Assembly (NCBI GenBank): GCA_949538735.1
Contig: CATGLK010000001.1
Location: forward strand, 62,001-126,000
Direction of reading: 5' to 3'
Length of the DNA stretch: 64,000 nucleotides
From: an uncultured Clostridia bacterium
Lineage (GTDB): Bacteria; Bacillota; Clostridia; TANB77; CAG-508
The first letter of the stretch is position 1. Every line of letters starts with the position of its first letter. A model generated the notes under the pieces. It saw nothing but the letters and a program-made list of their open reading frames with translations, had not been told where the DNA came from and searched no databases. This document shows, one piece after another, positions 1 to 64,000 of the stretch. Both the position numbers and the translations under genes were made by a program.

Positions 1-2551
1 CATTTTCATTTCTTTCTTTTACAATGTTGTTTACTGGCACTGTTCCTACATTTTTGATACTTCCAAGTCCAAAACGTATTTTGCCATTTTCTACTGTAAA
101 TTTTGTGTAACTTTTGTTGATTTCTGGCTTTAATATTTCTATTCCAAGTGTTTTACATTCGTCTATATATTGTGGTATTTTGTCTAAGTTTCCTAAAAAG
201 CTGTTTAATGTTGCTGCCATAAATTCTGCTGGATAATATGCTTTTAAATATGCTGTTCTGTATGCTACGACTGCATAGCAAGCTGCGTGTGATTTATTAA
301 ATGCATATTTTGCAAATTCAGCCATTTCATCAAATATTTTGTCTGCTGATTTTGCGTCTATTCCATTTCTTACACATCCTGGTACAATGATATTTCCTTC
401 TTCGTCCACTTGTCCATTTATGAATATTTCTCTTTCTTTTGCCATAACATCTAGTTTCTTTTTACCCATAGCACGTCTAACTAAGTCTGCTCTTCCTAGA
501 GAATATCCAGCTAAGTCACGTACTATTTGCATAACTTGCTCTTGGTAAACCATACAACCATATGTTACGTTTAAGATTGGTTCTAGCCTTGGGTGTGTAT
601 ATTCGTTATGTCCTGGGTTTAGCTTTCCTTTTACATATCTTGGTATTTGATCCATTGGTCCTGGGCGATATAAAGAAACTCCTGCAATTAAGTCTTCTAG
701 GCAGTCTGGTTTTAGTTCCTTCATAAAGTTTGTCATTCCTTGTGACTCGAACTGGAATATTCCACAAGATTTTCCTTCTTGCCATAATTTATATACTTTT
801 GGATCTGCCATTTCTTTGTCAAATTCTACATCTATTCCCCTATTTTGCTTTACTAAATCAATTGTGTCTTGAATTACTGTAAGTGTTCTAAGTCCTAAGA
901 AATCCATTTTTAATAAGCCTAGTTCTTCTAGGGTTGTCATTATATATTGTGTTGAAATCTGATTGTCACGTACATATAGTGGAACATAGGTGTCTACTGG
1001 GTCTTTTGTTATAACTATTCCACACGCATGTGTTGATGCCTGTCTTGGCATTCCTTCTAATGCCATTGCTATATCTAAAAGATTTTTTACACTTTCATCT
1101 GTTTCATATTTTTCTTTTAATTCTCTATTTTGTTCCAAAGCTTTTTTTATTGTGATATGCAATTCGTTTGGTATCATTTTTGCCAATAGGTCTGCTTCTG
1201 AATATGGCACGTCTAAAACCCTTGCCACATCTCTTATTACCATTCTTGCTGACATCGTTCCAAATGTGATAATCTGAGATACGTGGTCATGCCCATATTT
1301 TCTTGATACATAATCAATAACATCTTGTCTATGCTCATAACAAAAGTCCACGTCAAAGTCAGGCATACTAATTCTTTCAGGATTTAAGAACCTTTCAAAT
1401 AGCAAGCCATATTTAATTGGATCAATATCTGTTATTTCAATTGCATATGCTATAATTGAACCAGCTCCTGAGCCACGCCCTGGACCTACTGGTATATTGT
1501 GCGTTTTGGCATAATGAATAAAGTCCCATACTATTAAAAAATAGTCGACATATCCCATTTTTTTGATTATACCTAATTCATATTCTGCCCTTTCTAGTAC
1601 CTCTTTTGACGGATTTTCTCCATATCTTTTTCTGATACCGTCATCACATAATTTTTTAAAGTAATCGTAATGTGTTTCGAACTCTTCTGGCACATCATAA
1701 TTCGGTAATATTGTGTGACCAAATTCAAAGTCGACATTGCACTTTTCTGCAATTTTGACTGTATTTTCAATCGCATCAGGAAAAGCCTTGAAATATTCTA
1801 TCATCTCTTCTGGCGATTTTACATATAACTCATCTGTTTCAAATCTCATCCTGTCCATGTCACTCATTCTTTTTCCAGTTTGAATACATAGTAAGACTTC
1901 GTGGTTATATGCATCTTCTCTTCTCAAATAATGTGCATCATTTGTCGCAACAAGTGGAATATCTAGCTTTCTTGCCAAAGCAACTAACTTTTGGTTTGCT
2001 AAAACTTGCTCTTGAATTCCATTGTTTTGAATTTCTATGTAATAATCATCTCCAAAAACTCGCTTATGCCACAAAGCTATTTCTTCTGCCTTCTCATTTT
2101 GCTCATTCAATAAAGCTTGATTTACAGCTCCTGCAAGACACGCACTTAAACAAATCAAACCTTCACTGTATTTCTCCAAAACTTCTAAATCTATACGTGG
2201 CTTGTAATAATAACCATCAACAAATCCTATTGATACTAGCTTACTTAGGTTTTTATACCCTTCGTTATTTTTTGCTAGTAATATCAAGTGATTGTACTTA
2301 TTATCAATATTAGGTTCTTTGTCAAAACGACTTCTTGGCGCAACATAAACCTCACATCCTATAATTGGCTTTACACCTTCTGCCTTACAAGCTTTGTAGA
2401 AATCAATCGCCCCATACATAACTCCGTGGTCTGTTATTGCAATTGAATCCATTCCAAGCTCTTTTGCTCTTTTAGGCAAATCTTTTATTCTATTTGCACC
2501 GTCTAATAAACTAAATTCACTGTGTATATGTAAGTGTACAAAATCTGACAT
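1..2551 (-). CDS. dnaE: DNA polymerase III alpha subunit DnaE (3' end outside window)
   Basis: Replicative C-family DNA polymerase. About 850 N-terminal residues are visible and the frame is open to the left edge. The N-terminal PHP domain starts with the metal-binding motif HLHIHSEFS and retains TDHGVM and NDAHY, so PHP may be an active exonuclease. The polymerase active site is visible as MPDFDVDFC (two catalytic Asp) with a third Asp in KMDFLGLRTLT. The ATG at 2551 follows AAGGAGAT. The upstream gap contains an inverted GGGAC repeat separating it from the amylase gene. I found no CGG codon in this stretch. Family assignment is certain; only the C-terminal OB/tau-binding part is missing. 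Confidence 0.97.
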   Translation of the reverse strand, partial: MSDFVHLHIHSEFSLLDGANRIKDLPKRAKELGMDSIAITDHGVMYGAIDFYKACKAEGVKPIIGCEVYVAPRSRFDKEPNIDNKYNHLILLAKNNEGYKNLSKLVSIGFVDGYYYKPRIDLEVLEKYSEGLICLSACLAGAVNQALLNEQNEKAEEIALWHKRVFGDDYYIEIQNNGIQEQVLANQKLVALARKLDIPLVATNDAHYLRREDAYNHEVLLCIQTGKRMSDMDRMRFETDELYVKSPEEMIEYFKAFPDAIENTVKIAEKCNVDFEFGHTILPNYDVPEEFETHYDYFKKLCDDGIRKRYGENPSKEVLERAEYELGIIKKMGYVDYFLIVWDFIHYAKTHNIPVGPGRGSGAGSIIAYAIEITDIDPIKYGLLFERFLNPERISMPDFDVDFCYEHRQDVIDYVSRKYGHDHVSQIITFGTMSARMVIRDVARVLDVPYSEADLLAKMIPNELHITIKKALEQNRELKEKYETDESVKNLLDIAMALEGMPRQASTHACGIVITKDPVDTYVPLYVRDNQISTQYIMTTLEELGLLKMDFLGLRTLTVIQDTIDLVKQNRGIDVEFDKEMADPKVYKLWQEGKSCGIFQFESQGMTNFMKELKPDCLEDLIAGVSLYRPGPMDQIPRYVKGKLNPGHNEYTHPRLEPILNVTYGCMVYQEQVMQIVRDLAGYSLGRADLVRRAMGKKKLDVMAKEREIFINGQVDEEGNIIVPGCVRNGIDAKSADKIFDEMAEFAKYAFNKSHAACYAVVAYRTAYLKAYYPAEFMAATLNSFLGNLDKIPQYIDECKTLGIEILKPEINKSYTKFTVENGKIRFGLGSIKNVGTVPVNNIVKERNEN

Positions 2552-2565
2552 CCTTATCTCCTTTT

Positions 2566-2653
2566 GGGTGATTTTGGGGACAGTCCTAAAAAACACCCTT
2601 CGCTTTTATTTCTTTTGAGAAGGTGTTTTTTAGGTCTGTCCCCAAAATCACCC
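2566..2653. repeat. GGGAC repeat, family C, inverted pair
   Basis: Two 32-33 bp arms, GGGTGATTTTGGGGACAGTC-type on the left and its near-exact complement on the right, flank a loop of about 23 bp. The right arm includes the TGA stop codon of the amylase gene (2648-2650). Similar arms recur at 14665-14697 and 42791-42908. On RNA this would form a very strong hairpin and could act as a bidirectional terminator between dnaE and the amylase gene. Confidence 0.85.
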
Positions 2654-4090
2654 TTTTATCCAAATACTGCAAGATTTTCCTTTTACTTTGAAATTGCCAT
2701 AACCTTCTTCGTCAACAATTATCTCTTCTTCGCAATTTCCTAATGCATCTATAAATTCTTCTCCTGCGTTTTCTTTTCCTATGTACATTCTTTTTTCGCC
2801 GTCTTGTGAATTTGATATCACAACTGCTAGTCCTGATTTTATATGCTCATTATCTCCTTGTCTTGTCCAACCAATATAGTTTGGGTTGTCTAGGTAGCTA
2901 TGTTGTTCTCCATATGCTTTCTCTTTTCTAAGTAACATTATTGTTTTTAATTCTTCTACTGGTTCAATATTGTTATGTGGAATTCCATAATAATCTCCAT
3001 AAAACACACATGGATAGCCGTCCGCTCTTAATAAGATTAGTGCATATGCTGCCGGCTTGAACCATTTTTCTATAAAACTTTCCAATGCTTGCTCAGGCTG
3101 TGTGTCGTGGTTGTCTACAAATGTTACGGCTTTACTTGGGTTTTCTTTTACTAATGTGTGTTCAAATATTTGTGATAAATCATAATTTTCTTCTTTTGAT
3201 GCTGTGCATAAGTTATAATGTAGTGGTACGTCAAATAGTGATATTTCGCCTTCTATTTCTGTTAGGTATTTGTGTAATTTTGATACATCTCCTGTCCAGT
3301 ACTCTCCTACTGTAAATAATTGCTTGTTTGTAGCATTTCTTAATTCCTTTATCCACTTTTTATAAAAATTAGTGTTGATATGTTTTACGGCATCTAAGCG
3401 GAAACCGTCCACTTTTGTTGTTTCTTGATACCATTTTCCCCATTTTATACACTCGCCTACAACTTCTGGGTTTCCAAAATCAAGGTCTGCTCCCATTAGA
3501 TAATCATAATTTCCATATTCGTCATCTACTGCTACTCCCCATTCTTTACCTTTAAATTTGAAGATTGCATTTTGTTTTGAATTTTCATCATAGTCAATTG
3601 CGTCAAAATGTGTCCAGTTCCATTCAAAGTCTGAATATTTGTGCTTTCTTCCTGGAAATATGAATTTTGTTGCTACTTTTACAGTTTCTTGTTCTTCTGC
3701 TTCGATGTTATGGTTTTCCCAATTTACTTTTTTAGCTGGTATTGTTTGCAATGTGTCTGCTCCCATTTTGTGGTTTAGTACTATGTCTGCATAACTTTCT
3801 ATTCCATTTTGTTTTAACGCCATTATACAGTTTAGGTATTCTTCTTTTGAGCCATATTTTGTTTTTATTGTTCCTTTTTGTTCAAATTCTCCTAAATCAT
3901 ATACGTCATATACTCCATATCCTACTTCATTTGCTCCGCCTATTCCTTTGTATGCAGGTGGTAACCATACTGCTGTTATTCCTTGTTTTGCTAGTTTTTC
4001 TGCATTTTCTGCTAATGTGTTCCATAGGTTTTGGTTGCATTCCATGTACCATTCAAAGTATTGCATTATTATTCCATTTATTTTTTTCAT
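2648..4090 (-). CDS. Intracellular alpha-amylase, GH13 (subfamily 5 type)
   Basis: Hydrolyses internal alpha-1,4 bonds in starch, glycogen or maltodextrin. It begins MKKINGIIMQYFEWY without a signal peptide, so it is probably cytoplasmic and works on glycogen together with glgP further along. The GH13 catalytic triad is visible: Asp in VDGFRLDAVKH (about residue 233), Glu in FTVGEYW (about 261) and Asp in FVDNHDTQ (about 326). This spacing matches liquefying Bacillus amylases. A longer open frame with GTG at 4114 exists, but the ATG at 4090 has AAAGGA just upstream and matches the family start. The stop codon lies inside an interspersed repeat. Confidence 0.93.
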   Translation of the reverse strand: MKKINGIIMQYFEWYMECNQNLWNTLAENAEKLAKQGITAVWLPPAYKGIGGANEVGYGVYDVYDLGEFEQKGTIKTKYGSKEEYLNCIMALKQNGIESYADIVLNHKMGADTLQTIPAKKVNWENHNIEAEEQETVKVATKFIFPGRKHKYSDFEWNWTHFDAIDYDENSKQNAIFKFKGKEWGVAVDDEYGNYDYLMGADLDFGNPEVVGECIKWGKWYQETTKVDGFRLDAVKHINTNFYKKWIKELRNATNKQLFTVGEYWTGDVSKLHKYLTEIEGEISLFDVPLHYNLCTASKEENYDLSQIFEHTLVKENPSKAVTFVDNHDTQPEQALESFIEKWFKPAAYALILLRADGYPCVFYGDYYGIPHNNIEPVEELKTIMLLRKEKAYGEQHSYLDNPNYIGWTRQGDNEHIKSGLAVVISNSQDGEKRMYIGKENAGEEFIDALGNCEEEIIVDEEGYGNFKVKGKSCSIWIKG

Positions 4091-4244
4091 TTTTTGTTCC
4101 TTTGTTTTTTCCACATTATATCATTTGTTTTGTATTTTTTCTAGTTAAAATATAAAATTTATGCTATTGCCTTACCAAACTCTTCCAAAGCAGTAACCAC
4201 TAGAAAAAGACATCAGCTTTTGCCAATGCCTTTTTACAAATATA

Positions 4245-4968
4245 TTACTCAACAATTTCCAACGCATCACTAGAATTATTAATACCTTCAAGATTATAAT
4301 AAGTACTAGGAATACGTCCAACAATAACATTCTCAGCAAGAAGAACCTGATTAGTAATCTCTTTCTCCAAATCCTGAAAAGGTGTAAGAATATTAACTCT
4401 ACACTTCACTTCCAAATAAATCCTATGAAGAGTTTGATTAATACCTTGCGAAGAAAACTCACTACGCAAATCAGTTTCAACATCACCAATAGGAGAAATT
4501 TGAATTTTAACTCCAGGGCCTCTACCAGCCAGCAATTTAAAACCTGTAAAACTTCCGAAGTGCAATTTCAATATTCTCTCTTCCCCTACTATCTAATCTT
4601 TGCTGAATTTTAATTGCAACATCAGATATTATCTCATTTATTGATATAACATTTGATTTTATCATTGCAATATTATTACTAGAATCCTTTTCTATTGTAA
4701 ACATCTCATCATAAGAATGTTCTCTCATAACATTTGTAGCTTCTTCATTAGAAATCATAGTCGCAATTGACCTTGCTCTATTTTCACACAAAGTATCAAA
4801 AATTGGATATACAGCATCTAAAATAATCTTAACCGTAGAAAATGCAATAATTAACACTAATATTATTCTAGCTATTTTTCCGCTTTTTTCTTTATTTAAC
4901 CTGTTATTTTCCCCACTAAAAACAATCTTTGGAATTCTAATTCTTGGTCTTGAATAAATCTTAGACAT
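4245..4968 (-). CDS. yunB: Sporulation protein YunB, requires +1 frameshift at CGGA
   Basis: YunB family, a sporulation protein made in the mother cell in Bacillus. An N-terminal membrane helix (about residues 30-52) is followed by the conserved domain with TLCENRARSIAT, SINEIISDVAIKIQQRL, GINQTLHRIYLEVKC and VLLAENVIVGRIP. In the standard reading the frame breaks after codon 137 at CGG (4557-4555). Skipping the C and reading GGA gives IEIALGSFTGFKLL, matching the LG.xTGF motif of the family, and a 240-residue protein of normal length. The start overlaps the end of the sipL-like gene by 8 bp, implying translational coupling. Either a functional frameshift gene or a pseudogene; the recurrent CGGA context favours the former. 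Confidence 0.85.
4554..4557 (-). other. CGGA +1 frameshift site in yunB
   Basis: Context GCA CTT C GGA AGT on the coding strand. Zero-frame reading (CGG AAG) ends six codons on; +1 reading continues to the natural end. The restored Gly is at a family-conserved position. There is no homopolymer at the site. Confidence 0.75.
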
Positions 4969-6511
4969 AGCTTACTGTTTGTGGATGTTTATAACGTGGT
5001 ATAAATAATTTTTGACCAACATCTATTTTGTTTTCATCTTCTATCCCATTAGCCCTTACAATATCATCTATTGTACTACCAAAACGTTTAGCAATTTTCC
5101 ACAAACTATCACCTTTTTTTACTATATACATTATGATACTGTAATCTTCTGCCTCTCTTTCTCCATTTGTTTGAATTTCGTCTATTATGCTCATATTTGT
5201 ATTTCTGTAAGTGTCTGCATTTACCATCATATCAAGGTTTGCTGTAACAGCTCCACCGTCTTGAACTATAAAATCTTGATTTGCCACTTCTATTGCCATA
5301 TTACTATTCATATTTTCGCCGTCATCTAAATCTGAAATTGCATAATCAAAAGGAATTTTCGCTGTTCTTGTATCTACTTGTAAATCACTATTTGATAAGA
5401 TAAATCTTAATTGTAACTCACCTTCATACACAATTCTATTTTTCGTTTTTGTTTCTTTCTCTATTACAGGCTGAACATCTACATCAATAATACTTCTATT
5501 GTCCATGCCTTCTAGCATAACCTTTTCCCTTATTTGCATAGTTTCTTTTGTAGTCCTTTTATTTGTTAAAACTGTTATCTTTTTCTTATTGAATTCCATT
5601 ATTTCACTTGGGCTATACAAGTCTTGAATTAAGCTTATTTGCTTTTCTTCATAAACATTTGCCATTACACCAATTTCTATTTCAACATATATTGAATGTT
5701 CTTCTATCGAATTTGGTTTTAACACAATATTTCTTATTTCATAATCAACATCACATATATTATCTTCTGTAACATTTGGAATATCAATAAAACCTACAAC
5801 TGGCACTCTTGCACTTATCTTGTTTATTCTATTATCTTCTGTTAAATACATAACCTTAATTTCCGCTTCTGACTTAGTTAAAATCTTGTTGTAACTTACC
5901 TTTATATCTTTATCACAAATACAAACCTGCGCCTTCAAAATCTCAGCTAAATTATCAGCCCCATCAATTTTAATCGTATCTTTTGCATATATCTTTGTGT
6001 CCCCTGTACCAACTAGCGAATTAACCATTAAATCTTCTTTAAGCATCTTTACACTATCAGCATCTTGAAGTGAATTGATAATCTGTACATCCTCATTTGA
6101 ATATAGTTTAATCTCAACCTCTACAACTGCCTTAATTCCAACTTTTCTTCCATTAATAACTTTTGCTTCAATAGACTTCAAATTTGCCTCTAACTTGCAA
6201 GTCATACCTTCTTGACTGTTTGCAACTTGGACATTCTCTGAAAAATCTAAACTTGTTGAAAGCCCCCTAACTCTGTCTTGCGTATCATCTGCCATATACA
6301 TTATATATGTATTAATGTTACCGTCAATTCTGATTTTGTCATCTTGTACTTCCTTTTTATAAATACATACAACCCCACTTGTACAAATTGTATTCAAAAT
6401 ATCTGGTTTAGAATCTGGTACTATCATATCCCCTTCTACCATAATTAGCTCTTTTTTTGTTGCCACTAGCTTGTTCACACATAAATTTTCTTTTATTGTA
6501 TCTACAACCAT
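4961..6511 (-). CDS. sipL: SPOCS (DUF3794)/LysM spore envelope protein, SipL-like
   Basis: 516 residues with repeated SPOCS/DUF3794 beta domains (roughly residues 30-150, 180-300 and 310-440) and a C-terminal LysM module, YIVKKGDSLWKIAKRFG (about 460-505). This is the architecture of clostridial SipL, which binds the coat ATPase SpoIVA through its LysM domain and tethers coat to forespore. The ATG at 6511 has AAGGAGG seven bases upstream. It overlaps yunB downstream, so the two form a mother-cell sporulation operon. The SipL call rests on domain order and length; other SPOCS-LysM proteins share these domains. Confidence 0.8.
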   Translation of the reverse strand: MVVDTIKENLCVNKLVATKKELIMVEGDMIVPDSKPDILNTICTSGVVCIYKKEVQDDKIRIDGNINTYIMYMADDTQDRVRGLSTSLDFSENVQVANSQEGMTCKLEANLKSIEAKVINGRKVGIKAVVEVEIKLYSNEDVQIINSLQDADSVKMLKEDLMVNSLVGTGDTKIYAKDTIKIDGADNLAEILKAQVCICDKDIKVSYNKILTKSEAEIKVMYLTEDNRINKISARVPVVGFIDIPNVTEDNICDVDYEIRNIVLKPNSIEEHSIYVEIEIGVMANVYEEKQISLIQDLYSPSEIMEFNKKKITVLTNKRTTKETMQIREKVMLEGMDNRSIIDVDVQPVIEKETKTKNRIVYEGELQLRFILSNSDLQVDTRTAKIPFDYAISDLDDGENMNSNMAIEVANQDFIVQDGGAVTANLDMMVNADTYRNTNMSIIDEIQTNGEREAEDYSIIMYIVKKGDSLWKIAKRFGSTIDDIVRANGIEDENKIDVGQKLFIPRYKHPQTVSYV

Positions 6512-6582
6512 TTATTTGACCTCCTTCATTTTTCTTTATACATATATATTATCGCCCAAGCCCTTTTATTCCTAATTCATAA

Positions 6583-7147
6583 AATTGCCATTAGGGACGG
6601 ACCTTTTTGGCAATTTTTTGCCAACGGGGACGGACCTTCTTGGCACGTTTCTGACAGTGGAGACACTTTCCCCTTAGTTGGCAATTCCCCTTCTTCTGTG
6701 GAGATATGTCTAATTTTTGATACTACTTGCTTGATTGGAGTGAAATTTAGAATTTGTAAGTTTATATAAAAAGTAATGTTCACGGGCAAATTCTTATTTT
6801 TATTTTTCATAAATTCTTCGGTTTCTTACATAAGAAAAAAAATTCTAATAACTTTTTTATGGCACCCTTCCACAGCAAGTGTGAACTCTTTCCATAAAAA
6901 AGTTAAAGAATTTCTAATCTTATTCCAGTCACATTCAGTATTTATTCAAAATATAAAATAAGAATTTGAGCCTGAGTGAAAACCCATTTTATATAAACAT
7001 ACAAATTATTATTGAACGCAATGAACAAAAGCAGTATTAAAAATTAGACATATCTCCACAGAAGAAGGGTAATTGCCAACCTAAGGGGAAAGTGTCTCCA
7101 CTGTCAGAAACGTGCCAAAAAGGTCCGTCCCCACTGGCAGAATGGCA
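6583..7147. repeat. Long nested inverted repeat (about 560 bp) with GGTCCGTCCC ends
   Basis: Non-coding stretch that folds back on itself almost from end to end. Outer arms carry family-A repeats (GGGACGGACC / GGTCCGTCCC). Then GTTTCTGACAGTGGAGACAC pairs with GTGTCTCCACTGTCAGAAAC, and CTGTGGAGATATGTCTAA with TTAGACATATCTCCACAG. Further in, AAATTCTTATTTT pairs with AAAATAAGAATTT, and AACTTTTTTATGG with CCATAAAAAAGTT, leaving a loop of about 30 nt near 6865. It fills the whole sipL-veg gap. Open frames inside it have no database-like features and are not reported as genes. It could be a MITE-like element or a long structured RNA. Confidence 0.8.
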
Positions 7148-7200
7148 CAATAAAAAGCAGAAAACTTAATTTCCTGCCTTTTTATAAATTATTCTTTTAT

Positions 7201-7497
7201 TTATAGTGATACTTTTCTTGGTTTTGGCTCTGGTGCTGGTGGTATTAATGGTGAATACGATTCTCCATCAAATACTTCTACTTGTACTGTTCTTGTTAAA
7301 ACGTCTGTATAACTATAAGTTACATTTCTATTATTCTCCTCATATTTTACTACAAAAATATTTGGATATGCTTTTTCTATGGTAGCTTCTTTCTCAAAGA
7401 CTTTACTTCTTCCTAGTGAACCTTTGATTATTATCTTTTGCCCTTCTTTTTCTAAGATGTCAGTTTTCAAATTTGCTATGTCTGTTCTACAAATCAT
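7201..7497 (-). CDS. veg: Veg family protein
   Basis: 98-residue member of the Veg (DUF1021) family, a small beta-rich protein highly transcribed in vegetative Bacillus and linked to biofilm gene control. Typical residues are KIIIKGSLGRSKVFEKEATI, the family's YPNIFVVK and YSYTDVLT. The C terminus is proline-rich. It starts with ATG after AAAGGAGTAGGTGA. It follows yabG on the same strand, as in Bacillus, but has its own near-perfect promoter. Confidence 0.9.
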   Translation of the reverse strand: MICRTDIANLKTDILEKEGQKIIIKGSLGRSKVFEKEATIEKAYPNIFVVKYEENNRNVTYSYTDVLTRTVQVEVFDGESYSPLIPPAPEPKPRKVSL

Positions 7498-7528
7498 CTG
7501 CTATCACCTACTCCTTTAAGATGAGTTG

Positions 7529-7557
7529 ATTATAGCATTTTAAGCCAAAAATGTCAA
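7529..7557 (-). promoter_or_regulatory. Sigma-A promoter of veg
   Basis: Consensus -35 TTGACA (7557-7552), 17-bp spacer and consensus -10 TATAAT (7534-7529) on the minus strand, about 30 bp before the veg start. A perfect consensus agrees with veg being a classic strong vegetative promoter. Confidence 0.9.
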
Positions 7558-7680
7558 AAAATGTTTGTTCTTGTTTTTCTCTTGTAACGCTTGCACGTCA
7601 ATGTTTTTGTCGATTTGTTGTTGCGTTTTTACAAGTATATTACAATTATATTACAATAATGTTACATTCGCAATTTTTTC

Positions 7681-8232
7681 CTAGTTTATAGTCATTTTTC
7701 CGTTTGCGCCAACTCCACTTACACCTTTTTTTCCGTCTCTTAATTGGTATGCTATATCGTCTATTGTTATATATTTATATTTTTCTGTTGTGGCAACTTT
7801 TTCTGCAACAATCAAAGGGTCTAAGAAATCTATTAAAATTCTTGCCGGAGATGATGCAAAATTTGCTCCTGCTGATATAATAGCTTCAAAGTAACTTTGA
7901 CATGCTCCTGCAAAAATTACTAGATTTTTATTTTTGTCTTTGTCATATCTTCTGGCTTCTTTTACTGTTTGGATAAAGTATTTTGAGTTTCTGTAATTGT
8001 ATATGTCGTTATATCTTCTCCCTTTTCTTATCATTGCATCATGCCCTGTTATTACTAAAATGTCTGGCTCGTATACTTCTAATAACCTATATACTACTCT
8101 TGGTTGTCTGTACTCTGGAATATTTCTAACTACTGCTTCTAATCCCATTTTCATGTAATGATTATAGGCTTTTTCGCTGTATTTTCTGTCCCCGTCTAAA
8201 TGCAAGATTTTGCCTGGTTTTATACTCTTCAT
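7681..8232 (-). CDS. yabG: Sporulation-specific cysteine protease YabG, short form
   Basis: YabG processes spore coat proteins late in sporulation. The frame covers the catalytic region: GKILHLDGD, PDILVITGHDA (His), YRNSKYFIQTVKEAR, and VIFAGACQSYFEAI (Cys), then ANFASSPARI. At 183 residues it lacks the roughly 100-residue N-terminal domain of Bacillus YabG. An ATG with GAGGTG exactly at the conserved GK.LHLDGD segment argues that this short form is real rather than a mis-called start. Upstream on the minus strand, CATAGAATA resembles a sigma-E/K -10 element (weak). Confidence 0.88.
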   Translation of the reverse strand: MKSIKPGKILHLDGDRKYSEKAYNHYMKMGLEAVVRNIPEYRQPRVVYRLLEVYEPDILVITGHDAMIRKGRRYNDIYNYRNSKYFIQTVKEARRYDKDKNKNLVIFAGACQSYFEAIISAGANFASSPARILIDFLDPLIVAEKVATTEKYKYITIDDIAYQLRDGKKGVSGVGANGKMTIN

Positions 8233-8283
8233 GTTATCACCTCATATTTTGGGCTATTATATTCTATGCTATTTTTTGTCGAT

Positions 8284-8339
8284 TTGGGACAATTGGGGAC
8301 GTTTCTTTTTGGACATTTTGTCCATTTGGGGACACATCA
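8284..8339. repeat. GGGAC repeat, family D
   Basis: Copy of the family TTGGGGACGTTTCCTTTTGG...GACATTTTGTCC...GGGACACATC in the divergent yabG-spoIIID gap. It contains the internal palindrome GGACATTTTGTCC. Other copies lie at 12980-13030, 34553-34606, 38260-38311, 49139-49190 and 51188-51238. Confidence 0.85.
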
Positions 8340-8408
8340 TTTTTTGTAATAAATTTGTTTTGCTGTGAATAGGATTAAACAAAAGTATTCTGATGGAGGT
8401 TAGACAAT

Positions 8409-8666
8409 ATGAAGAATGTTTCAATAGATGAACGTGCAATTAATTTAGCACATTATATTATAGATTCAAAAGATACTGTAAGAGGGGCTGCTAAAAAGTT
8501 TGGTATAAGTAAAAGCACTGTACATAAGGATGTTTCTGAGAGATTGGTTAAGATTAATCCTGGCTTGGCTAAGGATGTTAGAATTATTTTGGATGAAAAT
8601 AAGGCTGAAAGACATATTAGGGGTGGTATGGCTACTAAACTTAAGTATATTCATATGAAGGATTAA
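8409..8666 (+). CDS. spoIIID: Sporulation transcriptional regulator SpoIIID
   Basis: 85-residue DNA-binding protein of the mother cell that activates and represses sigma-E-dependent genes. The helix-turn-helix is clear: VRGAAKKFGISKSTVHKDVS, followed by RLVKINPGLAKDV and the basic tail HIRGGMATKLKY. Length is normal. It starts with ATG after GGAGGT. It is divergent from yabG, separated by a family-D repeat, and ends in a terminator hairpin. Confidence 0.97.
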   Translation: MKNVSIDERAINLAHYIIDSKDTVRGAAKKFGISKSTVHKDVSERLVKINPGLAKDVRIILDENKAERHIRGGMATKLKYIHMKD

Positions 8667-8667
8667 T

Positions 8668-8709
8668 GCAAAAAAGTTGCTACTATTTATATAGTAACAA
8701 CTTTTTTAT
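8668..8709 (+). terminator. Terminator after spoIIID
   Basis: Hairpin AAAGTTG.TACTAT / ATAGTA.CAACTTTTTT with a T-run immediately after the spoIIID stop codon. Confidence 0.8.
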
Positions 8710-8741
8710 GAGTTTTGTTTAAATGTTGGGAAATGGCTATT

Positions 8742-9302
8742 TTAATTCGCTAGTTCTTCTCTTTTCTTTTCTAAAATTCCCACAATATAATCAAAATTAC
8801 TTTTATCCCACTTAGCAAAAGTATAATTCCTATCATCATTTTCTTTTGCTTTTTTCATATCTTCAATTGAAATATATTTTAATTCACTAACTTCTTCTTC
8901 CTGCATAGTATAATCATCTAATTTATAATCTACTATTGAAAAATAGCTATATGTGAAATCCCTTGCTGTTTTTTGCGTTTCATCATTAGTTTTCTCAAAT
9001 TTACTAACATTTATTAATTCAAATTTTTCTAATGGTATCTCTACCCCTATTTCTTCAGCAGTTTCTCTTTGAATTGCTTGTAATGGCGTTTCTCCACTAT
9101 CTGCATGACCTCCTGTACGACTCCACATATTAGGATTAGATTGTTTTGTTGCTGCTCTTTTTTGAAATAGCAACTCTCCATTTTTATTCATTATCCATAC
9201 TCCAACATGTGTATGCCATAAGCCTTGTTCATGTATAGTTTTTCTGTCTTCTACTCTTCCTGTTACTTTTCCGTTTTCGTCTAACACGTCTATTAGTTCC
9301 AT
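8742..9302 (-). CDS. Nudix hydrolase
   Basis: 186 residues with a full Nudix box, GHADSGETPLQAIQRETAEE followed by IGV (about residues 65-88), which binds Mg2+ and cleaves nucleoside-diphosphate-linked substrates. The N-terminal part (LIDVLDENGKVTGRVEDR...WHTHVGVWIMN) resembles YfcD/isopentenyl-diphosphate-isomerase-like Nudix proteins, but the box is the hydrolase form and the substrate cannot be stated. It is monocistronic; ATG at 9302 after AGGAGG. A large repeat cluster lies between it and glgP. Confidence 0.88.
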   Translation of the reverse strand: MELIDVLDENGKVTGRVEDRKTIHEQGLWHTHVGVWIMNKNGELLFQKRAATKQSNPNMWSRTGGHADSGETPLQAIQRETAEEIGVEIPLEKFELINVSKFEKTNDETQKTARDFTYSYFSIVDYKLDDYTMQEEEVSELKYISIEDMKKAKENDDRNYTFAKWDKSNFDYIVGILEKKREELAN

Positions 9303-9363
9303 ATTTATCGCCTCCTAGTTTTCCATTTTACCATATATTTGGAAAATTTGCTAGTCTTTTTGA

Positions 9364-9531
9364 AACTTTTTGGGACAGTCCAAAAAAGTTTTACTCACAG
9401 ACGTTTTGGGCCTGTCCCAAAAAATCCATTGCCGATGTTTTTTTGCTCTGTCCCCAAAAATACCCAAAATTAAAGGAGTGTCCCTAGTGGCAAAAAATTG
9501 CCAAAAAGGTCCGTCCCTTTTGGCAATTTTA
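9364..9531. repeat. Composite cluster of GGGAC repeats
   Basis: Four units in a row: GGGACAGTCCAAAAAAG (family B), GTTTTGGGCCTGTCCCAAAA (B, complementary orientation), TTTTTGCTCTGTCCCCAAAA (B/E) and the family-A unit TTGCCAAAAAGGTCCGTCCC ending TTTTGGCAA. It fills the gap between glgP and the Nudix gene. Confidence 0.85.
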
Positions 9532-9534
9532 CAA

Positions 9535-12102
9535 TTATTTAGTTACCCATTTAATTAAATTCAAGTTTGCTGGTTCTAATAGCATTTCATGTTTTGGCAT
9601 AATTCTAAAAGTATAGCCATAATTTCCACCAGTTGTTAAACCTATTTTAGCTGTGTAATAATATTTCTTTTCTTCTTCATCAGAGTCTGTCAATTCCATT
9701 GGAATTATACTAACATTTTCTACAATTCCATTGTCTAGAATTTTTCCATAATAACATTCTACTGTTACATTTTCAACTGAGATGTTTGGAAGTTCTATTT
9801 CACATGCTACGTCTATATTGTTTCCTGCGTCTATTGTGATATTGTCTAAGTTGTTTACTTGTACTATTTTGATGTCTTTCCAGTTCATATATAGGTCTTT
9901 TTTCCAAGCATTATATGCTGCTACATTGTCCACGTCTTCGTAGTATTTCTTTGTTAGCTTGCAAAGTGGCATATATAGGTTATTTGTGTAGTCAACTAGC
10001 ATTCTTGCTGTGCTGTATTTTCCACCTGTTGTGATTATTGAGTTTTTCATTATTTCTATCCATTTTTTTGATAATCCATTTTTGTCTTTTTCGTAATATG
10101 TTGGAATGATTTTTTCTTCTAGTGTTCTATACATGCTTTGGCTGTCTGCTTGGTCTTGTGCTTCATAGCTGTCGTATTCGCTGTTATTTCCGATTGTCCA
10201 TCCGTTAGTTTGGTCATAGCCTTCTGCCCACCAACCGTCTAATACACTGAAATTTATTACTCCGTTTACAGATGCTTTTTGTCCACTTGTTCCTGATGCC
10301 TCCATTGGTCTTCTTGGGTTGTTTAGCCATACGTCCACACCGCTAACTAGGTATCTTGACATTGCTATGTTGTAGTTTTCTAGTAAGAAGATTTTCCCTT
10401 TGAATTGTGGCATCATTGATACTTGATGTATGTATTTTATTAGATCTTGTCCTTCTTTATCTGCTGGATGTGCTTTTCCTGCAAATATTAGTTGTACTGG
10501 TTTATCTTGGTTATTTAATATTTGTGTTATTCTTTCTAAGTCTTTAAATATTAGTGTTGCTCTTTTATATGTTGCAAATCTTCTTGCAAATCCTATTGTT
10601 AACGCATTTGGGTCTAATTTTGATACTATTTCGTTTATTTCTTCGTAGTTATATCCTGCTCTTCTTAATCTTTCTGTTGTGTTGTCTTTTACTAGTTTTA
10701 GTAGTTTTACTTTTCTTTCTGTATGTACATCCCATAATTTGTCATCTGGTATATTTTTTATTTTTTCCCATACTTGGTCTTGATGCATACTGTCTTGCCA
10801 GTATGGCATTAAATATTTGTTGTAAAGTTCCTTCATTCTTGGCGCTAACCATGAGCAAGTATGAATACCATTTGTTACATATCCTATTGGAGATTCATTT
10901 GCCGCAATTTCTGGCCAAACTTCTCCAAATAGTTCTCTTGAAACTGCTCCGTGTAACTTACTTACACCATTTTTCTTTCCTGCTATTTTAAGTGCTAGTA
11001 TTCCCATATTAAATCCTGGTTCTAATTCTTTTCCTGGCTTCATTCCTAACATTAAGAATTCTTCTCTTGATAATCCTAGTCTTGGCCAAAAGTCTTTAAA
11101 ATATTTTTCTACTAGTGCTACTGGGAATATATCATTTCCTGCTGGTACTGGTGTATGTGTTGTAAATACTGTCTTTGAACTTGCTATATCTTTTGCTACT
11201 TCAAATGATACTTGTTTTTCTTTTATTATGTTTTTGATTATTTCTAAGTTTAAGAATGCTGAGTGTCCTTCGTTCATATGGTATACTGTTGGTTTTAATT
11301 TCAAGTATTTTGTAAGTAAATCAACACCTGCTTGACCTAATACGATTTCTTGGCGTATTCTCATTTCTTGGTCTCCACCATACAATCTTAGTGTTACATC
11401 TCTATCTTCTGGGTTGTTTTTTTCAATATCTGAGTCTAACAAATATAGTTTTACTCTTCCTACATTAATTTGCCAAACTTTTAGGTAAAGTCTTCTTTTT
11501 GGGAATTTTACAAATATAACTAAATCTTCCCCATCTTCTGTTTTTACTGGGTTTATTGGTAAATCATATAAATCTATATTTGTATATTCTGTTTCTTGAT
11601 CCCCATATCCATTTATTTTTTGATTAAAATAGCCATTTTTATAAAGTAGTCCAACTGCTACTAGTGGAATTCCTAAGTCACTTGCAGATTTTAAGTGGTC
11701 TCCTGATAGTATTCCAAGACCACCAGAATAAATCGGAATAGTTTGGTCTAGTCCGTATTCTGCTGAGAAATATGCAATTAAGTCATTTTTTTCTTCTGGA
11801 TATTTTTTTGAAAACCACGTATTTTTGCTGTTCATATAATTTTCAAAGTCTTGTGATAATTTGTCATATTCTTTTAAAAATGATGTGTCTTTTGCTACAT
11901 CTTCTAATCTTTCTTGTGATACGTGTTTTAAAAATTTTACTGGATTTTTATTTGATTGCTCCCATAAATCTCCATCGATTCTCTTGAATAGTCTTAAAAA
12001 TTCTGTGTTCCAAGACCACCATAAATTATTGGCTATTTCTGATAATTTTTCAATTCTTTTTGGTAATTGTGGATTTACTGTAATCCTATTGAATAAATAC
12101 AT
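9535..12102 (-). CDS. glgP: Alpha-glucan (glycogen) phosphorylase
   Basis: 855 residues. Releases glucose-1-phosphate from glycogen or maltodextrin using pyridoxal phosphate. It is the bacterial TIGR02094-like type, with an N-terminal DUF3417 segment (IANNLWWSWN) and the PLP-lysine region EASGTSGQKASVNGVINFSV. NEGHSAFL, TTHTPVPAGND and GFARRFATYKRA are also present. Length and ends are normal; ATG at 12102 after AGGAGG. With the amylase it suggests cytoplasmic glycogen turnover. It is monocistronic, with repeats directly after its stop. Confidence 0.95.
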   Translation of the reverse strand: MYLFNRITVNPQLPKRIEKLSEIANNLWWSWNTEFLRLFKRIDGDLWEQSNKNPVKFLKHVSQERLEDVAKDTSFLKEYDKLSQDFENYMNSKNTWFSKKYPEEKNDLIAYFSAEYGLDQTIPIYSGGLGILSGDHLKSASDLGIPLVAVGLLYKNGYFNQKINGYGDQETEYTNIDLYDLPINPVKTEDGEDLVIFVKFPKRRLYLKVWQINVGRVKLYLLDSDIEKNNPEDRDVTLRLYGGDQEMRIRQEIVLGQAGVDLLTKYLKLKPTVYHMNEGHSAFLNLEIIKNIIKEKQVSFEVAKDIASSKTVFTTHTPVPAGNDIFPVALVEKYFKDFWPRLGLSREEFLMLGMKPGKELEPGFNMGILALKIAGKKNGVSKLHGAVSRELFGEVWPEIAANESPIGYVTNGIHTCSWLAPRMKELYNKYLMPYWQDSMHQDQVWEKIKNIPDDKLWDVHTERKVKLLKLVKDNTTERLRRAGYNYEEINEIVSKLDPNALTIGFARRFATYKRATLIFKDLERITQILNNQDKPVQLIFAGKAHPADKEGQDLIKYIHQVSMMPQFKGKIFLLENYNIAMSRYLVSGVDVWLNNPRRPMEASGTSGQKASVNGVINFSVLDGWWAEGYDQTNGWTIGNNSEYDSYEAQDQADSQSMYRTLEEKIIPTYYEKDKNGLSKKWIEIMKNSIITTGGKYSTARMLVDYTNNLYMPLCKLTKKYYEDVDNVAAYNAWKKDLYMNWKDIKIVQVNNLDNITIDAGNNIDVACEIELPNISVENVTVECYYGKILDNGIVENVSIIPMELTDSDEEEKKYYYTAKIGLTTGGNYGYTFRIMPKHEMLLEPANLNLIKWVTK

Positions 12103-12199
12103 TTTTTCTTTATTCCTCCTTTGTGTTTTTAGTGCTTTTATCTTTTGGTTTTTTACATATATATTATCTACTAACTACTTCTATTTGTCAAATGTTTTT

Positions 12200-12964
12200 T
12201 CAAAAAATTCTAACAATATCATTATAAGTAACAAAAATTGATAATACAATTAATATTGAAAATCCAAGTAACTGAATATTTATTTCAGTTTTTTCTTTTA
12301 ACGGCTTTCTTCTAACCGCTTCTATTAGCAGAATTAGTAGTTTTCCACCATCAAGTGCAGGAATTGGTAAAAGGTTTGTAACTCCTAGAGAAATTGATAT
12401 TAATGACAACATATATACAAATTCTTTTATCCCATTTGTTTTAGAAACAACCTCTGATATTCCAACAATACCAGTCATTTGGTCTACCCCAACTTTTCCT
12501 GTAAATAATTGTTTTACATTATCAGCAACAGAAACTACAAATTCACTTGTTAGCTCTTGCCCCTTTGCTAGTCTATTTACAAATGTATCTTCTGCTGGTG
12601 CTAATTTTACAATACTTGTAGCTAGAATGAAATAGACTACAATTGAAAATACTATATTAACTAGTGGTCCAGCTAGTACAATTGCCATTCTTCTTGGTAT
12701 ACTTGCTTTTGAAAAAGACCTTGTATCTTCTGACCTTTCGTCTTCTCCTTCCATACTTACAAATCCGCCTAGTGGAACTAGTCTTAGTGCATATTTAGTT
12801 TCTTTCCCTTGTTTTTTCCATATTGTTGGACCAAATCCTATTGCAAATTCATTTACTTTTACATTGCATAGTTTTGCAACTGTAAAATGTCCTAATTCAT
12901 GTATAAATATTAAAAAACCTAATAAAAATATTATTTTAATTGCTGATATTAAAAAAGCTATCAA
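12200..12964 (-). CDS. rseP: Membrane site-2 zinc metalloprotease RseP/RasP, PDZ-less
   Basis: Intramembrane protease that cuts membrane-bound anti-sigma factors and signal peptide remnants. Zinc motif IHELGHF in the first helix and NLLPIPALDGGK near the C terminus are both present. The protein is about 254 residues; Bacillus RasP is about 420. The region between the first and last helices is too short for the usual PDZ domain. The open frame extends to 13048, but that extension is repeat sequence; the probable start is TTG at 12964, seven bases after AAAGGAGG. Last gene of the rpsB-to-rseP operon. Confidence 0.9.
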   Translation of the reverse strand: MIAFLISAIKIIFLLGFLIFIHELGHFTVAKLCNVKVNEFAIGFGPTIWKKQGKETKYALRLVPLGGFVSMEGEDERSEDTRSFSKASIPRRMAIVLAGPLVNIVFSIVVYFILATSIVKLAPAEDTFVNRLAKGQELTSEFVVSVADNVKQLFTGKVGVDQMTGIVGISEVVSKTNGIKEFVYMLSLISISLGVTNLLPIPALDGGKLLILLIEAVRRKPLKEKTEINIQLLGFSILIVLSIFVTYNDIVRIF

Positions 12965-12979
12965 AATATTACCTCCTTT

Positions 12980-13030
12980 GTCCATTGGGGACGTTTCCTT
13001 TTGGACATTTTGTCCACTTTGGGACACATC
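12980..13030. repeat. GGGAC repeat, family D
   Basis: Family-D copy (GGGGACGTTTCC...GGACATTTTGTCC...GGGACACATC) between cdsA and rseP. It lies just upstream of the rseP ribosome binding site and creates a spurious in-frame N-terminal extension of rseP. Confidence 0.85.
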
Positions 13031-13093
13031 TTTTCTGTCCCTTTTCATATAGCAAAGCAGAAAACATTTATATTTAGTTTTCTGCTTTTGTTT

Positions 13094-13897
13094 TTATAAT
13101 AATGTAAATAATGAATATGCAAATGGTGCTAAAAATATCAAACTATCAATTCTGTCTAGCATTCCGCCATGTCCTGGTATTAAATTGCTATAATCTTTTA
13201 TATCTACAAACCTTTTAATTGCAGATGCTGAAAAATCTCCAATTTGACCAATTAAGCTTAATACAACACCTATCAAAGTAATATATAAATATGAGTAATC
13301 CATTCCCCAATAAGTATTTGCTATATATGTATATGCAAGCATTAAAAGAACTGCTCCTATTGTTCCACCTATGCAACCTTCAATTGATTTTTTAGGACTG
13401 ACTTTACTGAATTTGTGCTTTCCACATGCTTTTCCTGTAAAATATGCAAAAATATCAGTTCCCCAAGCTGCCATAAGTGCATACCAAATTAATATTTTTC
13501 CATTTGGCATTCCGTCAATAAATGCTACAAACATTATAAAAAATACTACGTAAAATATTCCTATAAATGTATATGCTATATCTTTAAATGATATTTTCAT
13601 ATCTGTTGCTATTACATGTGCAAATAATACTAGCAATATTGTTGGTACTCCTAATGTTACTATTGTTTTTAAATATGTTTCTGGTACTATATGTATAATT
13701 GCTATACTAAAACAACTTACATATCCTACCCATTTTACTGGTTTTGATACTTTTGATACTGCATTAAAATATTCGCTCATTGCAAGTAATGCAATTATTG
13801 ATAAAGCTATATCTACTAATACTTTGTCTCCAATTAGCAAAATCACTAATACCAATGGAAACCCTAATAAACTTGATGTTATTCTTTGTATATCCAT
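13094..13897 (-). CDS. cdsA: Phosphatidate cytidylyltransferase CdsA
   Basis: 267-residue integral membrane enzyme making CDP-diacylglycerol from phosphatidate and CTP for phospholipid synthesis. Multiple hydrophobic helices, with the CdsA signature near the C terminus: SAIKRFVDIKDYSNLIPGHG followed by MLDRIDSL. It lies directly after uppS, as in most Firmicutes. In the usual order dxr follows; here rseP comes next. Confidence 0.95.
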   Translation of the reverse strand: MDIQRITSSLLGFPLVLVILLIGDKVLVDIALSIIALLAMSEYFNAVSKVSKPVKWVGYVSCFSIAIIHIVPETYLKTIVTLGVPTILLVLFAHVIATDMKISFKDIAYTFIGIFYVVFFIMFVAFIDGMPNGKILIWYALMAAWGTDIFAYFTGKACGKHKFSKVSPKKSIEGCIGGTIGAVLLMLAYTYIANTYWGMDYSYLYITLIGVVLSLIGQIGDFSASAIKRFVDIKDYSNLIPGHGGMLDRIDSLIFLAPFAYSLFTLL

Positions 13898-13929
13898 ATT
13901 TGTTCCTTTCTTATTAAATATTCTTGATT

Positions 13930-14643
13930 CTAATTTGCTCCAAATTTTCTAGTTCTTCTTTGATATTCTATAATCGCTTCATCTAAGTCTTTTTCTTCAA
14001 AGTCTGGCCAATTTTTATCTACAAATAAAAATTCTGAATATACTAATTGCCATGGCAAGAAATTGCTTAAACGTAACTCTCCACTCGTTCTAATTAACAA
14101 GTCTGGATCAGGTTGACCAGCTGTATATAAATTTTCTGATATGACATTTTCTGTTATATCTTCAATTTTTATTTTTTCATCTTTTACATCTTGTGCAACT
14201 TGTTTTATTGCATGAATTAGCTCATCTCTTCCGCCATAGTTTAAAGCAATATTAAATGTAATTCCTGTATTATTTTCTGTTCTTTCCATACATTTTTTTA
14301 TACTACTTTGCATTTTCTCTGATAAAGCTTTTGTATTTCCAATTATTTTCACTTTGATGTTTTCACTATCTGCCCTTTTGGCATAATCATCTAAATAACT
14401 TTGGAATAACATCATTAAAGCTCCAACTTCTTCTTCTGACCTTTTCCAATTTTCTGTTGAAAATGCATAAACTGTTATATTTTCTATTCCTATTTTATTT
14501 GCATATCTTACTATTTTTTCAAGAGTTTTTGCTCCTTCTTTATGACCAAAGCTTGCAATTTTTCCCCTTTGCTTTGCCCATCTTCTGTTTCCATCCATTA
14601 TTATTGCTATGTGTTTTGGTAAATTTTCTTTGTTAAAATCCAT
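13930..14643 (-). CDS. uppS: Undecaprenyl diphosphate synthase UppS
   Basis: 237 residues. Condenses isopentenyl diphosphate onto farnesyl diphosphate to make the C55 carrier for cell-wall synthesis. Signature IIMDGNRRWAKQRG with catalytic Asp near the N terminus, YAFSTENWKRS, and the C-terminal DLLIRTSGELRLSNFLPWQ and FVDKNWPDF. The gene directly upstream, ispA, supplies its allylic substrate, an arrangement that makes metabolic sense. Confidence 0.96.
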   Translation of the reverse strand: MDFNKENLPKHIAIIMDGNRRWAKQRGKIASFGHKEGAKTLEKIVRYANKIGIENITVYAFSTENWKRSEEEVGALMMLFQSYLDDYAKRADSENIKVKIIGNTKALSEKMQSSIKKCMERTENNTGITFNIALNYGGRDELIHAIKQVAQDVKDEKIKIEDITENVISENLYTAGQPDPDLLIRTSGELRLSNFLPWQLVYSEFLFVDKNWPDFEEKDLDEAIIEYQRRTRKFGAN

Positions 14644-14664
14644 TTTTTCTCCCCTTGATGTTTT

Positions 14665-14697
14665 GGGTGTTTTTTAGGTCTGTCCCCAAAAACACCC
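14665..14697. repeat. GGGAC repeat, family C, single copy
   Basis: Imperfect palindrome GGGTGTTTTTTAGGTCTGTC continuing to CAAAAACACCC, wedged between uppS and ispA and ending one base before the ispA stop codon. Confidence 0.8.
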
Positions 14698-14698
14698 T

Positions 14699-15587
14699 TT
14701 ATTTATTTCGATTTTGAATGTAAAGCGCAAGTTCTTTTAAAAATTCCGCTTTTTCTCCATAATCACTTAATTCGTTTATTGCTTCTTTTGTTATTTGATC
14801 CAATATTTCTTTTGCTCCATTTAGGCCATATTTAGAAACATATGTGCATTTTTCCAATTCTTTGTCATTTCCAACAGGTTTTCCTAAGATTTCTTCATTT
14901 CCTTCTTCTGACAAAATATCATCTTTTATTTGAAATGCCAAGCCTATTCTTTCTGCATAGTTTGTTATTTTTTCTAAGTCCTGACTTTCTGCATTTGCTA
15001 GTATTGCTCCCATTCTTGCACATAGTTTTAACAATGCTCCTGTTTTGTTTTTGTGGATATATTCTAATGTTTTATCATTTATCTGTTTACTTTCGTATTC
15101 AGTATCCACATATTCCCCAGCAATCATTCTGTCTACCGAACTTGCAAATTCTTTAAAGACTTTTATTTTATTTGATAATTCTTCTGGCTTTGATTTTTCT
15201 AAATCGTCACTGATTACCATATATGCTTGATTTAACAATGCATCTCCTGCAAGTATTGCTGTTGCTTCATTAAATTGCTTATGATTTGTTGGCTTTCCAT
15301 GCCTGATGTCATCATTATCAATCCCTGGCAAATCGTCATGTATAAGTGAAAAATTGTGCACCATTTCTATTGCCATAGCATATGGCATGCACTTTTCTAT
15401 ATCTTCCCTGAAAATTTGATATGTTGCAAGTACTAGTATTGGTCTTATTCTTTTTCCACCTGCCATAAGGCTGTACTCCATTGAATTATTAAGTATCTTT
15501 TCTGGACATTCTTGCTTTCTTAAATGATTTTCTAGTTCTTTGTTTACTATTCCGCATATATTGTTTTAAGTTTTCTTTAAAATCCAT
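14699..15587 (-). CDS. ispA: Polyprenyl (farnesyl/geranyl) diphosphate synthase, +1 frameshift at CGGA near start
   Basis: Makes farnesyl diphosphate for UppS. First aspartate-rich motif in LIHDDLPGIDNDDIRHGK; second in QIKDDILSEEGNEEILGKP (the last Asp of DDxxD is Ser here). The intact frame begins only at MEYSLMAGGKRIRP, but a perfect start, AAAAGGGGAAACAATG at 15587, precedes it in another phase. This reads MDFKENLKQYM and then meets CGG (codon 12). Skipping the C gives GIVNKELENHLRKQECPEKI and runs into MEYSLMAGGKRIRP, giving a normal 295-residue IspA. Confidence 0.88.
15551..15554 (-). other. CGGA +1 frameshift site in ispA
   Basis: Context TAT ATG C GGA ATA. Zero-frame translation stops after about 32 codons; the +1 reading joins the start region to the conserved domain. 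This N-terminal section is missed by simple ORF calling. Confidence 0.75.
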
Positions 15588-15687
15588 TGTTTCCCCTTTT
15601 TATTAACTGTTACACTACGACACAAATTATTTAGTATCGTTATTTTTCAGTTAATTTATACTACTATCAATCTGCATTACACCTACT

Positions 15688-16236
15688 CTATACAGACATA
15701 ACTTCTTTTTCCTTTGCTGCTAAAATTTTGTCAATTTCTTCTATATTTTTATCTGTCATTTTTTGAATTTCATTTTCAGCATGTTTCAATTCGTCTTCTG
15801 TTAAAGCTCCTTCTTTTTGCTCAGCTTTAGCTTGGTCTATTCCTTCTCTTCTGATACTTCTTATTGCAACTTTTGCTTCTTCTGACATTTTTCTTATGTC
15901 TTTTACTAGTTCTTTTCTTCTCTCTTCATTTAATTCAGGGAAAGCTAGTCTTATTACTTTTCCGTCATTATTTGGGTTTATTCCGATGTCAGATGCTAAA
16001 ATTGCTTTTTCTATTTCTTTTAATACGCTTGCATCCCAAGGTTGAATTACTATTAGTCTTGCCTCTGGAACTGATACACCTGCAACTTGGTTTATTGGTG
16101 TTGGTGTTCCATAATAGTCTATTTTTACTTTGTTTAATATTGCTGGGTTTGCTCTTCCAGCTCTAACTTCTGATAATTTTTCGCTATATACGCTTATTGA
16201 TTTCTCCATTTTTTCTTTTAAATTTGTATAATCCAT
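15688..16236 (-). CDS. frr: Ribosome recycling factor
   Basis: 182 residues, normal length. Splits post-termination ribosomes together with EF-G. Family segments seen: SEVRAGRANPAILNKVKIDYYG, VIQPWD, LAFPELNEERRKELVK and RRKEGID-like RSIRREGIDQAKAEQK. Follows pyrH in the conserved rpsB-tsf-pyrH-frr order. Confidence 0.97.
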   Translation of the reverse strand: MDYTNLKEKMEKSISVYSEKLSEVRAGRANPAILNKVKIDYYGTPTPINQVAGVSVPEARLIVIQPWDASVLKEIEKAILASDIGINPNNDGKVIRLAFPELNEERRKELVKDIRKMSEEAKVAIRSIRREGIDQAKAEQKEGALTEDELKHAENEIQKMTDKNIEEIDKILAAKEKEVMSV

Positions 16237-16335
16237 GATAATCTCTCCTTTAAATTTTTATTATTTTATAATTATGCACAATGCTGCTTTTCTTATTGTA
16301 AATTGATTCAAAGTAGTATATTGTGCAATTTTGAA

Positions 16336-16386
16336 AATTTAATTAAGCTGATGGCGTACGAGTGTACGTCGAAGTTTAATTAAATT
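16336..16386. repeat. Inverted repeat/hairpin between frr and pyrH
   Basis: Arms AATTTAATTAAGC (16336-16348) and GTTTAATTAAATT (16374-16386) enclose a second small hairpin, GTACGAGTGTAC. Outside it, the direct repeat GCACAATGCTGCTTTT / GTGCAAGATGCTGCTTTT occurs at 16275 and 16397. It lies in the 184-bp pyrH-frr gap and may be an RNA processing or attenuation structure, or a small palindromic element. Confidence 0.55.
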
Positions 16387-16420
16387 ATCGAAATTGTGCA
16401 AGATGCTGCTTTTAATCAAT

Positions 16421-17128
16421 TTAAGATACGATTGTACCAATTCTTTCGCCCCTAACAGCTCTAACAATATTCTCTGGGTCATCAATCCCAAAAACTAATA
16501 ATGGCATCTTATTATCCCTACACATCGCAGTCGCAGTAGAATCCATAACCTTCAAATCCTTCTCCAAAACATCCATATAAGAAATTTCTGAATATCTCTC
16601 TGCATTAGGATTAATCTTAGGGTCATCTGAGTAAACTGCATCAATAGCCTTTCCTAACAATATAATTTCAGCCCCAATTTCAGTTGCCCTTAATACAGCT
16701 GCTGTATCTGTTGTAAAATATGGATGTCCTGTACCACATGCAAACACAACTACTCTTCCTTTTTTTAGATGTTTTTCTGCCTTTCTTTGTATAAATGGTT
16801 CTGCTATTTCTCTCATTTCGATTGCAGTTTGCACTCTAGTAAATATTCCCCTTGCTTCTAGTGCATCTTGCAATGCTAAGCCATTCATAGCTGTTGCAAG
16901 CATTCCCATGTAGTCTGCTGTTGTTCTTTCCATTTGATGTCCGTTTCTTCCACGCCAAAAGTTTCCACCGCCTACTACTATTCCTACTTCTACTCCCATT
17001 TCTACTATTTCTTTTATTTTGTCACATATTTTTCCTACTGTTTCTACGTTTACTCCTGTCTTTTGTTCTCCTGCTAGTGCTTCTCCGCTTAATTTTAAAA
17101 GTACTCTTTTATACTTAAGTTCTGCCAC
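16421..17128 (-). CDS. pyrH: UMP kinase PyrH
   Basis: 235 residues. Phosphorylates UMP to UDP. Amino-acid-kinase fold motifs: [15 protein letters not shown] (phosphate binding), [10 protein letters not shown], and [20 protein letters not shown]; the C terminus has [20 protein letters not shown]. It sits in the conserved translation operon between tsf and frr. Confidence 0.97.
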
Positions 17129-17230
17129 TATTTTTCACTCTCCTTAATTTTTTGTTATCAGGCCCATTTTATCATATATTTCAAAAAAAAACAGTAGTTT
17201 TTTGATATTTTATTAATATTTTCTTAATTA

Positions 17231-17290
17231 TTGCCAAAAAGGTCCGTCCCCATTGGCAGAAATCTGCCAAAAAGAACCGTCCCTTTTGGT
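17231..17290. repeat. GGGAC repeat, family A, double
   Basis: Two family-A units, TTGCCAAAAAGGTCCGTCCC then CATTGGCAG, and CTGCCAAAAAGAACCGTCCC then TTTTGG, in the tsf-pyrH gap. Confidence 0.8.
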
Positions 17291-17333
17291 ACAGCAAAAA
17301 GCAGTATATAAAAATATACCGCTTTTCTTCATC

Positions 17334-18212
17334 TTATTTTAATTGTTTCATAACTTCTTCAGCAAAGTTTTCTTCCTTTTTCTCGATTCCTTCACCTTTT
17401 TCAAATCTTGCAAATTCAACTACTTCTGCATCTTTTTCTTTTAATAATTGAGATACTTTCATATCTGGATTTTTAACAAAAGCTTGGTCAACTAAGCATA
17501 TTTCGCTAAAGAATTTTCCAATTCTACCTTGTACTATTTTTTCAGCAATTGCTTCTGGTTTACCTTCATTCATTGTTTGAGCTTTTAAGATTTCTTTTTC
17601 TTTTTCTACTCTTTCTGCTGGAACTGAAACTTCGTTTAAGTATTCAGGTCTTGCAGCTGCTATTTGCATACATACGTCTTTTGCAACTTCGCTTGTTCCT
17701 TTTTTCATATTTACTAATACTGCTATTTTTCCGTCTCCGTGGATATATTTTTCAACTAGTCCTTCTGCTTCAAATCTTGCAAATCTTCTGATGTTCATAT
17801 TTTCTCCAATTGTTGCAATCTTTTCAACTAATACTTCGTTTACTGTTTTTCCAGGTACTTCAATTGATTCTTGTGCTAGTAGTTCTTCTACGTCTTTTGG
17901 ATTTTTCTCTACTACTTGTTTTGCTACATTCATTACGAAGTTTCTGAATTCTTCATTTTTTGCAACGAAGTCTGTTTCAGCGTTTACTTCAACTACTGAT
18001 CCTACTTTTCCGTCTTCTGAGATGTATCCTTCAACTAGTCCTTCTGCTGCTACTCTTCCTGATTTTTTAGCTGCTTTTGCAATTCCTCTTTCTCTTAATA
18101 GTTCGATTGCTTTTTCCATGTCTCCGTCTGTTTCTGTTAATACTTTTTTGCAGTCCATCATTCCTGCTCCTGTTTTTTCTCTTAGTTCTTTTACTAAGCT
18201 TGCTGTAACCAT
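17334..18212 (-). CDS. tsf: Elongation factor Ts
   Basis: 292 residues; nucleotide exchange factor for EF-Tu. N-terminal UBA-like domain LVKELREKTGAGMMDCKKVL, then VNAETDFVAKNEEF and the second dimerisation-like domain. Length is typical. ATG at 18212 with AAAGGAGG. Follows rpsB as usual. Confidence 0.97.
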   Translation of the reverse strand: MVTASLVKELREKTGAGMMDCKKVLTETDGDMEKAIELLRERGIAKAAKKSGRVAAEGLVEGYISEDGKVGSVVEVNAETDFVAKNEEFRNFVMNVAKQVVEKNPKDVEELLAQESIEVPGKTVNEVLVEKIATIGENMNIRRFARFEAEGLVEKYIHGDGKIAVLVNMKKGTSEVAKDVCMQIAAARPEYLNEVSVPAERVEKEKEILKAQTMNEGKPEAIAEKIVQGRIGKFFSEICLVDQAFVKNPDMKVSQLLKEKDAEVVEFARFEKGEGIEKKEENFAEEVMKQLK

Positions 18213-18328
18213 TATATTTCCTCCTTTATATAATTAAAAGAATAGAGCAGAAAAGCCCTACTCTTCTTTTTTTAATCTTAAATTTTTATACGCTTAAAAG
18301 GTTCTTCTCTTTTAGCATTTTAATTGTT

Positions 18329-18357
18329 TGCCAAAAAGGTCCGTCCCTATTGGCAAA
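18329..18357. repeat. GGGAC repeat, family A, single
   Basis: TTGCCAAAAAGGTCCGTCCC followed by TATTGGCAA, located immediately after the rpsB stop codon. Confidence 0.8.
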
Positions 18358-18360
18358 GTT

Positions 18361-19127
18361 TTATTCTTCGTTTGCTACTACTTCTTCAATTGTTGTAGCT
18401 TCTTCTGTTTCTACTGGTTGTTCTTCAACTTCTGCTTCGAAACTTTCTCCTTGTTTTCCTTCGATTACTGCGTTTGCCATTACGTCTGCAATTAGTTTTA
18501 CTGCTCTTATTGCATCGTCATTTCCTGGGATTGCGTAATCTACTTCTTCTGGATTACAGTTTGTGTCTACTAGTCCAACTACTGGTATTCCTATTTTTTT
18601 AGCTTCTAATATTGCTATTCTTTCTTTTTTAGGGTCTACTAAGAAGATTACTCCTGGTAGTTCGTTCATTTCTTTGATTCCACCTAGGTTTCTTTCTAGT
18701 TTTTCCATTTCTTTCTTTAATAGTATTACTTCTTTTTTAGGTAATACTTCAAATGTTCCGTCTTCTGCCATTGCTTCTAAGTCTTTTAATCTTTGAATTC
18801 TTTTTTGGATTGTTCCAAAGTTTGTTAGCATTCCTCCTAACCATCTTTGGTCAACATAGTACATTCCACATTTGATTGCTGCTTCTTTCATGCATTCTTG
18901 TGCTTGTTTTTTTGTTCCTACGAATAGTACTGTTTTCCCTTCTTCTGCTTGTTCTTTAACAAAGCTATATGCTTCGTCTAATTTTTTTGATGTTTTTTGT
19001 AAGTCGATGATGTGTATTCCGTTTCTAGCTTGAAATATGTATTCAGCCATTTTTGGATCCCATCTTCTTGTTTGATGTCCAAAGTGAACACCTGCTTCTA
19101 GTAATTGTTTCATTGCAACTACTGCCA
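18361..19127 (-). CDS. rpsB: Ribosomal protein S2
   Basis: Small-subunit protein S2, about 255 residues. Start chosen at ATG 19127 ([20 protein letters not shown]), directly after GGGAGGAATTTAAA; a longer open frame to 19164 is leader sequence. Conserved [35 protein letters not shown] and [20 protein letters not shown]. An acidic tail ([20 protein letters not shown]) extends the C terminus. Confidence 0.97.
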
Positions 19128-19133
19128 TTTTAA

Positions 19134-19227
19134 ATTCCTCCCTTTTTTGTTTTTTCTTCCACAAAGTTCTTCGTTTTTTCGGACCAACTTTGTTGGCACT
19201 TCCTTTAAAACTCTCTTTGTGTGATTG
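19134..19227 (-). promoter_or_regulatory. Structured 5' leader of rpsB (candidate S2 leader)
   Basis: Between promoter and start, CACAAAG (complement at 19215-19221) can pair with CTTTGTG (19160-19166), enclosing a small hairpin CCAACAAAGTTGG. A long-range stem with an internal hairpin before a ribosomal protein gene suggests autoregulation by S2. This is inference; no family match could be tested. Confidence 0.45.
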
Positions 19228-19238
19228 ATACGCTCATT

Positions 19239-19267
19239 ATTTTACCACACTTTTTCATATAATTCAA
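19239..19267 (-). promoter_or_regulatory. Sigma-A promoter of the rpsB operon
   Basis: -35 TTGAAT (19267-19262), 17-bp spacer, -10 TAAAAT (19244-19239) on the minus strand, about 110 bp before the rpsB start. Confidence 0.7.
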
Positions 19268-19379
19268 GGACTTTTGAAAACTTTTTTTCAACTTTTTTTA
19301 AAAAATGCTGTACTTTTTCATATAAATAGTGTATAATTTTATTATAAATATGAATAATATATATTATAAATAATATTAT

Positions 19380-19456
19380 TTATTTTGGTCTCAAAAGGAC
19401 CAAACCCGTGTAGACGCTGAGCGTCGCAAAAAGTCATTCTTGAGAATGACTTTTTT
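19380..19456. ncRNA. Candidate structured RNA / terminator with three hairpins
   Basis: Three consecutive hairpins: TTTGGTC-tcaaaag-GACCAAA, GACGC-tga-GCGTC and AAAGTCATTC-ttga-GAATGACTTT followed by a T-run. A -10-like TATAAT lies upstream on the plus strand at about 19331. The last hairpin could simply be the bidirectional terminator of the DUF3800 gene. Compact multi-stem structure in a 330-bp gap is suggestive of a small RNA, but no known family was recognised. Confidence 0.35.
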
Positions 19457-19460
19457 ATTT

Positions 19461-20129
19461 TTATATTCTTTTTGGTTTTAGTTGCCTTTTTATTCCCAAA
19501 ATGTCCTTTGTACTAAAGAAAAACTTTTCTGCATTTGTCAATATCATATTGTTACTATGCTTATATACAATTTTATCTACAAATGTCAACATATCTGATA
19601 CTTGAAATAATCTTTTCTCTGTATGATTAAATTCTATTCTATGCTCGACATTGTTTTTATTAAGTAATAACGTATCAATAATAGCACCTAATGCTTCTTG
19701 ACCATTATCATAATATACTACTACTTTTTCAAATTTTTCTATATGCATAAAGCTAAATAATTTATTAATCTCTATTGCTAACTCTCTATTTAATTGTGTT
19801 TTACTATTTTTAAATCTTTTGTCTACAATAATAGTATGTATTTTTACATCCGCCCTTTTAGAAAAATAAAATATTGACCAAAAAATGTCTTTTCTCTTTT
19901 TCAATTCAAATTGTGAATACTCTCCACGTCTTGCAACTAAATCTGCCAAATGTATCATTCCATTATATCCAACTTTTTCTAATCTACTATTTAAATAAAT
20001 TAACTCATTTTTTATTGAATTACCGCTTTCATGTATAGTAAACAAAACTCCATATAGTTCAGAACTTCCATTTGAAAAACCAAAATCTCCGCTTTCATCT
20101 ATAAATATATTAAGTCTTCTTTTCTTCGT
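19461..20129 (-). CDS. DUF3800 domain protein, non-ATG (ACG) start
   Basis: DUF3800 proteins are small RNase-H-like-fold proteins of unknown role, often near mobile or defence genes. Conserved features: IFIDESGDFGFS at the N terminus, TIIVDKRF, VVYYDNGQEALG and FQVSDMLTFVDKIVYK. The first ATG-type start in frame (20045) would remove the IDESGD motif. Reading upstream, the frame begins at ACG 20129 (ACG AAG AAA AGA AGA CTT), five bases after AGGTGG and preceded in frame by TAA. Either a rare ACG start or an ATG lost by mutation. About 222 residues. Confidence 0.75.
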   Translation of the reverse strand, partial: TKKRRLNIFIDESGDFGFSNGSSELYGVLFTIHESGNSIKNELIYLNSRLEKVGYNGMIHLADLVARRGEYSQFELKKRKDIFWSIFYFSKRADVKIHTIIVDKRFKNSKTQLNRELAIEINKLFSFMHIEKFEKVVVYYDNGQEALGAIIDTLLLNKNNVEHRIEFNHTEKRLFQVSDMLTFVDKIVYKHSNNMILTNAEKFFFSTKDILGIKRQLKPKRI

Positions 20130-20286
20130 TTAAACCACCTACTTCTTATTTACTATTTAATTCGTATTATATCAAATAGCATTATCATTTACAATACTTT
20201 TGATAGCCCTAGTTGCAAAAAAATCTCCTTTGCATATTATCTAACAAGGAAAATTTCCTAAAATCTAAAAGAAAGGAGGTCAAACC

Positions 20287-21543
20287 ATGAAAAAGAACAT
20301 AAACAAAAAAATAGTAATATCATTTCTATTTACAATAATCATCACAACATTGATTCAAGTGCCCTGCCTTGCATTTGGGCCTTCAAGTGACAAAATCTAT
20401 CAAGGAATAGACGTCAGCTCATGGCAAGGGAACATTGACTTTTCAGCTGTAAAAAACTCAGGAATTGAATTTGTATACATCAAATCAAGTGAAGGGACTA
20501 GATATATAGACCCATATTTTGAGCAGAATTATCAAAATGCAAAAGCCAATGGGCTAAAAGTAGGATTTTACCACTATGTAACCGCAAGAAATACTGACGA
20601 AGCAAGAGCTCAGGCCAACTTTTTTGCTAAAGTAATTAGCAATAAAAGCCCAGATTGCAGACTTGCAATGGACTTTGAAAGTTTTGGTAATTTATCTGTA
20701 AATGAAATTAATGAAATTTCTAGGGTATTTCTAGAAACCTTAGAAAGCGTTACAAAATCCCAAGTTGTTATTTATTCAAATGCTTATGATGCTCGAGCTA
20801 TATTCGGCTCTGAACTTACAAAATATCCACTTTGGGTTGCAAACTATGATGTAAATAGCCCACAGCCAAATGGCAAATGGGAAACCTGGGTTGGCTGGCA
20901 ATATACTAGTACTGGTAGAGTTGCTGGAATTTCTGGCTATGTAGATAGAAATCAATTTACAGACGGAATATTACAATCATCATCAACCATAATCCCTGAA
21001 CCTGACACGCCATCACCTGATCCTGATACTGGAAATACAATTGTTTATACAGTACGAAGTGGTGATACTTTAAGCGGAATTGCTATGCGTTATGGTACAA
21101 CTGTATCTAGTATAGTTTCGTTAAACCCAATTATTAAAAACCCTGATTTAATTTATCCAGGTTGGCAACTTACAATAAAAACTTCTAATTCTTCTGGAAA
21201 CTCACAAACATATTACACAGTACGAAGTGGCGATACTTTAAGCAAAATTGCAATTAGATACAATACATCTGTATCAAGTATTGTATCGCTAAATCCATCT
21301 ATTACAAACCCTAATTTAATTTTCCCTGGTCAAAGACTTTTAATAAATGTTAACCAAGACTTTGGTGGTCAAAATACTTGTGGAAAAATTTTATATACTA
21401 TTAGGTATGGTGATACTTTGAGCCAACTTGCTCTTGAACATCATTCTACTGTTCAAGAAATTGCATTATTAAATAATATTGCAAATCCTGATTTGATTTA
21501 TGCGGGTGAAATGATTAGAATTCCATGCTGTTGTAGTAACTAA
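20287..21543 (+). CDS. Secreted GH25 lysozyme with three LysM domains
   Basis: Peptidoglycan muramidase. Signal peptide (about residues 1-32, hydrophobic core [14 protein letters not shown], ending LAFG). GH25 domain about 38-235 with [12 protein letters not shown] (catalytic Asp region), FYHYVTA and LAMDFESF (Asp/Glu). A Pro/Asp linker follows, then three LysM modules (about 255-300, 312-358, 368-413) that bind glycans. The first two LysM repeats share near-identical DNA (VRSGDTLS), indicating recent duplication. RBS AAAGGAGG. It uses CGA for Arg in LysM, never CGG. Could act in cell-wall turnover, spore germination or mother-cell lysis. Confidence 0.93.
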
Positions 21544-21546
21544 TAT

Positions 21547-21601
21547 TTTTGGAGACAGAGCAAAAAAACATCAGCGGACGTTTTGGAACAGCCCAAAAAA
21601 G
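21547..21601. repeat. 55-bp GGGAC element (same family as the ROK insertion)
   Basis: TTTTTGGAGACAGAGCAAAA, then ACATCAGCGGACGTTTTGG and AACAGCCCAAAAAA, directly after the lysozyme stop. It matches the element inserted in the ROK gene at 21911-21965, including its internal CGGA. Confidence 0.8.
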
Positions 21602-21643
21602 GAACTATGCTTTTTAATTTTAGCATTCGTTCCTTTTTATTTT

Positions 21644-22604
21644 TTATATCGTTGCTCCGATAATCCCAGCATCATTTCTAAAAACAGCGGTTTTAACTAT
21701 AATATCCTCTCTCTTATTAAACAAAACATTATCTTTCAGCAATTCCTTTTTCAACCTATCAAGCAAAACTTCTTCAAAATAGACAAAACTTCCACCTATT
21801 CCAATTGCCTCAGGCTCGAAAATATTTATCAAATTTGCAATTCCTATACTCAAATTTTCTATAAATTCCTGAACTACACTCTCAATTTTTGTCTCAACAG
21901 CCTCGCTATCAAAACTTTTTTGGCCTGTCCCAAAACGTCCGCTGATGTATTTTTGCTCCGTCCCCAAAAGCATTATTTCTAATTACCTCAAAAAGCTCCT
22001 TACCGCTAACTTCTTCACCCACACCTAAAACTTCTCGTAAATTAGTCTTTAAAGCTTTCATTGATGCATATTTCTCAAAACAGCCCTTTTTTCCACAATT
22101 ACATTGTTTGCCATTTTTTTCTATTATCATATGACCAAATTCGCAACCAGGCAAATCGCCACAATCAAGTAAATTATTATTTATTATAACAGCTCCACCT
22201 ATTCCTGTACCTAATGTCAAGAAAACACTTCTGTTATAATTTTTCAAACTTCCATATGTATTTTCGGCAATGGCTGCACATTTAGCATCATTTCTAATTT
22301 GTATTGGTAAGTCAATTTCTCTTTTCAATTCTTCCACTATATCAAAATTTTTAATTCCTAAATTTACTGATTTTACTATTGTGCCACCACTTACTGTTCC
22401 TGGTATTGCAATTCCAACACCTGTTATTTTGTGTTTTTTTCTTAATACCTGAACGTTTTCTGTTATGTAGCTAACTATTGTGTCTTTTATTTTCTTTTTT
22501 TCAACACCTTTTAGTCTCTTTTCAAATTTTTCAATTATTCTTCCATTGTTATCTACAACTCCTATTGCGATATGGCTTCCGCCTAAATCTATTCCAATTT
22601 TCAT
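21644..22604 (-). CDS. ROK-family sugar kinase (glucokinase-like) with repeat insertion and CGGA +1 frameshift
   Basis: ATP-dependent sugar kinase. N terminus MKIGIDLGGSHIAIGVVD binds ATP phosphates; LTLGTGIGGAVIINN follows; the ROK zinc site is CNCGKKGCFEKYAS; the C-terminal part has EPEAIGIGGSFVYFEEVL. The gene holds a 55-bp copy of an interspersed repeat (21911-21965) between NNAF and DSEAVE. Removing it restores a continuous frame. Alternatively, with the repeat in place, +1 shifting at its CGGA (codon 222) adds 18 residues (GDGAKIHQGRFGTGQKSF) and gives a 319-residue protein. Could be a pseudogene if no shift occurs. Confidence 0.85.
21911..21965 (-). mobile_element. 55-bp repeat element inserted in the ROK gene
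   Basis: Exact insertion boundaries can be seen because excision restores NNAF|DSEAVE. AAAA occurs at one end of the insert and again just beyond the other end, a possible 4-bp target duplication. Internal structure: GGGGACGGAGCAAAAATACA, TCAGCGGACG, then TTTTGGGACAGGCCAAAAAA. The ends carry related GGGAC units in direct orientation. Confidence 0.8.
21938..21941 (-). other. CGGA +1 frameshift site inside the inserted repeat
   Basis: Context CAT CAG C GGA CGT TTT GGG on the coding strand. Zero frame ends ten codons later; +1 continues into the conserved C-terminal half of the kinase. The signal is supplied by the repeat itself. Confidence 0.7.
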
Positions 22605-22650
22605 AGTTTGTCTCCTTAATATGCTCTATTTTCAGAGCATGAATTAACTG

Positions 22651-22803
22651 ATGTATTTTTGTACCGTCCCCAAAAACATCGAAACAGGTCAAAAAGTTTG
22701 AAAACTTTTTTGGCCTGTCCCAAAACATCTTTTTTCAAAACTTTTTTGGCCTGTCCCAAAACGTCTTTTTCCGAAACTTTTTTGGCCTGTCCCAAAAAGT
22801 TTT
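22651..22803. repeat. Tandem array of GGGAC repeats, family B
   Basis: Begins with a GTACCGTCCCCAAAAACATC unit and continues with three units of about 36 bp, each AACTTTTTTGGCCTGTCCCA followed by AAAC(A/G)TCTTTTT. The array runs up to the pilC stop codon (22802). A similar array of about 37-bp units is at 40030-40170. An inverted repeat ATGCTCT/AGAGCAT sits at 22621-22640. Confidence 0.85.
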
Positions 22804-24148
22804 ATACTCCATATGCTGAGAACAAGAATTGTCCCATATATACTTGAACACATGGTACAAGTACTACTAGTACGAAGAAGATTAATACTGCTCCGACTAT
22901 TGCATAAACAACTTGTGGTAGTGCTTTCATTATTTTGTTCATTATATTGTCTATGTCTATTTCCATATATTCTACTAGTTTTTCCATCATTTCTGTCAAG
23001 TCTGTTTGCATTCCTATTTTCAACATTTCTGTTTCCATTGATTTTGATAATCCTGATTTTTCGAATGGTTCTATCCAAGAGCTTCCTATTAAGATGTTAT
23101 TTATTGATGTTTCTATTATTGATAACATTACATAGTTTTGTATAACATTTTTACTTACTTCTATTGAGTCTTGAATTCTCATTCCGTTTTTAAGGTTTAA
23201 TAGCATTGCTTTCATTAATCTTGAGAAATCTAATGCATATATTAGTTCTCCAAATATTGGCATTTTGTATTTAAAATAGTGGAAATTGTATTTTCCTTTT
23301 GGTGTATTTATATAGAATAATATTGCTCCTGCAATTGCAACTATTACTAGTGTTGGTATATACCAATATTGAAGGAATAAGTTTACTACATCTGCAAACC
23401 ATAGTGTTATTCCTGGTAATGTGTCTTGTGTTCCTAATTCGTCAAATACTCCTTGTATTGCTGGTATTGCATATAGTGTTCCTACAAGTAACATTACAAT
23501 TAACAATACAAATTGTATAATATTTGGTATTAATATTCCTTTTAGTTTTCTATTTAATGCTGCTGTATCATCCAAATATTTTACAGCTTGCTCCAAAGAG
23601 TTTGTTAATGATCCTGACAGTTCTCCTACTTTTATCATATTGATATAGATGTATGGAAATACGTTTGAATAGTATTCCATTGTTGTATACATATTTTCTC
23701 CTGCTTCTAGTCCTGCTAAGATGTCTTCTAATATTCCCCTAAATGATACGTTTTCTGTACTGCTAATTATTGTACTTAAAGCGTGAATATTATTAAAGTT
23801 TGCTTTTTTCAATAAATAAAAGTTTTGTGTAAATATAACAATATCCCTATCAGTAATTTTTTCTGTTTTTGCAAAATATAAATTTACTTTTTCTTTTGTT
23901 GATAAGGTTCTTTTAGGTCCGATTTGTGTTGTGTTTACGTTTTTCATTATTTCTTGTATATCACTAACGTTTTTCTTTTTCTTCTTTACGTTTTGTCTAT
24001 TAGACCTATATGCTACTTGATCTATGGAGATTGGTAATAAATTATTATTTTTTAAAGTTTTTACTAATTGATTTTTATTTCCTGCTTCAACTTTATTTCT
24101 AATAATCAAACCCTTGTCTGTCATTGCCTTATATACATAGGTTGGCAT
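22802..24148 (-). CDS. pilC: Type IV pilus inner-membrane platform protein PilC (GspF family)
   Basis: 448 residues with two T2SSF domains (about 105-225 and 305-430) and three hydrophobic segments, consistent with PilC, the membrane platform on which PilB and PilT act. GELSGSLTNSLEQAVKYLDD is characteristic. An N-terminal basic region (NRQNVKKKKKNVSD) precedes the domains. Last gene in the pilus cluster; its stop codon touches a tandem repeat array. Confidence 0.92.
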   Translation of the reverse strand: MPTYVYKAMTDKGLIIRNKVEAGNKNQLVKTLKNNNLLPISIDQVAYRSNRQNVKKKKKNVSDIQEIMKNVNTTQIGPKRTLSTKEKVNLYFAKTEKITDRDIVIFTQNFYLLKKANFNNIHALSTIISSTENVSFRGILEDILAGLEAGENMYTTMEYYSNVFPYIYINMIKVGELSGSLTNSLEQAVKYLDDTAALNRKLKGILIPNIIQFVLLIVMLLVGTLYAIPAIQGVFDELGTQDTLPGITLWFADVVNLFLQYWYIPTLVIVAIAGAILFYINTPKGKYNFHYFKYKMPIFGELIYALDFSRLMKAMLLNLKNGMRIQDSIEVSKNVIQNYVMLSIIETSINNILIGSSWIEPFEKSGLSKSMETEMLKIGMQTDLTEMMEKLVEYMEIDIDNIMNKIMKALPQVVYAIVGAVLIFFVLVVLVPCVQVYMGQFLFSAYGV

Positions 24149-24179
24149 ATCTTTGCCTCCTTTCTAGTTTTCTAATTTT

Positions 24180-25280
24180 CTAGCCTTTTCCTTTTTTTAT
24201 TTTTAATTGCATAATTGTTCTGTTTAGGCTTTCTAGGTTCTTTTCTTCTATTTGAGATTTTACTTGGTCAAGTGTCAATTTATCTTCAACAAATAATTCT
24301 GCTAAAGAATTTGTTAACCCTATACTTCCCTTTTCGAGGTTACTTTGGATTGCATCTTCTATTTCAGAAACACTTAGTTTATCTTTTCTGATAATTCCTG
24401 CAACAATATTATCAACTACCATTACTTCTGGCACTAATACCAATTTTCCATCTCTTCCTGGTAGAAGTCTTTGAGATATAACAAGTTTTAGTAATGCTGA
24501 TAATAAATATTTTATTGTTGCTTGGTCTCTAACTTCATAGAAGTTTATCATTCTGTCTATTGTTTCTGCACAAGATTTTGTGTGTAAAGTTCCTATTACT
24601 AAGTGGCCAGATTCTGCCATTTCGATTGCTGCTTCCATTGTTTCCTTGTCACGAATTTCCCCTATAACAAGTATATCGCAGTCTTCTCTTAGTGAATTCT
24701 TAACACCTGCACTAAATGTTAACGAGTCTTTCCCTCTTCCTACTTCTTTTTGCACTATTAATGATTTTTTAGAATGATGTTTATATTCTACTGGATTTTC
24801 TAATGTTAATATTTTTTTATTTTGATTTTCGTTTATATGGTTTATTAGCGCATTTAATGTTGTACTTTTTCCTGAGTTTGTCTTTCCTGTAACTAGAATT
24901 AATCCTTGTGGTTGATATGTCATTCTTCTTACAATGTCTGGTACTCCTAATGATTCATATGATGGCAATTCATTTTTTATTAATCTTAGTGTACATATTG
25001 GTATGTCATCTGAAAATGATATATTTACTCTTAGACGAATGTCTTTATATTCATAAGACATATCGAGTTTTCTAGTAGCATTATATACTTCGTCTTTATC
25101 CACATTTCCTTTTACAAGTGTATCATATATTTCATCCATATCCTCTGGAGTTAATACGTCAAAACCTTCTGCTGGCTCTAATCTTCTTATTATTCTTAGC
25201 ATAGGTCTGTTTCCACATATTAAATGAACGTCAGAAGCATCTACTCTCATTGCCTCGTCTAATATTTTATCCAAATTCAT
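24180..25280 (-). CDS. pilT: Pilus retraction ATPase PilT
   Basis: 366-residue hexameric ATPase that depolymerises pili. MRVDASDVHLICGNRPMLR at the N terminus, Walker A LVTGKTNSGKSTTLNAL, Asp box, Walker B LVIGEIRDKETMEAAIEMAE, His box GTLHTKSCAETIDRMINFY. Located between pilB and pilC. The C-terminal retraction motif of classical PilT (AIRNLIRE) is not obvious. Confidence 0.92.
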   Translation of the reverse strand: MNLDKILDEAMRVDASDVHLICGNRPMLRIIRRLEPAEGFDVLTPEDMDEIYDTLVKGNVDKDEVYNATRKLDMSYEYKDIRLRVNISFSDDIPICTLRLIKNELPSYESLGVPDIVRRMTYQPQGLILVTGKTNSGKSTTLNALINHINENQNKKILTLENPVEYKHHSKKSLIVQKEVGRGKDSLTFSAGVKNSLREDCDILVIGEIRDKETMEAAIEMAESGHLVIGTLHTKSCAETIDRMINFYEVRDQATIKYLLSALLKLVISQRLLPGRDGKLVLVPEVMVVDNIVAGIIRKDKLSVSEIEDAIQSNLEKGSIGLTNSLAELFVEDKLTLDQVKSQIEEKNLESLNRTIMQLKIKKGKG

Positions 25281-25297
25281 ACTTCTTCCTCCTTTGT

Positions 25298-26932
25298 TTA
25301 TATAAATAACAATTTGTTATTTAATTCTTCTAAATTTGTATATCCTTTTATAACTTTGTTTATTCCGTCTACTATTAATGGTTTATAGCCATTTGCTAAT
25401 GCTTCTTTTCTTATTTCTATACTTGATTTTCCGTTCATTATAGCTTCTTTTATATCATCTGTTACATCTAAAACTTCAAAAACAGCAATTCTTTCGTAAT
25501 ATCCTGTATTATTACAATGTTTACATCCTACTGCATCATATGTTGTCCCATTTGTATCAAAATCTACACCATATTTTTTGCCTATTTTCTCTATTACTGC
25601 TTTCTCTTCTTCGTTAAATGGTCTTTCTTTTTTACATTTTGGACATAATCTTCTTACTAGTCTTTGAGAAATTGAAGTTGCCAAAGTACTTGCAATATCA
25701 TAGTCTGAAAGTCCAATTTTTCTTAATCTTGTAACAACTTCTATACTATCTAGTGTATGAATTGTTGATAACACATAATGTCCTGTTTGACCTGCTTGTA
25801 TTGCTATTTCTCCTGTTTCTCTATCACGAATTTCCCCTACTAATATGATATCAGGGTCTTGTCTTAGTACTGTTCTTAGTGATCCAGAGAAAGAAGATTT
25901 TGCATCTATTTCTATTTGGTTTAGACCTGGTATACGTATCTCTACTGGGTCTTCTATTGTTGTTATATTAATTTGTGGTCTATTTAAATAATCTATTATA
26001 CTGTATAAAGTTGTTGTTTTTCCTTCTCCTGTTGGTGCTGCAACTATTGTTATACTATTTTTCTTGTGTATACTTTTTCTAAATTCTTCTTCTGTTCCTG
26101 AATATCCTAATTCAAATATATTTCTGATATCTGCATCTTTTCTTAATAATCTTAAAACAAATTTTTCTCCATACACGTTTGGTTGTGAAGATACACGGAT
26201 ATTGTAATCATCATAAAGTAATATTCTACCATCTTGTGAATCTTGTTTTTCTTGATGCATATTTGATATAGCTTTTAATCTTCCTATTATTTGATTTTGT
26301 TTGTCCTTTTCAATACTTGCCGCTGTAATTAATTCACCATCTATTCTATATCTAATTCTTACCTCTTTTTGCATAGGCTCAATGTGTATATCACTTGCTC
26401 TTCTTTCCATTCCTGTTTTTATTATACTATCTACTAAACTTACTGTATTTTCATTTCTTCCAGTTGATGTTAAGTTACTTGTAACATCTCCTTCTAAGCT
26501 CTTTAAAATTCTTTCTATATCTGACTCAAAAGTGATATAGCTTTCCATTACTAGACCTTTGTTTAGCAATATCAGTCTTACTGCATCCATTGTCTTATTG
26601 TTTACTGTATTTGCAAAACATACTTTGATTTTTCCTGCACTTACTTCAAATGGTATTGCTTTGTTTTTCTTTGCAACATCTAACGAAATGTAGTCTGTTA
26701 ATTTTATGTTCATATTTCTTCCAGTTAGTAAAATTCCTTTTGTTCCTACAATTTCGCCTATTGCTTCTATTAATCTTGTAGGGTCAGTAGCACCTAGTAT
26801 ATATAAAATGTCCCCTATTTTTTTGTTTGGATGTTCTCTCTGATATTTTAGTGCTTCTTCAATGTTGCTTTCACTTACTACACCTTTTTTTACTAATTCA
26901 ACACCTATTGGTTGTCTTCTTCTAACGTCCAT
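25298..26932 (-). CDS. pilB: Pilus extension ATPase PilB (GspE family)
   Basis: 544 residues. N-terminal T2SSE-N domain (VELVKKGVVSESNIEEALKY), Walker A VAAPTGEGKTTTLYS, ASDIHIEP, Walker B ILVGEIRDRETGEIAIQAGQ, His box LSTIHTLDS, and a zinc tetracysteine module CPKC...CKHC near residue 430-460. This separates it from PilT, which lacks the zinc module. Confidence 0.95.
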   Translation of the reverse strand: MDVRRRQPIGVELVKKGVVSESNIEEALKYQREHPNKKIGDILYILGATDPTRLIEAIGEIVGTKGILLTGRNMNIKLTDYISLDVAKKNKAIPFEVSAGKIKVCFANTVNNKTMDAVRLILLNKGLVMESYITFESDIERILKSLEGDVTSNLTSTGRNENTVSLVDSIIKTGMERRASDIHIEPMQKEVRIRYRIDGELITAASIEKDKQNQIIGRLKAISNMHQEKQDSQDGRILLYDDYNIRVSSQPNVYGEKFVLRLLRKDADIRNIFELGYSGTEEEFRKSIHKKNSITIVAAPTGEGKTTTLYSIIDYLNRPQINITTIEDPVEIRIPGLNQIEIDAKSSFSGSLRTVLRQDPDIILVGEIRDRETGEIAIQAGQTGHYVLSTIHTLDSIEVVTRLRKIGLSDYDIASTLATSISQRLVRRLCPKCKKERPFNEEEKAVIEKIGKKYGVDFDTNGTTYDAVGCKHCNNTGYYERIAVFEVLDVTDDIKEAIMNGKSSIEIRKEALANGYKPLIVDGINKVIKGYTNLEELNNKLLFI

Positions 26933-26960
26933 AAAATTTTCTTCCTTTCATTTGTATTTA

Positions 26961-27386
26961 CTATTTTAATGTATACACTATCGGTTGTCTATTAGTTGTG
27001 TCATTTTTTGCCTTTATAGTCACTTTAACTGTTGTTTTTCCATTGTCATTTGTACCTTGTTCAAATGAGCAAGCTACTATATCTTTACATATTTTCGCTT
27101 TATTTTTATATATCCCACTGTTTTCACTTACAAATGTATATTGCACTCCATTGTCAAAAACTATATAATCTGTTCCACATTCCAAAATTTTTATATCTGG
27201 TGTGTTTGCTTCTTCTGAAAAATGAGTATTAAATGTTGTATATTCTGTTATTGGGTCTACATCTCGAATATCAGTTGTATTACTATAGAAAAACATTGTA
27301 AGCCTTGACACAACTGCAATTACTATTGTCATTGCAATTATATATATTGTTAATGAAATAAGTGTTACACCTTTTTGAGATTTCAT
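26961..27386 (-). CDS. Pilin-like (minor pseudopilin) protein
   Basis: 141 residues. Begins MKSQKGVTLISLTIYIIAMTIVIAVV: short basic leader, Gly at the prepilin cleavage site and a long hydrophobic helix, as in type IV pilins. The globular part has no family I recognise. The residue at position 5 after the cleavage site is Ser rather than the canonical Glu. Probably a minor pilin of the tip/initiation complex. Confidence 0.8.
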   Translation of the reverse strand: MKSQKGVTLISLTIYIIAMTIVIAVVSRLTMFFYSNTTDIRDVDPITEYTTFNTHFSEEANTPDIKILECGTDYIVFDNGVQYTFVSENSGIYKNKAKICKDIVACSFEQGTNDNGKTTVKVTIKAKNDTTNRQPIVYTLK

Positions 27387-27388
27387 TT

Positions 27389-27829
27389 CTAACTCTCCTT
27401 TGTAAGTACTGTTGATAGTTCTACATTTCTTTCTTTTCCTTTATACATATAAGAAATTTTTACTGTTATTCTTTTTACTATATCTTTCATTACACTTTCA
27501 TCTGTATTAATATCTTTGTAGTCTGTTATTGTTATTGTTCTGTAAAAACCTTCATTACCTTCAACTGGTTGTTTAATTAAGCTATTTCCGTCTTTATCAA
27601 CAGTTGTTGTTTTGTCCATTCCTGTAAATTCTGAAATACCTAAACTTTTTATCTTTTCTATTTCGTTTACCGCTATATAAGTTGCATCTGATTTTATTTT
27701 TAATTCATCTGCTGAACTATTAAAATTATATATTAACATTGTAATTAATGATACAAATATAAATATTACTATTACTGATATTGCTATATCTATTCCTGTA
27801 TAACCCTTTTGGCTACGCATTCTTTTCAT
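27389..27829 (-). CDS. Pilin-like minor subunit (PilV-type)
   Basis: 146 residues beginning MKRMRSQKGYTGIDIAISVIVIFIF, a type III prepilin signal with a hydrophobic helix. Here the mature N terminus reads YTGIDI, with Asp at the position usually held by Glu5. The rest (AVNEIEKIKSLGI...FYRTITITDY) resembles PilV/PilX-type minor pilins. It is followed within 2 bp by the next pilin-like gene. Confidence 0.78.
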   Translation of the reverse strand: MKRMRSQKGYTGIDIAISVIVIFIFVSLITMLIYNFNSSADELKIKSDATYIAVNEIEKIKSLGISEFTGMDKTTTVDKDGNSLIKQPVEGNEGFYRTITITDYKDINTDESVMKDIVKRITVKISYMYKGKERNVELSTVLTKES

Positions 27830-27841
27830 AGTTTGTCTCCT

Positions 27842-28657
27842 TTATAATATATATTGGTTAAATAATAAGATTAAAGTAAATATTGTTATATTTATTGTTC
27901 CTAAATAAAAGCCGATACTAATTTCTTTTGCTATTTGTTTATCTGTCTTCATTTGTTTATTTTTCATATCTTTTAGCTTATATAATAACAAATAAATTGC
28001 TATTGCTAGTAATGTTATTATTATTGAAAGTGATGTTACATATTCCCCTGTAAATATTATCATTGTAATTATAGCTAATAATATTCCATTTACATATGTG
28101 CTTTTTGCATATTTTCGTAGTGTTATTGTATCTAAAATTAGTACTATTATATATGCTACTAGATATATGCCATATCTATATATATTAGCATTTTCTACTA
28201 TGCATAGATATATCATATATGCTATTGATATTACTATTCCATAGATATTTACACTTTTTTCTATTTTTCTGTTCTCTTTGTCAATTCCACACATTAAGAT
28301 TATGAATGTTAAGTATAGTGCTGTAAATATTAGTTGTGCGAAAATTTCTAAGCTTAAGTTGTATATGCTTAGTTTCATTGCATATGCGATTGTTACAAAT
28401 AGTATTCCTGATAGTATTTCTAGTATTAAATATCTTGGTCTAATTTTTTCTTTACAATATCTGCATTTTCCACCTAAAAAAATGTAACTAAATATTGGAA
28501 ACAAGTCTAATAAACCTAATTTATGGTCACAATTAGGACAGTATGAGTGTGTGTATATTATGTCTTGTTTTTTTGGTATTCTGTGTACTGCTAGTGTGTA
28601 GAAGCTTCCAAATAGTGCTCCTATTATGAATATTAGTATATATAGTATTGCTTCCAT
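27842..28657 (-). CDS. pilD: Prepilin peptidase PilD
   Basis: 271-residue membrane aspartyl protease/N-methylase that trims prepilins. N-terminal domain GALFGSFYTLAVHRIP with the two zinc cysteine pairs CPNC and CRYC and FPIFSYIFLGGKC. First catalytic Asp likely in MCGIDKENRKI; the usual second motif GxGD is not recognisable, only LILDTITLRKY at the right place. Active-site divergence therefore deserves caution. Lies between pilA and the minor pilins. Confidence 0.85.
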   Translation of the reverse strand: MEAILYILIFIIGALFGSFYTLAVHRIPKKQDIIYTHSYCPNCDHKLGLLDLFPIFSYIFLGGKCRYCKEKIRPRYLILEILSGILFVTIAYAMKLSIYNLSLEIFAQLIFTALYLTFIILMCGIDKENRKIEKSVNIYGIVISIAYMIYLCIVENANIYRYGIYLVAYIIVLILDTITLRKYAKSTYVNGILLAIITMIIFTGEYVTSLSIIITLLAIAIYLLLYKLKDMKNKQMKTDKQIAKEISIGFYLGTINITIFTLILLFNQYIL

Positions 28658-28683
28658 TTTTTCTTTTCCTCTTTTTATAGTTT

Positions 28684-28716
28684 AAGCCATACACACGAAG
28701 TGTGCGTATGGCTTTA
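28684..28716 (-). terminator. Hairpin downstream of the major pilin gene
   Basis: AAGCCATACGCAC-acttc-GTGTGTATGGCTT on the minus strand between the pilin gene and pilD. Without a long T-run it is probably a partial terminator or 3' stabiliser that keeps pilin mRNA above the downstream genes. Confidence 0.65.
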
Positions 28717-28740
28717 TTATTGGTTTTAACTTTATTTTTT

Positions 28741-29166
28741 TTAAAATGTATCTACCCATGAAATTGTTCCATCAGTTTGTACTGTTCCCTCAGCTTTTAA
28801 GTAATTTTTATCACCTTTACCTTGAATTACGATTTTAGTGCTAGCCTCAACATTTGCAAATTCTACATATGCACTAGATGTTGTTACAGCACTAGCTTTT
28901 GTATATACAGCGCTTTGTTTAGTAAGCCCTTCAGTTTTAGTTGCTGCTACATATTCGTTTTCAAAGTAATCACTTAGACCTTCTGCTGCTGCTAAATTTA
29001 CTTGGTCTTTTAAAGCTCCAATTTCATTAACAATTTTAGAATCAGATGCTTTTGTTAATAAACCATTATCTCCTGCTAACATAGCAAGTGCTACACCAGC
29101 TAAAATTAAAAGAACGATAATTGTAATAACTAAAGCGATTAATGTTATACCTTTGTTATTTTTCAT
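28741..29166 (-). CDS. pilA: Major type IV pilin
   Basis: 141 residues: leader MKNNKG, then ITLIALVITIIVLLILAGVA, a classic pilin N-terminal helix, then an Ala/Thr-rich globular domain. Glu5 of canonical pilins is replaced by Ala, a pattern often seen in clostridial pilin-like proteins. The strong RBS AAAAGGGGTGA, a leader hairpin upstream and a hairpin downstream fit a highly expressed subunit. Confidence 0.85.
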   Translation of the reverse strand: MKNNKGITLIALVITIIVLLILAGVALAMLAGDNGLLTKASDSKIVNEIGALKDQVNLAAAEGLSDYFENEYVAATKTEGLTKQSAVYTKASAVTTSSAYVEFANVEASTKIVIQGKGDKNYLKAEGTVQTDGTISWVDTF

Positions 29167-29208
29167 TTGTTTTTTTCACCCCTTTTCTTTTGATAAATTT
29201 TATTTGGC

Positions 29209-29242
29209 TTATCTTTATTATTAAAATAATTATAAAGATAAC
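29209..29242 (-). promoter_or_regulatory. Leader hairpin before pilA
   Basis: TTATCTTTATaATTAT / ATAATAAAGATAA inverted repeat in the 91-bp gap before pilA. Possible RNA processing site or terminator of the upstream gene; low sequence support beyond pairing. Confidence 0.45.
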
Positions 29243-29257
29243 GTTAATAACTAAAAA

Positions 29258-29707
29258 TTATTTGGTTCCTGTGTTTTGGAAAAACTGTCCACTAGATGAA
29301 GAACCACTGTTGCTGTTTGTGTTTCCATTTGAGTTTAAATTGTTATTATTGTTTGAACCTTGATTATTGTTTGTTGTTCCATTACCTGAATTTGCATTTC
29401 CTTGGTTTTCTTCTGTTTGTTCAACTGCTGCAAATGGATTTGCTTTTCCTGGTTTGTAATTTTGTGTTCTTTGGAAATTGTTTAAGTCTGATGCATTTAC
29501 TGTATATGTCATAACAATTTGGCTATCGTCAATATGTTCTGACGCTGCTAGTTCTTCCTTTGTCTCAGCTGGTATTGTATATGCAACTTCACTTGGTAAA
29601 GTTTTTGATAACGGAACATATTTATATAATAGTATTCCCAAAACAAGTATTATAGCTAAACATAGTAATAATACAAGTATTAGTTCTTTAATAACTGACT
29701 TAACCAT
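29258..29707 (-). CDS. Hypothetical membrane-anchored pilus-cluster protein
   Basis: 149 residues. One N-terminal transmembrane helix (ELILVLLLCLAIILVLGILL), a short conserved-looking stretch (PSEVAYTIPAETKEELAASE, MTYTVNASDLNNFQRTQNYK) ending PGKANPFA, and a low-complexity Asn/Ser/Gly tail. The position after pilO and the PGKANPF element recall PilP-type alignment proteins, but similarity is too weak to name it. Confidence 0.7.
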   Translation of the reverse strand: MVKSVIKELILVLLLCLAIILVLGILLYKYVPLSKTLPSEVAYTIPAETKEELAASEHIDDSQIVMTYTVNASDLNNFQRTQNYKPGKANPFAAVEQTEENQGNANSGNGTTNNNQGSNNNNNLNSNGNTNSNSGSSSSGQFFQNTGTK

Positions 29708-29721
29708 TGTTTTTCTCCTTT

Positions 29722-30447
29722 TTATCTTGCAACATTTGTGTTGCTTGTATTTGTTGTCCTATTTGTAGATGTTGTGTTTGTGCTGTTAGTTGTATTTGTT
29801 ACATTATTTGCACCTGTTTGTTCATCTACTTCAGTTGCATTATCTTGTTCATTAGTAACTACTGTATTTATTTTTTCTATTGCTATTCCCCTACAAGTAA
29901 AGTTTGCTTCTAATGTTTCTCCTGCACTTGTTGGTTTCATGTTGAAGTTTTCTATTTTAAATCCTAATGTACTATCATTTTCAATTGCTGATATAAAATC
30001 TAGTATTGAAATATAACTTCCTGTGACTGTAAATTTTATATTGTAAATTCCTTGTGCTGAACCTGTTTCATAAACTATTTTTGCTTCTGCACCTTGTTTT
30101 GTTGCATGGTTTCCTAATTTAACCATTAATGTTTCATTTTCATATTTTTCAATTTGATTAGCTGCTTGTATTTCTGATTCCTCACTTATTACTGTCATAT
30201 CTTCGTAGTTTTTCTTTTCTTCTTTTAGTTTTTTTGTGTCAGCAGTAAGAGTGTTTACAGATTGTACATAATCTTTTTCTGCTAATTTTCCTGCTTCCTG
30301 AATTTTTTCGTCTAAGCTTGCATTTTTGGCTTCTATTCCTTTAATTCCAAGTATTTCTATTGAGCCAATGCTTATTCCTTGAACAAAAGTGTATACAGAA
30401 AGGCCAGCTAATAATGCTATCAAAATTAATATTAATAATTTTTTCAT
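29722..30447 (-). CDS. pilO: PilO-like pilus assembly protein
   Basis: 241 residues: N-terminal transmembrane helix (LLILILIALLAGLSVYTFVQ), coiled coil (about 40-110), then a ferredoxin-like domain with YNIKFTVTGSYISILDFISA typical of PilO, and a Thr/Asn-rich tail. Overlaps the pilM-pilN gene by 4 bp, so translation is coupled. PilO forms the periplasm-side alignment complex with PilN. Confidence 0.8.
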   Translation of the reverse strand: MKKLLILILIALLAGLSVYTFVQGISIGSIEILGIKGIEAKNASLDEKIQEAGKLAEKDYVQSVNTLTADTKKLKEEKKNYEDMTVISEESEIQAANQIEKYENETLMVKLGNHATKQGAEAKIVYETGSAQGIYNIKFTVTGSYISILDFISAIENDSTLGFKIENFNMKPTSAGETLEANFTCRGIAIEKINTVVTNEQDNATEVDEQTGANNVTNTTNSTNTTSTNRTTNTSNTNVAR

Positions 30448-32063
30448 GGCAATTCTCCTTCTATTGTTACTGCAACTACACCATTATCTTTTTGTCCTGC
30501 TGTTGATATTACGTCATTTAATATAACTTCTGTTTTTAATTTTGCTATAAAATATCCTAGTTGCTCATATTTATTTGATTGGGCAGTAATTTTTATATGT
30601 GTTCCTGATGTATTATCAATTGAAGTTAATTGAACACCTTCAGGAATTACTGACATTATTTGATTTAGTAAATTTGGAATTGCATTTCTAGTTTTTGTTC
30701 TATCTGTAATTCTATCATTTGCATCTTCTAGATTTTTTATCATTGTTGTATATTCATTTGTTCTAGATTTAACCTTTTCATCATCAGATCTAGCAAGTGA
30801 TATTTGTTGCCTTGTTGCACTTATTGATTGATTTGCTTCTTCTTGTTTCTTTTCCATTTGATTGTTTAGCAATATTGAAAAGCCACTATAAATTATTAAT
30901 AAAACAAGCAAATATGCAGCAATTCTAATCAATCCTTTTTCTGTTTTATCTAATGCTTGGTTTAAATCCCATGTGAACCAGCTACCAATATTTTTTTGTT
31001 CTGATTTAGTTTTGTCTGGGTTTACTTCTATCTTTAACCATCCTGGAATCTTGTCTGAAAAGCTTTGAGCTTTAAAGTTCATTCCAGCAATTCCTTCATT
31101 TAATCCCATTAACGCTAGTGAAATAGCTGTGTTTACCTCTATATAATCTTTTATACTAATGTCTTTTGTTTGTTGCACAAAATATGGTTTTAATATTTCA
31201 CAGTTTACTTCTGGTAGATATTCTTGGAAATATAGGTCTGCATTGTTTATTAGTGCTGATGTACCTGTTAAATACACTGTTTTTATTTTGTCTTCATTTG
31301 CATTGACTATTTTCTTTACTTGTCCTACTATTGTGTATAGTGTAGGCATAATATCTTCCAAGTAGTTAACTTCGCCTTCTTGCAGTTCTTTTCCCTCTGA
31401 TGTATATATTGTTGTATTTTTACAAATTTCATATGATTTCGAATATGAGTTTTCTTTTATGTTTATGGCATCTAATATTTGTGCACTTCCTTCTTCAAGT
31501 ATATCTATATTTGAAACTTTGTTATCTATAATAGTTGTTACTGTTGTTTTGTCTTCTATATTTACTATCAAAGCTCCTGATTCTTTTTTTGTCTTTATCA
31601 AGTTTGGTAGTGACATAGATATTGGAGAAATGTTTGTTAGTTTATAATCACTTAGTTGTTGCATTCTTTTGTTTAGTTCTATTTTGTTGTCTGCAATGTG
31701 GATTATCTTTAGTTTTTCTTTGTCTAGTTGATTGTCTACAACTGCATATCTTGTTTCAAAAACATTTGGATTATAACCTTTATCTGTGCAATATGCATCA
31801 AACTCTGTTTTTATTGCTTTTTGTAAGTCATTTTTTGTTATTAGTGCAAACATATTAAAATAATTGTACATTTCTTCAGACAAGTTAATACTAATAGGCG
31901 TTTTTTGGCTATATGTTTCTTCTATTATTTGTTTTATAGCTTCACCTATTCTGTCATAAAACTTAATGCCAAAAGATTCTACTTTTAAATTATCACGGTC
32001 TTTTGACACTTTTGCATATTTAATTAGATGTTCTTCAATATATAGTCCTAAACAGCTTGACAT
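30444..32063 (-). CDS. PilM-PilN fusion, pilus assembly
   Basis: 539 residues. Residues 1-340 form an actin-like PilM domain (SCLGLYIEEHLIKYAKV; TVYLTGTSALINNADLYFQEY). Then a single transmembrane helix (about 378-400, IRIAAYLLVLLIIYSGFSIL), a coiled coil and a PilN-like domain (IPNLLNQIMSVIPEGVQLTS...AQSNKYEQLGYFIAKLKTE). In most bacteria PilM (cytosolic) and PilN (membrane) are separate partners. First gene of the pilus operon; a 255-bp AT-rich gap precedes it, where I see no confident promoter. Confidence 0.82.
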   Translation of the reverse strand: MSSCLGLYIEEHLIKYAKVSKDRDNLKVESFGIKFYDRIGEAIKQIIEETYSQKTPISINLSEEMYNYFNMFALITKNDLQKAIKTEFDAYCTDKGYNPNVFETRYAVVDNQLDKEKLKIIHIADNKIELNKRMQQLSDYKLTNISPISMSLPNLIKTKKESGALIVNIEDKTTVTTIIDNKVSNIDILEEGSAQILDAINIKENSYSKSYEICKNTTIYTSEGKELQEGEVNYLEDIMPTLYTIVGQVKKIVNANEDKIKTVYLTGTSALINNADLYFQEYLPEVNCEILKPYFVQQTKDISIKDYIEVNTAISLALMGLNEGIAGMNFKAQSFSDKIPGWLKIEVNPDKTKSEQKNIGSWFTWDLNQALDKTEKGLIRIAAYLLVLLIIYSGFSILLNNQMEKKQEEANQSISATRQQISLARSDDEKVKSRTNEYTTMIKNLEDANDRITDRTKTRNAIPNLLNQIMSVIPEGVQLTSIDNTSGTHIKITAQSNKYEQLGYFIAKLKTEVILNDVISTAGQKDNGVVAVTIEGELP

Positions 32064-32318
32064 TTTCCTTTTATATGGTTCTAATACTAGACCATATTCT
32101 CCTTTCTTCGTTTTTTCTGTTGTGTTTTACAATTGTTTCTTTTTTTGTGTTATATTCTTATTTTTGCTATTTAATAAAAAAACATACTTGCATATATTTT
32201 ACAAAATTCTATTTTTTTCTTAGAATAATTATTAATTACATATATATTTTATCTTTTATAGAAAAAAAGTCAATATTTTTAATGTAACTGTAATTAAATT
32301 GTAATGTAATTGTAATAA

Positions 32319-33675
32319 TTATTTTTTTGTTAATTTACAGATGAAAAATCCATCGGTATCAGTGTTTTGATATACTTGCAAAAAACCATCTAGTAAAAAC
32401 TTTTCAAAATAATTTTTTTCATTTTTTGAAGCTTTTGGAAGTTCTATTTCCTTTATACTAAAATTGGGATTTTTATCTAAAAACTTTCTTATTATATTCT
32501 CATTTTCTTCTTTTAAAATACTACAGGTTGAATACACTAATTCTCCTTTTGACTTTAAATACTTACTACATACTTCTAAAATTTGCATTTGAATCTTTGC
32601 AATTCCTTCTATATCTTCCCTTTTCCTCTGCCATTTAATATCTGGTTTTCTCTTTAACACGCCTATCCCTAAGCACGGAACGTCTAATAAAATCTTATCA
32701 AATTTTTCACAATTTTCTTCATTATATATAGTAGCATCTTTTACTTTTGTTTTTATAATATCTATTCCTAGTCTCTTTGCTGTTTCTTCTACAAGTTTTG
32801 TTCTATGTGTATGTATGTCCCATGCTTCAATTTCAGCATCGTTTTCCACAATTTGTGCCAAATATGTGGTTTTTCCTCCTGGTGCACTACAAGCATCTAA
32901 TATTTTGTCCTGTTTTTGTGGATTTAGAATTACAGCTGTTAGACCTGCTGCTTCATCTTGTACACTAAATAACCCTTCTTTAAACTCTTTTAAATTTTCC
33001 AAATTTTTTACTTTATTCAAAATTAAAAAATCTTTTAAAATTCCGCTCTTCTACTTCTATTCCTTTTTGTTCTAATTTTTGTTGTAATTCTTGTTTAGTT
33101 GTTTTTAATGTGTTCACTCTTATAGAAAGTTTTGGTCTTATATTTGAACTTTTGCAGATTTCTTCAACTTTTTCTATTGTTAGTCCGTCTTTTAGTAATT
33201 CATGTATTATCCACTCTGGCATTGATGTAGTTTTAGAAATCCTTTCAATATTATCTTTTATTTTGCCTAAATCGTTGTAATCTTCTTTTGTAACTTTTCT
33301 TAAAATGGCATTTGTAAATCCACTACTACTTTTATGTCCATATCTTTTACTTAAAGTCACCCCTTCATTCACTGCCGCTGACTTTGGAATTTTGTCTAAA
33401 AAAATTATTTGATAAATACTCATTCTTAATATGTTCAAAATCCATGGTGATATTTTTTTAAGTTTTATATTTGAGTATTTTTTAATAATTTCATCTAATG
33501 TTAGCTTCCAAGTAGTTACTCCGTAAACAATTTCAGAAATTAAACCAATATCTTTTGGTGTTAAATCTTTTCTATTTTGATTTAACATTTCATCTAATGC
33601 AATATTGGAATATGCTTTTTCTTTATCAATTTTATATAACGTTTTTAATGCCAATTCTCTTGCTTTATCTACCAT
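32319..33675 (-). CDS. rsmB: 16S rRNA m5C967 methyltransferase RsmB, requires +1 frameshift at CGGA
   Basis: N-terminal NusB-like RNA-binding domain (REL...LKTLYKIDKEKAYSNIALDE, SEIVYGVTTWKLTLDEII, VNEGVTLSKRYG). The C-terminal SAM methyltransferase has ILDACSAPGGKTTYLAQ, DVPCLGIGVLKRKPDIKW and the catalytic VYSTCSILKEENE. Zero frame breaks at codon 211 (CGG). Skipping C gives EEGILKDFLILNKVKNLENL leading to KEGLFSVQDEAAGL, as in the family, and a 451-residue product of normal length. Confidence 0.9.
33042..33045 (-). other. CGGA +1 frameshift site in rsmB
   Basis: Context GAA GAG C GGA ATT. Lies in the linker between NusB-like and methyltransferase domains, where GI..EEG-type sequence is usual. 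No homopolymer at the site. Confidence 0.75.
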
Positions 33676-33854
33676 TATTATTTCCTGCTTTCCTATTTTT
33701 ATTATATTTTCACTATTTTCTTTTATTATGCTTGTTTTTATTTTGAATTTACATTTTTGATTATATAATTTTTTTGTATTATTTTCTACTATTTTTGCAT
33801 ATTTTTTCTAAGTTGTGGAAAAGATAATTTTAAAAGCTAATTTGGAGGTTTATT

Positions 33855-34073
33855 ATGGATATAAAAAAACATTTAACAATTACAGGAAACTCAACTGTTT
33901 CTTGGAAAGACGCCATTGTAAAAGCAATTGCAGAAGCATCAAAAACAATTGACTATATATCAGAAGTCAAAATTTTAGAACAAAGAGCTACTGTTGACGG
34001 CGATAAAATTAATGAATATTTTGTAGATTTAGATTTAAGTTTTGTTATTGACTTAAATAGAAAAACTAATTAA
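33855..34073 (+). CDS. Dodecin family flavin-binding protein
   Basis: 72 residues of the dodecin fold: a small dodecamer storing flavin or other cofactors. Conserved VSWKDAIVKAIAEASKTI (Trp stacks on the isoalloxazine ring) and ATVDGDKINEYFVDLDLSF. RBS TTGGAGG. It is followed after 13 bp by spoVAC with its own AAGGAGG, so it appears to be the first gene of a spoVA operon. Confidence 0.9.
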   Translation: MDIKKHLTITGNSTVSWKDAIVKAIAEASKTIDYISEVKILEQRATVDGDKINEYFVDLDLSFVIDLNRKTN

Positions 34074-34086
34074 GGAGGATTATAAA

Positions 34087-34554
34087 ATGACAAACCCTTT
34101 AGAAACAAAACAAGCTTATCAAGACTATGTAGACCAAAAATCACCAAACTCACCAATTCTAAAAAACTGCTTTTGGGCATTCATAATTGGTGGAATAATA
34201 TGTTCAATTGGTCAAATCATACTTAATATATGTAAAGAACGTGGACTTGATACACAAACATCTGGTACAATAGTTTCCATCATTTTAATAGGACTTGCGG
34301 CCTTTTTAACAGGCTTAAACCTATTCAACAAACTTGGAAAAATTGCTGGAGCTGGTTCATTAATCCCAATCACAGGATTTGCAAACTCAATTGTATCACC
34401 TGCCATGGAATACAAATCCGAAGGTTATGTAATGGGCGTTGGTGGGAAAATGTTCACTGTCGCAGGCCCTGTTTTAGTATTTGGTATTTCAGCATCAATT
34501 TTGGTTGGTATTATTTATTTAATCTTTAACACCCAAGCAATAACATTAGTCTAG
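34087..34554 (+). CDS. spoVAC: Stage V sporulation protein SpoVAC
   Basis: 155-residue membrane protein, part of the channel that moves Ca-dipicolinate into the forespore and out at germination. Conserved NCFWAFIIGGIICSIGQIIL, GAGSLIPITGFANSIVSPAM and EYKSEGYVMGVGGKMFTVAGPV. Normal length. Its stop codon lies at the border of a family-D repeat. Confidence 0.96.
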   Translation: MTNPLETKQAYQDYVDQKSPNSPILKNCFWAFIIGGIICSIGQIILNICKERGLDTQTSGTIVSIILIGLAAFLTGLNLFNKLGKIAGAGSLIPITGFANSIVSPAMEYKSEGYVMGVGGKMFTVAGPVLVFGISASILVGIIYLIFNTQAITLV

Positions 34555-34606
34555 GGACATTTGGGGACGTTTCCTTTTGGACATTTTGTCCATTTTGGGA
34601 CACATC
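34553..34606. repeat. GGGAC repeat, family D
   Basis: Family-D copy (GGGGACGTTTCCTTTTGGAC, then ATTTTGTCCATTTTGGGACA) starting at the spoVAC stop and filling most of the spoVAC-spoVAD gap of an otherwise tight operon. Confidence 0.85.
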
Positions 34607-34657
34607 TAAAATTTGCACGGACGTTAAAAGTATAATTTTGTGATAGGAGATGATTTT

Positions 34658-35659
34658 TTGGAAAAGTTAGGTAAACAAACTATAAAATTTAATAATCCGC
34701 CAACAATTACCGCTACTGCTAGTATTGTTGGTCCGAAGGAATCTCAGGGACCTTTGGCAAAGTATTTTGATCAGACTTTGGATGATGAATTTTGGGGAGA
34801 AAAAACTTGGGAAAAAGCTGAAAGTAAAATTATTAAGGAAACTGTGAATACCGTTGTTACTAAATCAGGTATTAGTAGCAATGAAATTGATTGTTTATTT
34901 GCAGGTGATTTATTAAATCAATGTATTTCTTCTAGCTTTGGTTTGAGAGAAGTTGGTGTTCCATTTTTCGGAGTTTTTGGAGCTTGTTCAACTTTCGTGG
35001 AATCTATGAGCTTAGGTGCAATAGCAATTGAAGGCTTTGCAGAAAATGTGGTGTGTGCAACTTCTAGTCATTTTTGTAGTGCAGAAAAACAATTTAGATT
35101 TCCGTTGGAATTAGGAAATCAAAGACCACAAACAAGTCAATGGACTGTTACAGGTGCAGGCGCTGTGGTTCTTTCTAAAAATGGAAATGGTCCTTTTATT
35201 ACTCACATTACTCCTGGAAAAATTGTTGATATGGGTATTAAGGATGCAAATAATATGGGTGCTGCTATGGCTCCTGCATTTGTCGACACACTGATTACTC
35301 ACTTTTTGGATACTGGAAGAAATCCTAGTTATTATGACGCAATAATAAGCGGTGATTTGGGACATGTTGGTAAGGAAATTGCAATTGACCTTGCGAAAAC
35401 CCAAGGTTATAATATTAAGTCTAACTATAATGATTGTGGTGTTTTGATTTTTGATAAAAATTCTCAAGATACTCATTCTGGTGGTAGTGGATGTGCTTGC
35501 TGTGGTACTGTTTTTTCAGGATATTTGTTTAAACAGTTGCAAGAAAAGAAATATAAAAAGATTTTATTGATTGCTACTGGCGCTTTGACTAATTCTACTA
35601 CTTCTCAACAGGGAGAAAGTATTCCGGGAATTGCACACGCAATTAGTATTGAACTTTAA
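34658..35659 (+). CDS. spoVAD: Stage V sporulation protein SpoVAD
   Basis: Thiolase-fold protein that binds dipicolinic acid on the spore inner membrane. Conserved LGKQTIKFNNPPTI at the start, GPLAKYFDQTLDDEFWGEKT, FGVFGACSTFVESM, FCSAEKQFRFPLELG, SGDLGHVGKEI and SGCACCGTVFSGYLF. Start chosen as TTG 34658, after TAGGAGATGA; GTG at 34640 is also open but lies before the RBS. About 333 residues, normal. Confidence 0.95.
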   Translation: MEKLGKQTIKFNNPPTITATASIVGPKESQGPLAKYFDQTLDDEFWGEKTWEKAESKIIKETVNTVVTKSGISSNEIDCLFAGDLLNQCISSSFGLREVGVPFFGVFGACSTFVESMSLGAIAIEGFAENVVCATSSHFCSAEKQFRFPLELGNQRPQTSQWTVTGAGAVVLSKNGNGPFITHITPGKIVDMGIKDANNMGAAMAPAFVDTLITHFLDTGRNPSYYDAIISGDLGHVGKEIAIDLAKTQGYNIKSNYNDCGVLIFDKNSQDTHSGGSGCACCGTVFSGYLFKQLQEKKYKKILLIATGALTNSTTSQQGESIPGIAHAISIEL

Positions 35660-35750
35660 TTTATGTATTTTGAATGGAGTATTTCGCTGTTTAGAATTCA
35701 ATGGAAATTTGAAATATAAATTAAATTAATCGCAGAAAGGAGATTTTGTT

Positions 35751-36143
35751 ATGGGTATAAATTGGGCTAATGTTTTTGATTGGATGATGTTACTTAAATG
35801 TTTTGTGACTGGTGGAATTATTTGTATAATTGGTCAAATTTTGATTGATAAAACTAAGCTTACACCTGCTAGAATATTGGTTATTTTTGTTACAACTGGT
35901 GCAATTTTAGGTGGGCTTGGCATATATAAGTATTTGGTCGATTTTGCTGGCGCTGGGGCTACTGTTCCACTTACTGGTTTCGGATATAATTTAGCAAAAG
36001 GTGCAATTGAAGGTGTTAAGGAAAGTGGTCTCGTTGGTGCTTTTGTTGGTGGAGTTAAGGCTTCTGCTGGTGGTATTGCGGCTGCTGTGTTCTTTGGTTA
36101 CCTTGCCGCTCTTATTTCTAAACCTAAAATGAAAAAGCAATAA
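35751..36143 (+). CDS. spoVAE: Stage V sporulation protein SpoVAE(b)
   Basis: 130 residues, several hydrophobic helices, related to SpoVAC: CFVTGGIICIIGQILIDKT, LVDFAGAGATVPLTGFGYNL and AFVGGVKASAGGIAAAVFFG. RBS AAAGGAGA. Third membrane component of the dipicolinate channel operon here; spoVAA/AB are absent, as in many Clostridia. Confidence 0.93.
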   Translation: MGINWANVFDWMMLLKCFVTGGIICIIGQILIDKTKLTPARILVIFVTTGAILGGLGIYKYLVDFAGAGATVPLTGFGYNLAKGAIEGVKESGLVGAFVGGVKASAGGIAAAVFFGYLAALISKPKMKKQ

Positions 36144-36145
36144 TG

Positions 36146-36196
36146 AAAATATGAGTTATCGACGAAAATTAGCACTACGTCAATAACTCATATTTT
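36146..36196. repeat. Hairpin flanking the AAA ATPase gene (left copy)
   Basis: AAATATGAGTTATCGACG and CGTCAATAACTCATATTTT form a near-perfect stem after spoVAE, ending about 3 bp before the ATPase stop codon. The same sequence, inverted, lies beyond the other end of the ATPase gene (37489-37548). Confidence 0.75.
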
Positions 36197-36198
36197 AA

Positions 36199-37440
36199 CT
36201 ATTTCAATTCTTTATTATTATATATAAAATCAACAATATTTACATTTTTTACACCATCAATATTATTTTGAAAAATCATATCTAACACAAATAGATATCT
36301 TGGATACATATCTTTTATTTGATAGAATGGTCTATATTCACGTTCTGCGGTTTTTTCTTCATCAATATTTTTAGAAATTTGAAGATAGAAATAATCTTCA
36401 TTTCCTTTTCTTGCTATAAAATCACATTCCAGTTTTCCAATTTTCCCAACACTTAAATGATAATCCTTACTTTTTAAATAATTATGAATTACATTTTCTA
36501 GCACTGGTCCATAATTAATTCTAACATCTGTATTTAATGCATAATATATACTTAAATCCGCTAAATAATATTTTCTTTCTCCTTTTAGCACTTCTTTGGA
36601 TTTTATATCAAACGCTTCACATTTATATAATATTTTTGCATTTTCTAGTATATTAATATATCTTTCAATTGTTCTTTCATCAATATTCACGTTTTTGCCT
36701 TTATAATAATTTTTAATTTTATTAACAGATATCATTGATCCAAAATTATTAACTATAAATGTTTGGATTGTTCTAAAAAATTCTGGGTTTTTAATTTTCT
36801 CATTTGGCTTGATATCCTTTTGAAAAATATCTTGAATTATATTTTGAGTATATCTTATTCTATCTTCATTGTTATTATACATTATAGAACCTGGAAATCC
36901 ACCCTCTCTAATATATTGTTGAAATTCCACATATATATTATCATTTACATTTTTTGCATAAAACCTTTTCATATCAACATATTCAAAGAAGTTAAGTGGT
37001 AACATCTCTATTTCTATTTTTCTACCTGTAAGTTTTGTTGCCAATTCTCCACTTAATAAATATGAATTTGACCCTGTTATAAATATAGACATATTTCCCT
37101 CGCCTCTATAACTATCTATAACCTCTTCATATCCTTTGATATTTTGAACTTCATCAATAAACAAATATTTAAAATCATCATCTTGAACAAGGCTTTCTAT
37201 TGTTTCTTCTAGTTGTTCTGGTGTCTTTATACTTTTGTATGGTCTTTTATCAAGTCTAATATAGATGATGTCTTTTGATTTCACACCTTTTTCTAAAAGT
37301 TCTTCAATTATTGATTTTAGCAAAAATGATTTTCCACATCTTCTAATTCCTACAATAACTTTTATTGTTTCATCATCATCGTAAAATCCCCTAATTTTAC
37401 TTAGATATGTTTCTCTTTTATATATCTTATCTTCTCTCAT
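36199..37440 (-). CDS. AAA+ ATPase with C-terminal DUF4143
   Basis: AAA_14 domain (about residues 1-190: VIVGIRRCGKSFLLKSII is Walker A; KYLFIDEVQNIKGYE is Walker B; FITGSNSYLLSGELATKLTG is sensor 1) plus DUF4143 (about 195-400), a nuclease-like fold in some members. Function of the family is unknown; such genes are patchily distributed and often horizontally acquired. ATG 37440 after AGAGGTGA is preferred over the upstream 37512. The gene interrupts sporulation and ribosomal genes and is bracketed by matching palindromes. Confidence 0.88.
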   Translation of the reverse strand: MREDKIYKRETYLSKIRGFYDDDETIKVIVGIRRCGKSFLLKSIIEELLEKGVKSKDIIYIRLDKRPYKSIKTPEQLEETIESLVQDDDFKYLFIDEVQNIKGYEEVIDSYRGEGNMSIFITGSNSYLLSGELATKLTGRKIEIEMLPLNFFEYVDMKRFYAKNVNDNIYVEFQQYIREGGFPGSIMYNNNEDRIRYTQNIIQDIFQKDIKPNEKIKNPEFFRTIQTFIVNNFGSMISVNKIKNYYKGKNVNIDERTIERYINILENAKILYKCEAFDIKSKEVLKGERKYYLADLSIYYALNTDVRINYGPVLENVIHNYLKSKDYHLSVGKIGKLECDFIARKGNEDYFYLQISKNIDEEKTAEREYRPFYQIKDMYPRYLFVLDMIFQNNIDGVKNVNIVDFIYNNKELK

Positions 37441-37488
37441 ATTCAACTTCACCTCTACATTAATTATATACTTTTTTACTCGAAAACG

Positions 37489-37548
37489 CAAGTTATCGAC
37501 GTAATTTAACACTTAATATAGCTATTTTCGTTGATAACTCGTATTTTG
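37489..37548. repeat. Hairpin flanking the AAA ATPase gene (right copy)
   Basis: AGTTATCGACGTAATTTAAC...GCTATTTTCGTTGATAACT. Its reverse complement, ACGAGTTATCAACGAAAATA, aligns with the left copy's ATGAGTTATCGACGAAAATT. Confidence 0.7.
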
Positions 37549-37555
37549 GTGCAAA

Positions 37556-37594
37556 AAAATCGCTATTGGGCTTTTCCTAATAGCGGTCTTTTTA
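37556..37594 (-). terminator. Terminator of the infC-rpmI-rplT operon
   Basis: CGCTATTagg...CAATAGCG stem followed by a T-run on the minus strand, downstream of rplT. Confidence 0.8.
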
Positions 37595-37655
37595 TTATTA
37601 TTTTGTTTTTATAGCTTACTTGCTTATTATATTTTTAAATTTTTCAAGTACTTGT

Positions 37656-38006
37656 TTATGCTTTTTTTGCGATTTCTGCAATTTCTGTAAATGCTTTTGG
37701 ATCTGTTACAGCTATTTCTGCTAACATTTTTCTGTTTATTGTTACATTAGCTTTTTTAAGTCCTGCTATCATTTTGCTGTATGTAGTTCCATTCATTCTT
37801 GCTGCTGCGTTTATTCTTGCTATCCATAATTTTCTGAAATTACTTTTTTTATCTTTTCTTCCTACATATGCATATGATAAAGATTTCATAACTGCTTGGT
37901 TAGCATTTCTAAATCTATAACTTTTTGCTCCGTAGTAACCTTTAGCTTGTTTTAATACTTTTTTATGTCTTGCTCTTGTTGTTCTTCCTGATTTTACTCT
38001 TGCCAT
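37656..38006 (-). CDS. rplT: Ribosomal protein L20
   Basis: 116 residues, large-subunit assembly protein. [59 protein letters not shown]. Last gene of infC-rpmI-rplT; L20 typically represses its own operon through the leader RNA. Confidence 0.98.
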
Positions 38007-38031
38007 TTATTTCACCTTCCTATTTTCAATT

Positions 38032-38235
38032 TTAGTTACCATATGGTAATAATTTTTTGATTGTATTTTCGCATGTTTTATCTGCATATCCGTTTTGGAT
38101 TTTTCCTGATTTCTTTTGTCTTTTTGTTTTATTTGCTAATAAGTGTCTTCTGTTTGATTTTGTTCTTTTAACTTTTCCTGTTGCTGTTAAAGAATATCTT
38201 TTCTTTGCAGCTTTGTTTGTTTTTAATTTTGGCAT
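38032..38235 (-). CDS. rpmI: Ribosomal protein L35
   Basis: 67 residues. The true start is ATG 38235 (MPKLKTNKAAKKRYSLTATG), after AAGGAG. The longer open frame to 38310 is translation of a family-D repeat lying between infC and rpmI. Confidence 0.96.
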   Translation of the reverse strand: MPKLKTNKAAKKRYSLTATGKVKRTKSNRRHLLANKTKRQKKSGKIQNGYADKTCENTIKKLLPYGN

Positions 38236-38259
38236 AACTATGAACTCCTTTCGTTTTTT

Positions 38260-38311
38260 GTCCCATTGGGGACGTTTCCTTTTGGACATTTTGTCCATTT
38301 TGGGACACATC
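38260..38311. repeat. GGGAC repeat, family D
   Basis: Family-D copy ending about 15 bp before the rpmI ribosome binding site, within the infC-rpmI transcript. Confidence 0.85.
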
Positions 38312-38353
38312 TTGATTTATCCCTTTTAAATTTTATATTTTTGCTTCGCAGTT

Positions 38354-38869
38354 TTATTTGTCTGCTTTTTTAGCTAAAATTGTAAACATATTTCTACCTT
38401 CTAATTTAGGTTTCTTTTCAACAGTTGATATATCTTCCAATTCTTCAATAAATTTGTTTAGAACTGCTTCTCCTGCTTTTGAGTTGTTTACTTCTCTTCC
38501 CCTAAATCTAACAGTGATTTTAACTTTGTTTCCGTCATTTAAAAATTTTCTTGCATTTTTAGATTTGAAACCAAAGTCATGTTCTTCGATGTTTGGAGTA
38601 ACTCTTAGTTCTTTTACTTCTAAAACTTTTTGCTTTTTCTTAGCTTCTTTCTCTTTTTTAGCTTGCTCAAATTTGTATTTTCCATAGTTCATTATTTTAC
38701 AAACTACCGGATTTGCATTTGGCGCAACTAATACTAGGTCTAAGTTTTTTTCTTCCGCTTTCTCTAAAGCTTCGTTTATTGAAATAACTCCTAATTTTTC
38801 TCCATTTTCTCCTATTAGTTGTACTTCTTTTGCTCTGATTTGTCTGTTGATTGGTAATTCTTGTTTTAT
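38354..38869 (-). CDS. infC: Translation initiation factor IF-3, probable AUA start
   Basis: IF-3 checks start codons and splits ribosomes. Conserved PINRQIRAKEVQLIGENGEK, LGVISINEALEKAEEKNLDL, VCKIMNYGKYKFEQAKK and VRFRGREVNN. Homology begins at KQELPINRQIRA. Upstream, GGAGGTG is followed by six T and then ATA AAA CAA GAA, so the start with correct SD spacing is ATA at 38869. TTG and GTG in frame lie within or before the SD. A non-AUG start on infC allows IF-3 autocontrol. The open frame to 39106 includes leader and repeat sequence. 171 residues. Confidence 0.92.
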   Translation of the reverse strand: MKQELPINRQIRAKEVQLIGENGEKLGVISINEALEKAEEKNLDLVLVAPNANPVVCKIMNYGKYKFEQAKKEKEAKKKQKVLEVKELRVTPNIEEHDFGFKSKNARKFLNDGNKVKITVRFRGREVNNSKAGEAVLNKFIEELEDISTVEKKPKLEGRNMFTILAKKADK

Positions 38870-38874
38870 AAAAA

Positions 38875-39022
38875 ACACCTCCAATAATAAAAAAATTTGA
38901 CTTTTGTTACAAGCCAAATTCAAAAATAACACTGACAAAGGTTTGTCAAAATTATTTAATTTCCAACCTTTTTCCTTGTTTGGATAAGGTGAGAAGTTTG
39001 ACTTCTTCTTGTAACGAATATT
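38875..39022 (-). promoter_or_regulatory. infC leader with attenuator-like hairpin (L20-leader type)
   Basis: The leader contains GTTACAAG, complementary to CTTGTAAC further on, and ends with TTTGGC-ttgtaacaaaa-GTCAAATTTTTTT, a terminator-like hairpin just before the infC SD. Mutually exclusive pairing of the CTTGTAAC segment fits an L20-type attenuation leader. It also holds a second copy of the palindrome TGACAAAGGTTTGTCA (38933-38948). Confidence 0.6.
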
Positions 39023-39052
39023 ATTATACACTATCTGACAAAGGTTTGTCAA
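39023..39052 (-). promoter_or_regulatory. Sigma-A promoter of infC overlapping a palindrome
   Basis: -35 TTGACA (39052-39047), 18-bp spacer, -10 TATAAT (39028-39023). The -35 is embedded in TGACAAA-GG-TTTGTCA (39036-39051), which could be an operator for an unknown repressor. Confidence 0.8.
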
Positions 39053-39065
39053 GTATTTTTTCAAA

Positions 39066-39159
39066 ATTGCCACTAGGGACGGTCCTTTTTGGCAATTTAT
39101 TGCCATTTAGGTCCGTCCCTGTTGGCATTTTTTTGCCAAAGGGGACACTCCTTATTGGA
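39066..39159. repeat. GGGAC repeats, family A, multiple
   Basis: ATTGCCACTAGGGACGGTCC continuing TTTTTGGCAAT, then TTGCCATTTAGGTCCGTCCC and a third partial unit TTTGCCAAAGGGGACACTCC. It fills the gap between infC and the exchanger gene and overlaps the exchanger stop codon. Confidence 0.8.
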
Positions 39160-40006
39160 TAATCTGAAATATTAAAATTCCAATAGTCTGAATAACAAAC
39201 AAATTCAAAATATTAGAAGTGAATAAGTTGTTAGTAGCCTCAACAACTCCCAAAAGTTCACTACTCTTCTGCCTTTTATAATGTTTCTGCGATTCAAAAA
39301 AAGTAATCAACTCTGGAATACTTGTAATAAATCCAAGTAAAATTCCTATAATTCCTTGCGATATTCCAAAACTATTACAAAGTAATTCTAAATTATTTCC
39401 TAGGAGCTCACTTACAATAAAGAGCAAAATTCCTGTAATAAACAAATATATTATATATTTTGTTATTTTCTTTTTGTTTCCCCTTTCCCACTTAGCTTCC
39501 TTTTCTATTTTTGTTTCCAATTTTTCATCTTCGTTTTTTAGATAAAGCTTATGCACATTATTATTTAAAAATCTAAATAATGTGTAGAGTATGATAAACA
39601 TCGGAACAATTGCAATATTCATTTCTATATTAAATTTTAATAAGATAATTGGCAAAATTATAGTTAGTAAAACTAAAATTAAGTCAACTTTTATTGCTTT
39701 ATTTCTAAGTGTTTTTTGATTCTTGTTTAAAAATATTGCGAATATATATTGAATTAGATTTATTATGTTAGAACTAAGTACATTTATACTGCTAGCAGAC
39801 ATAAGCCCGCTAAAACTTGCTGTTGTTATTGTTAGCAATTCTGGTGCAGATGTTGCGTATCCTGCAATGTCCCCAACTGTTTTTGGCTTTAAGTTTAGTG
39901 CTTCTGCTAGCTTTCTTAAAGTTGTAACTAGAATATATTTTGCTATTACAACTATTAGTGCTGAATATACAATAAATTTTAAAAATTCAATAATTAACCC
40001 ATTCAA
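39152..40006 (-). CDS. Sodium/calcium exchanger family membrane protein
   Basis: 284 residues, about 8-10 hydrophobic helices in two inverted halves. Alpha-repeat motifs GDIAGYATSAPELLT (about 45-60) and LLGFITSIPELITFFES (about 225-240) are those of the CaCA superfamily. A charged cytosolic loop (NEDEKLETKIEKEAKWERGN) links the halves. Ion specificity cannot be told. Monocistronic between two repeat clusters. Confidence 0.85.
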   Translation of the reverse strand: MNGLIIEFLKFIVYSALIVVIAKYILVTTLRKLAEALNLKPKTVGDIAGYATSAPELLTITTASFSGLMSASSINVLSSNIINLIQYIFAIFLNKNQKTLRNKAIKVDLILVLLTIILPIILLKFNIEMNIAIVPMFIILYTLFRFLNNNVHKLYLKNEDEKLETKIEKEAKWERGNKKKITKYIIYLFITGILLFIVSELLGNNLELLCNSFGISQGIIGILLGFITSIPELITFFESQKHYKRQKSSELLGVVEATNNLFTSNILNLFVIQTIGILIFQIIQ

Positions 40007-40029
40007 ATTTTAACACCCCTTGAAATTTT

Positions 40030-40170
40030 TGAAATTTTTTGGGACAGTCCCAAAACGTCTGTGAGCAAAACTTTTTTGGCCTGTCCCAAAACGGCTGCAA
40101 GTGAAACTTTTTTTGGACTGTCCCAAAACGGCTGCGAGTGAAACTTTTTTGCCCTGTCCCAAAAAGTTTC
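40030..40170. repeat. Tandem array of GGGAC repeats, family B
   Basis: About four units of 37 bp: AAACTTTTTTTGGACTGTCC followed by CAAAACGGCTGCGAGTG, with slight variation. The first unit is inverted (TTTTTTGGGACAGTCCCAAA). Same family as 22651-22803. The invariant part is about 24 bp and the variable joint only about 12, unlike CRISPR. Confidence 0.85.
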
Positions 40171-40194
40171 TTTTTTATTATTTTGCCCAATTTG

Positions 40195-40223
40195 TTGCCA
40201 ATTATTAGAAAATATAGTATAAT
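40195..40223 (+). promoter_or_regulatory. Sigma-A promoter of serS
   Basis: -35 TTGCCA, 17-bp spacer, -10 TATAAT, 67 bp upstream of the serS start. No T-box signature in the short leader, which instead holds a partial family-D repeat. Confidence 0.8.
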
Positions 40224-40240
40224 TGGCATAATTAATCACA

Positions 40241-40275
40241 AAATGTCCAAAAGAGAAATGTCCCCATTGGACATG
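40241..40275. repeat. GGGAC repeat, family D, partial
   Basis: AAATGTCCAAAAGAGAAATG followed by TCCCCATTGGACA; truncated, diverged family-D copy inside the serS 5' UTR. Confidence 0.7.
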
Positions 40276-40289
40276 ACAAGGAGGTAAAT

Positions 40290-41576
40290 ATGATAGACAT
40301 TAAATTTTTAAGAGAACACACAGATGTTGTAAAAGAGAATATTAAAAGAAAGTTTCAAGATCATAAGCTTGTTTTAGTTGATGAAGTTCTTGATTTAGAC
40401 GTAAAAAATAGAGAGGCTAAGCTTAATGGTGATAATTTAAGAGCTGAAAGAAAGTCTTTAAGTAATCAAATTGGTAGTCTTATGAAGGCTGGTAATAAAG
40501 ACGAGGCTGAAAAAATCAAATTACAAGTTAATGAGATAAATGCTAAGTTAGATGAAAATGAAAAGTTGGAAAATGAATATTCTGAGGCTATAAAGTCTAG
40601 AATGATGAAAATTCCAAATATTATGCACGAATCTGTTCCTATTGGTAAAGATGACAACGAAAATGTTGAAATTGAAAGGTTTGGAGAACCTGTTGTTCCA
40701 GATTATGAAATACCTTATCATGGTGAAATTATGGAAGCTTTAGGTGGACTTGATTTAGATAGTGCAAGAAGAGTTGCTGGAAATGGTTTTTATTATATGT
40801 TAGGTGATGTTGCAAGATTACATTCAGCTGTTCTTTCTTATGCAAGAGATTTTATGATTGACAAAGGGTTTACTTATTGTATTCCACCTTATATGATTAG
40901 AAGTGACGTTGTTACAGGTGTTATGAGTTTTGAAGAAATGGATGCTATGATGTACAAAATCGAAGGTGAAGATTTGTATTTGATTGGTACAAGTGAGCAT
41001 TCTATGATTGGTAAGTTTAAAGGTCAAATTTTAAATAAGGCTGAAATGCCTTACACTATGACATCATATTCACCTTGTTTTAGAAAAGAAAAAGGTGCAC
41101 ACGGAATTGAAGAACGTGGTGTTTATAGAATACATCAATTTGAAAAACAAGAGATGATTGTAGTTTGTGAACCAGAAGATAGCTGGAATTGGTATGATAA
41201 AATGTGGTCATATACAGTTGAATTTTTCAGAAGTATGAACATTCCTGTAAGAACTCTTGAATGTTGCAGTGGTGATTTAGCAGACTTAAAAGCAAAATCA
41301 TGTGATGTAGAAGCTTGGAGCCCACGCCAAAAGAAATATTTTGAAGTTGGTAGCTGTTCAAATTTAACAGATGCACAAGCTCGTAGACTTGGAATTAGAA
41401 TTAAGGGCGAGAATGGAAACTATTTTGCACATACTTTGAATAATACAGTTGTTGCCCCACCTCGTATGCTTATTTCAATTATGGAAAACAATTATCAACC
41501 TGACGGAAGTGTTGTTATTCCAGAAGTTTTAAGACCATATATGGGTGGACTTGAAAAAATTATGCCTAAAAAATAA
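40290..41576 (+). CDS. serS: Seryl-tRNA synthetase
   Basis: 428 residues. N-terminal coiled-coil arm (about 30-100) grips the long variable arm of tRNA-Ser. Class II motifs: TMTSYSPCFRKEKGAHGIEE (motif 2) and the C-terminal NNTVVAPPRMLISIMENNYQ (motif 3). RBS AAGGAGG. All Arg codons seen are AGA or CGT type. Confidence 0.97.
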   Translation: MIDIKFLREHTDVVKENIKRKFQDHKLVLVDEVLDLDVKNREAKLNGDNLRAERKSLSNQIGSLMKAGNKDEAEKIKLQVNEINAKLDENEKLENEYSEAIKSRMMKIPNIMHESVPIGKDDNENVEIERFGEPVVPDYEIPYHGEIMEALGGLDLDSARRVAGNGFYYMLGDVARLHSAVLSYARDFMIDKGFTYCIPPYMIRSDVVTGVMSFEEMDAMMYKIEGEDLYLIGTSEHSMIGKFKGQILNKAEMPYTMTSYSPCFRKEKGAHGIEERGVYRIHQFEKQEMIVVCEPEDSWNWYDKMWSYTVEFFRSMNIPVRTLECCSGDLADLKAKSCDVEAWSPRQKKYFEVGSCSNLTDAQARRLGIRIKGENGNYFAHTLNNTVVAPPRMLISIMENNYQPDGSVVIPEVLRPYMGGLEKIMPKK

Positions 41577-41580
41577 TGTA

Positions 41581-41691
41581 TTTGGGGACGAAGCAAAAAA
41601 ACATCGATTTAAAAAAAGCGTATTCTTTAAGGACCGTCCCCGTTGGCAATAAATTGCCAAAAAGGTCCGTCCCCAGTGGCAATAAAGGAGA
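41581..41691. repeat. GGGAC repeats, families E and A
   Basis: TTTGGGGACGAAGCAAAAAA then ACATCGATTT (E-like), followed by GGACCGTCCCCGTTGGCAAT and TTGCCAAAAAGGTCCGTCCC with CAGTGGCAA (A). It fills the serS-engB gap up to the engB SD. Confidence 0.8.
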
Positions 41692-41697
41692 GAAAAA

Positions 41698-42282
41698 ATG
41701 TTAGTTAAAAATCCTAAGTTTGAAATTTCAGCAGTTAACCCTAAGCAATATCCTAAACAAGGATTGCCGGAAATTGTTTTAGTTGGTAAGTCTAATGTTG
41801 GAAAGTCAAGTTTTGTAAATACTATGATAAATAGAAAGAAATTGGCTAGAACTAGTAGCGAACCTGGAAAGACTAGACAGATTAATTTTTATAATATTGA
41901 TGAAACTTTTTATTTTGTTGATTTACCTGGTTATGGTTATAGCAAGATGTCTAAGAAGGAGCAAGAACAGGTTGGTAAGTTTATCGAGGAGTACTTGTTT
42001 AATAGAAAGGAAATTGCACTTATTATTTTCTTAGTTGATATTAGGCATAAACCAACTGATAATGATAGGCTTATGTACAATTATATTATTTCTTCTGGAT
42101 TGCCTTTTATTATTCTTGCTAACAAGGCTGATAAGATTGCTATTACTAAGGTTGATGGCGCTGTTTCAGATTTACAAAATGCTATTAATCCTATTGGAGA
42201 TATTACAACTCTTCCTTTTTCTTCTGAGAGAAAGATTTATAAGGATGATGTTTGGAATATTATTGATGAATTTATTAAATAG
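41698..42282 (+). CDS. engB: Ribosome biogenesis GTPase EngB/YsxC
   Basis: 194-residue GTPase needed for 50S assembly. G1 VGKSNVGKSSFVN, G2 region TSSEPGKTRQINFY, G3 VDLPGYGYSKMSKKE, G4 LANKADKI. ATG 41698 after AAAGGAGAG. Could be co-transcribed with serS through the repeat region. Confidence 0.96.
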   Translation: MLVKNPKFEISAVNPKQYPKQGLPEIVLVGKSNVGKSSFVNTMINRKKLARTSSEPGKTRQINFYNIDETFYFVDLPGYGYSKMSKKEQEQVGKFIEEYLFNRKEIALIIFLVDIRHKPTDNDRLMYNYIISSGLPFIILANKADKIAITKVDGAVSDLQNAINPIGDITTLPFSSERKIYKDDVWNIIDEFIK

Positions 42283-42330
42283 CTATAAATCAAACCATCT
42301 GTTATCATTAATAGATAATTCATATTCAAA

Positions 42331-42368
42331 AAGAGAGCATTACTTTTTACGGTAATTGCTCTCTTTAT
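42331..42368 (+). terminator. Terminator after engB
   Basis: AAGAGAGCAtTAC...GTAaTtGCTCTCTTT hairpin followed by T-rich sequence. Confidence 0.8.
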
Positions 42369-42421
42369 TTTTTCGAAAACTTACTTTTCGATTATATTAA
42401 CTATTTTTATTTTGCTTCTTA

Positions 42422-42694
42422 TTAGCAACAACATTTATTTTTTCTATCTTTTCTTCTGTTACAGAACATTAAGATTACTGTTAATAATAACAATAGACCT
42501 AATATTACTGCTAAAACAATGATAGCTGGTAATGCTAGAAGTACTACTACTGCAAGTGCAGCACCTATTAATAATCCAATGACAAAAGTAAATGCTACAA
42601 GTAGTATAACCGCTACAATGCCTAAGCAATTTCTTTTCTTTGGTTCTCTATCTTTTTTGTTTTCATAGCAATAAATTGTTTCTTGTGGCTCCAT
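42422..42694 (-). CDS. Small membrane protein of unknown function
   Basis: 90 residues from ATG 42694 (after GGAGGTGA). A polar N terminus (MEPQETIYCYENKKDREPKK) is followed by two adjacent hydrophobic segments (about 25-50 and 52-75) and the Cys-rich tail NRRKDRKNKCCC. No family recognised. The terminal CCC might be palmitoyl-like or metal-binding in principle; there is no evidence for either. Confidence 0.7.
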   Translation of the reverse strand: MEPQETIYCYENKKDREPKKRNCLGIVAVILLVAFTFVIGLLIGAALAVVVLLALPAIIVLAVILGLLLLLTVILMFCNRRKDRKNKCCC

Positions 42695-42790
42695 ATAAGT
42701 CACCTCCAATATAGCACCTTACTTGATACTATAATATATATTATGACTTTTTTTGTCTATTTGTGACTTATTTTCACTATTTTTTAAAAT

Positions 42791-42908
42791 GGGTGTTTTT
42801 GGGGACAGTCCTTAAAAACACCCAAAAGCTAAGTAAAAAAACTTTAATATAAAAATACATTTAAAAGGGTGTTTTTAAGGACTGTCCCCAAAAACACCCA
42901 AAACACCC
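42791..42908. repeat. GGGAC repeat, family C, inverted pair
   Basis: GGGTGTTTTTGGGGACAGTC then CTTAAAAACACCC, a loop of about 45 bp, and the complementary arm GGGTGTTTTTAAGGACTGTC then CCCAAAAACACCC. Located just after the porB stop; likely a strong RNA hairpin. Confidence 0.85.
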
Positions 42909-42913
42909 AAATG

Positions 42914-43864
42914 TTATTTATTTGTAATTTCTTCTAAGTCTAAAAGTTCTTGCCACCTAGCGTCAACTTCTTTTTGGAATTCTTCTATCATCCACTCATT
43001 ACCTGGTTTAAACATATGTCTAAATCTCTTTTGTGGTTTTAAAAATTCTTCTACTGGTAGCTTTTTAGCTGGTTTATAATTTATTTTGTATTTTCCGTCT
43101 ATTACTTCATATAAAGGCCAGTAACATGTTTCTACTGCCAATTTGTTAATTTGCATCAACATATCTGTTGGGTATCCCCAGCCTCTTGGGCATGGTGCCA
43201 TTACGTTTAGGAATGCTGGTCCTTCTGTATATATTGCTTTTTCTGCTTTTTCGTATAAGTCTTTGAAGTTCATATATCCAACTGTTTGAGCGACATATGG
43301 GATATGATGTCCTACCATTATTTTTGCTAGGTCTTTTCTTGATTGCATTTTTCCTGGTATTACTGTTCCTGCTGGTGATGTTGTTGTGTCTGCAAATTTT
43401 GGTGTTGCTGATGAACGTTGTATTCCTGTGTTCATATATGCTCCATTATCGTAACATACGTACACCATGTCATGTCCACGTTCCATTGCTCCTGATAAGC
43501 TTTGTAGTCCGATGTCATATGTTCCACCGTCTCCACCAAATGCGATGAATTTTGTTTCTCCGTCTTTTGGTAGTTTTCCTTGTTTTTTCATTGATTGATA
43601 TGCTGCTTCTGCTCCTGATAGTGTTGCTCCTGCACATTCAAATGCTGTGTGTATAAATGAGTCAGTCCAAGCTGTGTATGGATATATAAATGTTGATACT
43701 TCCATACATCCTGTTGCTCCTGCAACTACTGCGTGGTCTTCTGGTTTTAAGGCTCTCATTATCATTCTAGCTGCTGGTGGTGCTCCACATCCTGCACACA
43801 TTCTATGTCCTGATGTAAATCTTGATGGTTTATTTGCTACTACTTCTTTTACATTATAAGGCAT
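42914..43864 (-). CDS. porB: Pyruvate:ferredoxin oxidoreductase beta subunit
   Basis: 316 residues, TPP-binding subunit. RMCAGCGAPPAARMIMRALK with Fe-S cysteines, and FGGDGGTYDIGLQSLSGAME plus YDNGAYMNTGIQRSS (TPP/Mg motif). Converts pyruvate and CoA to acetyl-CoA, CO2 and reduced ferredoxin. Last gene of porC-porD-porA-porB; the substrate could be another 2-oxoacid. Confidence 0.93.
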   Translation of the reverse strand: MPYNVKEVVANKPSRFTSGHRMCAGCGAPPAARMIMRALKPEDHAVVAGATGCMEVSTFIYPYTAWTDSFIHTAFECAGATLSGAEAAYQSMKKQGKLPKDGETKFIAFGGDGGTYDIGLQSLSGAMERGHDMVYVCYDNGAYMNTGIQRSSATPKFADTTTSPAGTVIPGKMQSRKDLAKIMVGHHIPYVAQTVGYMNFKDLYEKAEKAIYTEGPAFLNVMAPCPRGWGYPTDMLMQINKLAVETCYWPLYEVIDGKYKINYKPAKKLPVEEFLKPQKRFRHMFKPGNEWMIEEFQKEVDARWQELLDLEEITNK

Positions 43865-43865
43865 A

Positions 43866-45056
43866 TTATTTAGCCTCCTTTCTTAGTCCGAAATAGCGAT
43901 AAGGATTTTCTACTTTTCCTGTTTTTGCAATTTCGATTAAATCGTTGTAAACTCCTTCGATGTCGTCTGCTTTTGTATCTCTACCACCAATTCCATATAC
44001 ATAGTTTACTGCTGGTACGTGTTTTTCATTTACATACATTGCTGATGTTACATCTTCAAATAATGCTCCACCTGCTGCATTTAGAGAGTCTGCTTTGTCT
44101 AGTATTGCAACAGCTTTTAAATGTGATAAAGCGTCTGCAATTTCATCTACTGGGAAAGGTCTATATACACGAACTTTTAAAAGTCCTGCTTTTATTCCTT
44201 GTTTTCTTAATTTATCAACTACATATTTTGTAGTTCCTGCTGTTGAGTTCATACAAACAATTGCAACTTCGGCATCATCTAATTTGTATTCTTCAAATAG
44301 ACCGTATTTTCTACCTGTCATTTTTTCAAATTCTTCTGATACTTCTAATATTACTTTTTTAGCATTTTTCATTGCTTCTGCTTGTTGTGCTTTATGCTCA
44401 AATAAGTATGCTTGTAGGTCTAATGGTCCTACTGCTATTGGTTCTTCTCTATTTAATAGGTAATGTTCTGGTTGATATTTCCCAACGAATTCTTTTACTT
44501 TTTCGTCTTCTTCTAATTCTATATTTTCAATAGAGTGTGATGTTATAAATCCGTCTTGACATATCATTAATGGTAGCATAACATCTTTGTGTTCTGCTAT
44601 TCTATGTGCCATAAGTGTGTTGTCATATGCTTCTTGGTTGTTTTCTGAAAATAGCATAATCCAGCCAGCGTCTCTTACTCCCATTGCATCTGAATGGTCA
44701 TTGTGTATATTTAGTGGTCCTGATACTGCTCTGTTTACTAATGATAGCACTATTGGTAATCTTAAACTTGAAGCTATGTAAATCATTTCCCACATTAGTG
44801 ATAATCCGTTTGCTGATGTTGCTGTCATTGCTCTTGCTCCTGCTGCTTGAGCCCCAATACATGCTGACATTGCACTGTGTTCACTTTCAACTGCAACAAA
44901 TTCTGTGTCTACTGTCCCGTTTGCTACAAATGTTGAAAAGTATTGTGGTATTTCTGTTGAAGGTGTGATAGGAAATGCAGCTACTACGTCTGGATTGATT
45001 TGTTTCATGGCTATTGCTGCTGCTTCGTTACCACTTAATCTTTCTCTTATACTCAT
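43866..45056 (-). CDS. porA: Pyruvate:ferredoxin oxidoreductase alpha subunit
   Basis: 396 residues. LSGNEAAAIAMKQINPDVVA, AFPITPSTEIPQYFS (substrate region), MTATSANGLSLMWEMIYIAS and NIHNDHSDAMGVRDAGWIML. Separate alpha and beta subunits show the four-subunit enzyme, more typical of archaea and some deep-branching Clostridia than the single-chain PFOR. One base separates it from porB. Confidence 0.93.
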   Translation of the reverse strand: MSIRERLSGNEAAAIAMKQINPDVVAAFPITPSTEIPQYFSTFVANGTVDTEFVAVESEHSAMSACIGAQAAGARAMTATSANGLSLMWEMIYIASSLRLPIVLSLVNRAVSGPLNIHNDHSDAMGVRDAGWIMLFSENNQEAYDNTLMAHRIAEHKDVMLPLMICQDGFITSHSIENIELEEDEKVKEFVGKYQPEHYLLNREEPIAVGPLDLQAYLFEHKAQQAEAMKNAKKVILEVSEEFEKMTGRKYGLFEEYKLDDAEVAIVCMNSTAGTTKYVVDKLRKQGIKAGLLKVRVYRPFPVDEIADALSHLKAVAILDKADSLNAAGGALFEDVTSAMYVNEKHVPAVNYVYGIGGRDTKADDIEGVYNDLIEIAKTGKVENPYRYFGLRKEAK

Positions 45057-45071
45057 AATTTTTCTTCCTTT

Positions 45072-45356
45072 CTATTTCATTTCAATTGCTCCAAATGGGC
45101 ACACTTTTGCACAAACGCCACATCCTTTGCAATAATCATAATTAAAATCTTCTCTTTTACAATCTTTATTTACTGGAATTGCATCATCTGGGCAAACTGG
45201 GAAACATAGTCCACATTGTTTACACTTTTCGCTTAAAAATATAGGTTTTACGCTTCTCCAATCTCCTGTTTTAAATTCTCTAGCATTTCCAGCTTCGTAT
45301 ATATCTCCACCTGATGTCATTTTTTCCATTGGTGTGTTTGCATTTATAGTTGTCAT
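45072..45356 (-). CDS. porD: Pyruvate:ferredoxin oxidoreductase delta (ferredoxin) subunit
   Basis: 94 residues with two [4Fe-4S] motifs, CKQCGLCFPVCP and CKGCGVCAKVCP, passing electrons to external ferredoxin. Overlaps porC by 4 bp (coupled). Confidence 0.95.
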   Translation of the reverse strand: MTTINANTPMEKMTSGGDIYEAGNAREFKTGDWRSVKPIFLSEKCKQCGLCFPVCPDDAIPVNKDCKREDFNYDYCKGCGVCAKVCPFGAIEMK

Positions 45357-45931
45357 ATCTTTTTAACCTCCTTTAATGCCATTTCTAAAGCTTTCATATT
45401 TCCTTCTATAACTTCTGGTTTTTTAGCAAATTTATGCTTGAATGAACCTTTCATATCTTCTAATAGTTCTTCATCTGTCATAATTTTGCTTACTTTTACA
45501 ATTGCTGCAAGCATTGGTGTATTTGGAAAATATTTTCCAAGTGCTTCTTCTGATATCTTTCTTGCATCAATTGTGTAAACTTCTCCTTTATATCCTTTTA
45601 AAACTTCTTTTAAATATTCTGCTGATTTTGTTGTGTTTATTACAATTGCTCCTGTTTCCTTTAATCCAGCTGTTACATCAACTGATTCTAAAAGTGAATC
45701 GTCTACAACTACTACATAGTCTGGTTCGTATATGTTGCTGTGAATTGTAATAGGGCTACTGCTAATTCTGTTGTAGGCTGTTATTGGCGCTCCCATTCTT
45801 TCTGGCCCATATTCTGGGAAACCTTGGATGTATTTTCCTGTGTTGAATGCTGCGTCTGCTAGTAATAATGATGCTGTTTTTGCTCCTTGACCGCCTCTTC
45901 CATGCCATCTTATTTCTATTAAGTTTTCCAT
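45353..45931 (-). CDS. porC: Pyruvate:ferredoxin oxidoreductase gamma subunit
   Basis: 192 residues. EIRWHGRGGQGAKTASLLLA and QGFPEYGPERMGAPITAYNR are diagnostic of the gamma subunit. First gene of the operon; ATG 45931 after GGAGGCAA. Confidence 0.94.
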   Translation of the reverse strand: MENLIEIRWHGRGGQGAKTASLLLADAAFNTGKYIQGFPEYGPERMGAPITAYNRISSSPITIHSNIYEPDYVVVVDDSLLESVDVTAGLKETGAIVINTTKSAEYLKEVLKGYKGEVYTIDARKISEEALGKYFPNTPMLAAIVKVSKIMTDEELLEDMKGSFKHKFAKKPEVIEGNMKALEMALKEVKKI

Positions 45932-45993
45932 TGTTTTTGTTGCCTCCTTTTTTATTTTTTACGAGTTTAGTATATGACTAAATCTGTTTAATG

Positions 45994-47100
45994 TCAAGCG
46001 AATTTTGTCAAACCTGACCGCCTAGGTTGAAACTTTTTCGGTCTGTCACGAAAGGTTTTAATTGGAATTAAAAACAAAGCTCCAACTATTATTGGCAAAT
46101 AGAAAGTATACATTCTCCAAAATAAAATAGACATATTAATTGTACCTTCTTTAAAAATTGATTGGAACAACAAATAAAATCCACCTTCTGCACCAAGACC
46201 TGAACCAGGTGTTGGAATAAACATCATTATTAGTAGCAATACTGCTTGTGTTGGGATGATTTGCCAAAATGTTACTCCACTATTTCCAAATGCTTTATAC
46301 ACCATATATGTTATTGAATAATATGCAAAGCTTTGAATTGTAGCAGAAATAAACATTTTCAAAACCATTTTTTTCTCTTGCTTCATATATAAAAATTGTT
46401 CTCTAAAATTATCTATACTTTTGTCTAACTTTTCTATTGTTTGTTCTGGATGTTTTAATATATGTATTTTTCCTAGAAATTTTATTATTGGTGTTGTAAA
46501 AAATGTTATTATTCTTTTCTTAATTCCTACCAAAATTACTCCTATTATAGCTAATATGTTCACACTAAATCCAGCAACTGCCACCCAAATGTATTGTTGC
46601 ATTAATCCAGCAAAAAATTGAAATTCAAATAATACTACAACTATTGTACTTACCACTAGTGCTGTTTGCGTAATTATGAATTTCATTGCCATTGCTGATA
46701 ATGAATCACTTACCCTTTTCCCTGTTTTGCTTAGCTCATATGCTTGCATTGGCTGTCCACCTGATGCGAATGGCGTTATATTATTAAACAATTGCCCAAT
46801 CATTGTTACTTTGAATGCATTTTTAAATGTTTGCTTTTCATACATTCTTTTTAGCGGAATGTATAGTGTAATTGCATCACAAATCCAATTTATTCCTAGA
46901 CATACTATTCCTAGCATTACCCATTTGTAATCAACGCTTTTTAGCACTTGTATTATGTTGTCTATTCCATCAACACTGAACATATATATTAGTAATCCTA
47001 TAAATATTACTAATATTAATGCGAAATTTATTATTGTCATTTTTTTGTTGACTGGCTTTTTTTCTTGCACTTGCTCGTTTTCTATTTTTTGTTCTTCCAA
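45994..47100 (-). CDS. Lysylphosphatidylglycerol synthase TM-domain (UPF0104) protein
   Basis: About 350 residues with eight or so membrane helices, related to the flippase half of MprF and AglD. Conserved TPFASGGQPMQAYELSKTGK and FIPTPGSGLGAEGGFYLLFQ. Starts at TTG 47100 (after GGGAGAG). The last 20 residues (TFRDRPKKFQPRRSGL...) come from a degenerate GGGAC repeat, so the native end was probably at about residue 347. This tail holds the only in-frame CGG not followed by A (CGGT, 46020-46017); +1 reading there stops after GQV. Confidence 0.85.
   Translation of the reverse strand: MEEQKIENEQVQEKKPVNKKMTIINFALILVIFIGLLIYMFSVDGIDNIIQVLKSVDYKWVMLGIVCLGINWICDAITLYIPLKRMYEKQTFKNAFKVTMIGQLFNNITPFASGGQPMQAYELSKTGKRVSDSLSAMAMKFIITQTALVVSTIVVVLFEFQFFAGLMQQYIWVAVAGFSVNILAIIGVILVGIKKRIITFFTTPIIKFLGKIHILKHPEQTIEKLDKSIDNFREQFLYMKQEKKMVLKMFISATIQSFAYYSITYMVYKAFGNSGVTFWQIIPTQAVLLLIMMFIPTPGSGLGAEGGFYLLFQSIFKEGTINMSILFWRMYTFYLPIIVGALFLIPIKTFRDRPKKFQPRRSGLTKFA
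46003..46057. repeat. Degenerate GGGAC repeat supplying a protein C terminus
   Basis: CCTAGGTTGAAACTTTTTCG then GTCTGTCACGAAAGG resembles the family-B unit AAACTTTTTTGGCCTGTCCCAAAA with mutations. It is read through by the UPF0104 gene. Confidence 0.6.
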
Positions 47101-47142
47101 TTTGTCACTCTCCCTAGTTATTTTTTTATTATTAGTTAGTTA

Positions 47143-48417
47143 TTAGTCAATATATAAATCTTTATCAACATTCTCTTTTGTCTTTCTTTTGTTACAAATA
47201 TTATCAACATCTTCTATTGTATTACTAATTATTTGCTTCGAACGAATCTTGGTAATTTCTGTAGGTCCTTCCTTATATTGTTTTAACACTTCTGTACCTT
47301 CTATTGTTCTTTTTGGTACTGTTCGTCCTTCTGCCATCTCCAAACCTGCATTTCTTGCATAAAATATCCCACGGTCTAAAGCTCCTTGTAAATCCGAATA
47401 ACCCTTTTGCCTATAACTCTTTGAATTTAGATACTGAATATATTCTTTACCTGATGAATGCAATGTGTTAATAGCACGTGAATATAGTTTATGCCCTGCA
47501 TAATTTAGTGGACTTACAAAGTCAAAATCATTTACTTCAAATCTATTAATATCTTTTTTATCCCCTATTGATATTCTTAAGTAGTTTCTCCAATTGTATT
47601 GAATTGCTCCTGATACTATTTTGTCCACGTTTTCTCTATTAAATCTGTTTTTTATTTCCGCCATTGTATTTCCTGTTCCTATATTGTCATCTAGCAACAG
47701 TACTGTTTTTCCCTTTTCAAAAATTCTATTTGAAGACATTAATGACCTTATAGTTTTTGTATCAGTATGGGTTGTTTCTTCAATATATTTGCTTTTTAAC
47801 AAATTCGTAAAATCATATCCATACATTTCTTTTATAAATGGTCCTATATATACACTTCCATAACCAGGTGTTAAAACTTCTATATTGTCTAAACCTTTTT
47901 TCAAATTTAATGATTTCAGAAACGTATATAGCATAGCTTTGTTGTCCATTTCAATAGCTCTTCTTTCTGAGTTTTCTTCTCCTTGTGGTAAAATGTTTTC
48001 TTTTTCTACCTTTATTAAACCTTTTCCTTCTAAAAGCACTAAAATATTTTTGACATCTTCCATTAAGCATTTCTCTGCTTTTGTTAGTTTATTTATAAAT
48101 TCGTCATTTTTGTTGTTTTTTATATATTCTTCAAATTCTCTAAAATAAACTTTTGCTGAGCAATTTAGCATATTTTCCAATATAACAAAATTCTTTTTGT
48201 TTAGCCTTCTTGTGAGTAGTTTTTTTAATTCTTCTCTTTCCTGTGATAATTCAGTCATACTTTTTACATTATAATATTCTTTTGATCTTGATAGGTACTC
48301 TCTATCATTTTCATTTTTCTCGATAATTGGTGTTACATATTTTTCTATCCCTTTTACATCCTTTAAATTTATTATACCTACAATATCAAAGTCTTTTAAT
48401 TCCAATTTTTCTTCCAT
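47143..48417 (-). CDS. Phosphoribosyltransferase-domain protein, unknown system
   Basis: 424 residues. A helical, charged N-terminal half (about 40-140) without known family is followed by a type I phosphoribosyltransferase-like domain (about 170-330): LTPGYGSVYIGPFIKEMYG and the PRPP loop VLLLDDNIGTGNTM (about 235-250). The C-terminal part (DRGIFYARNAGLEMAEGRTV) is basic. ATG 48417 overlaps the upstream NADAR gene stop in TAATG, so the two products are made together. Function unknown; the pairing suggests nucleotide or ADP-ribose chemistry. Confidence 0.75.
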   Translation of the reverse strand: MEEKLELKDFDIVGIINLKDVKGIEKYVTPIIEKNENDREYLSRSKEYYNVKSMTELSQEREELKKLLTRRLNKKNFVILENMLNCSAKVYFREFEEYIKNNKNDEFINKLTKAEKCLMEDVKNILVLLEGKGLIKVEKENILPQGEENSERRAIEMDNKAMLYTFLKSLNLKKGLDNIEVLTPGYGSVYIGPFIKEMYGYDFTNLLKSKYIEETTHTDTKTIRSLMSSNRIFEKGKTVLLLDDNIGTGNTMAEIKNRFNRENVDKIVSGAIQYNWRNYLRISIGDKKDINRFEVNDFDFVSPLNYAGHKLYSRAINTLHSSGKEYIQYLNSKSYRQKGYSDLQGALDRGIFYARNAGLEMAEGRTVPKRTIEGTEVLKQYKEGPTEITKIRSKQIISNTIEDVDNICNKRKTKENVDKDLYID

Positions 48418-49037
48418 TATTCCTCTTCTTCCTTTAAAAAGTCTTTTAAACAATTCAATTCTTTTTCAAACTCATATCTTGTAAATACTGTTTCGCTCTT
48501 TTCCCTTGTTCCCATCGTATGTATAATCAGCTTATCACATTTTAGTAAAACATTTCTATATAATGGATTTTGAATTGCAGATATATATAGTTCATCCACT
48601 AAATCATCATACTGTTCACTAAATCTATCTATTGCTTCACCTTGCCAATAAATTATTCCTGTACCTTTCCAATCCCAGTCACTACAAATCTTTATATGAT
48701 TTGATGTTAATCCACTATAATTAAATACTAAATTTTGCATTTCGACATCTCTAAATTTTATTCCTTGGAAAAATGATTCTATGCTTTGTAGTTTCTTTCC
48801 TTTAAATTCAAATTCATATGGAAATAAGTTCGACAATACTTTTGCATATGGTCCACTATGTTTGAAACCTGCATTTATCCATTTTTCACACTCTCCAACT
48901 TCTTTTCCTTCTTCATTAACTAATGGCTCTCCTTCATAATAATTGCCATCTTCTCTTTCTTCTACTTCTTTTAATTCGTATTGATAATTTTCTTTGAACT
49001 TTTTAAATTCTTTTAATTCTTTTTCTATTTTATTCAT
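48417..49037 (-). CDS. NADAR (YbiA/DUF1768-like) domain protein
   Basis: 206 residues from ATG 49037, after AAAAGGAGA. N-terminal coiled coil (about 1-30), then a NADAR-like domain: VLSNLFPYEFEFKGKKLQSI followed by ESFFQGIKF, and a WDWKGTGIIYWQGEAIDRFS region. NADAR domains act on N-glycosidic ADP-ribose-type substrates; some remove ADP-ribose from guanine in DNA as DarT antitoxins. The match is partial (changed C terminus). Operon with the downstream phosphoribosyltransferase gene. Confidence 0.72.
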   Translation of the reverse strand: MNKIEKELKEFKKFKENYQYELKEVEEREDGNYYEGEPLVNEEGKEVGECEKWINAGFKHSGPYAKVLSNLFPYEFEFKGKKLQSIESFFQGIKFRDVEMQNLVFNYSGLTSNHIKICSDWDWKGTGIIYWQGEAIDRFSEQYDDLVDELYISAIQNPLYRNVLLKCDKLIIHTMGTREKSETVFTRYEFEKELNCLKDFLKEEEE

Positions 49038-49090
49038 ACTATTTCTCCTTTTATTTTTTCCAATTATATCACAACTCACATAGAAAAAAC

Positions 49091-49120
49091 AGAAAAACAA
49101 GCTAAAAATTTAGCTTGTCT
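49091..49120 (-). terminator. Terminator of the ferredoxin gene
   Basis: GACAAGCTAAATTTTTAGCTTGTTTTTC on the minus strand; perfect 10-bp stem plus T-run. Confidence 0.8.
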
Positions 49121-49138
49121 GATAATTCTTTTAGAAAG

Positions 49139-49190
49139 ATGTGTCCCAAAGTGGACAAAATGTCCATTTGGAAACGTCCCCAATGGGACA
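49139..49190. repeat. GGGAC repeat, family D
   Basis: GATGTGTCCCAAAGTGGACA then AAATGTCCATTTGGAAACGT and CCCCAATGGGAC, ending one base before the ferredoxin stop codon, i.e. in its 3' UTR. Confidence 0.85.
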
Positions 49191-49361
49191 TTATTCCTCA
49201 ACTGGTGCTTCTACTGGACAAACACCTGCGCAAGTACCACAGCTAATGCAAGCTGATTGGTCTATCACGAATTTATCATCACCTTGTGATATGCAACCTA
49301 CTGGACATTCTGCTGCACAAGCTCCACAAGATATACATTTATCTGTAATTTTATATGCCAT
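49191..49361 (-). CDS. 2[4Fe-4S] ferredoxin
   Basis: 56-residue clostridial-type ferredoxin. CISCGACAAECPVGC and CISCGTCAGVCPVEA carry the eight ligand cysteines. ATG 49361 after GGGAGGTGA. Likely electron acceptor of the pyruvate:ferredoxin oxidoreductase encoded nearby. Confidence 0.95.
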   Translation of the reverse strand: MAYKITDKCISCGACAAECPVGCISQGDDKFVIDQSACISCGTCAGVCPVEAPVEE

Positions 49362-49398
49362 TTTTTTCACCTCCCATAATTCTCTTATTTTCTATCTA

Positions 49399-50238
49399 CT
49401 ATTCCTTACTGGTTTTCTCTTTATTAGCCTTCTCATTTCTAACTATTTCATTTGCTTTATATTTTTTGTAAAAATAGCCATCGTCATCTTTTATTTTTAC
49501 CCTTACTATTTCTTTTAAGGTTTCTACACCATCTACTTCTCCTACTCCGTCTGGTGTTTTTACCCTTTCGCCAACTTCAGGTAATCTTGATAGTTTTTCT
49601 TCATATACTTCATTTTCGTATTTTAAGCAACACATTAGTCTACCACAGTTTCCTGAGATTTTCGAAGGATTTAGAGATATGTTTTGTTCTTTTGCCATTT
49701 TTATTGTTACTGCGTCAAAGTCACTTAGGAATGTGCAACAGCAAAGTTCTCTACCGCAAACTCCGTTTCCACCTATTCTTTTTACTTCGTCTCTTACTCC
49801 TATTTGACGTAGTTCTATTCTTGTTTTATATATTGATGCTAGGTCTTTTACTAAATCTCTAAAATCTACTCTTCCGTCTGCTATAAAGAAAAATAGCATT
49901 TTACTGTCGTCAAATTTGCATTCAACATCTGTTAATTGCATATCTAATTTGTGTTCTTTTATCTTCTTTTGGCACATTCTATATGCATCTTTTTCCATTC
50001 TTCTACATTCATCATAACGTTTGTTGTCTCTATTATTTGCTAGCCTTACTACTTTTTTCAGTGGTTCTATTATTTTTTCGTCTTCTACATATCTGTTTGG
50101 TATCGCTACTTCTCCATATTCCTCACCTTGTGCTGTTTCTACTATTACTTTGTCGCCTTTTCTTACTTTTAAGTATCTTGGATTGAAGAAATATATTTTT
50201 CCTAATTTTTTAAATCTTACTCCTATTATATTTTTCAA
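49399..50238 (-). CDS. ricT: PSP1-domain protein RicT (YaaT)
   Basis: About 279 residues. Part of the Ric (Y) complex that affects RNase Y-dependent mRNA processing and sporulation in Bacillus. Signature cysteines CGRELCCCTFLSDF and NCGRLMCCLKYENEVY bind Fe-S clusters. The TTG at 50238 with GGGGAGA is the best start (LKNIIGVRFKKLG); the longer frame to 50313 overlaps holB. Follows holB, as in Firmicutes. Confidence 0.93.
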   Translation of the reverse strand: MKNIIGVRFKKLGKIYFFNPRYLKVRKGDKVIVETAQGEEYGEVAIPNRYVEDEKIIEPLKKVVRLANNRDNKRYDECRRMEKDAYRMCQKKIKEHKLDMQLTDVECKFDDSKMLFFFIADGRVDFRDLVKDLASIYKTRIELRQIGVRDEVKRIGGNGVCGRELCCCTFLSDFDAVTIKMAKEQNISLNPSKISGNCGRLMCCLKYENEVYEEKLSRLPEVGERVKTPDGVGEVDGVETLKEIVRVKIKDDDGYFYKKYKANEIVRNEKANKEKTSKE

Positions 50239-50309
50239 ATAAATTCTCCCCTTTGTTTGCATTTTATTTGAGTATGTTATATTTTGATTTTTGCTTGGAC
50301 TTTTAATTT

Positions 50310-51158
50310 TCAAGCTATTTCTTCACATATGTTAAATAACATATTATCTATACTCATATCATAATTTGCGTTTTGTTTCAATCTTTTTTTCGTATTTTCC
50401 ACAATTTGTATACAATTTGTGTACTCATATGCTTCTTTTGCTTTCTTTAGTAATAGTATGTTGATATAATCTAGCATTTCAAAAATCTCATCTTTTTCCT
50501 TATATAAGATTTCTGCTGATTTCGTTATTTCTATTAAATCTTTTGTTGCTATTTTATTTACTAAACTTTCTAATGCCTGATATATGTCTTCTTTGTCTTT
50601 TAGGTTTAACGCTTTTCCTATACTACCTTGATACATTTGTAACATATTTTGTGTAATATTTTGCATTCCATAATTCACTTGTAAATATTTTTTTAATTGC
50701 TCATCATCTATTTTGTTAAAATGTAATATCATACATCTTGATTTTATAGTTGTTAAAAATGCGTTTTCATTTACACCAATTAATATTATCGTCACAAATT
50801 CAGGTGGTTCTTCAAGTGTTTTTAATAAGCAATTTTGAGCTTCACTTGTCATTTTATCTGCTTGGTCTATTATATACACCTTTCTTTTTGCACCAATTGG
50901 TTTTTCTTGCACCTTTTTTTGCATTTCTCTTATTTGCTCTATTTTGATACTGTTCCCATCTGGTTCTATATATAATAAATCTGGTATATTTTCAGTGTCT
51001 TCAACTTCTAGTATCTTTATTGCAAATTCTCTTGCAATCATTTTTTTACCTATCCCTGAAATTCCTAAAAACATATAGCTGTGTGATATTTTGTTATTAG
51101 TTATTGCTTGTTCTAGTATTTTTTTTATTGGCTCATTTCCAATTATATTTTCAAACAT
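50310..51158 (-). CDS. holB: DNA polymerase III delta' subunit
   Basis: 282 residues, clamp-loader subunit. MFENIIGNEPIKKILEQAIT, altered P-loop LGISGIGKKMIA, YIIDQADKMTSEAQNCLLKT followed by LEEPPEFVTIILIG, and SRC in the sensor region. The zinc cysteines of many delta' proteins are not seen. Located before ricT, as in Bacillus. Confidence 0.92.
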   Translation of the reverse strand: MFENIIGNEPIKKILEQAITNNKISHSYMFLGISGIGKKMIAREFAIKILEVEDTENIPDLLYIEPDGNSIKIEQIREMQKKVQEKPIGAKRKVYIIDQADKMTSEAQNCLLKTLEEPPEFVTIILIGVNENAFLTTIKSRCMILHFNKIDDEQLKKYLQVNYGMQNITQNMLQMYQGSIGKALNLKDKEDIYQALESLVNKIATKDLIEITKSAEILYKEKDEIFEMLDYINILLLKKAKEAYEYTNCIQIVENTKKRLKQNANYDMSIDNMLFNICEEIA

Positions 51159-51187
51159 TTAATATTCTCCTTGCTTTAGGATAGATA

Positions 51188-51238
51188 TGTCCCAAAATGG
51201 ACAAAATGTCCAAAAGGAAACGTCCCCAATGGACACTA
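51188..51238. repeat. GGGAC repeat, family D
   Basis: TGTCCCAAAATGGACAAAAT then GTCCAAAAGGAAACGTCCCC and AATGGACA, ending in the lepB 3' end. Confidence 0.85.
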
Positions 51239-51874
51239 TTGGACTTTTCCCCATTTGTCTAGCGGCCATATTCTCATTGCTACTGTGCTTTCGATTTTTT
51301 CTAGTGGTACACATCCAAATGCACGGCAGTCTGTGCTGTGGTTACGGTTGTCTCCCATTGCAAATACGCAATTTTCTGGTACTATAAAGTCGTCAAATCC
51401 AACTCCGTTTCCAATTAGGTCTGTTACTATTCCTGGTTGTAAGTATGGTTCGTCTAGCTCTTGCTCGTTTATATATACTTTTCCGTCTTTTATTTGTACA
51501 TGTTCTCCTGGCAATGCTATTACTCTTTTTATAAAGCTTCTTTTTCCTATTTCTAAGAAGTTTTTAACAAACCATTCCATTCCACTTATTTTTTTGTATT
51601 GTGCTATTGGTTCTGCGTTTTCTATTTCTGCTCTTGTGAAGCTTGTTTTTTCTGGTTCTTCAAATGTTATTATTTGACCTTTTTTTGGTAGTGTTTTTGT
51701 TGTTCTTCCCCACCTGTTTAGCCATAGTCTTTGGCCTTCTATTAGTGTTGGTTTCATAGATTCCATTTTTACTATTGTAGGTGTTCCTATAAAATATCTA
51801 AATATCATTGCTAATGCTAATGCTATTATTATGCAATATGCCCATTCTAAAATTTCTTTTAATGAATCGCTCAT
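51236..51874 (-). CDS. lepB: Signal peptidase I
   Basis: 212 residues. One N-terminal membrane anchor (WAYCIIIALALAMIFRYFI), catalytic Ser in MESMKPTL and Lys in FIKRVIALPGEHV, then GDNRNHSTDCRAFGCV. This is the bacterial (Ser-Lys) type, distinct from the SipW-type enzyme at 62.5 kb. Confidence 0.95.
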   Translation of the reverse strand: MSDSLKEILEWAYCIIIALALAMIFRYFIGTPTIVKMESMKPTLIEGQRLWLNRWGRTTKTLPKKGQIITFEEPEKTSFTRAEIENAEPIAQYKKISGMEWFVKNFLEIGKRSFIKRVIALPGEHVQIKDGKVYINEQELDEPYLQPGIVTDLIGNGVGFDDFIVPENCVFAMGDNRNHSTDCRAFGCVPLEKIESTVAMRIWPLDKWGKVQ

Positions 51875-51964
51875 AATATGATTTCCTTTCGTTTTTTTAT
51901 TTTTATAGATTGTCTTATGTTATACACTAATTTTTATTATACATTAATTTTTTATTTTTTTCAA

Positions 51965-53293
51965 TTAGTATTCTTCTACTTTTGTAGGAATTTTTATAAC
52001 TACTTCTGTTCCTTGTCCTACAACACTTTTAATGTCTATACTTCCACCGTTTTTGTCTAAGATTTCTTTTGCTATTGAAAGTCCTAGTCCTGTTCCACCC
52101 ATTTCTCTTGTACGTGCTTTGTCTACACGGTAAAATCTTTCAAATATTCTAGTTAAGTCTTCTTCTGGTATTCCTATTCCGTTGTCAAATATTTTTATAT
52201 ATGCGTCATTATAGACAAATCCTACATAGATTTTTATTTCTCCACCATTTGGTGTGTATTTTATGCTGTTTGTTAATATGTTTAATACAACTCTTTCAAT
52301 GTCATATTTGTCAGCATATACTGGTGGTACGTCTGCTGTTACAAAGCTATTTACTATATGTTCTTTTTTCTTTATTTCTATTGCTAGCTTGTCTTGACAT
52401 TTTTTTACTAAGTCTCCTAAGTCAAATAGCTCTTTTTGTGTTGATTTTTTGTTGTTATCGTAACGTGATAATGTTAATAAATCTGTTACTAGTTTTGCCA
52501 TTCTTCTTGCTTCTGTTGCTATTACATTTAGGAATTTGTCTTGTGTCTCTTTGTCATATTCTCCTTCTAGCAATGTGTCTGCATATCCCATTATTGATGT
52601 TATTGGTGTTTTTAGTTCATGTGATACGTCTGCTACTAATTCTTTTTGCATATTGTCTAATTTGACGTGTTCTGTTATATCTTGAATTACTGCTATTACG
52701 CCATCTGGTCTGTCATCTGCGTCTCTAAATGGTGCAAAAAATACATTTACATATTTGTCATCAACTTCTATTCTTTGTTCTGTTGATGTCCAGTTTTCTA
52801 GGTAAATAATTTTTTCCATATTTATATTTAAATTAAACTTACTAAATATATCATTAAATGTGTTGTCTTCTGGTCTGATGCTCAAAAGTTTCTTTGCTGC
52901 TGGGTTTATTAGTATTATTTCCCCTTCTCTATTAAATGCAATAATTCCATCTGTCATATGTAAAAGTATTGTTTCTAATTGATTTTTTTGTGTAGTTTCT
53001 TCACTTTCTATCATTTTGTTTCGTGGATATATTATGTATTTTGATAAAAATGCAGAGATTATTATTCCTGCTATTATAAATATTGCAATCGAAATTCCTA
53101 ATGATATTTTGGCATTTAATTGCAAGTTATTTATTTGCTCTAAAGCTTGTCCTACATTTACTATTTGTTCACTATCAATTTTAGAAACTATATTGCTTAA
53201 TGAACAAATATAAAATGCTCCTAATCCACCAATTAGTGTTATTCCTACTAAAAAGAATATTAGTATTACTTTTCCTTGTATGTTTTTTAACAT
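51965..53293 (-). CDS. Sensor histidine kinase (PhoR/WalK-like)
   Basis: 442 residues: two membrane helices (about 8-30 and 55-80), PAS domain (about 105-200, ILLHMTDGIIAFNREGEIIL), HisKA with phospho-His in ADVSHELKTPITSIMGYAD (about 225), and HATPase (NILTNSIKYTPNGGEI, FDNGIGIPEEDLTRIF, GGTGLGLSIAKEI). No response regulator is next to it; its place after murG suggests cell-wall sensing. Starts at ATG 53293. Confidence 0.92.
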   Translation of the reverse strand: MLKNIQGKVILIFFLVGITLIGGLGAFYICSLSNIVSKIDSEQIVNVGQALEQINNLQLNAKISLGISIAIFIIAGIIISAFLSKYIIYPRNKMIESEETTQKNQLETILLHMTDGIIAFNREGEIILINPAAKKLLSIRPEDNTFNDIFSKFNLNINMEKIIYLENWTSTEQRIEVDDKYVNVFFAPFRDADDRPDGVIAVIQDITEHVKLDNMQKELVADVSHELKTPITSIMGYADTLLEGEYDKETQDKFLNVIATEARRMAKLVTDLLTLSRYDNNKKSTQKELFDLGDLVKKCQDKLAIEIKKKEHIVNSFVTADVPPVYADKYDIERVVLNILTNSIKYTPNGGEIKIYVGFVYNDAYIKIFDNGIGIPEEDLTRIFERFYRVDKARTREMGGTGLGLSIAKEILDKNGGSIDIKSVVGQGTEVVIKIPTKVEEY

Positions 53294-53302
53294 TTTTTAC
53301 CT

Positions 53303-54418
53303 CTATTTTACTAATTTTTTGATTTCTTTATAAATTGTCTCTTCTGCATTTGTTGTTGAAATTTTTAGTGCATTTTGACCCATTTTTTTCATATGTTCTT
53401 TATCTGATATAATCTCTTGTATTTCTCTGCTTAGAGTGTCTCCACACATATTATCATTTAAAATGATTTTAGCTGCTCCTACACTTTCTAAAGCTTTTGC
53501 ATTGTATAGTTGATGGTCATGGCTTACATTTGGTAATGGTACTAAAATTGCTGGTTTTCCTAAATTAGATATTTCTGTAATTGTCATTGCTCCACTTCTT
53601 GCAACTATTACATCTACAACATTCATTAGTTCTTCCATATTATATATGTATGGAATTACCTTCGTTTTTGGTATGTTATTTATATTAATATGTAGTGTTT
53701 CCATTTCTTCTTTTATAATATCATATTGTTTTGGACCTGTTGCCCAAATAACTTGATAGTTAGAATTTTGTTTTTTTCTTACAAGTTCAAGCATTGCGTC
53801 ATTTATTCTTTTTGCCCCTTGACTTCCACCAAAAACTAATACTATTGGTTCTTCTTCATTTAAACCAATTTCTTTTATTATTTTTGTTTTTTGCTCTTTT
53901 GAGTAATCTTTTTTAGTTATTTTTACAGGTGTTCCTGTAAATACTACGTTTTTAGCTTTTTTTATTCTTGGTATTGCATCTTTAAATGATACCAAAATTG
54001 TGTCTGTCTTTTTTGCTAACATTTTTATGGCTTTTCCTGGGAATGCATTGCTTTCATGTAATAGTGTTGGTATCTTTAAGCTGTGTGCTGCTGATATTGT
54101 TGCTCCACAAATATAACCACCTGTTCCTATTACTATGTCTGGTTTAAATTCTTTTATTATTTCTTTTGCTTCTCCATATCCTTTTAATGTTTTGTACATT
54201 TTTTGTATATTTTCTATTGATATTTTTTTACTTAATCCATAAGCATCTATTGTTTTTAATTCATATCCTGCTCTTGGAACTAGGTCATTTTCTAATCCCC
54301 TTGTTGTTCCTATGAATATTATTTTTGAATCTTTTTGTTCAGCTTTTATTTTGTTAGCAATGGCAAGCCCTGGATTTATATGGCCTGCCGTTCCTGCTGC
54401 TGCTATAATAACTCTCAT
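53303..54418 (-). CDS. murG: UDP-GlcNAc:lipid I N-acetylglucosaminyltransferase MurG
   Basis: 371 residues, makes lipid II. AAAGTAGHINPGLAIA (glycine loop), FGGSQGAKRINDAM, VVDVIVARSGAMTITEISNL and PLPNVSHDHQLYNAKALE. Follows ftsW in a reduced dcw cluster. Confidence 0.96.
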   Translation of the reverse strand: MRVIIAAAGTAGHINPGLAIANKIKAEQKDSKIIFIGTTRGLENDLVPRAGYELKTIDAYGLSKKISIENIQKMYKTLKGYGEAKEIIKEFKPDIVIGTGGYICGATISAAHSLKIPTLLHESNAFPGKAIKMLAKKTDTILVSFKDAIPRIKKAKNVVFTGTPVKITKKDYSKEQKTKIIKEIGLNEEEPIVLVFGGSQGAKRINDAMLELVRKKQNSNYQVIWATGPKQYDIIKEEMETLHININNIPKTKVIPYIYNMEELMNVVDVIVARSGAMTITEISNLGKPAILVPLPNVSHDHQLYNAKALESVGAAKIILNDNMCGDTLSREIQEIISDKEHMKKMGQNALKISTTNAEETIYKEIKKLVK

Positions 54419-54511
54419 TTAGTTTCTCCTTTTCTTTATTGTTTTGCTGTCTTTATCTTATTATTCGTAATTTGTGCTGTTTTGCAATCTCTACTTCATT
54501 ATTTATACTTT

Positions 54512-55646
54512 CTATTGTTTTGCTGCTGCCCTTGAAATATTTAGTAATACTCCCATTTCGCAAAGTAAAATAAATAATGCTGTACCTCCGGTAACTGAAA
54601 AATGGTAATGGCATTCCTGTTGCTGGCATAGATGATGTAACAACTGCTATGTTTATAATAACTTGTATTCCAACTAATGCAGTTATTCCAACAGCTACTA
54701 AGCTACCAAACATATCTGGTGCTCTCATTGCTATTAAAATACCTCTCCATATAAAAATTGCAAATAAGATTAATACTACTGCACATCCAATAAATCCTAG
54801 CTCTTCTCCTAATATTGAAAATATGAAATCATTGTGTGGCTCTGGTATGTATAGATATTTTTGTTTACTATCTCCTAATCCTACTCCAAATAATCCACCT
54901 GAACCTATTGCATACAAACTTTGTATAACTTGCCACCCGTCTCCTGTTGCATCTTTCCATGGGTCTAAAAATGTTATAACCCTTTGCAACCTATATGGTG
55001 CTGCTATTATTAATGCTGTAAGTATTGGTACTCCTGCTGTTGCTCCTGTTGCCGCAAAATGTGTAAATTTACATCCTGCCATTATCATCATTATTGAGCA
55101 AATTCCTATAATTACTACTGATGAACTTAAATGTGGCTCTAATATAAGTAATCCTATTATAGGTAAAACTAGCACAATATGTTTTAAAAATCCTTTTCCG
55201 TACTTTGGTAAATCATCTCTATTTTTTACTAATATTCCAGCATAGAAAATTATCATTAACATTTTTACCATTTCTGAAGGTTGAATTGTTAATGTTCTTG
55301 TTATAGAAATCCACCTTTTAGCTCCATTTGTTTCAGTTCCTATAACTAGTACTGCTGCTAGTAAAATTAATGATATCCACCATGCGTGTTTATAAAATTT
55401 TTGGTAAAATCTATAATCTATTTTTGAGATAAATAACATTGCTATTATTCCTAGTATTGCAAACAATAATTGTTTTGAAAAGAATGAATAGCTATCTCCA
55501 AATTGTGAAAGTGCAGATGGTGAACTTGCTGATAACACCATTACTAGGCCAATTCCAAGCAATAACAATATTGTAATTAATAATGTAAAATCAAATGGAT
55601 TATTTAAAAACTTTGAAAAAGTCTTTTCTTTTTTGGTTTTTGCCAT
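54512..55646 (-). CDS. ftsW: Cell division/sporulation SEDS protein FtsW, requires +1 frameshift at CGGA
   Basis: SEDS peptidoglycan polymerase with about ten membrane helices. LSASSPSALSQFGDSYSFFS, SEMVKMLMIIFYAGILVK, SLYAIGSGGLFGVGLGDSKQ, EPHNDFIFSILGEELGFIGC and MPATGMPLPFFSY are family hallmarks. In zero frame the protein then reads RRYSIIYF..., destroying the last helix. Skipping C at codon 353 gives FFSYGGTALFILLCEMGVLL ending NISRAAAKQ, exactly the conserved SYGGT and C terminus, 377 residues. Essential family, so loss of function is unlikely. Confidence 0.93.
54587..54590 (-). other. CGGA +1 frameshift site in ftsW
   Basis: Context AGT TAC C GGA GGT ACA. The restored Gly is the first Gly of the near-invariant SYGGT motif. 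GGAGG in the post-shift sequence is incidental coding. Confidence 0.8.
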
Positions 55647-55685
55647 TTATTTTTTCTCTCCTTAACTTTTGTTTCTACTATAATT

Positions 55686-56675
55686 CTATATAATTGCTAA
55701 TCCAATTATGCACAATATTAATGTAATAATGCTAAATACAATTACAACTTTGCTTTCTTTCCAACCTGATAATTCAAAGTGATGATGTAATGGTGCCATT
55801 TTGAAAACTCTTTTTCCTGTTTTTTTGAAATATGCAACTTGTATAATAACTGATAATGTTTCTAGTACTGGTATTAATGCTATTACTATTAATAATATAG
55901 GAAGTTTTAAGTATAGTGCAATAGCTGAAATTACTCCACCTAATAGTAGTGAACCTGTATCTCCCATAAATACTTTTGCTGGGTGTAAATTGAACATCAA
56001 AAATCCTAATGTTGCTCCTATCACAATACTTCCAAACATTGATACTTCTGGCATTCCAAATCTTATTCCTATTATTGTTAAACATGTAATTATAATTGCA
56101 CTAACACTTGATGCTAATCCGTCAATTCCGTCTGTTAAGTTTATTGCATTTGTTGCTGCAAGTATTACTACTATTGCAAATGGTATATAGATAAATATTG
56201 GCATTGTAATATATTCTTTTACAATTGGTATATACGTTTCTGTTCCAATGTGTAATCCATAAATTAAATAAATTACATATGCTACTGATATTATTAGTAG
56301 TCCTAGCATTTTATAGCTTGGTTTTAAACCTTCTGTGTTTTTTAATACTAGTTTTTTAAAGTCATCTATAAATCCTATTAATCCAAATCCTATTGTTAAT
56401 AGCAATATTGGTAATAATTTATTTGCTATTTCACTTTGACCATTAGCGCTTAAAAATATGTATGTTCCTGTAACTATTAAAAGCATTGTTATTATCATTA
56501 TTATTCCACCCATTGTAGGTGTTCCTTGTTTTTTTAAGTGAGATTGTGGTCCGTCATCTCTTTCTATTTGTCCTACTTTTAATTTTTTAAGTATTGGTAT
56601 TATAATAATTCCTAAGATAACTGATGTTATAAACGATATTATTAATGTTGTTGTTTCTGTTTTCAAATTTACCAA
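55686..56675 (-). CDS. mraY: Phospho-MurNAc-pentapeptide translocase MraY
   Basis: 329 residues, about ten membrane helices; transfers phospho-MurNAc-pentapeptide to undecaprenyl phosphate. QGTPTMGGIIMI, NAINLTDGIDGLASS (catalytic Asp), FNLHPAKVFMGDTGSLLLGG and MAPLHHHFELSGW. Located between murE and ftsW. Confidence 0.97.
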   Translation of the reverse strand: MVNLKTETTTLIISFITSVILGIIIIPILKKLKVGQIERDDGPQSHLKKQGTPTMGGIIMIITMLLIVTGTYIFLSANGQSEIANKLLPILLLTIGFGLIGFIDDFKKLVLKNTEGLKPSYKMLGLLIISVAYVIYLIYGLHIGTETYIPIVKEYITMPIFIYIPFAIVVILAATNAINLTDGIDGLASSVSAIIITCLTIIGIRFGMPEVSMFGSIVIGATLGFLMFNLHPAKVFMGDTGSLLLGGVISAIALYLKLPILLIVIALIPVLETLSVIIQVAYFKKTGKRVFKMAPLHHHFELSGWKESKVVIVFSIITLILCIIGLAII

Positions 56676-56688
56676 ACCTTTCCTTTGT

Positions 56689-58161
56689 TTATTTCATTTC
56701 TTCTATCAATTTTCTAACTATTATTCTTTCATCAAATGGATGTTTTTCTCCATTTATTTCTTGATATGGCTCATGTCCTTTTCCTGCAAGTACTACAATG
56801 TCACGCTTTGTTGCCATTTTAATTGCTTCTTTTATTGCTTCTGTTCTGTCTACAACTACACTGTATTTTCCTTTTGTTTTCTTTATTCCTTCTTCTATTT
56901 CATTTACAATTGCTTGTGGGTCTTCTGTTCTTGGATTATCTGATGTTATAAATGTGTAGTCTGCAATTCTTCCTGATATTTCTCCCATTATTGCTCTTTT
57001 TGATGTGTCCCTATCTCCACCACATCCGAATACACTTATTACTCTTCCCCTTGTGTAGCTTTTTACTGCTTGTAATATGTTTTGTAAACTTTCTGGTGAG
57101 TGTGCATAATCTATCATTATTGGTATTTCTAGCTTGTTGTCTACTAATTCTGATCTTCCTGGTACTCTTACTTCAAGTAATGCTTCTTTTATTTTTTCTG
57201 CTGGTATTCCTAGTTTTTGTGCTACACATATTGCTGCTAATGAATTGTAAACACTAAATCTTCCTGGTATTCCTGTTTTTACTCTTTCATTTCTGTCTGT
57301 TAGTTTTACTTTAAAGTCTACATATGAATTTGTTATTGTTATATCTCTTGCAACAACATTTGCAAAATTGTCAATTCCATATGTTGTTATATTGTTGTCT
57401 GGAAATAATTTTACCATTTTTACACCTTTTAGGTCATCTGTATTTACTATTCCTGTTTTGCACATTTCAAACAATTTTGCTTTTGAATTGAAATAATCTT
57501 CCATATCTGGGTGTTCGTTTGGGCTGATGTGATCTTCTGAGAAGTTTGTGAATAGTACTATGTCAAATTCACAGCCATCTACTCTGTGTAGTTTTAAACT
57601 TTGTGATGATACTTCCATTACTACAACCTCTACACCTTCTTCTACCATTTGGCTAAATATTTGTTGTAGTTCACAGCTTTCTGGTGTTGTTCTGTCACTG
57701 TCTTTTAGCTTTTTGCCATTTATGTATGTTGCTATTGTTCCTATTAGTCCTACTTTTTTTCCTGCTTTTTCTAGTATTTCTTTTATCATAAATGTTGTTG
57801 TTGTTTTTCCTTTTGTTCCTGTTACTCCTATTAGTTTAAATTTTCTTGATGGGTTTCCGTAGAAGTTACTTGAACATATTGCTAGTGCTTCTCTTGTGTC
57901 TTTTGCCATTACTATTGTTGTTTCTGCTGGTACTTTTATTTCTTTTAGGTTGCATCCTTCTTGTATTATTATTGCTGTTGCTCCTAATTCTATTGCACTT
58001 TCTATGTATTTGTGTCCGTCTGCTTTATATCCTTTTATTGCAACAAATACGTATCCTTCTTTTATCTCTTTTGAGTTACTGCTTATTCCTTTTATTTCGG
58101 TGTCTAGGTTTCCTTTTGCTTTTAACCCTTCTAACCCTACTAATATTTCTTTTAGTTTCAT
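56689..58161 (-). CDS. murE: UDP-MurNAc-tripeptide ligase MurE
   Basis: 490 residues, adds the third stem-peptide residue. ATP loop GVTGTKGKTTTTFMIKEIL, EVSSQSLKLHRVDG, NFSEDHISPNEHPDMEDYF, and the selectivity region SDNPRTEDPQAIVNEIEEGI. The DNPR motif usually indicates meso-diaminopimelate. Normally murF and murD are nearby; both are missing from this cluster. Confidence 0.96.
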   Translation of the reverse strand: MKLKEILVGLEGLKAKGNLDTEIKGISSNSKEIKEGYVFVAIKGYKADGHKYIESAIELGATAIIIQEGCNLKEIKVPAETTIVMAKDTREALAICSSNFYGNPSRKFKLIGVTGTKGKTTTTFMIKEILEKAGKKVGLIGTIATYINGKKLKDSDRTTPESCELQQIFSQMVEEGVEVVVMEVSSQSLKLHRVDGCEFDIVLFTNFSEDHISPNEHPDMEDYFNSKAKLFEMCKTGIVNTDDLKGVKMVKLFPDNNITTYGIDNFANVVARDITITNSYVDFKVKLTDRNERVKTGIPGRFSVYNSLAAICVAQKLGIPAEKIKEALLEVRVPGRSELVDNKLEIPIMIDYAHSPESLQNILQAVKSYTRGRVISVFGCGGDRDTSKRAIMGEISGRIADYTFITSDNPRTEDPQAIVNEIEEGIKKTKGKYSVVVDRTEAIKEAIKMATKRDIVVLAGKGHEPYQEINGEKHPFDERIIVRKLIEEMK

Positions 58162-58339
58162 TTTTAATCTCTTCCTTTCGATTATTAATAATTGTTGAAT
58201 TGCAAATTTTTGCTATTCGACATTTCATATTATATAACTATTTTCTTGTTTTGTATAGGTTTTCTTTGTAAGTTTTTTTATTTATTATAGTTTATTAGGT
58301 GTTGTGGGATTTATTACTATTTTAGTTTATTATATACGC

Positions 58340-58368
58340 AAAAAAATGTCATCTCTGACATTTTTTGC
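58340..58368 (-). terminator. Terminator of the rubredoxin operon
   Basis: AAAAAATGTCA-gaga-TGACATTTTTT hairpin downstream of the rubredoxin gene on the minus strand. Confidence 0.8.
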
Positions 58369-58384
58369 TTACATATTATAAAAA

Positions 58385-58522
58385 TCATTCTTCAACTTTT
58401 TCAAATAAATCTTTACCTACACCGCATAAAGGGCAAGTCCAATCATCTGGTAAATCTTCAAACTTAACACCTTCAACTTCTTCATCATAAATATATCCGC
58501 AAGCTGTACATACATATTTCAT
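58385..58522 (-). CDS. Rubredoxin
   Basis: 45 residues. [13 protein letters not shown] and [14 protein letters not shown] supply the four Cys of the iron site. ATG 58522 after GAGGAGGTGA. It ends the operon with the flavodiiron gene, for which it is the expected electron donor. Confidence 0.96.
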
Positions 58523-58540
58523 TCTACTCACCTCCTCAAT

Positions 58541-59692
58541 CTACACAAAATTTTCTGCTAGTTCTTCAATTTTACTTACTGTTTCATCATTCATAGTAGT
58601 TTTAATTGTAACCATTGGTTCACAAATTGATATATCTTTCATATCTTTTAAAATATCCTTCATATGCTTTCCTGCCATTGGTGCCCAAGAACCATTTTCA
58701 ATTAATCCTACTTTTCTATTTTGATAGTTTTTAGCTTTTAGATGTCTCAAAAATTTCTCTGTTGTTGGAAATAATCCAGCATCATATGTTGGAGACGCAA
58801 TTATCATTTTATCATATCTAAACGCATCTTCTATAACTTCTGCCATATCTGACCTTGACAAATCACTTACAACTACGTTTTCTACACCTTTTTTTCTCAA
58901 TATCTCAGCCAACTTTTCTACTGCTTTCCCTGTGTTTCCATGTATTGAATTATACGCAATAAGTACTCCTTCATCTTCTGGCTTATAACTACTCCAAATA
59001 TCATATTTATTGATATAGTACTCTAAATTTTCTGTTAATATTGGACCATGTAATGGGCATATTGTTTTTATTTCTAAGTTTGCAGCTTTTTTCAATACTG
59101 CTTGTACTTGCATTCCGTATTTTCCTACTATGTTGAAATAATATCTTCTTGCTTCACAAGCCCAGTCTTCTTCTGCGTCTAATGCTCCAAATTTTCCAAA
59201 TCCGTCTGCTGAAAATAATACTTTTTCTGCTTGTTCATATGTGAACATTACTTCTGGCCAGTGTACCATTGGTGCCATCACAAATGTTAGTTTATGCTCC
59301 CCTAAGCTGATTTCGTCGCCTTCTTTTACTATTATTAGTTTTTCTGATAGGTCTTTATTTATGAATTGTGGCAACATGTCTGCTGCTTTTTTGCTTAATA
59401 TTATTTTCATTTTTGGATATTTTTCTACAAGTATGTTTATTCCTGCTGAGTGGTCTGGTTCTAAGTGTGACACTACAAGATATGCTGGTTCTGTTTCTCC
59501 TAATTCTTTTTCCATATTGTTTATCCATTCACTTACAGCTCTTTTGTCTACCGTGTCCATTATTGTTGTTTTTTCGTCTTGTATTATATATGAATTGTAT
59601 GATACTCCGTTTGGTATTATATATTGACTTTCAAATAAGTCTAGTGTTTTGTCATTTACTCCTATATATTTTATTTTGTCTGTTATTTGCAT
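58541..59692 (-). CDS. fprA: Flavodiiron protein (A-type flavoprotein, O2/NO reductase)
   Basis: 383 residues. Metallo-beta-lactamase-like diiron domain with ligands in SHLEPDHSAG, MVHWPEVM, FSADGFGKFG and CPLHGPIL, followed by a flavodoxin domain (YNSIHGNTGKAVEKLAEIL, SPTYDAGLFPTTEKFLRHL). Reduces O2 to water or NO to N2O. With rubredoxin it forms an oxidative-stress module in an anaerobe. Confidence 0.95.
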   Translation of the reverse strand: MQITDKIKYIGVNDKTLDLFESQYIIPNGVSYNSYIIQDEKTTIMDTVDKRAVSEWINNMEKELGETEPAYLVVSHLEPDHSAGINILVEKYPKMKIILSKKAADMLPQFINKDLSEKLIIVKEGDEISLGEHKLTFVMAPMVHWPEVMFTYEQAEKVLFSADGFGKFGALDAEEDWACEARRYYFNIVGKYGMQVQAVLKKAANLEIKTICPLHGPILTENLEYYINKYDIWSSYKPEDEGVLIAYNSIHGNTGKAVEKLAEILRKKGVENVVVSDLSRSDMAEVIEDAFRYDKMIIASPTYDAGLFPTTEKFLRHLKAKNYQNRKVGLIENGSWAPMAGKHMKDILKDMKDISICEPMVTIKTTMNDETVSKIEELAENFV

Positions 59693-59912
59693 TTCTATTC
59701 TTCCTTTCGTTATTGTTTTTGCCTATGCTTTCGTTCTCCATTAAATATAATATTTTTTCAACAAATAGTCAATATATAATTAACACTTTTTATTTAACAC
59801 TTTTCCGGAATATTATATGCACATATTAATTAAAAAATTACTTTTCCTATAAAATCCCTTGAAAAAAAGGCAAAAAAATATTATTATATAAGTATCAAAT
59901 AAAAGAAATGAG

Positions 59913-60815
59913 ATGATACAAATGATGTCAGATAATGAATTAAAAAAACAAACGGAAAACTTAAAAAGCAATTTAAACACTTTAATTAGTAGTGAAAAAG
60001 AAAAAATAGAAATTTTATTAAAATGCTTAAACAGCTTGAATACTATTATCCAAGAAGAAGACAATTTTGATAATCCTACTGAATTAATAGATTTATTAAG
60101 CAATATCAAATCAAATTTAGACAATTCACGAAGTAACATCTCAACTTTTGAAAGTGTCATTCAAAACATAGATACTTCTCTTTTAAAATCAAACAAAGAA
60201 GAAACTATTTCTGAAATTGAGCAATCAAGCAATGAAATAAGTATTGAGCCTGACACTGCAGCAATGACTTCTGAAACAATCGAAACTAATATTGTAAATT
60301 CAAATGATGAACTAGTTGTTGAAACTCAAGAAAATCAAGTTATAAAACTTTTTGAGCAAAATTCATATAGACCTGAAGATAATGGTTTAAACTCTAATTT
60401 AAAAACAGAAATTTGCGATAATAATACTCTTTTAATTTCTGAAATTCAAAATAAGGTTGTACTTCCCTATTCTGTTTCCGAACTAGAAAAAGAGTTAGAA
60501 GAAAATACAAATTACACAGATTTACAAGATATTATAAATAAAAAATATACAATTCCTTTAGATAAATACAAAAATGCAGCACTTGCAAGGTTTAAAGAAG
60601 CTTATAATTTGATGAGAAAAAGAGAAAATGCTTCTATTACTAGTAGCTTAGATTTAGCTTTAGAGCTTACTTTTAACAACTTGCTTAATCCTGCAATTAT
60701 TACTGCTTGCAAGAACTTAGATGAGCTTGATATTTATCTTGATTATTTGAGTTCAAATGAGCTTGATAAGTTTAAAATTTTTGATATTAAATATGAAATG
60801 TTACCAACAAAATAG
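59913..60815 (+). CDS. Hypothetical acidic coiled-coil protein
   Basis: 300 residues, no family recognised. No signal peptide or membrane helix. N-terminal coiled coil (about 1-95), acidic Ser/Thr/Glu-rich middle (about 98-150), and a helical C terminus (YTIPLDKYKNAALARFKEAY...). Internal Met codons at 59925/59928 are alternative starts, as the upstream SD (AAATGAGATGA) is weak. Isolated, ended by a terminator. Confidence 0.7.
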   Translation: MIQMMSDNELKKQTENLKSNLNTLISSEKEKIEILLKCLNSLNTIIQEEDNFDNPTELIDLLSNIKSNLDNSRSNISTFESVIQNIDTSLLKSNKEETISEIEQSSNEISIEPDTAAMTSETIETNIVNSNDELVVETQENQVIKLFEQNSYRPEDNGLNSNLKTEICDNNTLLISEIQNKVVLPYSVSELEKELEENTNYTDLQDIINKKYTIPLDKYKNAALARFKEAYNLMRKRENASITSSLDLALELTFNNLLNPAIITACKNLDELDIYLDYLSSNELDKFKIFDIKYEMLPTK

Positions 60816-60842
60816 AGGACTGATTTATCAGTCCCCTTTTAT
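60813..60842 (+). terminator. Terminator after the 59.9-kb gene
   Basis: GAGGACTGAT-tt-ATCAGTCCCCTTTT hairpin immediately after the stop codon; may serve both strands. Confidence 0.75.

Positions 60843-64000: not shown

Follow-up and report, generated by a model that had tools for sequence, protein, structure and literature searches.

The NADAR-phosphoribosyltransferase (PRTase) gene pair found in the 64,000-nucleotide stretch of DNA of an uncultured Clostridia bacterium analysed here (the window) is tentatively interpreted as the central part of an accessory module, specific to its lineage, that handles a small nucleotide-like N-riboside, a reading to which somewhat less than even weight is given. 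Type I PRTases form or cleave 5-phosphoribosyl bonds and NADARs hydrolyse ribosyl N-glycosides. The PRTase would transfer the 5-phosphoribose of PRPP to a nitrogen of an amine or base, or work in the opposite direction, and the gp30.3-type NADAR would hydrolyse such an N-glycosidic bond, the product being removed or recycled. Many loci also have a dedicated YjjX-type paralogue, which probably dephosphorylates a related purine triphosphate, and in one lineage a HisA-like domain would take the place of NADAR. We infer that PRTase and NADAR work on one product and that this is a small molecule, and infer the direction of flow likewise; what the pair does together probably has to do with unusual small molecules resembling nucleotides, and not with DNA repair.

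Organization of the gene pair

The features of the region in the window are as follows.

49095-49120, minus strand: hairpin with T run, resembling an intrinsic terminator; closes the upstream ferredoxin gene
49063-49068, minus strand: perfect -10 hexamer TATAAT, 25 bases 5' of the NADAR ATG
48417-49037, minus strand: NADAR gene of T4 gp30.3 type, first of the pair (206 aa; PF08010, E 1.1e-27)
47143-48417, minus strand: type I PRTase gene, second of the pair (424 aa; PF00156 above cut-off)
47956-48417, minus strand: family-specific N-terminal helical region of the PRTase (residues 1-154)
47665-47691, minus strand: PRPP-binding loop DDNIGTGNT (PRTase residues 243-251)
45994-47100: LPG-synthase-like membrane protein gene, next gene downstream of the pair

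The sequence-only reading had described a NADAR-like gene and a gene for a PRPP-loop protein overlapping in TAATG, and both are indeed present and share one base. The NADAR gene begins with ATG at 49037 and ends with TAA at 48417-48419, and the PRTase gene begins with ATG at 48415-48417 and stops at 47143, so that the stop of the former and the start of the latter have a single A in common. A purine-rich ribosome site is present for each gene. Longer versions starting from upstream TTGs (436 aa for PRTase, 227 aa for NADAR) are found in the list of open reading frames; the alignments favour the ATGs. Because the terminator-like hairpin, which sets the pair apart from the upstream ferredoxin gene, and the TATAAT hexamer both stand before the NADAR ATG, the pair is probably expressed as a two-gene transcript, as judged from sequence. 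The hexamer has no good -35 and is absent from the promoter scan output. Purifying selection on both genes is indicated by dN/dS, which is about 0.16-0.30 in the PRTase and 0.07-0.27 in NADAR; some of the pairs compared approach dS saturation.

A dispersed palindrome-rich intergenic repeat (TGTCCCAAAGTGGACAAAATGTCCA...) lies at 49138-49200 (plus strand), with further copies in the window at 8310-8334, 13002-13026, 34578-34602, 38283-38307 and 51188-51212. Six copies in the window compare with 0 expected, and the whole genome holds at least 41 matches, probably more; the repeat is possibly a mobile or regulatory element.

The NADAR protein

The assignment of the first gene product to the NADARs is upheld by its match to PF08010 (Phage_30_3; 97 bits against a gathering score of 36) and by the presence of the predicted active-site residues E87, K94 and H173. 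It also matches phrog_652 (E 8e-16) and, by tblastn, 737 phage records; the NADAR alignment had no match among viral contigs, and the PDB sequence search, profile search included, gave none. Residues E87, Q91, K94, W123 and H173 are conserved with the phage members in the alignment. The window and nearly all linked, solo and phage rows retain the predicted catalytic E87, K94 and H173; at K94, L046 has N and L126 has R. Residues E88, K95 and D171 have been shown to be important in the NADAR of E. coli C7 (PMC11543638). In its last strand the window NADAR carries His (H173) where the DarT1-linked subfamily has a catalytic aspartate; the gp30.3 proteins, a phage subfamily of NADARs, likewise have His in place of the last-strand catalytic Glu/Asp (PMC11125620). 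With the equivalents of the catalytic residues conserved at E87, K94 and H173, the window NADAR is likely to be enzymatically active.

The YbiA-type NADAR attacks riboflavin intermediates, cleaving their N-glycosidic bonds (PMC11543638). In vitro, T4 gp30.3 was reported to hydrolyse ADP-ribosyl-guanine carried in DNA, but it did not rescue cells from DarT1 (PMC11125620); the in vitro activity makes a macromolecular substrate of the NADAR possible.

The PRTase protein

The second gene product had been taken from the sequence for a PRTase, an identity now substantiated by PF00156 (E 1.1e-6, 28.5 bits against a gathering score of 26.3, residues 169-284), by a confident structural model and by fold matches to type I PRTases. 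PF00156 matches 10 of the 16 PRTase members at E up to 0.05. The PRPP loop of the window protein shows the two acidic residues and the TGxT pattern (DDNIGTGNT); it is altered to DDNVGSCNT or DDNVASCNT in one clade and reads DGNIG(T/S)G in the HisA-fused clade, and because of these alterations in two clades the activity of the PRTase may vary among them.

The AlphaFold2 model of the window PRTase, built with 16 homologues, has pLDDT 87.6 and pTM 0.89. Its VIA fold search gave Z 9.0-9.6, the best match being PyrR (Z 9.6, rmsd 3.3, 133 aligned), and the closest solved folds, at Z near 9, are PyrR, 6-oxopurine and orotate PRTases and PRPP synthetases, with many HPRT and OPRT rows among the matches. 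Foldseek with the same model found nothing below E 1e-3 (best E 3e-3). Z values near 9 to PRTases, together with a Foldseek E of only 3e-3, support a predicted type I PRTase core that is divergent. The NCBIfam top match is PRPP synthetase (E 3e-5). Matches to PRTase_2 (PF15609; 21.9 bits, cut-off 28.8) and PRTase-CE (14.9 bits, cut-off 27) are below their cut-offs, the weak similarity to PRTase_2 being found in 9 of the 16 members. Weak matches of the PRTase to Cas1, interferon and metacaspase were set aside as chance.

An unrecognised N-terminal domain had also been proposed for the PRTase. Residues 1-154 indeed have no match in Pfam or the other profile libraries searched, and no match of their own in the whole-model fold search; the region is confidently predicted as three long helices (54-67, 74-100 and 105-130, at high pLDDT, with many invariant residues in the region) that pack with the PRTase core. 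Since the first aligned residues lie near 11 in many PRTase rows of the fold search, the helices appear to form an insertion that follows the opening element of the PRTase fold.

Conserved pairing and distribution

The coupling proposed from the single locus holds among homologues, NADAR adjoining PRTase in all 16 intact PRTase loci outside a HisA-fused trio, in both gene orders. NADAR precedes PRTase at 10 loci, the window included, with measured gaps of -1 to 6 bases and of 40 in one; at the other 6 the PRTase comes first, with an extra N-terminal domain either fused or separate. Among 145 genomes of the family of the window, PRTase occurs in 8, NADAR in 10 and both in 6, adjoining in all 6, a co-occurrence beyond chance (hypergeometric P 5e-7, which ignores kinship). 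At one further locus (L052) the PRTase is frameshifted and NADAR is missing.

The NADAR-PRTase module is restricted to a single family of uncultured (gut) Clostridia. The genome-contig scan gave 18 PRTase loci, all from uncultured Clostridia or a mollicute-labelled bin, and in the order-wide sample PRTase was found in 15 of 316 genomes, all of the window's family. The class-wide sample added a single, distant PRTase relative with a low E-value, and in the phylum-wide sample the window NADAR subtype was found at E 1e-6 in the window's own genome only. The PRTase has no matches in plasmids, phages or viral contigs, and carriage of the pair by phage or plasmid was rejected on this ground. The distant PRTase relative, a stand-alone protein of 412 aa (L109:8889-10127) from another family of the class, has an arsenic-resistance-like operon nearby.

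Recurrent neighbours of the pair are anaerobic ribonucleotide reductase, GMP synthase (guaA) and cytidylate/thymidylate-kinase-like proteins, as well as Nudix, type I phosphodiesterase and PHP proteins. These nucleotide enzymes agree with the reading of the pair as acting on a nucleotide-like metabolite, their recurrence being partly owing to shared synteny.

Most of the PRTase-first loci examined have a HIT-like gene (E 0.02-0.04 only), a WG-repeat protein and an alpha/beta hydrolase nearby. A larger gene group surrounds the reverse-order pair in L046 (5609-11756), L048, L050 and L051, comprising an alpha/beta hydrolase, a WG-repeat protein ending HIT-like, a 430-residue domain, PRTase, NADAR and a HIT-like protein, often with a radical SAM gene nearby. 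The 430-residue N-terminal domain had no match in the searches; it gives the impression, and only that, of a transglutaminase-like C/H/D pattern.

Fusion of PRTase to a HisA-like domain

In a divergent trio of loci the PRTase is part of a single kinase-PRTase-HisA-like protein, with no NADAR adjoining.

L054:9362-11605: kinase-PRTase-HisA-like fusion
L053:842-3046: kinase-PRTase-HisA-like fusion
L141:919-3123: kinase-PRTase-HisA-like fusion

The kinase part is a small-molecule-kinase-like domain, and the HisA-like domain matches PF00977 (E 4e-19) and solved HisA (E 4e-10). HisA enzymes rearrange N-phosphoribosyl glycosylamines. The occurrence of one PRTase family with either NADAR or HisA argues that the PRTase would yield an N-phosphoribosyl compound, and this alternation of partners, as far as sequence can tell, is the strongest hint of such a product. 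With NADAR coupled to one PRTase and a HisA-like isomerase to a related one, a concrete prediction of bond and product can be made, which bears on the question, raised in the literature, of what stand-alone and phage gp30.3-type NADARs act on (PMC11125620, PMC11543638).

A HAD-like gene lies next to the fusion in L054 and L141, and fusion and HAD-like gene together form a probable uncharacterised biosynthetic operon.

A YjjX-type paralogue and the purine alternative

A YjjX-type gene precedes the pair in 8 of the 10 loci with the gene order of the window (L037, L038, L039, L040, L042, L043, L044 and L045). The copy of L037 is a clear member of the YjjX (PF01931) ITP/XTP phosphatase family (E 2e-36, 125.7 bits, cut-off 25). 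The cassette copies form one clade, with support of 100/97, apart from the chromosomal YjjX genes of the same family, and this separation argues for their co-inheritance with the pair, and several genomes have a chromosomal YjjX in addition to the cassette copy; the cassette gene thereby differs from ordinary YjjX in its own clade and its place beside NADAR-PRTase. The genome of the window has only the chromosomal copy, and a YjjX-type gene stands beside a PRTase fragment in G133. That no YjjX adjoins the pair in the window or L041 counts against the module reading, as does the altered PRPP loop of two clades.

The dedicated paralogue raises the alternative of repair and salvage of aberrant purine nucleotides, in which YjjX would dephosphorylate ITP/XTP-like nucleotides, NADAR would free the base and PRTase would re-attach it to PRPP. 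The 6-oxopurine PRTases among the best fold matches and the nearby guaA, ribonucleotide reductase and nucleotide kinases also speak for it. However, purines are already salvaged by standard PRTases, and the PRTase motif lacks the aspartate that stands before TG in 6-oxopurine PRTases. The sporadic distribution would be unusual for a housekeeping function and NADAR persists without PRTase, and purine repair and salvage is considered a possible but unlikely role of the pair.

Variable presence of the pair

Three solo NADARs of family genomes fall inside the linked clade of the NADAR tree, from which the PRTase has probably been lost at least twice. The flanks of G103 and L037 are mostly 95-97% identical; YjjX and PRTase are found beside NADAR in L037 only, NADAR alone being kept at the locus in G103. 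The pair is broken in G027. No intact PRTase of the NADAR-linked clades occurs without NADAR, whereas NADAR does persist without PRTase, and this asymmetry suggests that the product of the PRTase would need NADAR, as antidote or as next step. The retention of NADAR without PRTase is no less compatible with an antidote than with a metabolic step.

A toxin-antitoxin or defence role, in which the PRTase would phosphoribosylate a nucleic acid, protein or metabolite with toxic effect and NADAR would remove the mark, as a PRPP-based parallel of DarT1-NADAR, is in keeping with several of these observations. The genes overlap, presence and absence shift among near relatives such as G103 and L037, the intact PRTase was not found without NADAR or a HisA domain while NADAR stands alone in three family genomes, and the PRTase weakly resembles retron PRTases and PRTase-CE. 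NADARs have been shown to be antitoxins in two other pairs (PMC11543638, PMC11125620). Such a role, though possible, appears unlikely, as the neighbours are housekeeping or nucleotide genes and not defence genes, the NADAR has His instead of the DarT1-type aspartate, the PRTase homologues with HisA replacing NADAR suggest metabolism, and no PRTase matches were found in plasmids, phages or viral contigs.

Comparison with known systems

The suggestion from the sequence that the pair might serve DNA de-ADP-ribosylation, if beside DarT, found no support: DarT (PF14487) has no match in the 145 family genomes, the window's included (the search control matched in 1 of 14), and no restriction gene was seen beside the pair. 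DarT-linked DNA repair was rejected for want of a PF14487 match in these genomes. The DarT1-NADAR and YarT-YbiA toxin-antitoxin operons likewise couple a NADAR to an expected maker of an N-ribosyl bond. Their partner is an NAD-using ADP-ribosyltransferase and their NADAR has Asp/Glu, whereas the window has a PRPP-type PRTase and His.

Handling of NAD or ADP-ribose was also considered, with the PRTase taking ADP-ribose pyrophosphate rather than PRPP and rebuilding or modifying NAD-like molecules, and NADAR removing ADP-ribosyl adducts (compare NARP1). In its favour are the binding of ADP-ribose by NADAR (PMC11543638), the occurrence of ADP-ribose pyrophosphate as a real metabolite (PMC12774641) and PRPP synthetase as the top NCBIfam match of the PRTase. 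However, the ATP-binding half of the synthetase is missing from the PRTase, the core of Namat is Nampt-like and unlike the type I PRTase of the window, and no NAD gene was seen adjoining the pair, which together leave this role very unlikely.

The Ter-system PRTase_2, a predicted maker of a nucleoside-like metabolite, shares with the present family its weak similarity and a HAD-like gene, here beside the HisA-fused clade; the window PRTase is below the family cut-off, and no Ter genes were recognised among the neighbours inspected. Similarity to PRTase-CE and the retron III-A PRTase is weak, lies around the PRPP loop and is below cut-off, and no reverse transcriptase was recognised among the neighbours read by eye (window and L026-L054).

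The T4 gp30.3/PF08010 NADARs belong to the same Pfam family and have the same predicted catalytic set, His included (PMC11125620). The window NADAR differs from T4 gp30.3 in being bacterial, N-terminally extended and PRTase-coupled, and the phage gp30.3 genes inspected have T4-like phage genes around them, none annotated as a PRTase. The NADAR and PRTase families are known, and their combination is new as far as found. The nearest earlier remark is that E. coli ybiA is in one operon with ybiB, of predicted PRTase activity (PMC11125620); among open papers, none was found that couples a gp30.3-type NADAR with a PRTase as seen here, and a description elsewhere is possible.

A PRPP-dependent counterpart of DarT-NADAR, in which phosphoribosylation of a base or macromolecule by the PRTase would act as toxin, signal or mark, to be erased by the gp30.3-type NADAR, is judged improbable. 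If true, NADARs would be phosphoribosyl-glycohydrolases in addition to ADP-ribosyl hydrolases, and there would be a reason for the presence of gp30.3 in T4-like phages.

Two other gp30.3-type NADARs, with an N-terminal zinc-ribbon-like CxxC, are found in other families of the order (L126:6212-6760 and L125:6435-7079), and that of L126 adjoins a Nudix-like gene.
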